A stretch of DNA of 64,000 nt, taken from Halichondria panicea (taxonomy: Eukaryota > Porifera > Demospongiae > Suberitida > Halichondriidae). How positions within the stretch are numbered: position 1 is the first letter of the stretch; the number at the start of each line of letters is the position of its first letter. Positions 1 to 64,000 of this stretch are shown piece by piece. A program made the translations under genes and the position numbers. The stretch spans positions 5,028,169 to 5,092,168 of the forward strand of contig NC_087386.1 of assembly GCF_963675165.1 (NCBI RefSeq), read 5' to 3'. The notes beneath the pieces are model-generated. The model had not been told where the DNA came from and ran no database searches. It saw nothing but the letters and a program-made list of their open reading frames with translations.

Positions 1-321
1 CACTGGAAATTGTCAAATGCATTCACATCAGCTCTGAGAAAAACAAACATTAACTTTTTACTTCTAGATTTCTGACGAATATTACAAAGGAAATAAAGGA
101 CACTCTCTGAGCAGGGGACAACTGTAACCAGTATATTTTTATACTTTTACAGTGCTCCCATCATCAAAATCTCACTACTTTCATATTCAAGTATGGTGTA
201 CAAAACCTTTTGGTAGAAACAATGTATCTAAAATTAAAGTGCAAAGTGTCCTCCTTCATTCAGAAGTGTCACTGCATCAGCTGAGACTGCCATACACAAG
301 ACCTTGAAGTACACAACTCAC

Positions 322-3300
322 CCTTTCTCTAGTAGGTACTTGATGACATCAATCCTGCCATGAGCGGCTGCCACCATGAGAGGGGTCTTGTTGTACTTGT
401 CCCTGCAATCAACAGACAGGCCAGTACTGAGGGCACTCTGTAGTGACTCCAGGTTGCCATGGCGAACTGCCTCGTACAGTTGCATATACTGACGCTCTGC
501 AAGGGGACGAAGATATAGTAACAGAGAACTCTTTTTGAACTTGTAAACAATAATTTTCCTTGTACTTATAACGGCATAAAATTATTCGCCTCTCCGTAAA
601 GTTTCAAGGATGTGTTAAATGTATACAAATTAATGAGAGCCTTAACCGCATAGCCACTATAATTATGAGAGCCTGACTAGCTCTACATGTAGACAAACAA
701 ACAGACATGATAGCAACCTACGTATAGCTACAGAGGTCACACATCAGGAAAAAAATTCTGAAACACATGCAGCAAGGACATGTAGCTATACAATGTAATG
801 CAGTTAACAGGTATACCTGGATGAATAAGGTACCAGGGGGAGTCATCCAATAGTGTATGTGGGAGAGAGTAGTCTCTGGGAAAGCGTTGGACATCAGTCA
901 CAAACTGTTCCCTCTCAATCACTCCCCCAGGCACTCCAGCTGTGGGAGCTCGCTCCTGCTCATAGTAGATGGGGAACAGAATCTTAGTCTTGCCACCACC
1001 CTAGGAAGATCAAGGGAAGCAATGTGCAATACCTTCAGTTGTTAGCACATGTAGCTAAGAACTTATTGAACTAACATAACGGTACAGCAAAATTAATGTT
1101 ATTGAAATTCGTACATGCAATACCAAGCAGGGGCAAGTGGATTAAACTCCAAAATTACAATAAACTAACGACTGACTAATCAAAACGCCTGACAGTTGTT
1201 GAATGTGTAGTTCAAGTTTCACAGTATGCATCTCATACCTTTCCTTTCTTTCCTCCTTTCTTTCCTTTCTTGCCCTTCTTCGCCTTCTTCTTTATATCGT
1301 CCCCAGGCTTGAGCTTGTATTGCTGGGAGAGTGTGCGTGTGTGATCAATGGATGAAAGGTCCACCACATACAGACTGCAAGCATGCTAATATTAGGTACC
1401 TAGCTATAAGTGAAACGTTGTTTTTTGAGTGGGGTTGAATAAGTGCAGCACTGTACTCCTTTGAACCTCTAGTGTATACAGACACTAGATTGTGTGTACT
1501 TGTGCATGCATGAAGGCAGAATTTCATAACAAACTCACAGCATGAATGAACTTCTGTTCTGTGAGGAAGTCTTCGTAGTTGAGTTTGCCCTCTCCCTTCT
1601 TGTCGTAGACTTTGAGGAGCTTATCAAACTCTTCTGATTGCAGAGGCACCCCTATCCCTTGTAGGACCTCCGTAAACTTGTCTGAGGGAATGACCCCTGA
1701 CCTCTCTTCATCTTGTCCTCTGAGCACATCCATCACAGCTATCTTATTCACCACCATCCAGTCATACAGCTGGAGGGGGAGGGGGGTACACCAAGATATA
1801 TAGGAATCAGTAGGGTACAAACATTAAGTCAAAAATGAGTATATGCAGCATGTACAGTGTTACTGTACATTTCATCAGTTATCGGATAGAAACGTACAGT
1901 ATGCCGAGTTTGGAATGCACAGTTAAACTGTACAAACCACTAATTATACTCATGTCTTTCGTATGCGAAAACATGCAATTTGCAATCGAAAGAGCCTCGC
2001 ATTTGAAATTCGGTATACAATAAACATTTAGGCCAGACTAAGGATAATCTCCTACACAGTGAAACTTGTCTATTGTGGTCATCCATGCAGCCAGGTTACC
2101 AACCCCTAATCCTATGGTATGTGAACATAACAACCCTTGTTAGCAGTTGCATGGGTGTCAGAAATGTCACTGGTTGCAGAGAATTTATGGGGCCTACATT
2201 GTATTATCAGCGGGGGTCTGACACAGTACTTTGACTTACAAACAAGGACACCTCTTTATTTGCGGTCTCATTTTTGCCGATAACTGTTGTGGCTGTTGAC
2301 CATCAATTATTAGTAGGTTCCAACAATTCTCTACATTAACGTACTCTACTATATCAGCAGTATTGGTCTCACCCTGACAGCCCATGGCTCAGCAAAGCCC
2401 TTTGGTTTGCCCCCTTTCTCTGCCTTGTCTTGAAACGTGGTCAACTTCTTAAGCTCTTTCATTGCGTCCTTGTAGCCCTCCGTCTTGGCTATCTTCTGAG
2501 GGGTGAGCCCCTCCTCATTAGTGGCTTGATTAGCCGGACAACCTATGCACACATAATCATGTGACAATTAATGAAAATTGTACACTATTCAATATAATAC
2601 ACCACACACACATACAGAGCAACTTTTGAGACTATAAAAGTGAGTTACAAATGTACGTGCACCATTACGTTATAGATAGTACATGGGCATGAGGTATCTA
2701 TGTGTTATAGTGTCCCATATCACGAGGGCTTTGCCCGAGGGATGAGGGACACTATAACCATAGATACCGAATGCACATGTGCTAACTGATTTAGATCCCA
2801 CTTTTCATTGGCTGCCTCAGGCAAGAAGTGTATCTATAAAAGCAGCAAGCCTTAGCAACAGCTTTATTTTTGAAAATGTCCTGTTCTGACAAGCTAGTCT
2901 AGATGATTTCTGCTAAAAAAACCTTTGCATTGGCCTTGCTTCAACATTGGAATGGACAAACTAGTGACTCCACCTTGTGCAGGAAGCGCTCTGCAACAAA
3001 TGAGCCCAGCCTCCTCTTTATCTGCACTCAAGCCCCACCCCAGCTCAAGCTTCTCAGTAAACTGTTCTGATATGTACGGCTAGCTAGCAAGGAACAGCTT
3101 GCAGCAATGCTACAGTGCACTATCGTTCCCAAAAAGACACAGGAGTCTATACTGCAATTTGAAACATGGCTGCAGGATAGAAACAGAAGTCAGGAGGACG
3201 AAGTTGACAAATGCTACAAGTTGAAGACATGCTTTCATGCTTGTGACAATGGACCCAGAACTGTTAAAATCATTGTTCCTCGACAAGAAAAGATACTGGT

Positions 3301-5560
3301 GAACCCTACCATCAACCCAGCAAACGCTATAGAAACTGGTAGTGAAAAAACTGAACAGCCATAGCTAATTATCATGCAGCTACAGCTTTATTATCATTTC
3401 TGTACATTCAAAAATAGTACTTGTACTTTATACCCTCAAGCTTATAATTCCCTGGGAAACTATGAGATTATGGCTCATAATTCCCTGCTAAACACACACA
3501 AGTGGGATCTAAATAAAGTAAAATATTTTAAGAGAAAACAAAATTACTCACCTCTTTGTCCCAGGAGTCTAGTACAGAGGAGCCTGTAGTTCTTAGTGGC
3601 CATGTGCATTGCGTTCTCTCCAGTGCTAATAGAGAGTCTAAAGTCAGCTCCGTATGCAGACAGTGTTTGTATCGACTCAAAGAGCCCTAATTCAGCCGCT
3701 CTGTGTACGGCCCCCATGCCTTCCACCCCATACACGGCATTCTTGTCCACCCCTGACACCATAAGTAGCTTGATACACTCTGTGTGGTTGCCCTCAACAG
3801 CTAAAACAATGGCTGGTTTATTCTCCTTGACAGGGTCATTGGCGCTCGGGTCGGCCCCTTTGTCTAGTAGCTTCTCCAAGTGCTTGTCCAGGCCTTTAGA
3901 GCACACAGCACATAGTATTGGAGTGCCTTGCTCTGACTGCAGAGGAGAGAGGAACAAAAGGATAATTATATGGAACTTTATTTATTCAAGGATGAAAGAA
4001 ATTAAACACAGAGTGTGCTATTATTTTATATCATGCTTTCAAAGTAACAAGCGTGTAATAAAAGTCATGCAGCCCCTACCGCATTATACACGATCACGTA
4101 GCCTCTATTACTGTCTGTTTGTTTGTAATATGTGGAGTCTACTCACCTGGATGCCATAGCACTACGTTTACAGCATGGATAGCCTCCACACTAGTTTTAA
4201 AAGTGGCAGATTTCGATGTTAAAGCTTCGTTGTTGTATAAAAGCGAGCAAAAGCTAAGCACGTTGCCTAGCTCTACACGCGACATTTATTCGAGGTAGTC
4301 TATGTATATATTTGCAGCTGAAGTGATCCTTTACCGGTCTCTATTATTTAGGTTGTTGCTTCTTTACTTGGTTTTTATAGATCTATTTATTCATGTTAAC
4401 AGCCGAGGGTTAGTACATGTACTTCAGTGCTCTAGTTTACATGTAGGTCACCAAACAAACATTACTTTTCGACCATTCACAACTGGTGGCTGAAATGATC
4501 AACTATTATTATGATAGAGCTGTAGTAATTAGCTCACCTTCGAGTTTGGATCCATATGAATCTCCAGGAGGAATGCCATGCACTTGACGTGGCGGTTGGT
4601 TGGGTGCATACAGTGGAACAGAGGTCCTTGACCGTTATTGTCAAGCGCTGCAAGAAACAGAAGATCAATGAGCAGGAAAATGCATCAGTAATTATAATTT
4701 GTTCGACAATTCAGGGGCCCTAAAGAAGGTGGATCATACAAAATACTAGTGACGATTTATAGAGCAAGGTACAAGAAGTAAATAGTTTTGGAGATGCTCA
4801 ACTGCATGAATACAAACACAAGACACGTAAGACGACAAAAGGACCTTACATCAGTTTTTATCAATTAGGCAAAGGCGCGCCAATTTCAGGGGCTTCAATA
4901 ATTATTAGAAACGTGCCCGCGATTCTCTTACTTGAAGCATCGATGCCTTTAGAAGCCAGAGCCTCCATAGCTTGCTGGTGGCCATAGCTACATGCAGTCA
5001 TCACAGGAGTCATGCCCATGTTGTCCTGTACAGTTGTACTAGCACCCAGTACCAGTAGTTTGGTCACTATAGCATCATAGTTGAGAGCACAAGCCACGTG
5101 GAGTGCACTCTCCCCTGTATCAGGATCTGAGGACAGAAATAGGGAAATAGGATTTAGTTGAATTGCATGTACATCCCCTAGTTGAGGTTCGAACAATTGT
5201 AGTAGATTACGCTTACGCTTGTGTGCGTGTGCATTGTACCTACATTGGAGCTAATGATCATTACCTATTACAAAGTTTCCAATTCAAAGAGAATACGTTC
5301 CTAGGTAGGCTGACCTAGTATGATCTACATACTATAACCAACTGTCTATAGGTAGGTTGGCTATATCTACAATATGCTATATCTACAATATTCCCGGGGA
5401 AAAGCTTCATTGTGCATAATAGCTATGTACCTTGATAATCCAACAGGTCTTTGACTCCTAGCTCAATCATTTTAGTGATCTGTGGCAGGTCTTGCTGCCT
5501 CACACACTGAATGAGCTTCCTCACTTGCAGCACCTCCAGTCTGCTTGCCGCTAAAGGCAT
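322..5560 (-). CDS. ANKEF1: ANKEF1-like ankyrin-repeat and EF-hand protein, 3' end beyond window
   Basis: Nine exons can be joined in phase: 5431-5560, 4932-5126, 4538-4647, 3552-3936, 2373-2542, 1539-1769, 1239-1322, 817-1000 and 322-496. The last ends at a GTGAGT donor, so the C-terminal ankyrin repeats lie left of the window and bases 1-321 are intron. The order is that of vertebrate ANKEF1: an N-terminal block starting MPLAASRLEVLQVRKL, ankyrin repeats (ALHVACALNYDAI, PLFHCMHPTNRH, AVHRAAELGLF), the WAVRLYDW junction, an EF-hand-like region (DEERSGVIPSDKF, YDKKGEGKLNYEDF), a lysine-rich linker rich in KKGKKG, then DDSPWYLIHP and further ankyrin repeats. The start at 5560 is chosen because it matches the vertebrate N-terminus; an upstream in-frame ATG at 5620 is possible. 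Vertebrate ANKEF1 is linked to sperm and ciliary function; the role here is inferred only. Confidence 0.92.
2693..2769. repeat. Short foldback element (MITE-like) in ANKEF1 intron
   Basis: Near-perfect inverted arms of about 23 bp (GGTATCTATG...ATAGTGTCCC and its complement) flank a GC-richer loop containing a CGAGGG/TTTGCCCGAGG hairpin. It lies in the intron between the 2373-2542 and 3552-3936 exons. No convincing target duplication was seen. Confidence 0.6.
2780..3515. mobile_element. Possible non-autonomous DNA element in ANKEF1 intron
   Basis: ATTTAGATCCCACTT at 2782-2796 recurs inverted as AAGTGGGATCTAAAT near 3500-3514, giving 15-bp terminal inverted repeats around about 730 bp. Inside is a short open frame (+, 3107-3364, 85 codons) without recognisable domains and a TATAAAA string near 2834. 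Target-site duplication is unclear, so the element call rests on the inverted ends only. Confidence 0.35.
4147..4157 (-). other. Orphan ATG micro-exon with splice donor inside an ANKEF1 intron
   Basis: Reading the minus strand, ATGGCATCCAG is followed directly by a GTGAGT donor. The region upstream of it (about 4160-4440) reappears inverted at about 36391-36672, where the ATG and donor are conserved but four bases are added (ATGGCATCCATCCAG). Splicing 4147 to the next ANKEF1 exon would be out of frame, so it is either a first exon of another transcript or a relic carried by a repeat. Confidence 0.35.
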
Positions 5561-5884
5561 CTCCAGTCGCTCTTTCTTAATTTCCTTTCTTTTGGTCAGA
5601 GGCTGCTCCCATGGAAACATTAACAGTGTGCAAGGTGTGTGGGAGGGGCTCGAAATACTTGGAAACATGCCACGCCCTCAATTCATTCTTGAGGTCATTG
5701 TTAGATCTCTAAATCACTATTCGACTGTGTTAATGTTCCAGCTGTCACTCTGAGTACCTGAGCTTTCCTACTGGAGCTGTGCTGACCTGTCAAGAACAGT
5801 CTACAAATATCAAAGAGCTAAATAGACCACAACTCATCACCACTAGCGCACTAGTCCTACTGTTGCCTGGAACTATTTATAGAA
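5561..5884. promoter_or_regulatory. Shared divergent promoter region of ANKEF1 and the LHFPL gene
   Basis: Only 324 bp separate the start codons of the minus-strand ANKEF1 gene and the plus-strand LHFPL gene. No other coding exon fits here, so both core promoters and 5' UTRs must lie in this stretch unless extra upstream exons exist. A TATTTATAG string (5874-5882) lies immediately before the LHFPL ATG. No defined factor site was identified. Confidence 0.5.
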
Positions 5885-8800
5885 ATGGGCAAGTGTCGTT
5901 GTCCCTCAAGCTACACCATTCCAGCCTACATCTGGGCCTTTCTATCCATAGCAGCTGCTATCCTCTGCCCCATTGGATTATACTTTCCCAACTGGCTAGT
6001 CCGTGAGAGAAGTGGAACATTCGATACAGTCTCATCATTTAGAGTGTGCCTCAATGAGACCTCACCAATCTCAGTTGAGTGCTCATCCTACCTGAACTTT
6101 GATCAGATATTCTCCCCAGAATGGAAGGCCGTCACACTGCTCATGGGAGCTGGAGGTTGCTTTCTTGTGCTGGTTGCCCTCACAGCCATATTTGGGTTCT
6201 GTGTTCGACAACTATTCAATTCGGTCGTCATGATCTTATCTCTTATCTTCCAAGCTCTAGGAAGTGAGTTAATCATCACCTGAGTGTATGTTTGCATATG
6301 ACTGTCTGTATTTGCATTGCTGTAACTAGGGAGTCTGTATTTGCATTGCTGTAACTAGGGAGTCTGTAATGATACATGTATCATGCATGATACACCTAAT
6401 GCACATGTGCTGGTGTGTGTTCTTCTTAAAGTGACCCTATGGAAAACCCAAGTTCAAATAGCGTTTTCAAGAGTTTTAAAACTGTTTGTATGTTTTTATG
6501 AAGCCCAACACAATTATGCTGTGTTTTGTAAACAATTTTGTTTTGTCGTATAACTGCACGGTTCTTTATAAGTACTGATAGTACGCACTGTTTATAGATT
6601 CCAAAGCTTAACAGTATGTGTGGTTTATATAATTAACAGTATTAATTTTTGTGGACAGATTCCTTCTTAGGTTATACAAACAATCGACTGTTTAAGATTT
6701 TCAACTGGTTTAATTTGTGCTGATGGCACTTAATAGGCTGTGAACATTATGAATATTGATTACAGTCTATATTTGTGGTGATAATTAGCCCACAGGGTGA
6801 ATAAGCACGGTGGATGTGAGCCATAAATGCAAAGCTATGGAGATTGAATAGTCTCGTCTGAGACCAGTATAATTTGTCTAAGCAGCATCATGTATACTTC
6901 TCCTATACATGTATGACTGTGGTATTAGTAGCTGCTGTTGTTCGTTTTAGCTAGACATTTTGTTTTTGTTTTTCAGTAGACAGAGTGCCTATAGTAGATT
7001 CATGAATGGGGGAGGTGTGTGCACTTGATTTAAACCTTTGGTCTCCAGCACATGAATTCTGTTGTAAATGAGTAAATATACGCAACTCTAACCACACACT
7101 GATGCCAATTCTCACGTGTAGGCTAACGACTAGACACCACTGAACAGTATGTTGGGACTTGCAAAATGTATCAAGCTGGGCCATAATTATAAGTGTGACC
7201 TGCTTTAGAGTTGCTATGGAGTCTAGTACTCCTTCCTGCTTGAAAGCAAAATAATATCTTAGTAGTTAGAGTAGTTGGTTAGCGGTGAGTCATGAGGTAT
7301 TAACAGCATAGAGTTGGTGTGTAGGATGAGAGTGTTTTGGAATCTTATCCTAACTGTCAATGTTAAGTTTTCAATTGGTCAAAGATAAATTATTTAATGC
7401 ATGCTACTCTGGAAAATTTGAAGAATGGGGGGATCGCCAATGGTTTTCTAACTGTCAAGTACTTAATTTGAACTTGTATTTTATAATAACACAAGGTGGT
7501 TTACGATATCTATTTAACAACTCAATAGGCAATTAGCGTTGAGTGTGGTATAGACATTCTGTTCTAAGCATGCTTACTCTACTACATGTATATCCACTCA
7601 TGCAGATCACATAATTTGCGCAGAATGTGGTTATATGCCAATTACGGAGAAGCTATAATTAATTCCAGGTAGTCAACCGTGTGAACACTAACTTGTCCTT
7701 GTCTAGTACTAAATGTCTGCCAAATATGCTACAGGCCGTGTACGTTAATGGTAGAGTATCAATTTGTCATTCTTAACTGAGGCGGTTGATTGTCATGTCT
7801 ACAGAAATCCATTAAGCCTTCGTGCCAGACGTTCCTTGTCAACATCAGAATTTACCATGGTAGTGACGACTCAAAAATATGGTGTGAAGATAATTATGAA
7901 GATTAGGTTTTAGTTTCATACACAGTAGAGTGTGGTTGAACAAACTCGTATAATTGGTATAAGGAGTATTATCTACCCAACTTATTCTTGCGATTGTGAA
8001 GGCACTTTCCTACACTCACACCGTACAAATCCCCGCTGACAATATTTGCCCAGTGGTTGCCATGGTGTCTCAATGCTATGAACAATAGGCAGTGTTGTCC
8101 CTAGCTGTTAAGGCCTCGTGGTTGGTTTTGACCATCCCTAATGTGTACTGGCTAGGCCCATTCATGCAGTGTACGTGTGATTTCACAGTTTCTAAATGCA
8201 GCTCTTGTGTGTGGGTGGTTGTGTGCAGTGATTTGTTTGTACTTCTCCGAGTCCCTAGTCAAAATAACGTGTTTAACTGTTTGGGTTAAGTAATAGAGTA
8301 GTCCTATTGGGAATATTTTTGTTATGCATATGCGTTCAATGGGTCGTGAAGCTGTTACCATAACAGCTAGAGAATAACTCCTATTGCTCCTACTAACTCC
8401 TATATTGCAGAAGTCTTGATTTTGGCCATTACCCTCAGATGACATGCACACAACACATTGTTTGCATACTTGTGGTGAAATGACTTCCCATAGATGTGGC
8501 AATAGCCTGGAAACCATTACTCACTGCCCCCTTTTCCTTTTCACACCAACCCAGTGGTACAGAGAAGTTTTATTGTTAGGTTAGCCTCGATTCCAGGCCG
8601 CAAGGAAGGGAGAGACACTTTCCATGGACCTGGAGTCGAGGCTATTGTTAGGTAGGACTGAATTTGGGATAGTTCAATCAGAGATGGTCATTAATGTATA
8701 TGCAAGTGTACGCATTAAGTGTTTTGCAAGCATATTATTATTATGTTTATTATGGAGGCTTTTGGGAATGGTCATATTGAAAGATAACTTTCTACTCCCT

Positions 8801-9739
8801 TTAGTAAAGCACCGTAATGTTGTGAAAACATGATAGCCACATAATTATAATTTTGATTTCAAGGTACATACGTACATGTACCATACCTTATTTCACACAA
8901 CTCGTCTTAACTTCATTGAAGTATGTATTGCCCCTATGCATTGTCTGAAAATAAATAGTTTTGTACCCATGTATTTTATCCGCTATAGGTCTTACTGGCA
9001 TGTACTTGTCCCATGCATGTAGGGTACTGTCTCGTGTCTCTTTATTGAGAGCAAATTACATAGTACTAAAATGGTGATAGTTGATTGACTACCAATGTAT
9101 GGCATTTTGTTTGATGTATGAGCTATACTCCCTCACTGTATGAATACTGTTACTGGGTGTGTGGGTGGTTAGGGTGGCCTATCGTGAATAGCGAGTGTCA
9201 TGCTGCTCTCACATGATCCACTTCACAGGGATACTCCTACTAGCATTCATTGCTACACACCCTTTTATAATTATAGTGGCACCACATATCCCACACAATA
9301 TTTACTAATAGTCTATTGCTAATCGAATACGTAGCTTCCCCAGCCTTAGTTTCCTTGTTGATTACAAATGCTTATGATGTTGTTATTTCAAGGCCAAATG
9401 TTCACGAGCTTAGTGTAAGTACTAATAGCCTTACCATGTATGCCTAATTACGACTGACTTTGTACAATTAACTACTTTTCTCTCTCTCACACACACACAG
9501 CAATCCTCTTCATTATCAGTCTGATCCTATTTCCTGCTGGACTGTATGTTCCTCAAACCAGTGAGCTTTGCGGACTAACCACCTCCCGATTCAACATTGG
9601 TGAATGTAGCATAGGCTGGGCCTACATCATTACCATAGTGGGCACTTTTCTCGCCCTTGTTGCCACGGCAATGTCCTGGACAACATATCGACGGAAAAAC
9701 AAAGATGATGAAGATGATGATAGAGACCCTTACCTATAA
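5885..9739 (+). CDS. LHFPL-family tetraspan membrane protein
   Basis: Two exons, 5885-6263 and 9501-9739, join in phase into 205 residues, the usual size of LHFPL (lipoma HMGIC fusion partner-like) proteins. Four hydrophobic segments are visible: near the N-terminus (IWAFLSIAAAILCPIGLYF), mid-protein (LLMGAGGCFLVLVALTAIF), across the exon junction (ALGTILFIISLILFPAGLYV) and C-terminal (GWAYIITIVGTFLALVATA). The family signature after the third segment is clear: CG-x-T-x(4)-IGECSIGWAYI. The tail is charged (KNKDDEDDDRDPYL). Family members act as tetraspan partners of channels and receptors; which partner applies here is unknown. The 3.2-kb intron is unusually long for this window. It contains a 29-bp tandem duplication (about 6303-6367) and a 63-bp mini-transposon (8582-8644); I saw no other gene in it. 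Confidence 0.88.
6303..6367. repeat. Two-copy 29-bp tandem repeat in LHFPL intron
   Basis: The unit AGTCTGTATTTGCATTGCTG plus nine further bases is repeated head to tail essentially without change, just after the first LHFPL exon. Confidence 0.8.
8573..8653. mobile_element. 63-bp miniature element with 9-bp target duplication
   Basis: The element 8582-8644 starts TAGCCTCGATTCCAGG and ends CCTGGAGTCGAGGCTA, and is flanked by a perfect direct repeat TTGTTAGGT (8573-8581 and 8645-8653). It has the same end motif as the larger element at 29124-29682, which also has a 9-bp duplication. Confidence 0.85.
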
Positions 9740-10276
9740 ACTTATGCCATGCTCACACTGGTTCATTCACTACGTATACATGTATGTTTTTAAGGCTTAA
9801 GTCTCATTATTTAAACTTCTTTATAATCATAGTTATGCGTTATGATGTTGTGTATTTTAAGCACCCTTTTACAGGCAAGAACAGTGTTGACACTCAGCCA
9901 GTTTTTATTCACCAATTCATCAGTTTAGCGTTACATCGCACTTCTTTTATTTCACCATTAAATTTTGTTCTTGTTTGTCTGTTATACATGTTCGCTGCTC
10001 TACTCTTGTTATTATTCTTTGACAAAATTAGTCCTGATACACTACAACAGAAATTATTATTATAAAATATGAACACGCACCTATACAAGTACAACAAATT
10101 AAATGTTAACGTGCATGCATGGATGCATAAGCAAAACGGTTTGTACATATACCGGTACATTTGTACATAGCAGACTAATGCTGTGTAAGCTTTGTTCGTA
10201 TAATTTATAGTTCTCTGTAAAATAATGTTTCTATGCTATAGTTCTGATTGCTTTCTGTAAAGTAATGTTTCTAATG
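9740..10276. other. Intergenic 3' region between convergent genes
   Basis: Lies between the stop of the LHFPL gene (+) and the stop of gene A (-). It is AT-rich and holds a short near-duplicate around 10212-10280 (CTGTAAARTAATGTTTCT twice). It should contain both 3' UTRs; no coding exon is supported. Confidence 0.5.
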
Positions 10277-11853
10277 CTATTTAGTCTTTCTAAGAGCTGC
10301 TGCTCTACTTGAACACTTCTTGCCCTGCAAGGACTCGTACTGTGCAGTGAATGACACGTGCCTTTTCGATAATTCCTTAGCCTCAGTGTGAGTGGTGTAG
10401 CCTGGCTCATCAAACAGCTGATCAGTGGATCGTTTTATGGCAGAGCGTTTTGTTCCGTACTTAGGATCATCAAAAAGGCAATCCATATCGTAGATGTCTA
10501 CCTTGGAGAGAGAACTTGACCTCTGGGGTTTGAAGGGTTCGTCATACATAGGGTCTAGCTTCTCAAAACTGCGGCCAGTAGTACTGTGGGAACGGCTCAG
10601 ATTATCGGTGGACCTTTCAAAGTTGCAAGCGCTCGTAGCAGTGTTATGTTGTAACTGTACTTGGTCGTACTCCCAGTGAGGCTTTTGCGAATCAAGAATT
10701 TGGTAGAGATTATCTTTGTTTGTGAGTCGTTCAATTGGTTTACCCACAGGCACTAATCTGTGCACTCTAGTCGTGCTATAATATTTTTCATCATTCAAAT
10801 GTTCAGTGGTGTCCTCTTGAACAACAGCATCTTGGTTGTCCATTGCAGTAGCCAGTACATTGTATCGACCTTGAGAGGTATTCTCAGTCTGTTCAGCACT
10901 CACTGTATCTGCCACCTCTTCATAGAAATGCTCATGAGATTGAGCGGTGCGAGTTAATTGCATTTTTGCCTCTCCTAAAACGTTACCACTTCTGATAGTT
11001 GGTTGCTGACTGTGTCCCTCTTCATCAGGTTCGTTTGGATCGCACAAGATGTAATATCGAGGGTCACCGTCAGCAGGAACACTAACTGTCTGTTGCTTCA
11101 CCTCCGTTGCACCCAGTATGTCATCATACTTTGGCTCATCTACTTGAAGGATTTCTTTCTGTGATTCAGTCATTTGTATTTCTTCATACGAGGGTACTTT
11201 CTTCAGTTTTGAAGGCTGTGGGCATTTGACGAGAGTATCTGTTGCTATGGTATTGACTAGGTCATGGGTAGTACTGTGAACAAACATAGTTGTGTTCTGC
11301 TCCGTAGAGATACTTGTCATTTGCTCATGGATTTTCGGTAATGGATGCGATACTGGTACTACTTGCTGTTCAATTGCAATTGTTTCCATGTCTGTGTAAT
11401 TTTTCTTGAGCTCGACCTCTTCTCTGTAGCTAACCTTCTCTGTACTCAAAGCAGAGGTGATGAGCTCTTGCTGGTTCAGCTGTCCTGTTGCCAGGTTTAT
11501 TGGGACAGTCACATTTTGAGCATCCAACCTGCATAAGTATACCATAGAAACCATGCCGACATATATAATTGTAATTGTAAAAGCATAATAATTATTAATG
11601 GAAGACATACTCTGGGTGTTCGTTGCTTTCATTTGAGAGATTTGCAGAAGCTGGGAAATTAAATGCATGAATTAAAATCAATATAAACTATAGTAATTGA
11701 CATTAATTACATACCTTTCCTTCTCTTCCTTCTCTTATGAACACATATCCCTGTACAGCACACAATTCCGATGCATAGAAGCAAAACTAGTACAACGCTT
11801 GGAACTCCAAAGCACACAAAGTAGTTAATCACAGTTGTCATGCAATAACCCAT
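10277..11853 (-). CDS. Gene A: short-ectodomain transmembrane protein with tyrosine-motif tail (adaptor-like)
   Basis: Three exons join in phase: 11715-11853 (139 nt), 11611-11650 (40 nt) and 10277-11528, giving about 476 residues. Residues 1-12 would be outside the cell; then one hydrophobic segment (YFVCFGVPSVVLVLLLCIGI), a cysteine cluster VCCTGICVHKRRKRRK suited to palmitoylation and stop-transfer, then about 420 cytoplasmic residues. The tail holds many tyrosine motifs: YEEI, YDDI, YYIL, YEEV, RYNVL, LYQIL-x8-YDQV, MYDEP, FDDPKYG, YESL. There is no kinase, SH2 or other known domain. Architecture resembles vertebrate transmembrane adaptors (LAT, PAG, LIME) but I see no clear sequence homology to them. 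The tail is paralogous to genes B, B' and C. Function as an SH2-docking scaffold is inferred. Confidence 0.78.
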
Positions 11854-12248
11854 CTGAACAGTGATCTAGTACAGTAAGAGAAGCACATATTTGCATGATG
11901 AGTGCACAAATGAAGCTAATAAAACTGACTTACTTGTTGAGGTTGCAGGGGAATGGTATATAGGTGAAGCTAGATATCAGATCAAACTAGGTTTATGATG
12001 AGCTCCAGCTTTTAAAAGACTATATAATTATGAGTGAAATCTGTTACACTGCATGCATGGGAGCATCATATTGTATCTAGCTATCAGCATTCATCTGCTG
12101 TGTTGTTGCATTGGGACATTAACAGAAGGGAAAATACTTATTGTCTATCACTTCTGAATACAAAATAAGGCCATACAATGTCTCTAACTTATAGTAACAA
12201 CACACAATAAACTAAAGGGTATCACACAGCACACAAATGGTAAATTCC
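11854..12248. other. Intergenic stretch between genes A and B
   Basis: Holds the presumed promoter and 5' UTR of A and the 3' end of B. A donor-like site follows an AG-rich string near 11930, so a non-coding 5' exon of A may start upstream. No open reading frame of note. Confidence 0.4.
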
Positions 12249-13649
12249 TTATTTGGTTTTTCGCATTGCCGCTTTGCTTTCTTGTTTCCCCGGTGAATGT
12301 GCAGTCAACGAGGCACCTCTCACAGGACATTCAGTAGAAAAAGTTCGATCAGTGTGATCCTTCGATACATACTTTGGATCATCGAAGAGTGAGTCGACAT
12401 TGTAAATATCTAGCTGTGGTGTTGACCTCTGCTCCTCTTTGAAGGGCTCGTCATACATCGGATCCAATTTCTCCAGACTGTGACTATAAGAACGAACCAG
12501 ATTATCCTCAGCCCCTCCCTTAGGATTAGTGGTCCAGCTCGCGAAGGTGTTATGCCTTGGCTGTACCTGATTGCAGCTGTAGTTTGATTGAGATACTGGC
12601 TCTTCAAGAGCTTGATAAAGAGCATCATTGTTACGTTGATTGATCGGTTTGCCCACAGGGACTAATCTGTGCACCCTTGTTATGCTGTAATACTTGTCTT
12701 CGTTAATATTTTCAGCAGTATCCTCTTGTACGACAGCATCTTGAAAAGGGTTGATGTCTGTTGCCGTAGTCAGCACATTGTACCGACCGTGAGTGGGAGT
12801 ATTCGGTATCTTGCTATCATCAGTTACTTTCGTCAATTCTTCATATTCATGGTTGCTCTCAGAAATCCCTTTTATATTTTTTTGCTCCTGCTCAGACTTG
12901 TTTGTAATGATTTGCTGAGAATGCATTGTCTGCTCGAGTGTGGCCAAATCCTCATAATTAGGTTCAATTTCTTTTGCAATTTGCTTCTTCGTTTCCTTCT
13001 CTCTTACTAATTTGTCGTAATTGTTCCTTTCTTTCCACAGTTTTGGCGCTTGTATAGAGCTGCTATCAAAAGTCAGGCTTTTAGCAATGTTCGGGTTATG
13101 CCGAGGCGTAGTAGAGACGCTAGATACATGCTCGTGGCTTCGTGCTAACGGAAATATAGGCATTTGACGTTCTGATGCAGCATGTTGACTGAAATCTTGT
13201 GGTTTTGATTTTTTTGTGACAACTTGCTGACAATTGGTGTTCATTTCAACAGACGAGGATATACTTTGGGGCATGGCTGTTTCTTGCTGTCCGTTTATTT
13301 GTCCAGTTGCCAAATCTATGGGGCTGCTTCTTTCTTGTGTTTCTAATCTGCGCAATAAAGAAATAAAATAATCTTAAATTACAACATCTTTTTTTACCCT
13401 GATTGATCATTTCTTGGTTCTGTAGAATAAAAAACAGCCATTTAACTCATCATTATATAGAGAAGATAAAAGAAACTCACTTTTATTTTTCCTTCTTCTT
13501 TTGTGAATGCATCCAACGCAGCATGCAACCATACAAAGGAACAGAAGAGCAGTTCCTAGTAAAGGAGCTCCAACGCACACAAGATAGTCAACTGTTACTT
13601 CATCCATGGTACACTTTTTAAGGGTGTTGATACAGGTGCAGTTAAACAT
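12249..13649 (-). CDS. Gene B: short-ectodomain transmembrane protein with tyrosine-motif tail (adaptor-like)
   Basis: Exons 13481-13649 (169 nt), a 22-nt microexon 13398-13419 and 12249-13347 join in phase into about 429 residues. The N-terminus begins MFNCTCINTLKKC (one N-glycosylation site, NCT), followed by one membrane segment (YLVCVGAPLLGTALLFLCMV), a cysteine cluster ACCVGC and the basic stop HKRRRKNK. The tail carries NYDKL, NYEDL, EYEEL, RYNVL, KYYSI, LYQAL, MYDEP and FDDPKY, sharing with gene A the module from YNVL through TRVHRLVPVGKPI to the YQxL site. Without the microexon the frame would break, which supports it. A start at the second Met (13607) is possible. Probable membrane scaffold for SH2 proteins, by inference. 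A near-identical copy lies at 51491-52889. Confidence 0.8.
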
Positions 13650-13919
13650 GATAACTCGGGGAGACTAGCAAGTAAATGAATGACTAACTAACTAGGTTAG
13701 CTAGAGCACTATAGACCAAGAATTGATTTTGTGATTTTGGTGCATGCATGCATGTTCTCTTGGGACAAAATAGATTATGACAACAGACACATTATGGACA
13801 GAAGTCTATATGCATATACATGAACGCACTAGAATCTAGTCTAGTACAAGCAGCATGCATGAATACATGATTATGATCACACACAATCAGGTTTAAATAA
13901 TAACATTTGTTTTTAACGG

Positions 13920-14140
13920 TATACTACACATGCATGTACATACTATTGTAGTTTACTTTCGTTATGTCAATTGCCTCGTACGACTGTGATTCAATTCTTG
14001 ACTGGGGTAGTATAGGTCAGGTTTGTTACTTGAGATAAAGATGGCAGAGACTGAGTGCATGGTAGTGATCCTCAAATGGTACACCATCACTAATTGTTCC
14101 GCTTATTGTAGCAGCTGCTTTATTATTTAAATGTGTTGTT
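13920..14140 (-). pseudogene. D4: decayed D-type tyrosine tail
   Basis: Minus-strand reading shows the conserved order of the D tail (AAATI, SDG, then a decayed S-S-Q-x, then QSYEAIDITKVNYNSM) but with stops and frame changes. The duplicate at about 53150-53380 carries the same lesions, so the decay predates the segmental duplication. Confidence 0.65.
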
Positions 14141-14679
14141 CGGGATTGAGTATTGTACACTCGCCACGCCAAGTATCCATGGCAACACAAACCCACCACA
14201 CACACAATTCCTACTAATTGACTAATTAAGCTTTGATCTGCTCTAAATTACAGCCGTAAAAATGAATCTTTGAAAATGCAGCTAATGAGATTGGAGCCGT
14301 GGTATAGAACAAACAAAACACAAAACAGTGAAGGTATACTCAATTTTTGCTTTATAAACCATGGAATAGAGAAGAAGAGCAAATGCTATAGGAAAGGAAA
14401 ACTATACAATGCATACAAGCTTTTTCTTCCCACATGCGAGAGTTGAAACAATACAGGTGCAGTTAAACATGATATTCAGCGACTATAATAATAGCAACTA
14501 CATTGACTACTAATTATATTGACTGCTTTAGTCTATATAGACCCAAACAATGTTGTTTGGTGCATGTTCTTGGGACAAAAAAGATTATGACAACATAATT
14601 ATTGACAAAAGTCTATACATAATTATACACATAAAAAAACACTGAATTAAGTCTAGTATACTAGAATGCAATCAAGTTT

Positions 14680-14850
14680 TTCATTCGGCCTAATGTAGTT
14701 CACTTTCATTTTGTCAAGTGCCTCCTTTACAATTGTGATTCTTTCTTGGCTGGCCATGCATGGAGTAGTTAGGTTGTTTCTTGAGATGATTGGCAGAGAG
14801 AGTATATATATATAGTGGATCCTCTACTGCACTTAGATGTTCCGTTTTGT
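14680..14850 (-). pseudogene. D5: further decayed D-type tail
   Basis: Weak but ordered similarity on the minus strand to the D4 and D1 tails (start near the AATGTAGTTCACTTTC string, then the CTTTCTTGGCTGG part, then the GAGATGATTGGCAGAGAG part). No open frame. A copy is present at about 53930-54070. Confidence 0.5.
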
Positions 14851-15243
14851 TCATCCCACTAACGAACAATTGTTGTTTGGCTTCTACTGCTGTGTTTCAT
14901 TTCAATGCTGCTCAATAGACCACACTCATTGTATGAGTGCTTCTGTTCACATGCTACCAAGCATTAGAACTGTGTGAAGATCGCATTGTAGCAGCATACA
15001 ATGGAAAGGGAGAGACAAGCAATTGTCATCAAAAATAGACTAGTCATGCATCTTAACTATTATACGGAACAATTGATATCTCGTCAGGGACTAGATCTAG
15101 CAAACGAACGACTAACTAACTAGGTTGGATCATAATTATAGTGCTATATATATACTCGAGAATTTGAAGTTGCAAATACATTATTGACAGAATTAAGTCT
15201 ACATAGAATCTAGTATAGTACTAGCATGAACATGATTACACAA

Positions 15244-15558
15244 TCAAGTTTTGTTTTTAAGTTCATTCGATACACTATACACACTAATGTAGTCAACTCT
15301 CGTTATGTCAAGTGCCTCGTACGATTGTGATTCCTTCTTGGCAGGAGTTGTAGTCAGATTTGCTCCTTGAGATGAATTTGGCAGAGAGTAGTAAGAATCC
15401 TCTACTGATCCACCATCACTTGGATGTTCTTCTAATGTAGCAGCTGCTTTATAAGCATTGAAAAACTCACTTTTCTTTTTCTTTTTCCTTTGCATATAAC
15501 ATTTTATGCACCTAAAGCAGCAGCATGCAATCATAAAATAGAAAAGACTTAATTCTAC
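15244..15558 (-). CDS. D1: tyrosine-tail membrane protein, 5' truncated
   Basis: Open frame ending NELKNKT at 15244. From the N-side: hydrophobic LSLFYFMIACCCFRCIKC, a basic QRKKKKK, then EEHPSDGGSVEDSYYSLP, a Q-G-A-N-L-T-T-T stretch, and SYEALDITRVDYISVYSV. The YEAL-x6-YISV spacing is one residue type short of a textbook ITAM (V instead of L/I at the last position). Compared with D3 (59.3 kb) the intron before the tail has lost its acceptor, leaving an in-frame exonised remnant. At about 15558 the frame runs into the inverted edge of a COLGALT fragment, so the normal start is missing. It may be a relic. Confidence 0.5.
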   Translation of the reverse strand, partial: VELSLFYFMIACCCFRCIKCYMQRKKKKKSEFFNAYKAAATLEEHPSDGGSVEDSYYSLPNSSQGANLTTTPAKKESQSYEALDITRVDYISVYSVSNELKNKT

Positions 15559-15559
15559 T

Positions 15560-15775
15560 GAGCATAGCCACTGTTGGTCTGTCCAAGGGTGACCAGTATA
15601 TAGACAAGTCTTACTGTACCTCTCTTGCCCCCCAGATGATCGATGATGGAGGGTCTGGATCAAATCCTGATTCTGGAGGATGATGTCGTGTTTGAGCCCT
15701 ACTTCCGACATGACCTCATTAAAGCGCTGGAAGAGGCCAATCAGATCACACCAAATTGGGACCTCATGTGAGAGC
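15560..15775 (+). pseudogene. COLGALT exon fragment (unit 0)
   Basis: Plus-strand copy of the exon at about 26390-26522, encoding NPDSGG/ILILEDDVVFEPYF-like sequence, here with small insertions that break the frame in the first part. It is the EDD region of the C-terminal glycosyltransferase-25 domain. Only this exon of the gene is present. Confidence 0.7.
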
Positions 15776-15978
15776 TCTGGAGATATACAGTCTATTATTA
15801 TACGCAATGTCCAGTATCTCGTTAGATAATATTCCAATCTTTGCTTACAAGTAGACTAGTTCAGTGCAACGTACACCATAAATAAGGCACACCTTATTTC
15901 CTTAAACTATAACCATGCAAGTTTGGATTGTCCAACTTACAACAAATTGTTGTATATAGAGATGCATTTCATGATACA

Positions 15979-16488
15979 GGGGATGGGTCTTCTTCACTGG
16001 GCTTGTGACCGTGGCAACCTGAACATGGTGAAACTACTTGTGAAGAGGGGAGCAGATGTTAATATTCAGGACACAGACAATCAGCAGACACCTCTTCATT
16101 ATGGTGAGAGATGGAGTATTCTTTTACAGAGGGTGCTTGTGTGTTAATACATGTTGAAGCTAGCTGTCTGTTTGTAGATCTTTGTTTGAGTCCACTGATG
16201 CTCCCTCTACTGAATAGTGAGGGAAGTCAGTTTGGCTGTGTATCTATATGGTAACCTGTGAGATCTTTTTGTATTTGCATTAAGGTTCATCAAATTTTCT
16301 AATTTTGAATTGCTTGATTTTCGTGATTGATTGATTGTATTTCCTCTACAGCTGTGTCATGTGATCATCATGCTGTCATCTCTTATCTACTGCAAGTGGC
16401 CAAAGCAAGAACAGACATTGCAGATTGTGATGGCAACCTACCTCAAGATGTGACTGAGAATCAAGCAACTAGACAATTAACTTTTTAA
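15979..16488 (+). pseudogene. ACBD6-like C-terminal ankyrin exons (unit 0)
   Basis: Two exons join in phase: one from about 15980 (GMGLLHWACDRGNLNMVKLL) to the donor after LHY near 16102, and one after an acceptor near 16351 (AVSCDHHAVISYLLQVAKAR) to TAA at 16486-16488. The ankyrin pair and its DCDGNLPQDVTE end match the C-terminus of acyl-CoA-binding domain protein ACBD6. No acyl-CoA-binding domain precedes it in the window, so it is taken as a 5'-truncated copy. Confidence 0.6.
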
Positions 16489-16493
16489 TTGTT

Positions 16494-17331
16494 AAACTAG
16501 TGTTCAAGCTGGCGCTGTGCTAATGCCTCTCGCCATGTTTTTGCTTTCGCTCAAAAGTATTAGAGTGTTATATTAGTTTTTATAATGAATTTTATATTAA
16601 AGTTAGCTTATCTATATAAAGTCACTGAGAAGAAAATACTTATTTACATGCATCTATTGTTGTTATTTATGGCTTACCAGGACCTCAAGAAAGAAGAAAA
16701 TTGATTCTTCCAGGATCTGTAGTTCAGTGTATATAATATCTAAGAAGAAAAGACCTGTGTACATGCATATTGTTATCTATATTGTTATATGGTAGTGTTT
16801 TGTGGCTTACCAGGCCCTCAAGACAAAGATGATTCTGCCAGGAGGATCTGGATCTGGATATTATTTTCTCACACATGGGGAATGAGCGCGCATGCGCATT
16901 ACATCCACAGGAATAATTAAAGGGTGTGTCCAAAGAGATCCACAAATGGCTACTGCTAGCTAGCTAGCTAGCTGTTTTAACAGATATTTTCTGAGTATTG
17001 TAGCTAACAAAAAGCTAGCGCTTTAGTGCAAGGCTAACTCATATGTTGAATAGAAAGTTTGTGCGGACAGATGATGCTATGAAAGATTCTGAAGAGACTG
17101 CAACAGCCTTCAATGTGAGTCAAACTAGCCATAACTTGAGAAAGAAGCTTTAGTTTGCTAATCCACGAATCAAAATCCAAGAGAACGTGGCTAGAAGCCT
17201 ATAGAAGCTGTTAGCTTTCGTCGCATTGCAACCGTTGAGCAGTTACAGCTGGAACAGACACACAGACATACAGACACACACACACACAGTCAGCTTTACC
17301 GTATCCCTCGTGCGGCTACGCCTCGAGGCAT
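16494..17331. repeat. About 840-bp dispersed repeat, copy 1
   Basis: The sequence from AACTAGTGTTCAAGCTGG to the GCCTCGAGGCATAACA end is the reverse complement of 19353-20185. Partial copies lie at 33271-33780 and 36170-37170. Ends share only a weak inverted ATGCCTC. It includes a run of CTAG repeats (16960s) and a CA-rich stretch (17260s). Non-coding; type of element unknown. Confidence 0.85.
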
Positions 17332-17537
17332 AACAATCTAGTCTTGTATTAAATTTGCACATTTCCCATGCACTTATTTTACCACATTTTTTACATGATC
17401 AAAGAGAATGTAACTGTATGGTGAAATGCATGGCAATGGTTTAGACACAAAATTAATGTAGTGTATAAAGCAATCTACGTATCTATCAGAGGCTAGCTGC
17501 CATGGTAACAGTACAGTTAATAAGGTACAGAGTCAGT

Positions 17538-17612
17538 GTAGTAGTTCACACACTTGAGTGTGTCCATTCCCACTAGCCAGATCATAGGCAGTACATCCGT
17601 TCTGTATAGTGG
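17538..17612 (-). pseudogene. Detached last exon of kinase-ankyrin copy K1
   Basis: Minus-strand reading gives TAYDLASGNGHTQVCELLH then a stop, after an acceptor. It is the paralogue of the final exon of K2 (27568-27615) and of K3 (about 35650-35710). In this unit it is separated by 4 kb from the rest of K1, with the BEN-like gene and an 840-bp repeat between. Confidence 0.6.
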
Positions 17613-17639
17613 GTATGTGAGCAGTTAGTGGTGAAGGGA

Positions 17640-18127
17640 AATAAGGAATTTAACAGTTAATAATCACAACCACAGCATTCACTGTTGCCATGGTTATGAA
17701 CAAATGCTACAATATCTGGCATAATTATAGATGATTACAATCATGCACTGTGACTCATATTCGTCTTTTTGTGGACCATAAACCATATTATATCACAGCA
17801 ACTCAAGTGGACCAGCTAATTGTACACTCTAGATCTCCACTACTCATATATAGAGGTAGCCTCGTTCCCAGGCCAATTTTTTTGTATGGAATGGAATGGA
17901 GGAAAATGTGGCCTGGTGTGTCTGCATGCACTTAGTTATGCTGTAAAATGTGCTGTAAAATATGGGGAATCTATAAAGGTGCTAATATTAATGAATTCCA
18001 TGATGACATGCACATCTGAATTCTCATTGGTCAGTTTGAATTCAAGACTTCAAGTTCACTCAAGACTTCAAGTTCACTCAACAAGCTCAAGTTTTCTTAT
18101 TCATTTCCAAGATATTGATCTCCTCTC
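17640..18127. other. Intergenic region upstream of the BEN-like gene
   Basis: Part (17750-17990) matches 29035-29235, including a TAGCCTCGTTCCCAGGCC motif typical of the 9-bp-duplication transposon family, here without a matching right end. An 18-bp tandem repeat (GACTTCAAGTTCACTCAA twice) lies at about 18045-18080. Promoter of the BEN-like gene presumably falls here. Confidence 0.5.
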
Positions 18128-21084
18128 ATGGCTCTGAAAAGTACAAGAAGAAGGAAGCCTAATTCCAAGTACCCAGAGCTAACAAATGAAGAAAGTGCAT
18201 GGGCACTAGACAGTGTAGCACGTAAGTTAATGTTGTAGTACTTAAGATGATGATATATAAAGACTATAATTGAAGCATGTACAGTATAGTACATGCTTCA
18301 ATTTGGTCATCCTTTTTTATGATGTAATACAGGTGATGTGACAGTGCTGTGTAACCAAACTGCAGAGGTGATGACTGTTAAGGCTTCTAGGCTTAGCAAA
18401 GAGGATGGTAACATCAGAAAATCAGACTTTTTTTACTGGAAGCCAGCTTCTGCTTCTTGAGAAAGGGGGTCACTATCCAGTGACCATCATCCCTGATAGG
18501 GTTACAAGGAAAAGAAAGGCAGGAAGTGCGGAAGTACAACCGAAGAAACAAGACAGTGATCAAGAGTTGATGGTGAGCAATTATATTAACAAGAGTGTAT
18601 TAAACGTGTGTATCTGTGTATCGGAGACTGAGAGTAGCGTGACTTCCTGTATATCTGTCATGGACTTGGAATTTGCACACCAAGTGTTGGTGATGTAATC
18701 TAATTTTTTGATAGATTACATCACTCAAACCTGCTGTTGTGCAAATTCCATCTCTGCATACATCTGATACACAGTATGCTTACGTTCGATACTCACTCTC
18801 TCTCTAATTATGGTTACATTACTTCTTCACACGTATACAAACCATGCATGCATGTGATGTCACAGGGGGTCACTTTTATTCATTACATTATAGTTATCAG
18901 ATGAGGAGAGTCAAAGGATGGAAAAGGAGCAACAGAGAGATGAGACGAAAATCCAGGTATTTGTGCATGCTTAATTTAGTTACCTTGCAAGCCTAATATA
19001 CATGCCACAACAATGCAGAAGGAAGATGAAGAGAAGAAGCAGAGGGAAGAGCAGAAGAGAGCTCAAAAGAAGGACGAGAAACGTAAAAGAGAGGAAAAAG
19101 AAAACATCCTACAGCTAGCAAAAAAACAACAGGTAAAAATAAAATAGCACACAGCAGATTGACGACTCATTATTAAATTTTATTTACAACAGACGAACAT
19201 CTTTAATGGTCCGGTAACTGTCATACCTGATAGGAAGAGGAAGGTATGTGAGGAAGCTGAACTACAGTCAAAGAAACAATGTTCCAGAGATAGTACTGAT
19301 GATGATTCAATGGTGAGCAGTGCTAGTGAGCAGTAGGCAGTGCATATAATAATTATGCCTCGAGGCGTAGCCGCACGAGGGATACGGTAATGTGTGTGTG
19401 TACGTGTGTGTGTCTGTTCCAGCTGTAACTGCTCAACGGTTGCAATGCGACGAAAGCTAACAGCTTCTATAGGCTTCTAGCCACGTTCTCTTGGATTTTG
19501 ATTCGTGGATTAGCAAACTAAAGCTTCTTTCTCGAGTTATGGCTAGTTTGACTTACATTGAAGGCTGTTGCAGTCTCTTCAGAATCTTTCATAGCATCAT
19601 CTGTCCGCACAAACTTTCTGTTCAACATATGAGTTAGCCTTGCACTAAAGCGCTAGCTTTTTGTTAGCTACAATAGAAAATATCTGTTAAAAAAACAGCT
19701 AGCTAGCTAGCAGTGCAGTAGCCATTTGTGAAATTGGACACACCCTTTAATTATTCCTGTGGATGTAATGCGCATGCGCGCTCATTCCCCATGTGTGAGA
19801 AAATAATATCCAAGATCCAGATCCAGATCCTCCTGGTAGAATCATCTTTGTCTTGAGGGCCTGGTAAGCCACAAAACACTACCATATAACAATATAGATA
19901 ACAATGCATGTACACAGGTCTTTTCTTCTTAGTATACACTAAACTACAGATCCTGGAAGAATCAATTTTCTTCTTTCTTGAGGTCCTGGTAAGCCACATA
20001 ATACAATAAATAACAACAATAGATGCATGTAAATAAATCTTTTCTTCTCAGTGACTTTATATAGATAAGCTAACTTTAATATAAAATTCATTATAGAAAC
20101 TAATATAACACTCTAATACTTTTGAGCGAAAGCAAAAACATGGCGAGAGGCATTAGCACAGCGCCAGCTTGAACACTAGTTGTGGTTGCATGCACTTAGT
20201 TCACACGTATCTACGAATCATGCTGTCACAGGGGGGACCTATTATAATTACCTTTTATAATTATATAGTTCTCAGAAGATGAGGAATGGCAAAGGATGGA
20301 TGAAGAGAGGGATGAGGAGAGGCGAAGGAAAGCAAAAAAGAGGTAGTTGTGCATGCTAATTGGTCTCATTGCCAACCTATAATAATTATACTTAATGCAG
20401 AAGGAAGATGAAGAGCAGAAGCAGAGGGAAGAGCAGAGGAGAGCTCAAAAGAAGGACGAGAAACGTAAAAGAGAGGAAAAAGAAAACATCCTACAGCTAG
20501 CAAAAAAAAACAGGTAAAAAAAGAAATTGCATGCACACAGCAGGTACTTGACGACTCAATATTTTATTTACAACAGACGAACATCTCCAATGGAAGTGTA
20601 AGTACTCAAAGAAGTCGAGAAGCATTTGAAATGCCTGACTACTTCAAGGTGATGTTAATTGTGACCATATATACATGCTCATTATACAGCATGTATACAC
20701 GCATTAGGAATTTCAAGAGGAAGTTTTTAGCAAACTTGCTAACATTGAAAAACTGATAAGAAAGCGGAGAGATGTGGGTATGATGGAAGATGTCAAGGAA
20801 GAGAACCCTAAATACATGGTACGATAGCAATCGATGTAGTTGCAATCTGTGTGGTGTATGTATTGCTGTACATAATTACACACGTTTATAAATAATTATT
20901 TCTTCAGCATGAAGGCACCAATTTACTAACGCTGATTTCCAAAGATGCAATGGCATATGGAAGGATTTTGCTGGACCACCTTTTTAGTAAGGCAGAACAA
21001 AAGACCTCACTGTTCCACAAGGCACACACCAACAAATCTTCAAAACCCATATTGGACAAAGAAAAAGTCGCCCTGCTATACTAG
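18128..21084 (+). CDS. Coiled-coil protein with C-terminal BEN-like domain
   Basis: Exons: 18128-18221 (MALKSTRRRKPNSKYPEL), 18333-18572, about 18894-18957, 19018-19133, 19193-19312, about 20577-20649, 20706-20818 and 20908-21084. The middle is highly charged and helical (KEDEEKKQREEQKRAQKK). The last exon (LLTLISKDAMAYGRILLDHLF ... LDKEKVALLY) fits the helical pattern of BEN domains, which act in chromatin and transcription. In exon 2 a run of seven T (18428-18434) breaks the frame; with six T the exon is open and its phase fits the next exon, so a real one-base insertion or a sequence error is likely. Exons at about 20264-20336 and 20401-20513 duplicate earlier ones but are out of phase and may be skipped. 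Confidence 0.6.
19353..20185. repeat. About 840-bp dispersed repeat, copy 2 (inverted)
   Basis: Reverse complement of 16494-17331 with few differences; begins ATTATGCCTCGAGGCGTAGC. It lies in an intron of the BEN-like gene, between two tandemly duplicated exon groups. Confidence 0.85.
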
Positions 21085-21639
21085 GTAAATATAGTTTCTA
21101 AGTTGTGCATGACTCATGCCAACAAGCGAAGTAGAAACCCTGCATGCATATTATCTTTGGTAATAATTATAGTTGTATAAATAATAGCTATAGAAACGGA
21201 ATTAAGTGGTTAGGTTGATAGTGATTTATCTATGGCTAGCTATAGTGTTTCTCCAGCTAAGATCCTGGTTAGAACTCCTCCAGATGTATATGAAAGGTGC
21301 AGTGCTCTCAACATTTGTAGCAAGCATATCTCCTAACTGAATAGGGTTCACTGGGGTTAAGCAGTTAGATTTAGGTCTAAACTATACTACCCTTGATCTT
21401 TAGTCACAGAATAACTATTGTGGCGAACACATTACATTGAAAACCAATGTAAAGAATGCAATTAAATAGAGATCACGAGATGCGTGTCGTACCTCGGGAC
21501 ACCAACTACCAGTGCTTTCTACGTACACAAACATGACTAGCTCTGGTGTCTAATGGACCAGGTCAACAGAACATGGGGAGGCTCAGTGGCTAGTGGCCAC
21601 TGAGATGTGTGTACAGCTACTTACACTCACCTCTCTGGG
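21085..21639. other. Spacer between BEN-like gene and K1
   Basis: Holds the 3' UTR of the BEN-like gene, followed from about 21480 by intron sequence homologous to K2 introns (CTCTGGTGTCTAATGGACCA is shared). No coding exon recognised. Confidence 0.4.
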
Positions 21640-23865
21640 TACATCAACATTGGCCCCAGCATCGATTAGGAGCTCCATACATTTCTGGTGACCTTTGAAA
21701 CTGGCTACCCAAAGAGGAGTCTCTCCCGACTGTACATTATTGCAAATCCAAATAATTTTAAAAGCAGTAAATCTCACCTTATGTTGAATGTCCACTTGAG
21801 CCTTTGCAGCAATCAATAATTCCACTGCCCTCACATGACCATTCCAAGCAGCTGCAATCAACGCAGTGGCTCCAGTCTGTACAGAGTCAAGATAGTGTGA
21901 GCAGGTGAACCATCACTCATCACAGACCCACTCAATATCACATGACTACCGTATAGCGCGAAATTTTGGAGGCACATATATTTTGTGGAATGGCCTCTAA
22001 AAGCTTTTTGTTGCACAATGTTCGTGGAATGACTGCTTACCGGAAGCCACGCCTTTAATCATTGCATATTATAGCAGATAATTCTAATTAAAGAACAATA
22101 TTAGTGGACTTTATTTTCATGTAGGATTGCTAACCTACGAAATCAGCGAAATTAAATCCCTTGTAAATTTCGCGCTATACAGGGACTAATGTCACGGGAT
22201 ACACCAACTACCAGTGCTCTCTATACAGAAACATGACTAGCTCTGGTGTCTAATGGACCAGGTCAACAGAACATGGGGAGGCTCTGTGGCTAGTGGCCTC
22301 TGAGATGTGTGTACAGCTACTTACACTCACATCTTTGGGTACATCAACATCGGCCCCAGCATCGATTAGGAGCTCCATACATTTCTGGTGACCACTGAAA
22401 CTTGTTGTCCAAAGAGGAGTCTGTCCCGACTGAACATAGGAGGAAAACAATGTAAACGGCATGTTATGGGAAATGTGTTTGTACAACAAAACCAACCTTA
22501 GTCTGAGTGTTGACTGTAGCCTTGGCTGCTAAGAGGACCCTCACTATCTCATCATGTCCATTCCTACTGGCCCAGTAAAGAGCAGTTGCACCATCCTGTA
22601 GAGGCGATATCATCAACCAACGGACATATTGGCACTGTAGACAGTATTCCCCTCACCTTGTCTGCCTGGTTGGGATCAGCCCCACACTCCAGTAGCTCCA
22701 GAACCACACCCACATTATCCGTCTCACAAGCATCCAGAAATGCCTGGAAGAAATGCAAACACACCCAAAAAATGGAATGACAAAATTGTATGTACATGTT
22801 ATATACTGTTCAAGATTCCCCACACAGAAGTACCAGCATACAGTCGACACTAACACTATATAAGCTGACAATGCACATTTGATACCTCCACCCACTCACT
22901 CACGTACCATCCTGGGGTGCTGTAGACACAGCTTTCTGAGTGAGACAACCACTTCGTCAACTGATGGTCTCTGTTGAGGTCGGTCATGGAGGCAGCTAAC
23001 AACAAGAGGATAAAGAGCGTGTTTCTGCCCCATTTTGTCACCATGGACAGCAGTGTTTCGACACACGAGCTCCCCAGAAACAGTTGAAATAGTTGTAAAG
23101 ACTTTGAGTAACCTTGTTAACTTTAGGGAAATCACCGATAACAGTGTGAATGATGAGATGACCGAATGAGAAGATGTCCAGCTTGGTAGTGTAGATGGGC
23201 CGTTCCTCATAAGACTCGGAAGGCATGTAGCCTGCATTTCTTGGGGTACTTGTTAGAACAATTTGAGTCAATCTGTCCAGGTCTACGTACCTGGAGACAC
23301 CCAGGTCTCCGATCTTGGCAGTGAGGTCCTCAGTGAGCAGGATGTTGGGAGCAGTGAGGTCACGATGGATGAGAGGTGGGGTCAGAGAGTGGAGATAGTG
23401 AAGGCCCTTGGATATATCATACAGGATATGGATTCTAGTGGCGATATTCGTGTCTGGGTGGGTTTCAACGAAAATGACCAAGTCAGAATGAAGCCTCTCC
23501 ATTATTAGACTGCATGATGTCGTTCTTATCGCAGCCGTAATGGACTCCAACAAAACCGACTATGTTGGGGTGATTCAAACCACTCAAAATATGACATTCA
23601 TTGCTGAAATTTGTTAAAATCCTCTCCCTCTGTCCAATTGGGATTGCTCTTGGAGCAATATGTTGTGTAGCTTCTTAGAAATGCAGTCTCTTCCATTGAC
23701 TGTCACTCTAAAGACACAGCCATAAGCCCCTGAGCCAGCTCTGTTCTCCTCTAGATCCAATCCTTCCACCTGGACCAACAGAGCATCAAGGACACTTCTT
23801 GTATTTGTTGTTAGTCTCATGACACATTTTTCTACTGCACATGTCCAGTAATTTCTGAAAAACAA
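21640..23865 (-). pseudogene. K1: broken TKL kinase with ankyrin repeats
   Basis: Homologue of K2 (27.6-32.0 kb). Kinase pieces are clear: GSGAYGCVFRV, SKKL, HRDLTAPNILL, GDLGVSRYVD, SFGHLI, and the C-lobe RPQQRPSVDEVVVSLRK. Relative to K2 there are two extra bases near 23632, four near 23515, and a further frame change near 23080-23120, so the kinase cannot be read through. The intron that K2 has between GVSR and YVD is exactly absent. Ankyrin exons follow: about 22660-22742, 22498-22594, 22333-22430, 21779-21880 and 21641-21730. Confidence 0.75.
21949..22183. mobile_element. 235-bp MITE in K1 intron
   Basis: Terminal inverted repeats CCKGTATAGCGCGAAATTT, flanked by a 5-bp direct repeat GACTA. 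The paralogous intron near 28066-28090 (CATGACTATCTACACTAATG) lacks the insert, giving an empty site. Confidence 0.8.
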
Positions 23866-24154
23866 GACAAGGTAAAGATCATCAATAAAATAAACTCAAT
23901 GTTAACAAAACAAAGCCTTGTCATGCAAGATAAAGAAGCACAGTTCTCCATCAAAGAAGCGAGGCTGTCACACAGAGTAAGGCTCGAGAAGCAGTGAAAT
24001 AATCACCAGTCAGATGTTAAGAAATACCAGATAAACTCCATCAAATTCCCAGCTCCACGGATCATCTATGAATAGTCTCTCGATACACTGGATTACACTT
24101 GCTGTGTATAGGCGATAGCTCTTCTAGTGACTGCCATACCGTCTGTATACACGT

Positions 24155-26522
24155 TAGACAATGGAGACTCCTCGTTAGAAGCAGCTGAAGATCTGCCGAG
24201 TGTCTTCCCTGCTATTCTGGCTAGAAATTCAGCTCACATGCTACCCAACTTTTTCGGTTATCTGGAGAACTTGGACTCTAAAGACAGGATTTCATTGTGG
24301 TAAGTTGCACCTGCCACTATGCATCATAATTAGAGGTTGTTACTCTATATCAGATGCATTGTATGTAATAGTTTGCAGAATTTCTATTTCCTTGCAAACA
24401 AAACCCTATTGTGTTTGTACCAGCCCCACCACCTATGAATATCATTAACTACACTGTAGGATCAGAACAGACCAAAACGGTGACAACACCACGTCAATAC
24501 TTGCTGAGTGGGCAGAAAACGTTAAGTTCTTGTACAAATCGGTGGACTTGAAGTCATCGGACGAGTGGCTGTATCCGAACCTTGACCCCTTCGAAGAGCA
24601 TGACGAGAGGTTCGTCCATGTTGCCCAGCTGAGACAGGAAGGTCTGGAGGCGGCCAAGCGTTCAGGGGCAGATTACCTCTTTGTGAGTTATCAGTGTGGC
24701 CATCTCTAGCCTCGTTCCCGGCCCATCTATTGTAACGACCTAGCTAGGCTATCTCTAGACGTACCATTATGATACAGTGAAACCTGTCTATAGTGGTCAC
24801 CCTGTAAGCAGGTAACCCTCTATAATACAGCCAGGTTAATGGGTCCCAAAGTCTCCATAGCATGTGTTTGGACCTGTGTTAGCAGGCCACTTATTTATTT
24901 CAATCACTGTTGGTCTGCCAAAAACAGTAGTAGATACAGTTTTAGTTATTGCAATTTTGTATCCACAGTATCTAGCTCAGATTTAACTATACAATTGTTG
25001 TTTATCCAGCGGCTAGACTGTGACAACTTTCTGGTGAACAACAGGACACTACCGATTCTGATGGATCAGCAAAGGTAAGTCAGTGCATGTACAGTCCATA
25101 GGGAGGGGATCCCCTTTGCAATTGGGCAGTAACACAGGTTGATTGAAACACATGCTATGGAGACTTCGGGGCTTTTAACCTGTCTGTATTATTAGAGGGT
25201 GACCACACCGTAGCTCTGCTCAGATATGTACAGTGTAAAGCATTAAGAGTTTCCTCTGTCTGTGAGTGCCTGGCCTTTAGTTATGGCTGACATTGGATTA
25301 CTGTTTATTTTTCTCCATTGGTGAACTATTTGATTTGTCTGTAATAGAGTGAGAGCAGTAACGCTTACCACTAATAAATACCCGGCCAAAATTTATTTTT
25401 CGTAGGTGTTCATGATTGGGCTAGTACGGAGGCCAGAAAGAAGGAACCGGATAATTTTAAGCCTGGACGAGCTCAACTTCAACTACACCCTCTTTGATGC
25501 TGGTGAGAGAAAATTAATAATTATACATCGTATGGAGTAAGGTTTTAGATAGTGCCTTATCACGTCCAACCCCAGATTGTCATTGAGAGAGGGTAGTGTT
25601 GAGATGTACTGCATGGTGTAGAGTATAGGTTCACTGTGTGTGAGGGGAGACATAACTGGCTATACAATACAGAGGGATGGGGGAGGAGACAATACACACT
25701 ATAGCTAATTGATACACAACGATGTGGTGGGGAACTCATATTTAAAATAACCTCTTTTGTTTATTTTATCCCTGGCCACTACAGACAGTTGAATCAGAGC
25801 TACCTGGACAGTCTGGGCATCAAGTACCTACCCGGCTGGAAGGACCCTTGGGGAGAACGACCTATGACCTTTGGAGAGGTCGGCTGTTTCCTTAGTCACC
25901 ACACGATATGGCAGCAGGTGAGTGGGCGTTAGTGGATACTAGTCTTGTTGATGTGTACAGAAAGTATTGCTACCTGTTGCATTGTGGGCACTTGTAACTG
26001 TGTGAAACCTGTCTAATGTAGTCACCCTCTATAATAGTACAGCCAGGTTAATGTGCTCCTAAGTCTCCTGTGTGCGGACACAAACATTGCTGTTTGAGCA
26101 AACTAGACACTAGCTTTCATGAACTGCTTTAACTGATAATGAGGCAGTGGTTGAAAAATAATAAACTACAAAGGCGACAAAAAACACTGTTTTCTAATCA
26201 TATCGATCTAATCGTTGCTTTGTAGAATCCCCATAATGTTAAACTCATTACGATAAAAAGTTGATTGCGTGTCCGTTATGTCAACGCAGGGGATGAATGC
26301 TCTACTGAGCATCTTGATATAATAGCCACTGTTGGTCTGTCCAAGGGTAACCAGTATAGACAAGTCTTACTGTACCTCTCTTGCTCCCCAGATGATGACG
26401 GAGGGTCTGAATCAAATCCTGATTCTGGAGGATGATGTCGTGTTTGAGCCCTACTTCCGACATGACCTCACTAGAGTGCTGGAAGAGGCCAATCGGATCA
26501 CACCAAACTGGGACCTCATGTG
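24155..26522 (+). pseudogene. COLGALT-like procollagen galactosyltransferase, decayed (unit 1)
   Basis: Ordered plus-strand exons match the glycosyltransferase-25 family: LPSVFPAILARNSAHMLPNF and YLENLDSKDRISLW (to 24300); DNTTSILAEWAENVKFLYKS through RFVHVAQLRQEGLEAA (24470-24680); RLDCDNFLVNNRTLPILMDQ (25012-25075); VFMIGLVRRPERRNRIILSL (25407-25500); LGIKYLPGWKDPWGERPM and GEVGCFLSHHTIWQQ (25790-25917); ILILEDDVVFEPYFRHDL (26392-26522). The stretch between NNRTLPIL and VFMIGL in the family (about 90 residues) is missing, no start codon is seen, and the protein stops after NWDLM with no C-terminal third. Intact family members glucosylate or galactosylate collagen hydroxylysine in the endoplasmic reticulum. 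Confidence 0.75.
24776..25200. repeat. Repeat with CAGTGAAACCTGTCTATAGT end in COLGALT intron
   Basis: The CAGTGAAACCTGTCTATAGT-type sequence, followed by CACCCT and an ACAGCCAGGTTAATG string, recurs near 33060, 26005 and (diverged) 2058. Similar ends are common on pogo-type DNA elements. Exact borders were not resolved. Confidence 0.45.
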
Positions 26523-26759
26523 AGAGCTCTGGAGATATACAGTCTATTATTATACGCAATGTCCGTATTTCGTTAGACAATATTCCAATCTTTACTTACA
26601 AGTAGTTCAGTGCAACACCATAAATAAGGCACACCTTATAATCAGCTGACAGTAGTCTAGAAGTAAGAAAATTGCTGTCTAATTTCCTTGAACTATAACC
26701 ATGCAAGTTTGGATTGTCCAACTTACAATAAATTAACGCTAGATTGTTGTATATAGATA

Positions 26760-27302
26760 TGCATTTCATGGGGACGGGTCTTCTTCACTGTACTGGGCCT
26801 GTGACCATGGCAACCTGAACATGGTGAAACTACTTATGAAGAGGGGAGCAGATGTTAATATTCAGGACACAGACAATCAGACACCTCTTCATTATGGTGA
26901 GAGATGGAGTATTCCTTTACAGAGGGTGCTTGTGTGTTAATACATGTTGAAGCTAGCTGTCTGTTTGTAGATCTTTGTTTGAGTCCAATGCTCCCTCTAC
27001 TGAATAGTGAGGGAAGTCAGTTTGGCTGTGTATCTATGGTAACCTGTGAGATCGTTTTGTATTAATGATGGTGATCAAATAAAATCACTATTCTTGTGTA
27101 ATAAATAGTCCTTTGTTTAAAATTAATAGTGTAATTTGATTTTCGTGATTGATTGATTTTTGATTGTATTTCCTCTACAGCTGTGTCATGTGATCATCAT
27201 GCTGTCATCTCTTATCTACTGCAAGTGGCCAAAGCAAGAACAGACATTGCAGATTGTGATGGCAACCTACCTCAAGATGTGACTGAGAATCAAGCAAACT
27301 AG
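26760..27302 (+). pseudogene. ACBD6-like C-terminal ankyrin exons (unit 1)
   Basis: Second copy of the 15979-16488 pair: WACDHGNLNMVKLLMKRGAD then, after an intron, VSCDHHAVISYLLQVAKAR ending ENQAN. Compared with unit 0, the acceptor before the first exon has been deleted (GATACAG missing), so it probably cannot be spliced normally. Confidence 0.55.
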
Positions 27303-27567
27303 ACAACTTTTTAATTGGTTTTTGCATTAATTTTGCACATTATTTTCCCTTGCACTTATATATATATAATTATGACCACATTTTGTACTTGATCAAAGAG
27401 AATGTAACTGTATGGTGAAATGCATGGCAATGGTTGAGAAACAGTAGACACAAAAATTATAAGACAAAATGATGTAGTGTAAAGCAATCTACGTATCTAT
27501 CAGAGGCTAGCTGCCATGGTAACAGTACAGTTAATAAGGTACAGAGTCAGTGTAGTAGTTCACACAC

Positions 27568-30500
27568 TTAAGTGTGTCCATTCCTACTAGCCAGATCATA
27601 GGCAGTACTCCCAGCCTGTATAGTGGGTATGTGAGCAGTTAGTGATGAAGGGAAATAAGGAATTTTAACAGTTAAGCACAACCACTGGATTAAATGTTGC
27701 CATAGTTATGAACTATAGTATCATATATACAAGCATGACTCACATTAGTTTTGATTTTGACGTCAGCCTTGGCCTCCAACAACATTCTAACAACTCCATA
27801 GTGACCATTCTTACTGGCCATGTGCAATGCCGTCCAACCATTCTGTACAAATCCAAATAATTTAAAGCAGACAAGCAGTAAATCTCACCTTCTTTTGAAT
27901 GTCAACTTGAGCCTTTGCAGCAATCAACACTTCCACTGCCCTCACATGACCATTATAAGCAGCTACAATCAACGCAGTGGCTCTTTTCTGTACAGAGTCA
28001 AGATAGTGTGAGCAGGTGAACCATCCCATCACTCATCACAGACCCACTCATTATACAATATCACATGACTATCTACACTAATGTCAGGGGATACACCAAC
28101 TACCAGTGCTCTCCAGATCTAGAGGAGGTCCAACAAATGTACGCCTTGACTGCAAACTTGTATGTGAGCAGTTAGTGAAGGGAAATAAAGAATTTAATAG
28201 TAATTACACACGACCACAGGATTCATTGTTTCCATGGTTATGAACAAAATAATGCTACAGTATAGATGATTACAATTTTGTGACTCACATTACTCTTTTT
28301 GTTGACGTCAGCCTTGGCCTCCAACAACATTCTAACAACTCCACAGTGACCCTTCTTACTGGCCATGTGCAATGCTGTGGATCCATTCTGTACAATAACA
28401 AAATAATTTAATTAAGTAGACAAGCAGTAAATCTCACCTCATTTTGTTGAATGTCCACTTGAGCCTTTGCAGCAATCAACAATTCCACTGCCCTCACATG
28501 ACCATTCTGAGCAGCTACATACAACGCAGTGACTCCATCCTGTACAGAGTCAAGATAGTGTGAGCAGGTGAACCATCACTCATCACAGACCCACTCATTA
28601 CACAATATCACATGACTATCTACACTAATGTCAGGGATACACCAACTACCAGTGCTCTCTACACAAACATGACTAGCTCTGGTGTCTAATGGACCAGGTC
28701 AACAGAACATGGGGAGGCTCTGTGGCTAATGGCCTCTGAGATGTGTGTACAGCTACTTACACTCACCTCATAGGGCACATCAACATAGGCCCCAGCATCG
28801 ATTAGGAGCTCTATACATTTCTGGTGACCATTGAAACTGGCTACAAAAAGAGGGGTCTCTCCCGACTGTACGTAGGAGGAAAACAATGTAAACAGCATGT
28901 TGTGGGAAATTGTTTGTACAACAAAACCAACCTTGTTTTGAGTGTTGACTGTAGCCTTGGCTGCTAAGAGGACCCTCACTATCTCATCATGTCTATTCAT
29001 ACTGGCTGCATGCAGAACTGTCTGGTTGTCCTGTTATAGACCATAACCATATAACTATATATCACAGCAGCTGGACCAGCTAATTGTACACTCTCCACTA
29101 CTCAGTCCACTCATACACAGAGGTAGCCTCGCTCCCAGACCAATTTTTTTGTATGGAATGGAAGGGGAAAATGCGGCCTGGTGTCTACTGATAGTGCGCA
29201 TGCACTTAGTTATGCTGTAAAATATGGGGAATTCCCTTCTTTTCCCCCTATCTACCGTGCTGTGCTTTTATTGTGTTGATCAAGAAGGCTTTCACACTAG
29301 TCTGAAGCTAAAAGAGGCTCTCGTCTACTTCACGACGGTCGTATGGTCGGGATGTCTGAGCTTGGAAGGACAGGCTATAGCAAGTCTTTGTGCTTCCTAT
29401 GGTACTTCTAACTGCTGCTTGAGAAGACAACCCGACCATACAACCATCGTAGAACTAGAGTTAGATGAGAGCCTATTGGCCTCAGACTTCAACTAAGTGT
29501 ACCAGCGTTCTTTGCCAACCATAGCTTCAGTATGGAAGTAGGTATTACGGAACATATTCCTAGTAAACGGACTAGTTTGCAAAAGTTTTACATTAGTGCA
29601 CGATTACCATGCGCACTAACACCCAAGCAATGGACACCAGGCTTTTCCCCCTTCGAAAAAAAGTGGCCTGGGAACGAGGCTAACACAGAGGTGACAGTAC
29701 ACACACTCAACCATGGAATCAGCAGAGTACACAAACACCACCATGCATGCAGCGTGACTCACATTATTCTTGTTGTGAACATCAGTCTTGGCCTCCAACA
29801 ACATTCTAACAACTCCACAGTGACCATTCTGACTGGCCATGTACAATGCTGAGGATCCATCCTGTACACATCCAACTAATTACTAACAGACAATAAGTAA
29901 ATTTCACCTTCGCTTGAATGTTAACTTTAGCCTTTGCAGCTATCAACAATTCCACTGCCCTCACATGACCATTCTGAGCAGCTACAATCAACGCAGTGGA
30001 TCCATCCTGTACAGAGTCAAGATAGTGTGAGCAGGTGAACCATCACTCATCACAGACCCACTCATTATACAATATCACATGACTATCTACACTAATGTCA
30101 GGGCAGGTTTCACACAGGATTTTTAGCTGGGAGGGGGAAACATTTAATTCAAGGGTCAGGGGTCGTTCCCCAAAGTTTTTGTAACGAAATGGTTATCAGA
30201 GGTACAATTTGGATTTTTGTCTGTTTCAAACCATGACATTTTACTAGCTAGTATACTCTTTTAAGGATGATAGACGTTTTTAAGTAGAAAAATCATACAT
30301 TGTTATGACATCATTCATTTTACAAATTTAAACCTGCAGGGGACACCAACTACCAGTGCTCTCTACACAAACACGGACCAGGTCAACAGAACATGGGGAG
30401 CTAATGGCCTCTGAGATGTGTGTGCAGCTACTTACACTCACCTCTCTGGGTACATCAACATTGGCCCCAGCATCGATTAGAAGCTCCATACTTTTCTGGT

Positions 30501-32031
30501 GACCTTCGAAACTGGCTACCCAAAGAGGGGTTGCTCCCGACTGTACATAGGAGGAAAACAATGTAAACAGCATGTTGTGGGAAATGTGTTTGTACAACAA
30601 AACCAACCTTGATCTGAGTGTTGACAGTAGCCTTGGCTGCTAAGAGGACCCTCACTATCTCATCATGTCCATTGTCACTGGCCCAGCAAAGAGCACAATC
30701 CTGTAGAGACAATATCATCAACCAACGGACATATTGGCACTGTAGACAGTATATTCTCCTCACCTTGTCTGCCTGGTTAGGATCAGCCCCACACTCTAGT
30801 AGCTCCAGAACCACACCCACATTACCCGTCTTACAAACATCTAGAAATGCCTGGGAGAAAATACACTATCAGTAAACACACCCAAAGGATGGAATGACAA
30901 AAATTGTACGTACATGTATAATTGTCATGATTCTATAGCCACCCACACAGCATACAGTCGACACTTACACTATATAAGCTGACAATGCACATTTGATATC
31001 TCCACCCACTCACTCACGTACCATCCTGGGGTGCTGTAGACACAGCTTTCTGAGTGAGACAATCACTTCGTCAACTGATGGTCTCTGTTGAGGTCGGTCA
31101 TGGAGGCAGCTAACAACAAGAGGATAAAGAGCGTGTTTATCCCCAATTTTGTCACCATGGACAGCAGTGCTTCGACGCATGAGCTCCTCCTTTCCTCCAA
31201 TAGACTTGAAATAGTTGCAAATACTATGAGGTACAATCTTGACTTTAGGGAAATCACCGATAACTGTGTGAATGAGATGACCGAATGAGAAGATGTCCAG
31301 CTTGGTAGTGTAGGTGGGCGGCTCCACATGATACTCGGGAGGCATGTAGCTTGGATTTCCCGGGATATTTGTCAGAACATGAGTCAATCTCTCCAGATCA
31401 ACATACCTGCAAACGAACATTAGGTTTTACATTTCTGCTTTTGTTTTCCCACATTAAGTATAAGTCTCATTTTTGTCTCTAACTCATTTTCAAAAAACTT
31501 TTGTTGCAAAAAAACGTACCTGGAGACACCCAGGTCTCCGATCTTGGCAGTGAGGTTCTCAGTGAGCAGGATGTTGGGGGCAGTGAGGTCACGGTGGATG
31601 AGGAGAGGGGTCAGAGAGTGGAGATAGTGAAGGCCCTTGGATACATCATACAGGATATGGATTCTAGTGGCGATATTCGTGTCTCGATGGGTTTCAACGA
31701 AATCAGCCAAGTCAGAATGAAGCCTCTTCATTATTAGACTGATGTCTTTCTTATCGCGGCCGTAATGGACTCCTACAAAACCGACAATGTTGGGGTGATG
31801 TAAAACACTCAGAATATGACATTCATTTCTGAACTTTGTTACAATGCTCTCCCTCTGTCCAAGGGATCGCTCTTGGAGCAATATGTGGTGTAGCTTCTTA
31901 GCAATGCAGTCTCTTCCATTCACTGTCACTCTAAAGACACAGCCATAAGCCCCTGAGCCAGCTTTGTTCTCCTCTAGATCCAATCCTTCCACCTGGACCA
32001 CCAGGGCATCAAGGTCACTTCTTGTAGCCAT
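27568..32031 (-). CDS. K2: TKL-group protein kinase with C-terminal ankyrin array
   Basis: Kinase exons 31520-32031 and 31022-31406 join in phase. Seen: glycine loop GSGAYGCVF, Lys in AKKL, catalytic HRDLTAPNILL, a DLG in place of DFG (IGDLGVSR), YMPPEY in the APE position, DIFSFGHL, and the terminal RPSVDEV helix. Then twelve in-phase (0-0) ankyrin exons, one repeat each: 30764-30850, about 30611, 30451, 29909, 29770, 28932, 28777, 28438, 28297, 27887, 27749, and a last one that stops at a TAA (27568-27570). Repeats fall into four types arranged C-D-A-B, C-D-A-B, A-B. The stop is a CAA-to-TAA change compared with the 17.5 and 35.7 kb copies and costs only about five residues. TKL kinases with ankyrin arrays are expected to be cytosolic signalling Ser/Thr kinases; target unknown. 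Confidence 0.82.
29115..29691. mobile_element. 559-bp DNA transposon with 9-bp target duplication in K2 intron
   Basis: Element 29124-29682 starts TAGCCTCGCTCCCAG and ends CTGGGAACGAGGCTA, and is flanked by ACACAGAGG on both sides (29115-29123, 29683-29691). An open frame of 90 codons (+, 29224-29496) has no recognised domain. A 9-bp duplication is typical of Mutator-like elements; no transposase is seen. Confidence 0.85.
30099..30341. mobile_element. 233-bp MITE in K2 intron
   Basis: Element 30104-30336 has ends CAGGTTT/AAACCTG and a 5-bp direct repeat CAGGG on either side. The paralogous intron near 28630 reads straight through this point, which is an empty site. Confidence 0.75.
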
Positions 32032-32131
32032 TTTGGAGTTTTGCAGAAAAAGGGGGAGTATCTCGCTTTATTGATGGTCATACGATACAGTTTCCTATTA
32101 CACATGCCCAGTAATTTCTGAAAAACAAGGT

Positions 32132-32189
32132 AGGGTCTAAATCATCAATATCAGGACACTAGTGTCCTGATATTGATGATTTAGACCCT
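32132..32189. repeat. 58-bp perfect palindrome upstream of K2
   Basis: Two 29-bp arms (AGGGTCTAAATCATCAATAT... and complement) meet at ACTAGT with no spacer and no mismatch. K1 upstream DNA (23870-23900) has only one diverged arm. It lies between the divergent K2 and COLGALT copies, so it may be a promoter feature, a cruciform former, or an assembly foldback. Confidence 0.85.
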
Positions 32190-33252
32190 GCACTCCTGTC
32201 AATATCAATAACAGCTCTTGTCAAGAAGTACAGTTCTCCATCAAAGAAGCGAGGCTGTCACACAGAGTAAGGCTCGAGAAGCAGTGAAATAATCACCAGT
32301 CAGATGTTCAGAAATACCAGATAAACTCCATCAAATTCCTAGCTCCACGGATTATCTATGGAATAGTCTCTCGATACACTGGATTGCACTTACTGTGTGC
32401 ATAGCTCTCCTAGTGACTTCCATACCGTCTGTATACACGTTGGACAATGGAGACTCCTCGTTAGAAGCAGCTGAAGATCTGCCGAGTGTCTTCCTTGCTA
32501 TTCTGGCTATATAGTAATTCAGCTCACATACTACCCAACTTTCTCGGTTATCTGGAGAACTTGGACTATCCTAAAGACAGGATTTCATTGTGGTAAGTTG
32601 CACCTGCTACTATGCATCATAATTAGAGGTTTTTACTCTACATTGTATGTAATAGTTTGCAGAATTTCTATTTCTGTTTCTTGCAAAACACTATTGTGTT
32701 TGTACCAGCCCCACCCACCTATGAATATCATTAACTACACTGTAGGATCAGAACAAACCGTAACGGTGACAACACCATGGCAATACTTGCTGAGTGGGCA
32801 GAAAACGTTAAGCTCTTGTACAAATCGGTGGATTTGAAATCATCACACGAGTGGCTGTATCTGAACCTTGACCCCTTCGAGGAGCATGATGAGAGGTTCG
32901 TCCATGTTGCCCAGCTGAGACAGGAAGGTCTGGAGGCGGCCGGGCGTTCAGGGGCAGACTATCTCTTTGTGAGTTATCAGTGTGGCCATCTCTAGCCTCG
33001 TTCCCGGCCCATCTATTGTAAGGACCTAGCTAGGCTATCTCTAGACGTACCATTATGATACAGTGAAACCTGTCTATAGTGGTCACCCTGTAAGCAGGTC
33101 CCCCTCTATAATACAGCCAGGTTAATGAGGCCCAAAGTCTCCATAGCATGTGTTTGGACCTGTGTTAGCAGGCCACCTCTTTATTTCAACCACTGTTAGT
33201 CTGCCCAAGACAGTAGTAGATACAGTTTTAGTTATTGCAATTTTGGTATCCA

Positions 33253-34127
33253 TAGTCTAGCGGTGCTTTCATTATGCCTCGAGGCGTAGCCGCACGAGGG
33301 ATACGGTAAAGCTGACTGTCTGTCTGTCTGTCTGTTCCAGCTGTAACTGCTCAACGGTTACAATGCGACGAAAACTAACAGCTTCTATAGGCTTGTAGCC
33401 ACATTCTCTTGGATTTTGATTCGTGAATTAGCAAACTAAAGCTTCTTTCTCGAGTTATGGCTAGTTTGACTCACATTGAAGCTGTTGCAGTCTCTTCAGA
33501 ATCTTTCATAGCATTATCTGTTCGCACAAACTTTCTATTCAACTTATAAGTTAGTTTTGCAATAAAGCGCTAGCTTTTTGTTAGCTACAAGAGCCAGAAA
33601 GAGCTGCTAAAGAAGCTAGCTATTTTAGTAGCCATTATTGATCTTGCAGACACACCCCTTATTCCTGGATGTAATGCGCATTTGCTCTCAATACCACATG
33701 TAAGAGAATCCAATTTGACCCCCAGATCCTGACAGAATCAATTTTCTTTTTTGTTGAAGTCCTGGAAAGCCACAAACTAACCTTTTCTGATAACTCTTTT
33801 TAGACTGCTGGTTATAGATACTACTTTCTGTTATTGAATTCTGCTTATCTCACAGACTACTGACCTTTGACAAAGGTTTGCTCCCATTGTTTGGCTACAG
33901 GCCATTTAAGACGATCAGTATGCACTATTAACTAGTACTGTGGACACCTCTTTCACTCAGAGTGTTATAGAAGAGGTAAATAATTTGCAATGTGCTTTAA
34001 TTGTTTCACAAGAAAGAGGTGTCCACAGTACTAGTTAATAGTGCATACTGATCGTCTTAAATGGCCTGCGCTTGCAACACTCGTTGGTCTCAGTAGTAGA
34101 TATTGACAGTTTTCATTATTAGTTTTG
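33253..34127. repeat. Composite repeat insertion in COLGALT unit 2 intron
   Basis: Compared with unit 1 (around 24950-24985) the intron is opened by about 870 bp: an 840-bp-family repeat fragment (33271-33780, starting ATGCCTCGAGGCGTAGCC), followed by a region with a large hairpin. The host string TTTTGGTATCCAYAGT occurs on both sides. Confidence 0.7.
33898..34068. repeat. Perfect 56-bp stem hairpin with 59-nt loop
   Basis: Arms 33898-33953 and 34013-34068 are exact reverse complements over 56 bp (CAGGCCATTTAAGACGATCA... outer end; ...GGTGTCCACAG inner part). Part of one flank recurs inverted at 36240-36310. It could be a foldback transposon or a long small-RNA precursor. Confidence 0.9.
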
Positions 34128-34811
34128 GTATCCACAGTATCTAGCCTATAACAATAAATTGTTATTTATCCAGCGGCTAGACTGTGACAACTTTCTGGTG
34201 AACAACAGGACACTACGGATTCTGATGGATGATCAGCAAAGGTAAGTCAGTGCGTGTACAGTCCATAGGGAGGGGATAACTTGTCTATATGTACGAGGCT
34301 TGCACTGAATACATTATTTGCTGACCTGTGCACTTTATTATGGTACATGTATGTACATGTAGAACAAGTTTGAATTGTCCCTTTCCCTCCACTGTAGATC
34401 TGCCTATGCACATTCTGAACACCGAGGTGTTTGGGTTCATGGTCAAACCAGAGGACTATGAGAGCCTGGACCACGCTGCCTCAACTTTAAGCTGGACAAC
34501 CTTGGTGAGCCACTACTTGCCCACTAGACACTCTCCGTATCACTAATGTTTTGCGAGCATCTATGCGAACTTGGCGGGTTGATCAATTCGCAACAATAAA
34601 ATCGCAAAATCTAAATCATTACTAGTAAATACACACGATCTTTGCCAGAACGTAATAGTTAGATCTAGCAAATGGTCTGCTTATTTGCAAAGGTTTTTCA
34701 CCAACAAAATATTCTAGTAATACGGATCTCCCTTTCTTTTTGCTCTACTTTCTTTGCTGTACCACATAGTCACAAAATTTTTCCGCTGTACGCTATCTAA
34801 TGTAGATCAGT

Positions 34812-35127
34812 GATTACCATACTGTTGTACCCGAAGATGTCAGATTTGTCATCTCTTCTGTTTTGGTACAACACATGCACAACTCTCTAACTGTTTTGCT
34901 TCCATGCATACAGGCTATTGAAGGAGATTGCTGTAACCAGAGACCAGATGGTCTGGATGGTTACACTTCGATTACCATACTGTTGTACCCGAAGATGTCA
35001 GATTTGTCATCTCTTCTGTTTTGGTACAACACATGCACAACTCTCTAACTGTTTTGCTTCCATACATACAGGCTATTGAAGGAGACTGCTGTAACCAGAG
35101 ACCAGATGGCCTGGATGGTTACACTTC
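34812..35127 (+). repeat. 158-bp tandem duplication containing a splice-bounded segment
   Basis: Units 34812-34969 and 34970-35127 are almost identical. Each holds an intron-like part ending CATACAG and then GCTATTGAAGGAGAYTGCTG, readable as AIEGDCCNQRPDGLDGYTS (or LLKEIAVTRDQMVWMVTL in another frame). The protein family is not recognised; in the second unit the frame continues to LREW and a GT. Confidence 0.6.
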
Positions 35128-35249
35128 ACTGAGAGAATGGTAATCACACATGGTTTAGTGGGGAGGGGGAATTTTTAATCTTCTGATAAATTTTGGGTTT
35201 TTTTTTATGTCCTTTCAAACCATTAATTAATTAATTAAGGATGTATTTC

Positions 35250-35425
35250 GTAATATTTTTCAGATTTCTGTGATGGTTGATTGATTGTATACATTTTCTC
35301 TACAGCTGTGCCATGTGATCATCATGCGCTGTCATCATCTCTTATCTGCAAGTGGAGATATTGCAGATTCCTCTCAAGATGTGATTGAGAATCGAAAGCA
35401 ACTAGATAACTTTTTAATTGCGTAC
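35250..35425 (+). pseudogene. ACBD6-like last exon, decayed (unit 2)
   Basis: After a CTACAG acceptor the sequence matches the second ACBD6-like exon (CDHHALSS... to DSSQDVIEN) with several deletions and frame changes. The first ankyrin exon is missing here. Confidence 0.6.
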
Positions 35426-35637
35426 TTTTGTTCTTTTGTTATTAATTTTGCACATTTCCATTATTGACCAATTTTCAAGTTTTTACATGATCAAAGAGCT
35501 GTATGGGAAATGCATGGCAATGGTTGAGAAACAGTAGACACAAAAATTATAAGACAAAATGATGTAGTGTAAAGCAATCTACGTATCTATCAGAGGCTAG
35601 CTGCCATGGTAACAATACAGTTAATAAGGTACAGAGT

Positions 35638-35955
35638 CTGCTAGTGTAACAGTTCATCACACACTTGAGTGTGTCCATTCCTACTAGCCACATCATAGGC
35701 AGTACGTCCGTCCTGTATAGTGGGTATGTGAGCAGTTAGTGATGAAGGGAAATAAGGAATTTTAACAGTGGAGACAGAAACACACACAACCAGTGGACAC
35801 CCAGTTGCCATGGTGATAAACAAATGCCAATTACAATCATGCACTGTGACTCACATTATCCTTCATGTTGACATCAGCCTTGACCTCCAACAACATTCTA
35901 ACAACTCCACAGTGACCCTCCTGACTGGCAATGTGCAATGCCGTAAAACCATTCT
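35638..35955 (-). pseudogene. K3: last two ankyrin exons of a third kinase-ankyrin copy
   Basis: Minus strand: NGFTALHIASQEGHCGVVRM (35858-35955, B-type repeat) and DGRTAYDVASRNGHTQVCDE (about 35648-35720) then stop. Upstream the copy is cut off by a MITE at 35967. No kinase part remains. Confidence 0.65.
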
Positions 35956-35966
35956 GTGTACCATAT

Positions 35967-36141
35967 TATAGCAGGTAATTTTCATGGGGTAAAAATTCGT
36001 CAAACTAAAGTAAGTAAAATTTCGTTTAGTCTTATTGCCTGCACTGCATTCATATGTTCCGATAAGCCACGCCTACGTTGTAGAGGTCAGCTTGCCCACA
36101 AAAATAACGAATATTTTACCCCACGAAAATGACCTGCTATA
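35967..36141. mobile_element. 175-bp MITE
   Basis: Inverted ends TATAGCAGGTAATTTTCATG / complement with one or two mismatches, then GGGGTAAAAATTCG inverted as well. Related sequences lie at 43888-44055 and, weakly, 40866-40900. Confidence 0.8.
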
Positions 36142-36169
36142 TACGCTATTAAATGCCTCTCGCCTGTTA

Positions 36170-37170
36170 TGCTTTCGCTCAAAATATAGTTGAAGTTTAC
36201 ATTAAAGTAAGCATTTGCAATGAGACAACGAATTCCATCTTAAATGGCCTGTAGCCAAACAGTGGGAGCAAACCTTTAGTCTGTAGTCAGTGAGAATAGA
36301 AGCACAGAAAGTAGATCCATAACAAATAGACTGAAAAAATGAGTATATAATTATCTATCTATAACTGAGAAGACTAGAGCACTGAAGTGCTAACCCTCGG
36401 CTGTTTACTTGAATGCATGGAAGCTGGCTAAGTAGCAAGTAACATGAGCAATGAAAGTCCATCGTTCCTGGTACAGGATCACTTCAGCTCTAAATATGTA
36501 TCTCGAAAAAGGACACACGTAGCTACCTAGAGGCCAAAGTGCAAGTTTAAGCTTCTTAGCTTTTGCTTGCTTTTATATGACAATTAATGAAGCTTTAATT
36601 AACATCGAAATCTGTCGAAAATAATAACTTAATTGTTGTGTGATAAACGCAGTGCTATGGCATCCATCCAGGTGAGCATACTCATAAATTACAAACAGAC
36701 AATCTCAACAACAAACCAACAGACTACTATACCCACTGGCCTCGGCACGGCCTCAGGTAAAAAGACTTGCATTTATTGTATATAATTATCATTGTAGTGT
36801 TTTGTGGTTTACCGGGACCAAGAAAATTGAATCTGGGGTTCAAAATGGATTGTCTCACATGTGGGATAAGCGCGCACGCGCATTACATACACAGGACTAA
36901 GGGTGTGTCTGCAAGATGTCAAGTTCACAAATGGCTTTACTGAATAGCTACCTGCTTTAACAGATCTTTTGTATAGCAAACAAAAAAGTGCTTTAGTGCA
37001 AGGCTTACACATAACTATGTTGAATAGAAAGTTTGTGCGAACAAAGTATGCTTCTGAAGAGACTGCAATTAACAGCCTTCACTGTGAGTCAAATCCAAAA
37101 GAACGTGGCTAGAAGCTGTTAGTTTTCGTCACATTGCAACTGTTCAGCAGTTACAGCTGGAACAGACAAG
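36170..37170. repeat. Repeat mosaic: split 840-bp repeat enclosing an ANKEF1-intron-derived block
   Basis: 36170-36310 and 36780-37170 are diverged parts of the 840-bp repeat (CTCTCGCC...GCTTTCGCTCAAAA end and the CAGCTGTAACTGC end). Between them, 36391-36740 is a diverged inverted copy of about 4110-4445, including the orphan ATG/donor at 36657-36671. Confidence 0.7.
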
Positions 37171-37171
37171 C

Positions 37172-37466
37172 AGTAGCTATCAGTGATATCCTCGACCACA
37201 GATTCAATGATTCTGTACCATTTTACTGTTGCCATTGAATTTTTGTTACTATTACGTGGAGCATATACTTCACATGTTAAGAGAGCAGTTCCATTGTGTG
37301 ACACATGGCAGTCACTGTCGTTACCAGGTGCAGTTATATTCCAGTAACAGCATTGTTCTGTAACCAAAGTTCAATGATATTAACTACTCACAAAAATAAT
37401 TATGTTACCTAAACAATTCTGTCCCATTGAAGAGGGCACCAGTAGCACTAGCAGGAACAGTAACAT
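37172..37466 (-). pseudogene. Ig-receptor 5' fragment (signal peptide plus half V-set domain)
   Basis: Exon 37409-37466 encodes a signal peptide (MLLFLLVLLVPSSMGQNCL) and joins in phase 1 to the exon starting at 37357 (EQCCYWNITAPG... ALLTCEVYAP ... TVKWYR). It holds the first Ig cysteine and the core Trp. Near 37172 the frame runs into the 840-bp repeat and stops, so the second half, membrane segment and tail are lost. Paralogous to gene C and the fragment at 44230-44405. Confidence 0.75.
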
Positions 37467-37499
37467 TATTTACTCGCAGCTATAATAGTATCGATCGAT

Positions 37500-38044
37500 C
37501 ACTATGGCTCGACTTTAAGCAGTGAAGCAGTCTGTTAGCTTTATTGTAAAGTCCATATAGCTAATGCAGAACATATTATACTGAAAGAACGCATTCCCTA
37601 TATCCTGTTACCATTTTACTGTTGTAAAATATATTATATGTTATATAACAGCATAGCTTATAAACAGCTTATACTCCCTGTATAACATTAGGAAAACATG
37701 CATCACATTGACATGCATACTCAAAACATTCAAGGAAACTTGCGTGGTTGGTACATAGATCTACATAGTGCAGTAATAGAGACTTTTATTGAGTTTGCAT
37801 GATTGTGCAAAACACAATTAGCTTACAAAGTATAGCAAAACTGTTAGATGGGTATATGCGATGTACTGTTTCAGTTTCAACATGCACAGGTATAAGCACT
37901 ATTACAGTAAACAAGTGGTGAGAACTATCCATTTCTGGTACACATACACAACCACATTGTCATCTTTAATTACAGTCTGGCTTTAAGACTTCACTTTGTG
38001 ATCCAGCTGGTGACAGCTAGACTACACAGGGGGTACTCTCACCA
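37500..38044. other. Upstream block of the truncated Ig gene, duplicated at 49.0-49.5 kb
   Basis: From CTAATGCAGAACAT (37561) to TGGACAG (38070) the sequence matches 49030-49475 with small indels. No exon recognised; probably the old 5' region of the Ig gene. Confidence 0.6.
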
Positions 38045-39430
38045 CAGGGGAGTGTGTGTATTAATTGGACAGCTGGTCACATGGGAATCAAAAGAACTCT
38101 GTATCGTATCAATGAGAGGTTTATATGGCATGGACTCATCAAGGAAATGGTGTGTTTATTTTATTACTGCTATATCATAACGTTTACTGTGCGTCAAAGG
38201 TGTCTGGATGTGACATTTGTCAACGGGTCAATCAAAAGATGACATCCACGTCACCTGAACCTGTTTCTGTGAAAAGCCCAATCTACCACATTGGCATAGA
38301 TTTTGTTGGACCTATCACTCCAATCTCTGAGGAGGGCATAATTAAATAATGACCATCAGTAACTATTTTACAAAATGGGTTGAGGCAATCCCCACTCCTA
38401 CGAAGTGTGCAAGTGGTGTAGCTCATGCTCTCTTCAAGGTATGATGCATAATTCTAGCAAAGATCATGGTATCACATTGTCAATGTGATACCATGATCTT
38501 TGTCATGACACACAACTTTAATTGATTTGCAGTTGTTCATGCGCTCAATGAAGAAATTATATAGATCATAAACTGACGTAGGCCTTGGGAATTAATCATC
38601 GTCTTATGACACCATACCACCCCCCAGGTATATATAACTATAGATCTACTTATATTAATAGCTCCCTGCAATATAACCTGTTTCAACTGTGTGCATTCCA
38701 AAAGGTGCATTCATTGAAGACAGCTCTAAAAAAGAACTGAATGGTGTTGTATGCTTGTTGATTCTCTCGGTGAATTAAAATTGCTATACTATACGGCACA
38801 GCTAGCTCAGAAGTTTACAACTGCATCATTTTCATGTACAGGTAAATGGACTAGATGAACAGTTCAACTAGACCCTTCAGGGAATGCTAGTGAAGGTGAC
38901 CCAAGACAGAAAAGAGCACTGGGATAGGTACTTAGACACCTGTGTTTATACTTACAATACAAGCCGACACGAACCAACCAAGTTCACACCATACTGAAGA
39001 AAGATTTTTACGAAAAAAACGAGCTGGCGGCAAAATGGATGCCAAGTACTTGGGTCCATTCACTATTACAAAGAGGCTTGGAAAGGGACTCTATTCCCTT
39101 TAACTAGTTGACAGTCCTACTGTCAAAGTAGAAAGAGTCAGTAGTGCCCACTAGAACTCAACAACTGCAACTTCCCTGCCACACAGCTCATCTCCTCATC
39201 CTCCCAATCCATGCGGGTTTGGTTGTGTATATTCTTACAAAGAGGAGATTCGCTAATAAATGGAAGCCTGAGGTGGTATCTGCATGAATGACAACTTGTG
39301 GAGGGCAGTCAGAGATACATGCCCAACACAGATGCATCCATCAGTTATACGAGGGAGAGCATGAATATTCTTACATTGATCCAGAAGATGTACGCATTCT
39401 AGCAAGAAATCCGATTGTCTAGATTAAAAC
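38045..39430 (+). mobile_element. Degraded Ty3/gypsy-like retroelement, integrase part
   Basis: Pieces of an integrase are readable in shifting frames: a zinc-binding H-x-G-x-K ... CDICQ region (38060-38230), a core start HIGIDFVGPI (38290), WVEAIPTP (38375) and, after a gap, KEHWDRYLD ... YNTSRHEPTKFTP (38910-38995). Many stops and deletions; no LTRs or reverse transcriptase seen. Inactive. Confidence 0.75.
38458..38502. repeat. Perfect 22-bp-arm palindrome in the retroelement relic
   Basis: CAAAGATCATGGTATCACAT... and its exact complement are separated by one base. Sits inside the decayed integrase frame, so it arose after decay or marks an insertion. Confidence 0.85.
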
Positions 39431-39781
39431 AGACCAAGTAGCCACTTCAAGCAACATTGCTACTCCTGACAATAGCCATTATAAGACTAACTCTTTTATT
39501 TGCATGATTATGTATGTAGAATGTTTACTAAAGTTGTGGTCAGTGAAACCACACTAGTCAATATAATTATTTGTGTGGGCTGAAATGTTAAGCAATAAAG
39601 TGAGGGTGGATGATAAACTTATCCTGGAACTACTGTGAACAGAAGTTTCTTTAGATAGATAGTCTGTAGAAAGTTGTCATCCCAAATGAAAATTAATGTC
39701 CACCATTACAGTCTACCTTTTGCTCTCACTGTCTGTGCTGTGCACTATCAAGCAAGGTATGCACCTCCAGTTGCAATAATT

Positions 39782-43309
<3,528 letters not shown>

Positions 43310-43424
43310 ATACTGCTCATCATGCGTGTACACTACCCTCCACACTTAATGTTTTGCATAATTTTGTGATCAAATTGTGTGGGCTGAAATGTTACGCACA
43401 CTATAGCCACTGGCCCCACGTCCA

Positions 43425-43640
43425 ATGAAGATACTACCCATTCCCAATTGGATGCACACAGTTAGATCTACCTAACAATGTCTGGAAGTGTAACATCAGT
43501 CCATCCATTGACGTTGAGGTGGGAGATATCATTGGGATCAATCTCCCTCGGAATCGTGATAAGAACTGGAATTTACTTAACGTCCCTAACATCTTTTACC
43601 AGCTACGTACTAGGCAGTACATCAGCCTCAACATCTAAGT
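43425..43640 (+). pseudogene. Tandem fragment of the RTK ectodomain exon
   Basis: Copies 40075-40310 of the RTK (FPIGCTQLDLPNNVW, ISPSIDVEVGDIIGINLPRN) but with indels that break the frame at the IGINLPRNRDK point. Directly downstream of the RTK stop, so a failed tandem duplication. Confidence 0.8.
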
Positions 43641-43887
43641 ATACCATGGATCTACTATATACTAGCGGCTGACAAAGAAATCTGATCAGACAATCAGTTG
43701 ACAAAGAAAATCAGAAAATTCCAAGAACTGTGAATCACTTCTATAGGATTTTTCTACTATGAAGGGCATCTATGCTCTATGGGTATAATGGGTTCGTGTA
43801 AAGTGTATCTAGAAAGTGAAAGTACTAAGAGAATGCAGTGATGTCATTGTAATGAGGTCATGAATCAATGTAATGGGATCGAGTACC

Positions 43888-44060
43888 GTATATATAGCTG
43901 GTAATTTTCGTGCGGTAAAAAATTTGTTTATCTGGAAAACTGTGGTTTTCGTTAGTAAAAATTTCATTTAGCCTCATTGCCTGCACTTGCATTTATACGT
44001 TCCGGTAAAGCCATGCCTACGTTAAAATTTCGTGGGGTAAAAATTCGTGTTACTGTTTCT
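43888..44060. repeat. MITE relic
   Basis: Contains GGTAATTTTCGTGCGGTAAA and an inverted-type TTTCGTGGGGTAAAAATTCG, resembling the 35967-36141 element; ends not clear. Confidence 0.5.
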
Positions 44061-44229
44061 GTTACTACCGCAAACTATGAATATCATTAACGCTGATGGC
44101 CAAAACCCGTCAGCTGAAAGTTGACACCAGTAAATTACCCCTTACGAATGATCAAAGAGTCCATTGATTGTTAAAAGTTGTTGAGTGTTAAAAGTGCACT
44201 TTGGGTGAATGTATAGAATTTTCATACCT

Positions 44230-44405
44230 TCAGAGATATCCTCAACCACATATTCTGTACCACTTTACTGTTTCTGTAAATTGTTGTTACTATCACGTGG
44301 AGCAACACAACTTAGGACACCAGTTCCATCTAAATTGTGACACATGACAGTCACTGTTGTTGCCGGGTACTACGCGATATATACCAGTAACAGCATCGCT
44401 CTGAA
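44230..44405 (-). pseudogene. Ig V-set half-exon fragment
   Basis: Minus strand shows similarity to the first half-domain of gene C (YIPGNNSDCHV, then VAPRDSNNN, then KWYR) with a frame break before KWYR. No signal-peptide exon precedes it. Confidence 0.6.
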
Positions 44406-44781
44406 TGAATGAGCAAAGGGAATTATTGAGAACTATCCTGCTTCGTGCAGCTGCCATACTTATTTTTCGTAAGTAATCCCTTTTACAGCAATCGTTTATT
44501 TTGGCATACCGCTTTGAACTATAAGTCAACATTATATAATTATCAATGCACACAAAAAACTCTAATTACCAGTGGGATCTTTTTTGTACTTGAAAGTTAC
44601 AATAATTATATCACATGCAGTGACAGAAAAAGCTATCTTAATCCTTCGCAATTCTTGTTACACACTAATGAGTTATGAATTTTGGAGCACCTACACAATA
44701 ATTATGCAGTTCAATACACACACAAAATTAACATACATGTACCCAAATTAATAATTATTTGCACTCTACAAGGTTGATCAA

Positions 44782-46730
44782 TTAGTCAGTGTGTATCCAC
44801 ACTTCATGTACGTCTGTCAACTCATCAAAAGGGAATGCCTGAATCTGAGCAGCTTCTTTTCTGTGCTCCAGTTTATCCTCTAACACTTTCGGTGCAGTAG
44901 GGAAGATATCGTATTGTGGGTCATCGAATACTCTCTCTTTCCCTTCCTCACTTCTCGATTGATCTAAGAGCTGTTCTTGGATTTTGATGTTTTGCTTACT
45001 GGGATCATTATAATTGAGTACACCATAAGCCGGAACAGTTGTGTTTGATTTGCGTTTAGGGATAGGTGTAGTCTGTTCCGGCTCGTTTGAAGTGATGGCG
45101 ATGGTGGTACCGTTTGAAACAGCTTCCTCAAGAATATGATACTCACAGCTACCAGATGATTCATTTGCAAGTGTATTCTGTTGCTGAGCTGTCTTCACTA
45201 CGCTGCCAAGATTTTCATATTGGTTGTCTTGAGATGTTTCTTCAACTGAGTTTCCCATCAATGTCAACTTGTGTGCATGTGTTCTGCTGTAGCGATGATC
45301 TTCCATGGAGTCCTCAGCTTTAATGGTGGCCTTTTGGCCTGGATTACTAACAAGGGAATGATCAAGAACATTGTATTGATTCTGAGATGAACGGCTAGTG
45401 GAAAAGCTATCGAAAGAACTTGGTGGTTGTTTTGACAGTTTATTATCACAAACATCTTCATAATATTGTGAGCTTTCAATTTGCAGTTGCTGTTTCGTAT
45501 TGACAGCGGTTTTGTCTTTGTCTTGACTCACAGCCAAAATAATTTCATACGTGTGTGGTTCACCCTGATCTCCTTCTAGGTCAGTTGTTTGGAGGACATT
45601 GGTTTCTGCTTGATGCTCCAGCTCATTGTACTCATGCTCTACCATTTTGTCACAGTCTGTAAGTGCTCTTTTACGATCACTGGCTGGCTCTTCAGTGTGT
45701 TCAACAGGTCGTGGGTTTTCCACATCTTCGTACTGGTGGACTTTCCTTCTTTTGAGACGCACAACTTGAGCATTATATCTATCTGAGGTATGATCCATTT
45801 CAGTTTGAGCAACACTTTGTACAACTGCAATGTATAAGAGAGATAATAATTATAATTATGCAAGATACTAAAGTTCCTAGTGACAAGGATTTTGGTCAAG
45901 ATGGCCTAAGTAAATTAACAAGTTGTGGGTTCCCGCTACAAAAGGTCGTCTTACAACCACCTAGGACCACAACAATTACAACAAACAATGCTTCTATGAA
46001 GAAGCGTTACATGCATGCATCAGTGCTTCTCCTATTTCCATTCCAACCTTTTCTTCTAGTTTTCTTTCTCCAGCATATACAGATTCCAGCACAGCAGATC
46101 AGAATGACCATCAGTATGAGTGTGAATCCCGCAGCTGGTACTGTCACTCCAAGACAGGCTACAAATCCTAAGTTTGTTAATTCTAGCTTACCACGACATA
46201 GTTCTGGTTGAGTGGGTGTTGCTGGCGGAGTAGACACTGATAGTGTGGTTGATGACACAGTCTGTATTGAAGAGGTTGGTATTACTTGACAAGATGAAGA
46301 ATTGTCTACTGCGCAAACTGGACTTTGCTGATAATTATATTTGAAATAACCAGAGCTTGTATTGAAAGTAATATTCACATACGCTGATGGGATGAAGCAA
46401 AACCCGTCAGCTGAAAGTTGACACCAGTAAACACCACTGTCTGAAGAATTGACATTACGAATGATTAGTTGATATCTGTCTTCAAAGATTGAAGTGTTAG
46501 ATGCATTTTTAGTTGACGTTTTGGAATTGTCATATCTATCAGTGACATTCTCGATCACAGATTCGTTGTTTCTGTACCATTTTACTGTGTTGCCAATGAA
46601 TTGTTGCTACTGTCACGTGGAGCATATACTTCACATGTTAAGACAACAGTTCCATTGTATGACACATGGCAGTCACTATAGTTGCCGGATACTTGCTTAT
46701 ACAAGTAACAGCATAGCTCTAGAATCAATT
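44782..46730 (-). CDS. Gene C: Ig-domain membrane receptor with tyrosine-motif tail, 5' part damaged
   Basis: Tail exon 44782-45824 joins in phase to the exon ending at 46048. Readable: V-set half (LCCYLYKQVSGNYSDCH, VLTCEVYAPRDSS), then KWYRNNES ... DSGVYWCQLSADGFC, a Ser/Thr-rich stalk, membrane segment (GFVACLGVTVPAAGFTLILM to ICCAGICICW), basic RKKTRRK and about 348 tail residues. Tyrosine motifs: QYEDV, EYNEL, TYEII, QYNVL, HRYS, QYENL (Grb2-type YxN), EYHIL (ITIM-like context), AYGVL, FDDPQYDIF. Membrane segment and tail are homologous to genes A and B. Problems: a two-base insertion next to KWYR breaks the Ig frame, and the expected signal-peptide exon (near 46790-46840) has lost its ATG and five bases. 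Either a recent pseudogene, an assembly error or use of another first exon. Confidence 0.65.
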
Positions 46731-47118
46731 CAATGAATCAAATTTTGAAACTACAATAAAAATTATATTTATTTACTGGGTATCAGTTCTGTCCCATTGA
46801 GGAGGGCACTAGTAGCACTAGAACAATAACACTTTACTCGCAGCTATATAGAATATTGATTATTGACTACTATAGCTCGACTTTAAGCAGTGAAGCAGAG
46901 TTATAGCTATAATTCAGTGGCGTAAAACTAGCAATGAGGCAGAGGAGGCCCTTGCCTCCTGTACTTTTGAACTTCAAGTGTAATGTGACTCACCTCACTA
47001 GCTTTTAATAGCTCTGGCTAGCTAACTTTTGGATAACTAGTCTAGCTAACTAGATATACAGAATGAGCAGAAAATGACCTCTTCACTGTCTTGTTGATGA
47101 AGAAAAGAGAAGAAGAGC

Positions 47119-48429
47119 CAGGGGCGGATCCAGGAAAAATGAAAGGGGGGGCTAGTAGAAAGGGGCGAAGCCCCGTACGAGGGTGGCGGAGCCACCCAGG
47201 GGGTGGGTATGGGAGGGGAAATTTTTTGCTTTTTACAATTTGCTCACACTTTTACCTTTGAACTGTCATATTAATAAGTGAATACTGAATATGAAAAAGT
47301 TAATACAAAAAACTCGTTCTAATCAACAAAAGGATGTATACTGTAGATGTTACATCTACATTCATGCACTCTTGGTACATAAAAGAATCACAATGCCTAC
47401 CCAGACTGCACTGAGAGTGAGAGGAGATAAGGCTGCTTCCTTGCAACTAGCTGAAAAAGTCTGAGATCTGCTCCATGTTGCAGCTCAACAGCATGCACAA
47501 TAGCCTCCTTCACAAGGCCTAGGAAAAGAGGCCTGGGATTAGCCTCGATTCCAGGCCGCTCTAATTAGGCCTTGTGAAGGAGGCTAGCCTGGAATATGAT
47601 AGCCTCCTTCACCGACCTTTGAAAGAAGGCCTGCTATCGACTGCTTGCGCATGCTCCAAATTATTGGATTTTTTCCCGTAAATATTTCTATAATACTATA
47701 ATATTGGGTTTTTTATCCGTAAATATTTCTATAATACTGGATACATCAGAGAAAATATTCTAAAAGTCATACACAGAGCTATATAGCTAGCTAGCTAGAA
47801 ACAGAGCTGTGTAGGTTTGTTGTACTGCTATTTTCTTCTGATAGAATCAGTAGCAGTAGTATAGTAGACTTTCACCAAAGTTAGTGTTAAATGGGCGTGG
47901 CCTGTCCATATAGGCTCTTATCAGCCGTCACTCCTTTCAGACGATCGTCATCCACACTGTTGCAGGCTGTGAGTCTTTTGTTAACATAGCAGGCTAAGGG
48001 TAGCTATCAGAGAATGCTATCCGATGGGCTAGAAACCTTCAATCGAACTTTCTATCTACTTCCTTCAATCCACTTCCTTTCGTTGTGATGTCATAGTTTT
48101 ACTGAGCATAAACGATGTTATCCAAAGCCCCCAGATACCGGGGGGGATATTAGCGCATGCGCAAGCAGTCGATACCAGGCCCACTTCCCGCCTGGGATCG
48201 AGGCTACTAGCTAGCTAGCAGTATAGTATGTCCAGCTAGCTAGCCTACATCCTTTATACTCTTAGTAGCTAGACTTGGCTATTGTCTAGCATCTCTTAAG
48301 TCAGTGAGTCTACATGCAGATGCATAAGTAACAAGGTTGGTGGCAAAATTGTTGTAACCTCAGACTAGGTAGTTTTTTCAAAAGGGGGGGGCTTCAGCCC
48401 CCTCAAAATCACCCCTGGATCCGCCCCTG
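47119..48429. mobile_element. 1.3-kb DNA element with CAGGGGCGGATCCAGG ends
   Basis: Terminal inverted repeat CAGGGGCGGATCCAGG at both ends, with AGAGC directly repeated outside. Interior is non-coding and includes a smaller inverted repeat (TAGCCTCCTTCACAAGGCCT, 47501-47586). No transposase. Confidence 0.8.
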
Positions 48430-48437
48430 AGAGCAGG

Positions 48438-48772
48438 TACCGTATAGCGGGTATATTTCGAGGGTACAAATTTTCGCGGATGGACCATTACAAAGGATTT
48501 TGCGGATTTTATTTTCGTGGTCTGAGAGTTCCAGCCTTTTGGCGCATGCGCACATCAACATGCAGCTGTACCTCCACACTGTTAGCCTCGAATCCAGGCC
48601 TAGCCTATACGGTGAGGCACCTCTTATTGTCGATAGGTGTGGTCAATAATACTGAACACGCCTACTATTCAATAAAGATATAAATTTTCGTGGGTATAAA
48701 TTTTTGCGGTAGAGGCTCAATCCGTGAAAACCGCGAACATTTATACCCTCGAAATATACCCGCTATACGGTA
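48438..48772. mobile_element. 335-bp MITE with TACCGTATAGCGGGTA ends
   Basis: About 28 bp of perfect terminal inverted repeat (TACCGTATAGCGGGTATATT...). GC-rich interior with CGCGGATTT-type subterminal motifs. Confidence 0.85.
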
Positions 48773-48989
48773 AATAGCAGTTTACTGCCATTTGCATGCA
48801 CTTCTACGCGATAATTAGTGGGTGTGGTTTTCGGGTAAACATTTTGCGGGGGTGTTGCCTCCTTCCCACGTATATTTTCTAGTTACGCCCCGTATTGGAC
48901 CGGCAACTGACTTATCCGCTTCCTACCTTTCTTGGGCCAACAGTTCCTCTGGAGATCATCATTCCAGTTATTGTTGTTATCTTTGTATT

Positions 48990-50200
48990 GGTCGTGTGTT
49001 TACTGATGATTGTGATTGTTGGGCCTTTATGCTAATGCAGAACATAATTATTGAAAGAATGCATTCCCTATATCCTGCATGTTATATAACAGGGTTATAT
49101 AACAGCATAGCTTAGTCAGAATAAACAGCTTTTACTCCCTGTATAACATTAGGAAAACATGCATCACAATTATTGACATGCATACTCAAAACATTCAAGG
49201 AAACGTGCGTGGTTGGTACATAGATCTACATAAACACAATTAGCTCAAAGTATAGCAAAACTGTTGATGGGTACATGCAATTAATGGTACTGTTTCAGTT
49301 TCAACATGCACATACATAAGCACTGTTACAGTAAACAAGTGGTTTGAACTATCCATTTCTATCACATACTTTAGGCGCAACGGCCTTTTAAACTTCACTT
49401 TGTGATTCAGCTGGTGACAGACTATATGCAGGGGGTACTCTCATCACAGGGGAGCGTGTGTATTAATTGGACAGGGACAGGGACATAGCTTGCTCCCCCA
49501 CACTCACGGGCACCCTCCCTCTAGATCACAAACGTATGTAGAGCTTGGCACATTACGGTAAGCAACGAAGTCTCTACTGTTAAAATATCCATTTCTACCA
49601 CAACGTTGTGATTCTTATAATAATCAGTGTGCCTACTTTGTGACGTAGCTGACGACTGACTACAGATCACGTATAAAGACAGAGTTTAGAAAGCAAAAAA
49701 AGTACGATAAGCAAAAAGTGTCGCTATTACACTGACAGCAACTTTTACTTAGTCAGCAACTTTTACTTAGTTTGCTTATTGTTTCATAATAATTATCACC
49801 GGTACCGTTTTGTACACTGTACTTCCTTATAAGGTCGTTTTGATTCATGTCCTTGCTGCATGGATTATGACAACAGATACATTATTGACAGAACATCGTA
49901 CCCAGATTTGACACAGGGGGGTTCCATATCAGACTCACCAGGATCACTGACATGCATGATCGATGCGATTACCATTTAGACTAGAATGCACACTAGGACT
50001 AAAGTACTTCATTCAGGTGCTATTGATATTTCTTTTCTAGAAGCCATGACATTGTCAGATATCTCTACGTATGTACCTCGTGGTAAACACACACAATAAG
50101 GCCTTCGGTACAAAATGATTGCTAAAGAGTATGTGAGTGTTGTAAATCTAACTAAATAAGAGTTCAATCGAACCACGGAACATGTACACCTCCAAAAGTG
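48990..50200. other. Duplicated Ig upstream block and plain intergenic DNA
   Basis: 49030-49475 matches 37561-38070. From 49480 to 50200 I see AT-rich DNA with a short repeat (GCAACTTTTACTTAGT twice near 49740) but no exon. Confidence 0.5.
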
Positions 50201-50204
50201 TTTT

Positions 50205-50420
50205 TTAAAGTTCATTCGGTACACTATACACACTAATATAGTCCACTTTCGCTATGTCAATTGCCTCGTACGACTGTGTTTTGTTTTTGGCTGGGGTAGT
50301 AGTAGTCAGGTTTGCTCCTTGAGATGAAGATGGCAGAGAGTAGTAAGGATCCTCGACTGGTCCACCATCATTTGGATGTTCCGCTAATATTGTAGCAGCT
50401 CCTTTATCTGCATGTGTAGA
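50205..50420 (-). pseudogene. D2: D-type tail exon with near-ITAM
   Basis: Open frame after an acceptor (ACATGCAG): KGAATILAEHPNDGGPVEDP, YYSLP, a QGANLTTTT stretch, then QSYEAIDIAKVDYISVYSV and PNEL stop. Exon phase (1) fits the A-type membrane exon upstream at 50957-51098 but not the middle exon at about 50560, suggesting a chimeric gene. The upstream membrane exon is frameshifted, so the gene is probably dead although this exon is clean. Confidence 0.55.
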
Positions 50421-50637
50421 TAAGCATGACATTGTATAGATAAGCTAAAACGTGCAATGCAACATGTTATGTACATTAATATTCAGGTATGTTAATGTCT
50501 TATCCTGCGAGCTTACTTCTGCAAGTTTCACACTGGAAGACATACTCTGGGTGTTCGTTGCTTTCATTTGAGAGATTTGCAGAAGCTGGGAAATGCATGA
50601 ATTAAAATCAATATAAACTATATAGTAATTGACATTA

Positions 50638-50946
50638 CAGTAGAACCTCCATTATCCGGCCCTCCATTATCCGGAACCTCGATTATCCGGCTTGGCAGTT
50701 TTCTTTTTAATCAGATTAAATAATTCAAAAAATGGGCGTGTCCCTCAAATGCGCATGCGCGTTGCAGCTGTTACCATGGAGACATGCCTGCTTATCTTCT
50801 GCGCATGCGCAGACAACCATGTGGCACGGCTGTTTATCAATAAAGTGGGTGGATCAAGGCGTGGTTTGTCTATTCGATTATCCGGCATATTCACTTATCC
50901 AGCCTCCTTCTGGAACCAAGGTGTCCGGATAATCGAGGTTCTACTG
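50638..50946. mobile_element. 309-bp pogo/Tigger-like MITE
   Basis: Ends CAGTAGAACCTC-x-ATTATCCGG inverted with one mismatch in 22 bp; the ATTATCCGG motif repeats three times inside the left end. The paralogous site near 11705 (GACATTAATTACATACC) is empty. No clear TA duplication remains beside it. Confidence 0.88.
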
Positions 50947-50956
50947 ATTACATACC

Positions 50957-51098
50957 TTTCCTTCTCTTCCTTCTCTTATGAACACATCGCTGTACAGCAC
51001 ACAATTCCGATGCATAGAAACAAAACTAGTACAACACCTGGAACTCCATAGCACACAAAGTAGTTAATCCGGTCAGTTGTCATGCAATAAGCATCCAT
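50957..51098 (-). pseudogene. A': membrane exon of a gene A copy, frameshifted
   Basis: Starts MDAYCMTTDRINYFVCYGVP, continues through the membrane helix to IGIVCCTAMCS and then stops, because two bases are missing compared with gene A at the VCCTG(I)CVHK position. Downstream tail of A is absent; only the 40-nt middle exon (about 50545-50585) and the D2 tail remain. Confidence 0.7.
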
Positions 51099-51490
51099 CT
51101 GAACAGTGATCTAGTACAGTAAGAGAAACACATAGTTGCATGATGAGTGCACAAATGAAGCTAATAAAACTGACTTACTTGTTGAGGTTGCAGGGGAATG
51201 GTATAGGTGAAGCTAGATATCAGATCAAACTATAGGTTTATGATGAGCTCCAGCTTTTGAAAGACTGTTCATGTATTTACAAGCTATATATATGAGTGAA
51301 ATCTGTTACACTGCATGCATGGGAGCATCATCATCTAGCTATGTTGTTGCATTGGGACATTAACAGAAGGGAAAATACTTATTGTCTATCACTTCTGAAT
51401 ACAAAATAAGGCCATACAATGTCTCTAACTTATAGTAACAACACACAATAAACTAAAGGGTATTCACACAGCACACAAATGGTAAATTCC

Positions 51491-52889
51491 TTATTTGGTT
51501 TTTCGCATTGCCGCTTTGCTTTCTTGTTTCCCCGGTGAATGTGCAGTCAACGAGGCACCTCTCACAGGACATTCAGTAGAAAAAGTTCGATCAGTGTGAT
51601 CCTTCGATACATACTTTGGATCATCGAAGAGTGAGTCGACATTGTAAATATCTAGCTGTGGTGTTGACCTCTGCTCCTCTTTGAAGGGCTCATCATACAT
51701 CGGATCCAATTTCTCCAGACTGTGACTATAAGAACGAACCAGATTATCCTCAGCCCCTCCCTTAGGATTGGTGGTCCAGCTCGCGAAGGTGTTATGCCTT
51801 GGCTGTACCTGATTGCAGCTGTAGTTTGATTGAGATACTGGCTCTTCAAGAGCTTGATAAAGAGCATCATTGTTACGTTGATTGATCGGTTTGCCCACAG
51901 GGACTAATCTGTGCACCCTTGTTATGCTGTAATACTTGTCTTCGTTAATATTTTCAGCAGTATCCTCTTGTACGATAGCATCTTGAAAAGGGTTGATGTC
52001 TGTTGCCGTAGTCAGCACATTGTACCGACCGTGAGTGGGAGTATTCGGTATCTTGCTATCATCAGTTACTTTCGTCAATTCTTCATATTCATGGTTGCTC
52101 TCAGAAATCCCTTTTATATTTTTTTGCTCCTGCTCAGACTTGTTTGTAATGATTTGCTGAGAATGCATTGTCTGCTCGAGTGTGGCCAAATCCTCATAAT
52201 TAGGTTCAGTTTCTTTTGCAATTTGCTTCTTCGTTTCCTTCTCTCTTACTAATTTGTCGTAATTGTTCCTTTCCTTCCACAGTTTTGGCGCTTGTATAGA
52301 GCTACTATCGAAAGTCAGGCTTTTAGCAATGTTCGGGTTATGCCGAGGCGTAGTAGAGACGCTAGATACATGCTCGTGGCTTCGTGCTAACGGAAATATA
52401 GGCATTTGACGTTCTGATGCAGCATGTTGACTGAAATCTTGTGGTTTCAATTTTTTTGTGACAACTTGCTGACAATTGGTGTTCATTTCAACAGACGAGG
52501 ATGTACTTTGGGGCACGGCTGTTTCTTGCTGGCCGTTTATCTGTCCAGTTGCCAAATCTATGAGGCTGCTTCTATCTTGTGTTTCTAATCTGCACAATAA
52601 AGAAATAAAACAATCTTAAATTACAACATCTTTTTTTACCCTGATTGATCACTTCTTGGTTCTGTAGAATAAAAAACAGTCATTTAACTCATAATTATAG
52701 AGAAGATAAAAGAAACTCACTTTTATTTTTCCTTCTTCTTTTGTGAATGCATCCAACGCAGCATGCAACCATACAAAGGAACAGAACAGCAGTTGCTAGT
52801 AAAGGAGCTCCAACGCACACAAGATAGTCAACTGTTACTTCATCCATGGTACACTTTTTAAGGGGGATGATACAGGTGCAGTTAAACAT
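51491..52889 (-). CDS. Gene B': near-identical copy of gene B
   Basis: Exons 52721-52889, microexon 52640-52661 and 51491-52589 have the same lengths and phases as gene B, giving about 429 residues. Only about a dozen residues differ (for example IIPLKKC for INTLKKC, LLATAV for LLGTAL, KLKPQ for KSKPQ). All tail tyrosine motifs are unchanged (NYDKL, NYEDL, EYEEL, RYNVL, KYYSI, LYQAL, MYDEP, FDDPKY). Both copies are intact, suggesting recent duplication or retained function. Same inferred role as gene B. Confidence 0.8.
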
Positions 52890-53149
52890 GATAACTCCAG
52901 GAGACTAGCAAGTAAATGAATGACTAACTAACCAGGTTGGCTAGAGCACTATAGACCTAGAATTGATTTTGTGGTTTTGGTGCGTGCATGCATGTTCTCT
53001 TGGGACAAAATAGATTATGACAACAGACACATTATGGACAGAAGTCTATGCATATACATGAACGCACTAGAATCTAGTCTAGTACAAGCAGCATGCATGA
53101 ATACATGATTATGATCACACACAATCAGGTTTAAATAATAACATTTGTT

Positions 53150-54070
53150 TTTAAGTTAATTCGGTACACTACACATGCATGTACATACTATTGTAGTTTA
53201 CTTTCGTTATGTCAATTGCCTCGTACGACTGTGATTCAATTCTTGACTGGGGTAGTAGGTCAGGTTTGTTACTTGAGATAAAGATGGCAGAGACTGAGTG
53301 CATGGTAGTGATCCTCAAATGGTACACCATCACTAATTGTTCCGCTTATTGTAGCAGCTGCTTTATTATTTAAATGTGTTGTTCGGGATTGAGTATTGTA
53401 CACTCGCCACGCCAAGTATCCATGGCAACACAAACCCACCACACACACAATTCCTACTAATTGACTAATTAAGCTTTGATCTGCTCTAAATTACAGCCGT
53501 AAAAATGAATCTTTGAAAATGCAGCTAATGAGATTGGAGCCGTGGTATAGAACAAACAAAACACAAAACAGTGAAGGTATACTCAATTTTTGCTTTATAA
53601 ACCATGGAATAGAGAAGAAGAGCAAAATGCTATAGGAAAGGAAAACTATACAATGCATACAAGCTTTTTCTTCCCACATGCGAGAGTTGAAACAATACAG
53701 GTGCAGTTAAACATGATATTCAGCGACTATAATAATAGCAACTACATTGACTACTAATTATATTGACTGCTTTAGTCTATATAGACCCAAATAATGTTGT
53801 TTGGTGCATGTTCTTGGGACAAAAAAGATTATGACAACATAATTATTGACAAAAGTCTATACATAATTATACACATTAAAAAACACTGAATTAAGTCTAG
53901 TACTAGAATGCAATCAAGATTTTCATTGGGCCTAATGTAGTTCACTTTCATTTTGTCAAGTGCCTCCTATACAATTGTGATTCTTTCTTGGCTGGCCATG
54001 CATGGAGTAGTTAGGTTGTTTCTTGAGATGATTGGCAGAGAGTATATATATATAGTGGATCCTCTACTGC
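53150..54070 (-). pseudogene. D4' and D5': duplicate decayed D-type tails
   Basis: Copies of 13920-14140 and 14680-14850 with only a few differences, in the second copy of the segmental duplication. No open frame. Confidence 0.6.
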
Positions 54071-54395
54071 ACTTAGATGTTCCGTTTTGTTCATCCCACT
54101 AACGAACAATTGTTGTTTGGCTTCTACTTCTGTGTTTCATTTCAATGCTGCTCAATAGACCACATGCACTTATTGTATGAGTGCTTCTGTTCACATGCTA
54201 CCAAGCATTAGAACTGTGTGAAGATCGCATTGTAGCAGCATACAATGGAAAGGAAGAGACGAGCAATTGTCATCAAAAATAGACTAGTCATGCATCTTAA
54301 CTATTATACGGAACAATTGATAACTCGTCAGGGACTAGTTCTAGCAAACGAACGACTAACTAACTAGGTTGGATCATAATTATAGTGCTATATAT

Positions 54396-54900
54396 ATCAA
54401 TACTAAAAAACATTTGCAATGTGAACGTTGCTAGAATTGCCAGGAAAAGAAAAGCGCGAAAAAGCGAAGAAACAAGAAATTCGGCGAGTGCATAACTCCA
54501 ATCCGTTACAACGTCATTCGCATGTACTGTTTCAAGCAATATTTTTTTGTGCTTTTCCTGGCCAATCCTTCAGTAATTTTCATTGTTATAAGCAAGCTAT
54601 ATAATGTGTTTGTGATGTTTTCCCTTACAGTGTTGAGCAAACATGCAAGTGTTGGATGTGTAGGTGGATTATTGTGAATTCTTAGTTCTCGGTTCATTTT
54701 TTACCCAACCTGTATTTTGATTCTAAAATCATTATCAACAGTGGGCCACTCGGCTGTACATGTTCATGACGTTGTAACGGATTGGAGTTATGCACTCGCC
54801 GAATTTCTTGTTTCTTCGCTTTTTCTTTTCCTGGCAATCCTAGCAACGTTCACATTGCAAATGTTTTTTAGTATTGATTCCCTTTCTTTTTTCATTACAG
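54396..54900. mobile_element. DNA element with about 120-bp inverted ends
   Basis: ACATTTGCAATGTGAACGTT... through the GAATTCCAATCCGTTACAAC-like inner part recurs inverted at 54760-54890 (TTGTAACGGATTGGAGTTAT, GCAACGTTCACATTGCAAAT). It starts exactly where the segmental duplication is interrupted. Confidence 0.75.
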
Positions 54901-56320
54901 TAGTACATTAATGATAAGATAAATGTGACGTTGATTAATTTGTCATTGTCCTGTAATCTTGTTGAAGATATTAAATATATAAGTGGTCGTTGGACAGAAG
55001 TATATTATACTCCTCAATAGTCTCGATCCCAGGCCGCACTTCACTCAGGGAATTGAGGCTCCTTCAACGGCCTTCTTTTCAAAGTGAAATACCTAAGAGG
55101 AACATCAAGAAGCAAGAGAAGTTCAAGAAGAGAAGACAGGACTGGAATAAACATTATTCAGTATTTTATTCAGTCATTTATCTATGATAAAAATAATGGC
55201 AGCCATGTTTATACTGCATGTAGATGTACTTCCAAGTGCAAAAGCATGGAGGCCTATGGTAGATCCAGTCAGTGCATGTGTCTAGCATAAATAGCATACC
55301 TGAAGTGAGAGAATGGAGAGCTGAGCTGAAGAAAGGAGGTTTTATGTTTATCGATGTCACAGCCACGCCCACCTCATAAGTTGCCATGTGCGTTGCTGTG
55401 GCAGTCATTTAAAGATGGCGGAATTGCGTAGGTAAGAAAATTGGAGCCTGAGAGGTCATCTGCCTCTTGGAAGCGAAGAAACAAGAAATTCGGCGAGTGC
55501 ATAACTCCAATCCGTTACAACTTCATTCACATGTACTGTTTCAATTTTTTGTTCGTTTTGTGCTTTTCCTGCCTGGCCAACCCTTCATCATACAATTATA
55601 GTGAATTTTTTGCAAGCTATATAATGTTTGTGATGTTTTCCCTTACAGTGTTGAGCAAACATGCAAGTGTTGGATGTGTGGGTGGATGATTGTGAATTCA
55701 GTTATTCGCGGTTCATTTTTACCCAACTTGTATTTTGATTCTAAAATCATTATCAACAGTAGGCCACTCGGCTGTACATGTTCATGGCGTTGTAACGGAT
55801 TGGAGTTATGCACTCGCCCAATTTCTTGTTTCTTCGCTTTTTCGCGCTTTTCTTTTCCTGGCAATCCTAGCAACGTTCATATTGCAAATGTTTTTTTAGT
55901 TTGATTCCCTTTCTTTTTCAGTACAGCAGTATTTTTATACTCTTCAATAATGAAATGTGAAATGCCTAAGAGGAATGTCAAGAAGCAAGAGAAGTTCAAG
56001 AAGAGAAGAGAAGACAGGCCATGCAGACTGGAATATAATTATGAACACATAATTCTTATTACAGTGTTCATTTATCTATGCATGTTAAATACTAGAGTGT
56101 ATACTTCAAAGTGCAAAAGCATGGAGGCCTATGGTAGATCTAGATCTAGCCAGTAGCATACCTGAGTTGAGAATAGAGAGAAGTTGGAGAAAAGGACTAG
56201 ACTAGGGACTGTTTGTGTACCGATCGATGTCACAGCCGGTTAACCAGCCACGCCCATCTCATAAGTTGCCATGTGCGTTGCTGTGGCAGTCATTTAAAGA
56301 TATAAACTGAATTAAATTTA
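54901..56320. repeat. Tandemly repeated block with second long-inverted-end element
   Basis: 55460-55915 repeats the 54396-54900 element in part (GAAGAAACAAGAAATTCGGC left, complement right). The host parts between also repeat: ATACCTAAGAGGAACATCAAG-type text near 55090 and 55965, and CAAAAGCATGGAGGCCTATG near 55240 and 56118. No supported gene. Confidence 0.65.
55415..55431 (+). other. Repeated ATG micro-exon with splice donor, copy 1
   Basis: ATGGCGGAATTGCGTAG is followed by GTAAGAAAA. The upstream AAGATGGCGG matches the YY1-type initiator motif seen in many animal promoters. The same string with the same donor lies at 58758-58774, and a third upstream copy at 56290 has lost the ATG. No matching second exon was identified. 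Confidence 0.4.
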
Positions 56321-56364
56321 AACTGAATTAAAGATATAATTTTTAACATTACAATTATTTTTCT

Positions 56365-57940
56365 TGACTTGCTCCCACCATAGATGTAGGAGAGAGGGAT
56401 TGGAAACGGAAGTGGGCCTCGGAAAACATCCGCGCCTCGCTTTCTTGTCTTCTTTTCTTGCCTCAAAATGAGGAAAACTCATTGCATAAGCGGTGAAAGA
56501 AGAGGGAAAGAGACACAATCAACACAACAGTGCATTGGTGGTACATGGTAATAGTAAGGAGAATGTGCAGAGCTAGTGGTATTGGATACTTGTTTCACAG
56601 TAGATATAAAATCATCGGAGGATGTTTAGTTCCCTGAAATTGTGAATGTATTTGTGACACTCAGAGGCTTCTCTTTTGCTGCCAACTTAATTAAATGAAA
56701 AAGAAAACCATCAAGAAGTCCACTAGTTTGAGGCAATAACCATGATCATTCATACGACAAGATACATAATACACCATGTAACTTTCTTAATAATAATTTA
56801 TTGTTTTCACTTTTGATGAATCAATTGCACTATATATAATTATATATACTAGGCCGGTGACCGTACATTTCAATTTCCAATTCATTAAGTATAATTACAT
56901 ACACTTGGAGACAGCAAAAACACTCCACAGCACTGCCAGTTGCTTTCTAAGTGTAAAACGAGTGGGATCAAACCGAACAACATTAACAAAAACTTACACG
57001 ATAAAAATGATTATTACAGCTATAATTATGATTAGTTTAGCACTCTAATCAGACAGTCTTAGATGGAGAGAAGCTGGTGAGGTATACAAGGGTGTATATA
57101 TAGCCGGAACAGCCGATAACATTTACGAGGGCGGTGACGTGTAGGGGTGTAGAGAGGAGGGGTATTCTTCTGTCTTCTTTTCTTCAGCGTACTCAGTAAG
57201 TTTTGGCTTGCGAGGTATTGCTATATAAAATATAGATGAAACAGCATTTGTAGTAGTTAAATATCTCGGGCCTACAGGCCCTTCACCACAATCTACTACC
57301 GGGCCAATAACAATTATGAGGTAAAAATAGGTGACTACATGCACATTCATGCACACAAAAGCTATACATCCACCTGATCCAAAACTAATGCTCTTGGGGT
57401 GATCACCAATCATAAGGGAATGTATGCCTAAAATTAAAATTTCTGTAACGCTTAGCGTATTCCCAAAAAAGGGATCTTTAGTAGTGCTCTTTAATTCAAC
57501 TTTTTTCTAGCACTAAATTCTACCAGCTGATGTATGACTAATTTTCTTTGGCTTGGGGTGATACCACATGATTTACCAACAAGCATATTGAAGTATACGA
57601 CCTAAACATTAATCATTTCAGAGAAAAAGGGATAAATGTGTACAATACAAGATTAAACTTACCTAAATTCAATGAAGAAGATAGTTGCAACGGTAAATAG
57701 AGCTTGAATAATGGTTATTCACTATCTATATAAAGCACAGTTGCACTGGATACTGGAAAACTTGACAGAATACTAGTGACAACTCATAAAATCCTAGATT
57801 TGCAATAATCTCAGTTACCCGCGAAGTTCCTGGGGAATAGATTAGCGAGGCGCGGATGTTTATCGAGGTCATATGTGAAGTACATTGAAATCTACTTCCG
57901 TTCCAATCCCTCTCTCCTACATCTATGCTCCCACTAGCCT
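56365..57940. mobile_element. Region bracketed by an inverted repeat
   Basis: CATAGATGTAGGAGAGAGGG at 56379-56398 and GCGCCTCGC beyond it recur inverted at about 57845-57930. Could be a 1.6-kb element or two solo elements; the interior includes the possible exons described at 57123-57700. Confidence 0.45.
57123..57700 (-). CDS. Possible 3' exons of an unrecognised gene
   Basis: Two or three splice-bounded pieces are readable: LQLSSSLNL before a GTAAGT donor (about 57660-57705), GIHSLMIGDHPKSISFGS with acceptor and donor (about 57375-57430), and PVVDCGEGPVGPRYLTTTNA to EEYPSSLHPYTSPPS stop (57123-57305). An AATAAA on the minus strand follows near 56795. No domain is recognised and no start seen; it may be transposon-borne. 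Confidence 0.25.
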
Positions 57941-58045
57941 CTACACAGGCTCTCCTTTTTCTGTTCTTTATCACAATCGTTCAATAAGATAAAATACTGT
58001 ATTATTCGTTCAATGAGATAAAATACGGTATTAATTGGAGGAATA

Positions 58046-58613
58046 AAGAAAGAAATAGACGTAAAGTTAGGAAAAAGGAGAGCCTGTATCGGGAAGTCGC
58101 GTGAGGGTAGAAGGGTGGTAGAAGGGTGAAAATGAGCGTGGGCATACTGAGCTAGAGATGTTGGACTGCCCACACAGAGGTCTACGACTAGTAAAACTTT
58201 GCCTGCAGCAAGCTGGACATGGACTTGGAACTGGAAGTTTGCAAGCACTATAGCTAGCTATACCTTAGGCTTAGCTAGATGATCTACTAGTCTAGATTGT
58301 GTGTTTAGATTCTATCACTATTACTTTTTCTTGTGTCTTTCTACATGCTATAGTAGAATAGCTTAGTCATCATTATCATATAGCAGGTAGCTACTGCCAC
58401 CAGAGCTGGCCACGCTGGTTCTCTGATCTGACTTGCAGCACAGCTTGGTGGTTGTCTCAGTGCAGTACAGTACAGAATGCGTGGGAGAATACCTTACGTC
58501 ACGATTGTGGGCTACATATCGCCCACGTTCATAAAAATCCTTGTGGATCACGCGATTTCCCAAACCAGGCCTTACTTTTTCTTAACTGTACGCCCATTTC
58601 TTTCTTTGCTGCC
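58046..58613. repeat. Inverted repeat pair
   Basis: About 62 bp around 58046-58110 recurs as a diverged inverted copy at 58551-58613 (CGCGAYTTCCC ... CTTTTT ... TTTCTTTCTTT). A further inverted string AAAGTAAGGCCTGG lies at 58563-58575 and 58661-58674. Followed by a 20-base A run at 58728-58747. Confidence 0.55.
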
Positions 58614-58757
58614 TCACTATGTCTTTCTTATGTTTATGGATGAACAGTGACAACAGCAAGAAAAAGTAAGGCCTGGGAACGAGGCTATGCTCCCACTACT
58701 ATCTTGTACATGCTTTGTTAAGTTTTCAAAAAAAAAAAAAAAAAAAGTCATTTAAAG

Positions 58758-58774
58758 ATGGCGGAATTGCGTAG
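58758..58774 (+). other. Repeated ATG micro-exon with splice donor, copy 2
   Basis: Same 17 bases and donor as 55415-55431, with about 70 bp of identical following sequence. Directly preceded by the A run, so this copy may have been carried in by retroposition or recombination. Confidence 0.4.
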
Positions 58775-59331
58775 GTAAGAAAAGTGGAGCCTGAGAGGTC
58801 ATCTGCCTCTTGGAAGCGGACGCAATTCTGAGAAAAACGCCCATGGTCCGGGTTCTAGTCGACTAGAGGCTGTATCTAGAATCTTCTGAACATGTCGGTA
58901 CAAGGAGGAAATGCTTTCCAAGAATGTTACTTACTTACTAACTTACTTACTTACTTAGTCAGTCAGACAAAACGCGGTGAAATATGAAAATAGTGCAATT
59001 TTTCAAATATCAATAGTAATGCATGAGAATATTCATTGACTATAATTTCACACATTTAGACAGATAAAAGGCTAACTAAGCTATCTGTCAACTCAGTTTC
59101 TTGCTGTGATCCTTCCCTGCAGAAATAGAGCAGTCTAAACACGAGTCAAAATTTGTGCAATAATTGAAAACACACACAACTGCACTGTCAATCCTATGTA
59201 CCTACTGGTTGTACTAATACTCGAAGTTGCAAATACATTATTGACAGAATTAAGTCTACATAGAATCTAGTATAGTACTAGCATGAACATGATTACACAA
59301 TCAAGTTTTGTTTTGAAGTTCATTCGGTACA

Positions 59332-59678
59332 TTATACACTATACACACTAATGTAGTCCACTCTCGTTATGTCAAGTGCCTTGTACGATTGTGATTCCTT
59401 CTTGGCAGGAGTTGTAGTCAGGTTTGCTCCTTGAGATGAATTTGGCAGAGAGTAGTAAGAATCCTCTACTGGTCCACCATCACTTGGATGTTCTTCTAAT
59501 GTAGCAGCTCCTTTATCTGCATGTATAATATAAGCATTGAAATGAGACAAAAACTCACTTTTCTTTTTCTTTTTCCTTTGCATATAACATTTATGCACCT
59601 CTTGCAGCAGCACGCTATGCATCTCAAGCAGCAGCACGCAATCAAAAGACTTCCTATCACAACGATCACAGTATTCAC
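59332..59678 (-). pseudogene. D3: D-type membrane protein with one-base deletion
   Basis: Membrane part from ATG 59678: MNTVIVVIGSLLIACCCLRC then IACCCKRC, a very cysteine-rich helix end. The tail exon (about 59332-59514) reads EEHPSDGGPVEDSYYSLP ... SYKALDITRVDYISVYSV. The two are in different frames: compared with D1 (ATAAAATG) this copy reads ATAAATG near 59590, one A short. With that base the exon end would be phase 1 and fit the tail acceptor. YEAL has also become YKAL. Real frameshift or sequence error. Confidence 0.6.
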
Positions 59679-60079
59679 ATCTATATTTCTTCAACTGCGG
59701 AACAAACTTTGGTACAACCGATACTAGAATTTAGCATGATAACTCAGGAAGACTAGCAAGCAAACAAATGACTAACTAACTATAGGCTGGATATAGTGCT
59801 ATGTAATTATATATAGACTCAGAATTTCATGTTCTTGGGACAAACTGAACAGATTATGATAACAGATGCATGCATTATTTACAGAAGTCTATAATTATTA
59901 CATTACACATAACACTACGTAACTATAGCATCTGAATGCGTGATTGTGCATACACGAAATCAAGTTTTGTCATTTGGTACACTTCGTTACATTTGATCTC
60001 TCATCAAAGGAAACAATGAAATTATCCGTTCATCATGATCATGAACTGTGCCAGTATTCAGATATTGGCATAGCATAAA

Positions 60080-60470
60080 AATTATTATATAAGGCTGAAG
60101 AGAGGGTGTTTGATGACCCACAATACGAGATCCTAGCTCCCTCTAATTACTGATTGGTCTAAACGCTGCTTTTGGATTTCGATCATTATAATTCACCATA
60201 AGCCAGCTAGAACAGTTGTGCCTGGCTTGGGTTTAGGGATAGGTAGAGTCTGTTCCAGTTGGTTTGCATGGGGATGGTGATAACGCTTGAAACAGCTTCC
60301 TTGAGAACATGATACTCACAGCTACCAGATGATGATTTGCAAGTGTATTCTGTCGCTGAGCTGTCTTCACACTATGCTGCCAAGATTTTCATATTGGTTG
60401 TCATGTACCATTTGAGGATCACAACCACTCAGTCTCTGCCATCTTTATCTCAAGTAACAAACCTGGTTCT
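60080..60470. pseudogene. Rearranged fragments of tyrosine-tail genes
   Basis: 60125-60410 (-) matches part of the gene C tail (44940-45230: RKSN, EEAVSNG, CEYHILE region) with frame breaks. 60086-60115 is the FDDPQY part in the opposite orientation. 60412-60470 is an inverted bit of the D4 tail. A scrambled relic. Confidence 0.65.
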
Positions 60471-61370
60471 GCTGGAAATGTTTCTTGGACAGACCATGCA
60501 AATTGGAAAGCATAATAAGCTGCTGGATTTCCAATTATGGGTAAGAATCCACCCAAGTATGATAAGTGGCCGAGAGCTAGTCTTCAGGTGCATGTTGTCT
60601 AGGAATAATGTATAATTATATATATAGGCTAGAGACTTGTATCAGGTTCAACCGTGACAAGTATAATTATAGTATCAAAGAGATGTTAAAAAGCAACAGC
60701 TTTGATTTAGCTGTGGTTTAGGGGTGTATGGATATAGTTTTTATGAGATGGATGCCTGCATGGATATTATGTTCAATGTTTTCTCTATGGGAAACCTGTT
60801 AGGGTGTAGCGAAGTGTCATATATACAATACATGTATAATTATTATAATTTACAGCACTGCATGTGTGTACATTCTGGAAGCCTGTGATACTGAGTAAAC
60901 AAAAGAAGACAATATAATTGTACAGTGCTAAGCAGTACCTCACTAGAAAGGACAACAGCTTTTTAGGTAACCAGGTAACCACTGTAACAATTGGAAGCAG
61001 ATGCTTTAAGGTTGCCTGCCAATCGTGGGCATGATAGTAAGAAACCACCCACTGTAAGGGAGATAGTAAGGACTTGTATCAACCAAAAGTTGTTATCGAA
61101 GATATATTGTTAAAGTAGCTAGCACATGGCTCTGGTTGAGAGGTGGATGGTGTATACTGGAGGTAGGTTGGTTATGTTAGAACATTCAGTGATTAAATGT
61201 TTTCAGTGTTTTAACTGTCTATGATGGAAATTTGCTTAGTGAATCCTCTCAGACCCACAAAGGATGCACAAAATAGCTAGTAAGCTATACACCCTTTAAT
61301 TACAATACACGTATATACACAATAAAATTATAACAGTATAGATACATAGTCTACATGCACAGTACAGTTA
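60471..61370. other. Intergenic, no gene seen
   Basis: AT-rich DNA with no splice-bounded open frame and no clear repeat. Confidence 0.4.
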
Positions 61371-61595
61371 TTATTCTGTTGGGTTAATTGGTGGTCTGCA
61401 CAGTAGCATTTGAAACTTGAGATTGAGATTGCTTGGACTTGCTCTGAGAGCATACCCATTTTCTGATGGTACAAGGCATAAAGGAGTTACAATGTTGATG
61501 ACATCTGGCAAATGAAACTGAGCAGACAGGAAACTCTTATAACTAGAGTTTCCTGTCACTGTTGTCTGCATGCTATAAAACTTAGAGCACTGCAT
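61371..61595 (-). CDS. Small open frame, unrecognised
   Basis: 74 codons from ATG 61595 (MQCSKFYSMQTTVTGNSSYK...) to a stop, head to head with the sushi gene (73 bp between start codons). No signal peptide or domain recognised; one N-glycosylation-like site. A chance frame is quite possible. Confidence 0.2.
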   Translation of the reverse strand: MQCSKFYSMQTTVTGNSSYKSFLSAQFHLPDVINIVTPLCLVPSENGYALRASPSNLNLKFQMLLCRPPINPTE

Positions 61596-61668
61596 GGTGA
61601 ATTAAGATTACTTTTTGTTGAGATTCTCTCAACAAAATACTTGTGCATTGTGCCTCTCCTGCGGAGCA

Positions 61669-64000
61669 ATGGGTAAATTACTGCAACTCCAATTGACTAC
61701 ATTTCTCCTGATACTCTGTGCGGCTTATAGCCAGTGTCAAAGTAAGTTCTGAAAGCAGCTATAGCAGCTTACTTTGTACATATTTTTTCCTATTACAGCT
61801 CCTGCACCAATGTGCCCCTTGTTAGAGTCACGTTTCCCAGAATTTGGTGTGACTATTACCTACTCCATTGGCCCTAATATGCGATTCGATTTTACCTCTG
61901 CACAATATTCTCCTTGTCAAGGTGAAAGCATAGGGACTATCGGAAGACGTACTAGATTTTGTGAATTAATTGCTGGTGAACTGGTCTGGTCAGGAGAGGA
62001 GCCAGAGTGCAGACGTACGTTGCTTTATACTTAGCCATTATGAATGAATCCAATATTATAATTTATGCAGTTCTACTTTGCGACCCTAACGAATTAAGTA
62101 TCACAGATGGGTTTATAAGATTCACTGCTGAACTACAGCCTCCTGAAGCCAACTATCTCAATGGTGGGTATCTTGTTGGTACCCAAGCTTCGTATTCCTG
62201 TAACGAAGGCTTTGTCTTAAGTATTGGCAATGCAAATGAATTTTGTCGTAGAATCTTTACTTCAAATGTTTTAACGGGTGCTGAATGGAGTGTTGGAAGT
62301 CGATCATGTATAAGTAAGTGAGTGATTGTTCATTGTTGCTTCTCTAATAATTATGGACTGTGTTATGTTATAATTTATCAGACAGCAAAAAAAATATCAA
62401 TATAGCGCACGTGAGATGTCTGGATCAGGAATCCATGCATGCATGTCTAGGTTTAATAGTATATCGTGTGCCGCTGAACTTCAACAGTTGCACTATACAG
62501 TATATTTAATCCACGAGCTATCTAACTGCAGAACTTTTGCTAGCTAGCTATAAAGCTATATGTAAGTTGCTTGGAATGTCAAGGATATTCTCCAGATATT
62601 TAGTAAATTAAAGCACCAGAGTGTCCGGTGTATTGAAAAGTGTTTGATAAATAAATACGGTACAAGTTATAAATACAGATATACCACATCACAGTACTTT
62701 TGACTACTTAGTTTTATATGTAACTTCTAGCAGCTTATAGTGTTTTTATTCTATACAGCTCCTAGCTGCTATGTGCCCCTTGTTAGAGTTACGTTTCCCA
62801 GAATTCAGTGTGACTATTACCTACTCCATGGGCATTAATATGCGATTTGATTTCTGCTTATATGTAACTTTTTCTCTAGAACAATGTCCAGATTTCAACA
62901 AAAACGGTGTGAATAATATTGCTTAACTGGACAGGGGGCTGAAAAGAGATATACTGGCGTAAGAATTTTGGGGTCGGTTGCAACATAATTTTTATAATTG
63001 CAGAGAAAATTTGGTTCCAGATGGTGGTGTTTTGACTAGGATATGCATTGAAAGTATGACATGAAATGACCGTCTAATTTGGAGTGATCCAGAACCACGT
63101 TGCGTGGGTGATGAGTAGGTACATTGCATGCTTTTCTTCTCTTATAATTAATGCTGCATTTATATACTGTGTAGAGCTATAGTCAGTGCCTGTACCTCTT
63201 GGCTTCATTACAGTACCTTTCATAGTGCTCGTAAGTTGTCAAATTAAGCTTAAAATCTATGGTGGTTTGGAAAAGCTATAGATCAAAGGATTTGTTGATG
63301 TAGATAACACCATACACCACTACACTACCGTACCCTCGCAAAAATACGCCCATCCCCTCTTTTGCCTTGTTTACTGTTGTTATTACACACATGTTTCGAG
63401 ATGGAGAGCTTTACCAGATAAAAAGCTCTTCGTATCTTGAAAATACGTCCACCTAAGACTTTTCGCTACAATATCACATGTTCATAATCTAGTGAGAAAG
63501 CAGTTTAGTGAGTAGCTAGTTTAGACTCTACTGGCTCCTTAATGCTGGACCCAAGATCAGACATAAAAGTTTCTCTATGCTGATCTGTTTACCCTCGAAT
63601 ATGTTCATGCATGCAGGATATAGTCCTAGAGCACAGCCTGAAATGTATAGCTGTTCCCCTAGCTACTGTATAATTATATGCAGTATGTAGGTCTAATATT
63701 GTTCCCCATGCAAACAGTTGTTGATTGTGGCTCATTGAGTGATCCTACTAATGGAGGAGTCATGACAACAGGGACCATCTTCCAAAGCACTGCTACCTAC
63801 AGCTGTGACACTGGCTACACACTGCTTGGAGGTCATACCAGAACTTGTCAGGCTAATGAACAGTGGAGTGGATCAGAACCTGCTTGTAATCGTGAATAAG
63901 ATTTAATACTAAGTATTGCGCTTGGCTTATGATATCCTTAATGTTGTTATGGTCCCACATACTGCCATGTCTGTTTACTCATGCATGCAGATGTGTACTG
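61669..64000 (+). CDS. Secreted or membrane sushi (CCP) domain protein, 3' end beyond window
   Basis: Exons 61669-61741, 61799-62014, 62071-62313, 63718-63891 and the start of another at 63991 are all phase 1-1 and join cleanly. Exon 1 is a signal peptide (MGKLLQLQLTTFLLILCAAY). The next exons encode one sushi module each: MCPLLESRFPEFGV ... ELVWSGEEPECR; CDPNELSITDGFI ... ASYSCNEGFVLS; and the most typical, VDCGSLSDPTNGGVM ... SCDTGYTLLGG ... EQWSGSEPACN. Each shows the Cys-Cys-(Trp)-Cys layout. Sushi modules bind proteins in complement and adhesion molecules. The 1.4-kb intron before exon 4 contains a decayed extra module. Confidence 0.82.
62755..63120 (+). pseudogene. Decayed extra sushi exons in intron
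   Basis: 62765-62860 repeats the start of exon 2 (CAMCPLLELRFPEFSVTITY) and then breaks off; 62880-63115 holds a weak second relic ending near the RLIWSDPEPRCVG string. Frame changes and missing splice sites make use unlikely. Confidence 0.55.

Follow-up and report, generated by a model that had tools for sequence, protein, structure and literature searches.

Genes A and B, two adjoining three-exon genes on the minus strand of the window (the whole stretch of 64,000 nucleotides of Halichondria panicea DNA that was analysed), are best read as headless members of a V-set receptor family, since a related helix segment and tail were found in subfamily E, whose genes bear a V-set. A probability of roughly 0.6 is given to the reading that both are ectodomain-less members of this tandem family, acting as LAT-like scaffolds or as competitors. 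The original prediction that these adaptors form a family of independent or very old origin was not supported, the helix segment and tail of A and B being homologous to those of E.

Gene models derived from the genomic sequence (Table 1) confirmed the build previously claimed for A and B: a short outside stretch (about 11 residues ahead of the helix in A, 8 or 22 in B depending on the start), one helix, a CCTGIC or CCVGC cluster, a basic stop and a tail that runs to 430 residues in A and 373 in B. The introns in the models of A, B and B' were all GT-AG, with concordant phases (1 then 2). Each product displayed a single hydrophobic segment (Kyte-Doolittle peak, window 19, of 3.06 in A and 2.56 in B), followed by VCCTGIC and VHKRRKRRK in A and by ACCVGC and IHKRRRKNK in B. 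Crowding of the tails with tyrosine motifs was likewise borne out, Yxx[LIVMP] occurring at 10 of the 17 tyrosines of A (shuffle mean 4.1, P 0.001) and at 7 of the 12 of B (shuffle mean 2.8, P 0.008). Pfam scans of the tail exons and of both exons 1 gave no family over the cut-off, in agreement with the claimed lack of a catalytic domain, and comparison of the A tail with the PDB returned nothing at E 1. AlphaFold yielded a mean pLDDT of 39.6, a pTM of 0.13 and no residue at or above 70 for the tail exon of A; this hint of disorder is weak because the alignment comprised only four sequences. The cysteines of both clusters may be palmitoylated and the tails are predicted to bind SH2 domains.

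Table 1. Features of the window (positions counted from its first nucleotide)
Feature	Position	Strand	Remarks
Gene A, exon 1	11715..11853	-	product 476 aa; ATG, ~11 outside residues, helix, VCCTGIC, VHKRRKRRK; donor phase 1
Gene A, mini-exon	11611..11650	-	40 nt, phases 1 and 2; position and phases as the B mini-exon
Gene A, tail exon	10277..11528	-	tail with mini-exon 430 residues, 17 Tyr
Gene B, exon 1	13481..13607	-	product 415 aa; helix, ACCVGC, IHKRRRKNK; further in-frame ATG at 13649, +14 residues if used as start
Gene B, mini-exon	13398..13419	-	22 nt
Gene B, tail exon	12249..13347	-	tail with mini-exon 373 residues, 12 Tyr
B'	51491..52847	-	intact copy of B, 415 aa; exons 52847-52721, 52661-52640, 52589-51491
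A', exon 1	50955..51098	-	frameshifted, dead
E0, tail	44782..45824	-	subfamily E; long tyrosine tail, 347 aa, open
E0, V-set/stalk/helix exon and signal-peptide remnant	46048..46830	-	V-set frameshifted, leader damaged
V-set gene fragment	37119..37466	-	leader and first half of V-set; nearest upstream-side V-set match to A and B
Short tail exon C1	15247..15450	-	YEALDITRVDYISVYSV; own helix exon degraded
Short tail exon C3	59335..59514	-	upstream helix exon has no in-frame ATG ahead of the helix
Decayed short tail	13906..14121	-	three stops; duplicate at 53181-53364

In LAT, PAG, LIME and NTAL, a very short outside stretch leads into a single helix, which is followed by cysteines close to the membrane, by a basic stop and by a long tail with many SH2-type tyrosines; there is no catalytic domain. 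A and B resemble these adaptors in each of these traits, but differ from LAT and PAG in having sequence relatives among the Ig receptors of their own array. The likeness to LAT put forward earlier holds for the build and not for the sequence: a genome search with the LAT and PAG Pfam profiles, of a kind that can miss weak matches, gave nothing over the cut-off of 27 bits, and neither profile was listed in the Pfam scans of A and B. The best sub-cut-off matches (PF15234, 17.4 bits; PF15347, 16.1 bits) were one each and off-locus, on C12 and C13, and LAT or PAG orthology of A and B was rejected accordingly.

Subfamily E, the third of the locus, has a helix-Cys-basic segment and a tail related to those of A and B; its genes encode a signal peptide, an Ig V-set and a stalk, V-set and stalk sharing an exon with the helix. 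Against the E tails (six of 14 genome matches, leaving aside fragments, A's own exon and weak matches), the A tail scored z 8.8, with 0 of 1000 shuffles as high, and the B tail z 5.7, with 1 of 1000. Comparison of exon 1 with the E helix segment gave 0 of 3000 shuffles as high for A and 1 of 3000 for B, and a phase 1 donor behind the basic segment was common to A, B and E. Six tyrosine columns aligned in A, B and E ([SN]YEE/YDK with EYNE; YEE[VL]/YEDV; YNVL; YS.T; LYQ.L/QYENL; DIY/AYG) when four of the nine long tails were aligned (A, B, E0 and E5, with B' and E1 to E4 omitted), and they were also invariant among A, B, B' and E0. Tyrosines were kept above the column average between A and E0 (7/13 versus 60/322, P 0.004) and between B and E0 (6/10 versus 51/293, P 0.003); conservation from A to B alone was marginal (10/15 versus 149/358 columns, P 0.04). 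FDDPxY was discarded as an aligned site common to the three, as the second copy in A (FDEPGY) aligned with E and B did not.

Single-sequence genome searches speak against this relationship in that they did not connect A with E in both directions: the A tail (E 10) retrieved A, B, B' and one weak match on C16, with no E copies, exon 1 of B found the A exon and no E helices, and an E tail reached A at E 0.001 only. This null result for the A tail, together with a layout equal to that of LAT and PAG and with two ectodomain-less genes far diverged from each other yet open, would fit a LAT-like adaptor family of independent or very old origin, unrelated to the receptors. Such a family is nevertheless considered unlikely in view of the helix segment and tail related to V-set receptors of the same array and of LAT and PAG profile matches that stayed below the cut-off.

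Tyrosine-rich exons were also present near unlinked V-set genes (C6 and C2). Shuffles reached the score against the C6 exon in 458 of 1000 cases for A, 492 for B, 9 for E0 and 43 for E5, and against the C2 exon in 14, 872, 0 and 37 cases, respectively. Given these mixed results, homology of the A, B and E tails to these exons was not used; the only clear sharing was LFDDPxY. By strand order, the C6 exon is part of a gene upstream of that V-set exon. Three regions with other V-set clusters were fetched, and ORFs were read in two of them.

Unlike the V-set receptors of the array, A and B themselves look headless in the genomic sequence: no V-set or leader match was found upstream within 23.7 kb, that is, before position 37.4 kb of the window. 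Homologues with a large upstream ectodomain, which the original prediction had named as evidence against itself, were encountered at the exon level in the E relatives but not in A and B, whose nearest upstream V-set or signal-peptide match lies at 37.4 kb. An alternative is that both are receptors with an overlooked 5' ectodomain exon, for instance across a long intron. The TTCAG ahead of the A ATG is a possible acceptor and the leader of family receptors sits on a separate phase-1 exon. However, V-set and helix shared one exon in those E and C genes that were read, so that no acceptor is expected ahead of the helix, an in-frame TAG lies five codons ahead of the A ATG, and merely 395 bp separate the B stop from this ATG; together with the empty upstream interval, this leaves a hidden ectodomain exon rather improbable. 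A 5' exon of some non-V-set kind may have been missed at A and B.

The reading frames of A and B were kept open under constraint across saturating divergence. Over 400 aligned codons, the two genes shared 54% nucleotide identity, with 172, 146 and 231 differences at the first, second and third codon positions, and B, when mutated at random until equally diverged, acquired 16.9 stops on average, with no stop-free run in 1000. Estimates were dN 0.55 and dS 2.42 (saturated) for the 400 codons and dN 0.33 and dS 2.14 for the C-terminal block, giving a dN/dS of about 0.15-0.23. B', which had been counted as a further copy, is intact, but it sits within a 3.45 kb segmental duplication (11706-15153 versus 50947-54397, 96.4% identity) and was ruled out as independent evidence for a family. 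The duplication also holds the frameshifted exon 1 of A', beyond which positions 50534-50637 matched the mini-exon region of A and a short tail (50208-50399) replaced the long one. Slower change in the B coding sequence was not supported (18/1248 mismatches versus 35/2028 in the rest of the duplication, P 0.57); there is no clear constraint on B and B' since the duplication, as the coding sequence is as diverged as the rest of the duplicated segment.

Decay affects much of the array, with breaks in A', D, C1, C3, the ectodomain of E0 and several V-set fragments, and with shortened tails in E1 and E3. It might be argued from this, and from the B/B' comparison, that A and B are functionless remnants of receptor gene decay. 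We regard this as quite doubtful, since their splice sites are intact, their frames have stayed open after saturating divergence with the low dN/dS given above, and their tyrosine motifs are conserved.

The array extends about 68 kb past the window, and its E genes mostly alternate with short-tailed V-set genes. All three array receptors scanned exceeded the V-set Pfam cut-off of 26 (36.9, 33.7 and 27.6 bits), and the E0 V-set scored 29.0 bits (C10:5074580-5074762). Among nine short tails compared (out of 16 matches, decayed, split and weak ones being omitted), VDYISV, which we take to be an ITIM consensus, and Yxx[LI]x6YxxV were kept in eight, the ninth being frameshifted at that site. A canonical ITAM was rejected for these tails, the last position being V and not L or I. 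Positive selection on the V-set was likewise rejected, dN/dS being below 1 in the 21 pairs formed by the seven V-sets with a readable frame (out of 29 match rows). The V-set of the short-tailed gene L026:4539-5222 was nearest to those of the long-tailed E3 and E1 (dS 0.055 and 0.127), versus 0.295 and 0.342 for two other short-tailed genes. The helix of this short-tailed copy is broken.

In vertebrate paired immune receptors (KIR, PIR), similar ectodomains occur on genes with different tails. The array is similar in that related V-set domains sit on both short- and long-tailed genes; it differs in that its short tails carry the presumed ITIM consensus and its long tails many non-ITIM tyrosines. 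In searches of the PDB, the array V-set profile matched MXRA8 (3.4e-6), NCAM2 and then, at about 0.003, 8qpx ('Receptor tyrosine kinase (Fragment)') and 8ovq ('Cell recognition molecule'), both presumably Geodia proteins. V-set domains are abundant in sponges, as in the Geodia receptor kinase and adhesion molecules and in the expansion described for Dysidea avara (PMC12909245); the portions available deal with domain counts or adhesion proteins and mention neither V-set genes in tandem that bear tyrosine tails nor siblings that are headless. The Hydractinia allorecognition complex (Alr, 41 IgSF genes) is, by its description in the accessible text, likewise a non-vertebrate IgSF cluster whose genes encode V-set domains together with ITIM or hemITAM motifs, but it belongs to another phylum and the same text does not mention headless members with a shared tail (PMC11999971, PMC12065747).

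Candidate readers of such tails are encoded in the genome, where 74 SH2 matches were counted exon by exon; the four SH2 regions read cover a minority of these. One gene encodes a tandem-SH2 kinase whose second SH2 exon matched SYK best (2.1e-39, versus 5.1e-18 for the best match outside the family); in its first SH2 exon the SHP-2 match was slightly above that to ZAP-70, and the kinase exon piece was sub-cut-off. An SHP-2-like gene was also present (4.1e-58). YDEP in the A and B tails presumably corresponds to the Crk/Nck SH2 preference. Our literature search found no paper on a sponge receptor with paired tyrosines read by Syk-type kinases. Syk-family kinases themselves have been reported from sponges, in an alignment running from sponges to primates with Amphimedon as outgroup, according to the part of the report available (PMC9601881).

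Our best guess is that A and B would work like LAT, scaffolding at the membrane through SH2 docking sites that their sibling receptors also have. Both retain the helix segment with its cysteines and the long, tyrosine-bearing tail of the family, apparently without the ligand-binding head. Located in the plasma membrane, they would have their tail tyrosines phosphorylated by Src- or Syk-type kinases upon engagement of a sibling receptor and would then gather the same SH2 proteins as dock on the receptor tails, either serving as scaffolds in the manner of LAT or competing with the receptors for kinases and adaptors. We infer the expression and phosphorylation of A and B, the direction of their signal and the loss rather than the gain of an ectodomain. 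If they were mainly decoys or brakes, PAG-like rather than LAT-like, the headless tails would absorb kinases and Csk-like or SHP-type enzymes and damp the receptors. The tyrosine columns common to A, B and the receptor tails, the SHP-2-like gene and SYEEI in A, which we take to resemble the Src-family SH2 optimum, are compatible with such a role, but no ITIM consensus was seen by eye in the tyrosine contexts of A and B, and we hold it highly improbable.

A broader picture, in which scaffolding headless siblings belong to an early-animal immune-type locus, is tentatively proposed. Alternating long- and short-tailed V-set receptors would possess in these siblings a LAT-like scaffold encoded in cis, with a Syk-type kinase and an SHP-2-type phosphatase as its readers, and the LAT principle would have been reached through the shedding of heads, independently of vertebrates. 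If expressed, the array would supply concrete candidates, namely V-set receptors with YEAI-x6-YISV tails together with long docking tails, and would allow a test of what Syk reads in an early animal. Headless A and B would represent a route from a receptor family to a membrane scaffold, and head loss may explain the existence of LAT-like proteins without sequence relatives.

Gene models drawn from the genomic sequence for the two minus-strand genes of window 10277-13649 gave proteins of 476 aa for A and 415 aa for B, both assembled from a helix exon, a mini-exon (40 nt in A and 22 nt in B) and a tail exon, in this order and with agreeing intron phases. The helix, cysteine cluster (CCTGIC and CCVGC, respectively) and basic run announced by the original prediction were borne out by these models, and its single helix corresponded to the one hydrophobic segment of each protein. 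The tails contain 17 and 12 tyrosines, 10 and 7 of which, respectively, lie in Yxx[LIVMP] motifs, against shuffle means of 4.1 (P 0.001) and 2.8 (P 0.008). A Pfam scan of both proteins returned no family above cut-off, and the AlphaFold model of the A tail exon, based on an alignment of 4 sequences, contained no confident fold (mean pLDDT 39.6, pTM 0.13).

Divergence between the two genes was consistent with selection on an open frame. Nucleotide identity was 54% across 400 aligned codons, with 172, 146 and 231 differences at the three codon positions, the third being the highest; the frame stayed open in 0 of 1000 runs of random mutation to this divergence (mean 16.9 stops). Across all aligned codons dN was 0.55 and dS 2.42; for the C-terminal block the values were 0.33 and 2.14. 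Because dS was saturated, their ratio is only rough. The copy B' is intact and sits in a 3.45 kb segmental duplication that also carries the dead exon 1 of A'. However, comparison of B with B' gave no sign of constraint since the duplication: their coding sequence was not less diverged than the remaining duplication (18/1248 vs 35/2028, P 0.57), and of the codons that differ, 10 are nonsynonymous and 7 synonymous.

A search of the same genome (131.5 Mb, 39 contigs) revealed a tandem array of V-set receptor genes, in which all matched receptor copies lie on the minus strand and two distantly related genes on the plus strand. Module mapping distinguished two receptor types, alternating for the most part and with broken fragments in between. 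The long-tailed type (E) comprises a leader, a V-set, a stalk, a helix segment of the A/B type and a long tail; the short-tailed type (C) has a leader, a V-set, a stalk, a different helix and a tail some 65 residues long that contains SYEAIDITKVDYISVYSV. The leader forms its own exon, of phase 1, and V-set, stalk and helix share a single exon that also ends in phase 1. All three array receptors tested exceeded the Pfam V-set cut-off of 26 bits (36.9, 33.7 and 27.6 bits), and the array supplied 5 of the best 8 among 112 V-set matches genome-wide. Several members are broken, including A', D, C1, C3, a number of V-set fragments and, inside the window, the ectodomain of E0; E1 and E3 have shortened tails.

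Judged by sequence, A and B belong with E. Their tails aligned to an E tail with z values of 8.8 (A; score reached by 0 of 1000 shuffles) and 5.7 (B; 1 of 1000), and exon 1 aligned to the E helix segment with a score reached by 0 (A) and 1 (B) of 3000 shuffles. Six tyrosine columns align across A, B and E. Relative to E0, tyrosines were kept at 7/13 positions in A against 60/322 for columns in general (P 0.004), and at 6/10 in B against 51/293 (P 0.003). Single-sequence genome searches were weaker: the A tail listed no E copy at E-value 10, B exon 1 matched the A exon with no E helix among the matches listed, and an E tail matched A at E-value 0.001. The case for kinship therefore rests on the shuffle tests and tyrosine columns, together with splice phase and location.

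Between A/B and 37.4 kb of the window neither a leader nor a V-set match was found, only 395 bp separate the B stop from the A ATG, and an in-frame TAG lies five codons upstream of this ATG; both genes thus appear to be truly without an ectodomain. Elsewhere, the V-set of a short-tailed gene (L026:4539-5222) was nearest to those of long-tailed E3 and E1 (dS 0.055 and 0.127), against 0.295 and 0.342 for the two other short-tailed genes compared. In gene D the short tail is preceded by a B-like helix exon, but a stop follows the helix; A' is also followed by a short tail. Heads, helices and tails consequently occur in several combinations, much like those of paired-receptor families.

Further loci of the window and of the same genome are collected in the table. 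One kinase exon of the plus-strand gene inside the array scored 62.7 bits, and a later piece 21.9 bits, under its cut-off of 23.1. One tyrosine-rich exon near the unlinked V-set genes has LFDDPRY, which is similar to FDDP[KQ]Y in A, B and E; FDDPxY is reminiscent of FDNPVY, which serves the LDL receptor as a sorting and PTB motif.

Coordinates of the array and of further loci in the Halichondria panicea genome
Feature	Location	Strand	Remarks
V-set receptor array	C10, about 5.04 to 5.16 Mb		
LHFPL-like tetraspan gene exon	window 9458-9736	+	PF10242, 51.6 bits
Tandem and inverted repeats	window 15.6-36 kb		in large number
Ankyrin-repeat exon of at least one repeat unit	window 15860-16147		PF00023, 42.1 bits
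Probable receptor tyrosine kinase gene inside the array	window 39659-43309	+	helix, tail tyrosines, split tyrosine-kinase domain; ectodomain without Pfam match
Two genes of region L029	L029:57-741 and 7586-8478	+	helix 42% identical to short-tailed receptor helix; tail KYEAIDVTKTDY[VM]QMYT, resembling short tails; ectodomain of no recognised type
Small single-helix protein	L021:1363-2082	+	PPPSYNEV and LPSYTEV; weak match (E-value 0.11) to B exon 1
Further V-set match clusters	C10:1.635-1.93 Mb; C9:2.457-2.475 Mb; C4:5.66-5.72 Mb; C6:2.57-2.62 Mb		one sampled region (L037) with Ig-like exons, helix and tail with several tyrosines
Unlinked V-set receptor genes near tyrosine-rich exons	L035, C6:5552000-5556500; L036, C2:6364500-6369500		

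Potential readers of phosphorylated tails are present in the genome, which gave 74 exon-level SH2 matches at an E-value of 0.01 or better. One locus combines two SH2 exons with a kinase exon. Among PDB entries, the second SH2 exon matched SYK best and ZAP-70 next (2.1e-39), the best match outside that family being Grb7 (5.1e-18); the first, taken alone, placed SHP-2 slightly above ZAP-70, and the kinase exon piece reached 20.2 bits, under the cut-off of 23.1. A separate SHP-2-like locus was also found (4.1e-58; phosphatase exon 48.7 bits). Sponges are already known to have Syk-family kinases (PMC9601881).

As V-set genes are already known to occur in very large numbers in sponges, the domain as such is no novelty; for Dysidea avara, PMC12909245 gives 564 in a table and 594 in the text. 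Among the titles and abstract openings listed for open-access PMC, no recognisable report of tyrosine-tailed V-set arrays or of LAT-like adaptors in sponges was found. By sequence, A and B do not belong to the LAT family. At a probability of roughly 60%, the two genes encode siblings of the V-set receptors that lack the head and resemble LAT in action. They would then serve as membrane-bound docking platforms, offering tyrosine sites in common with the V-set receptors.
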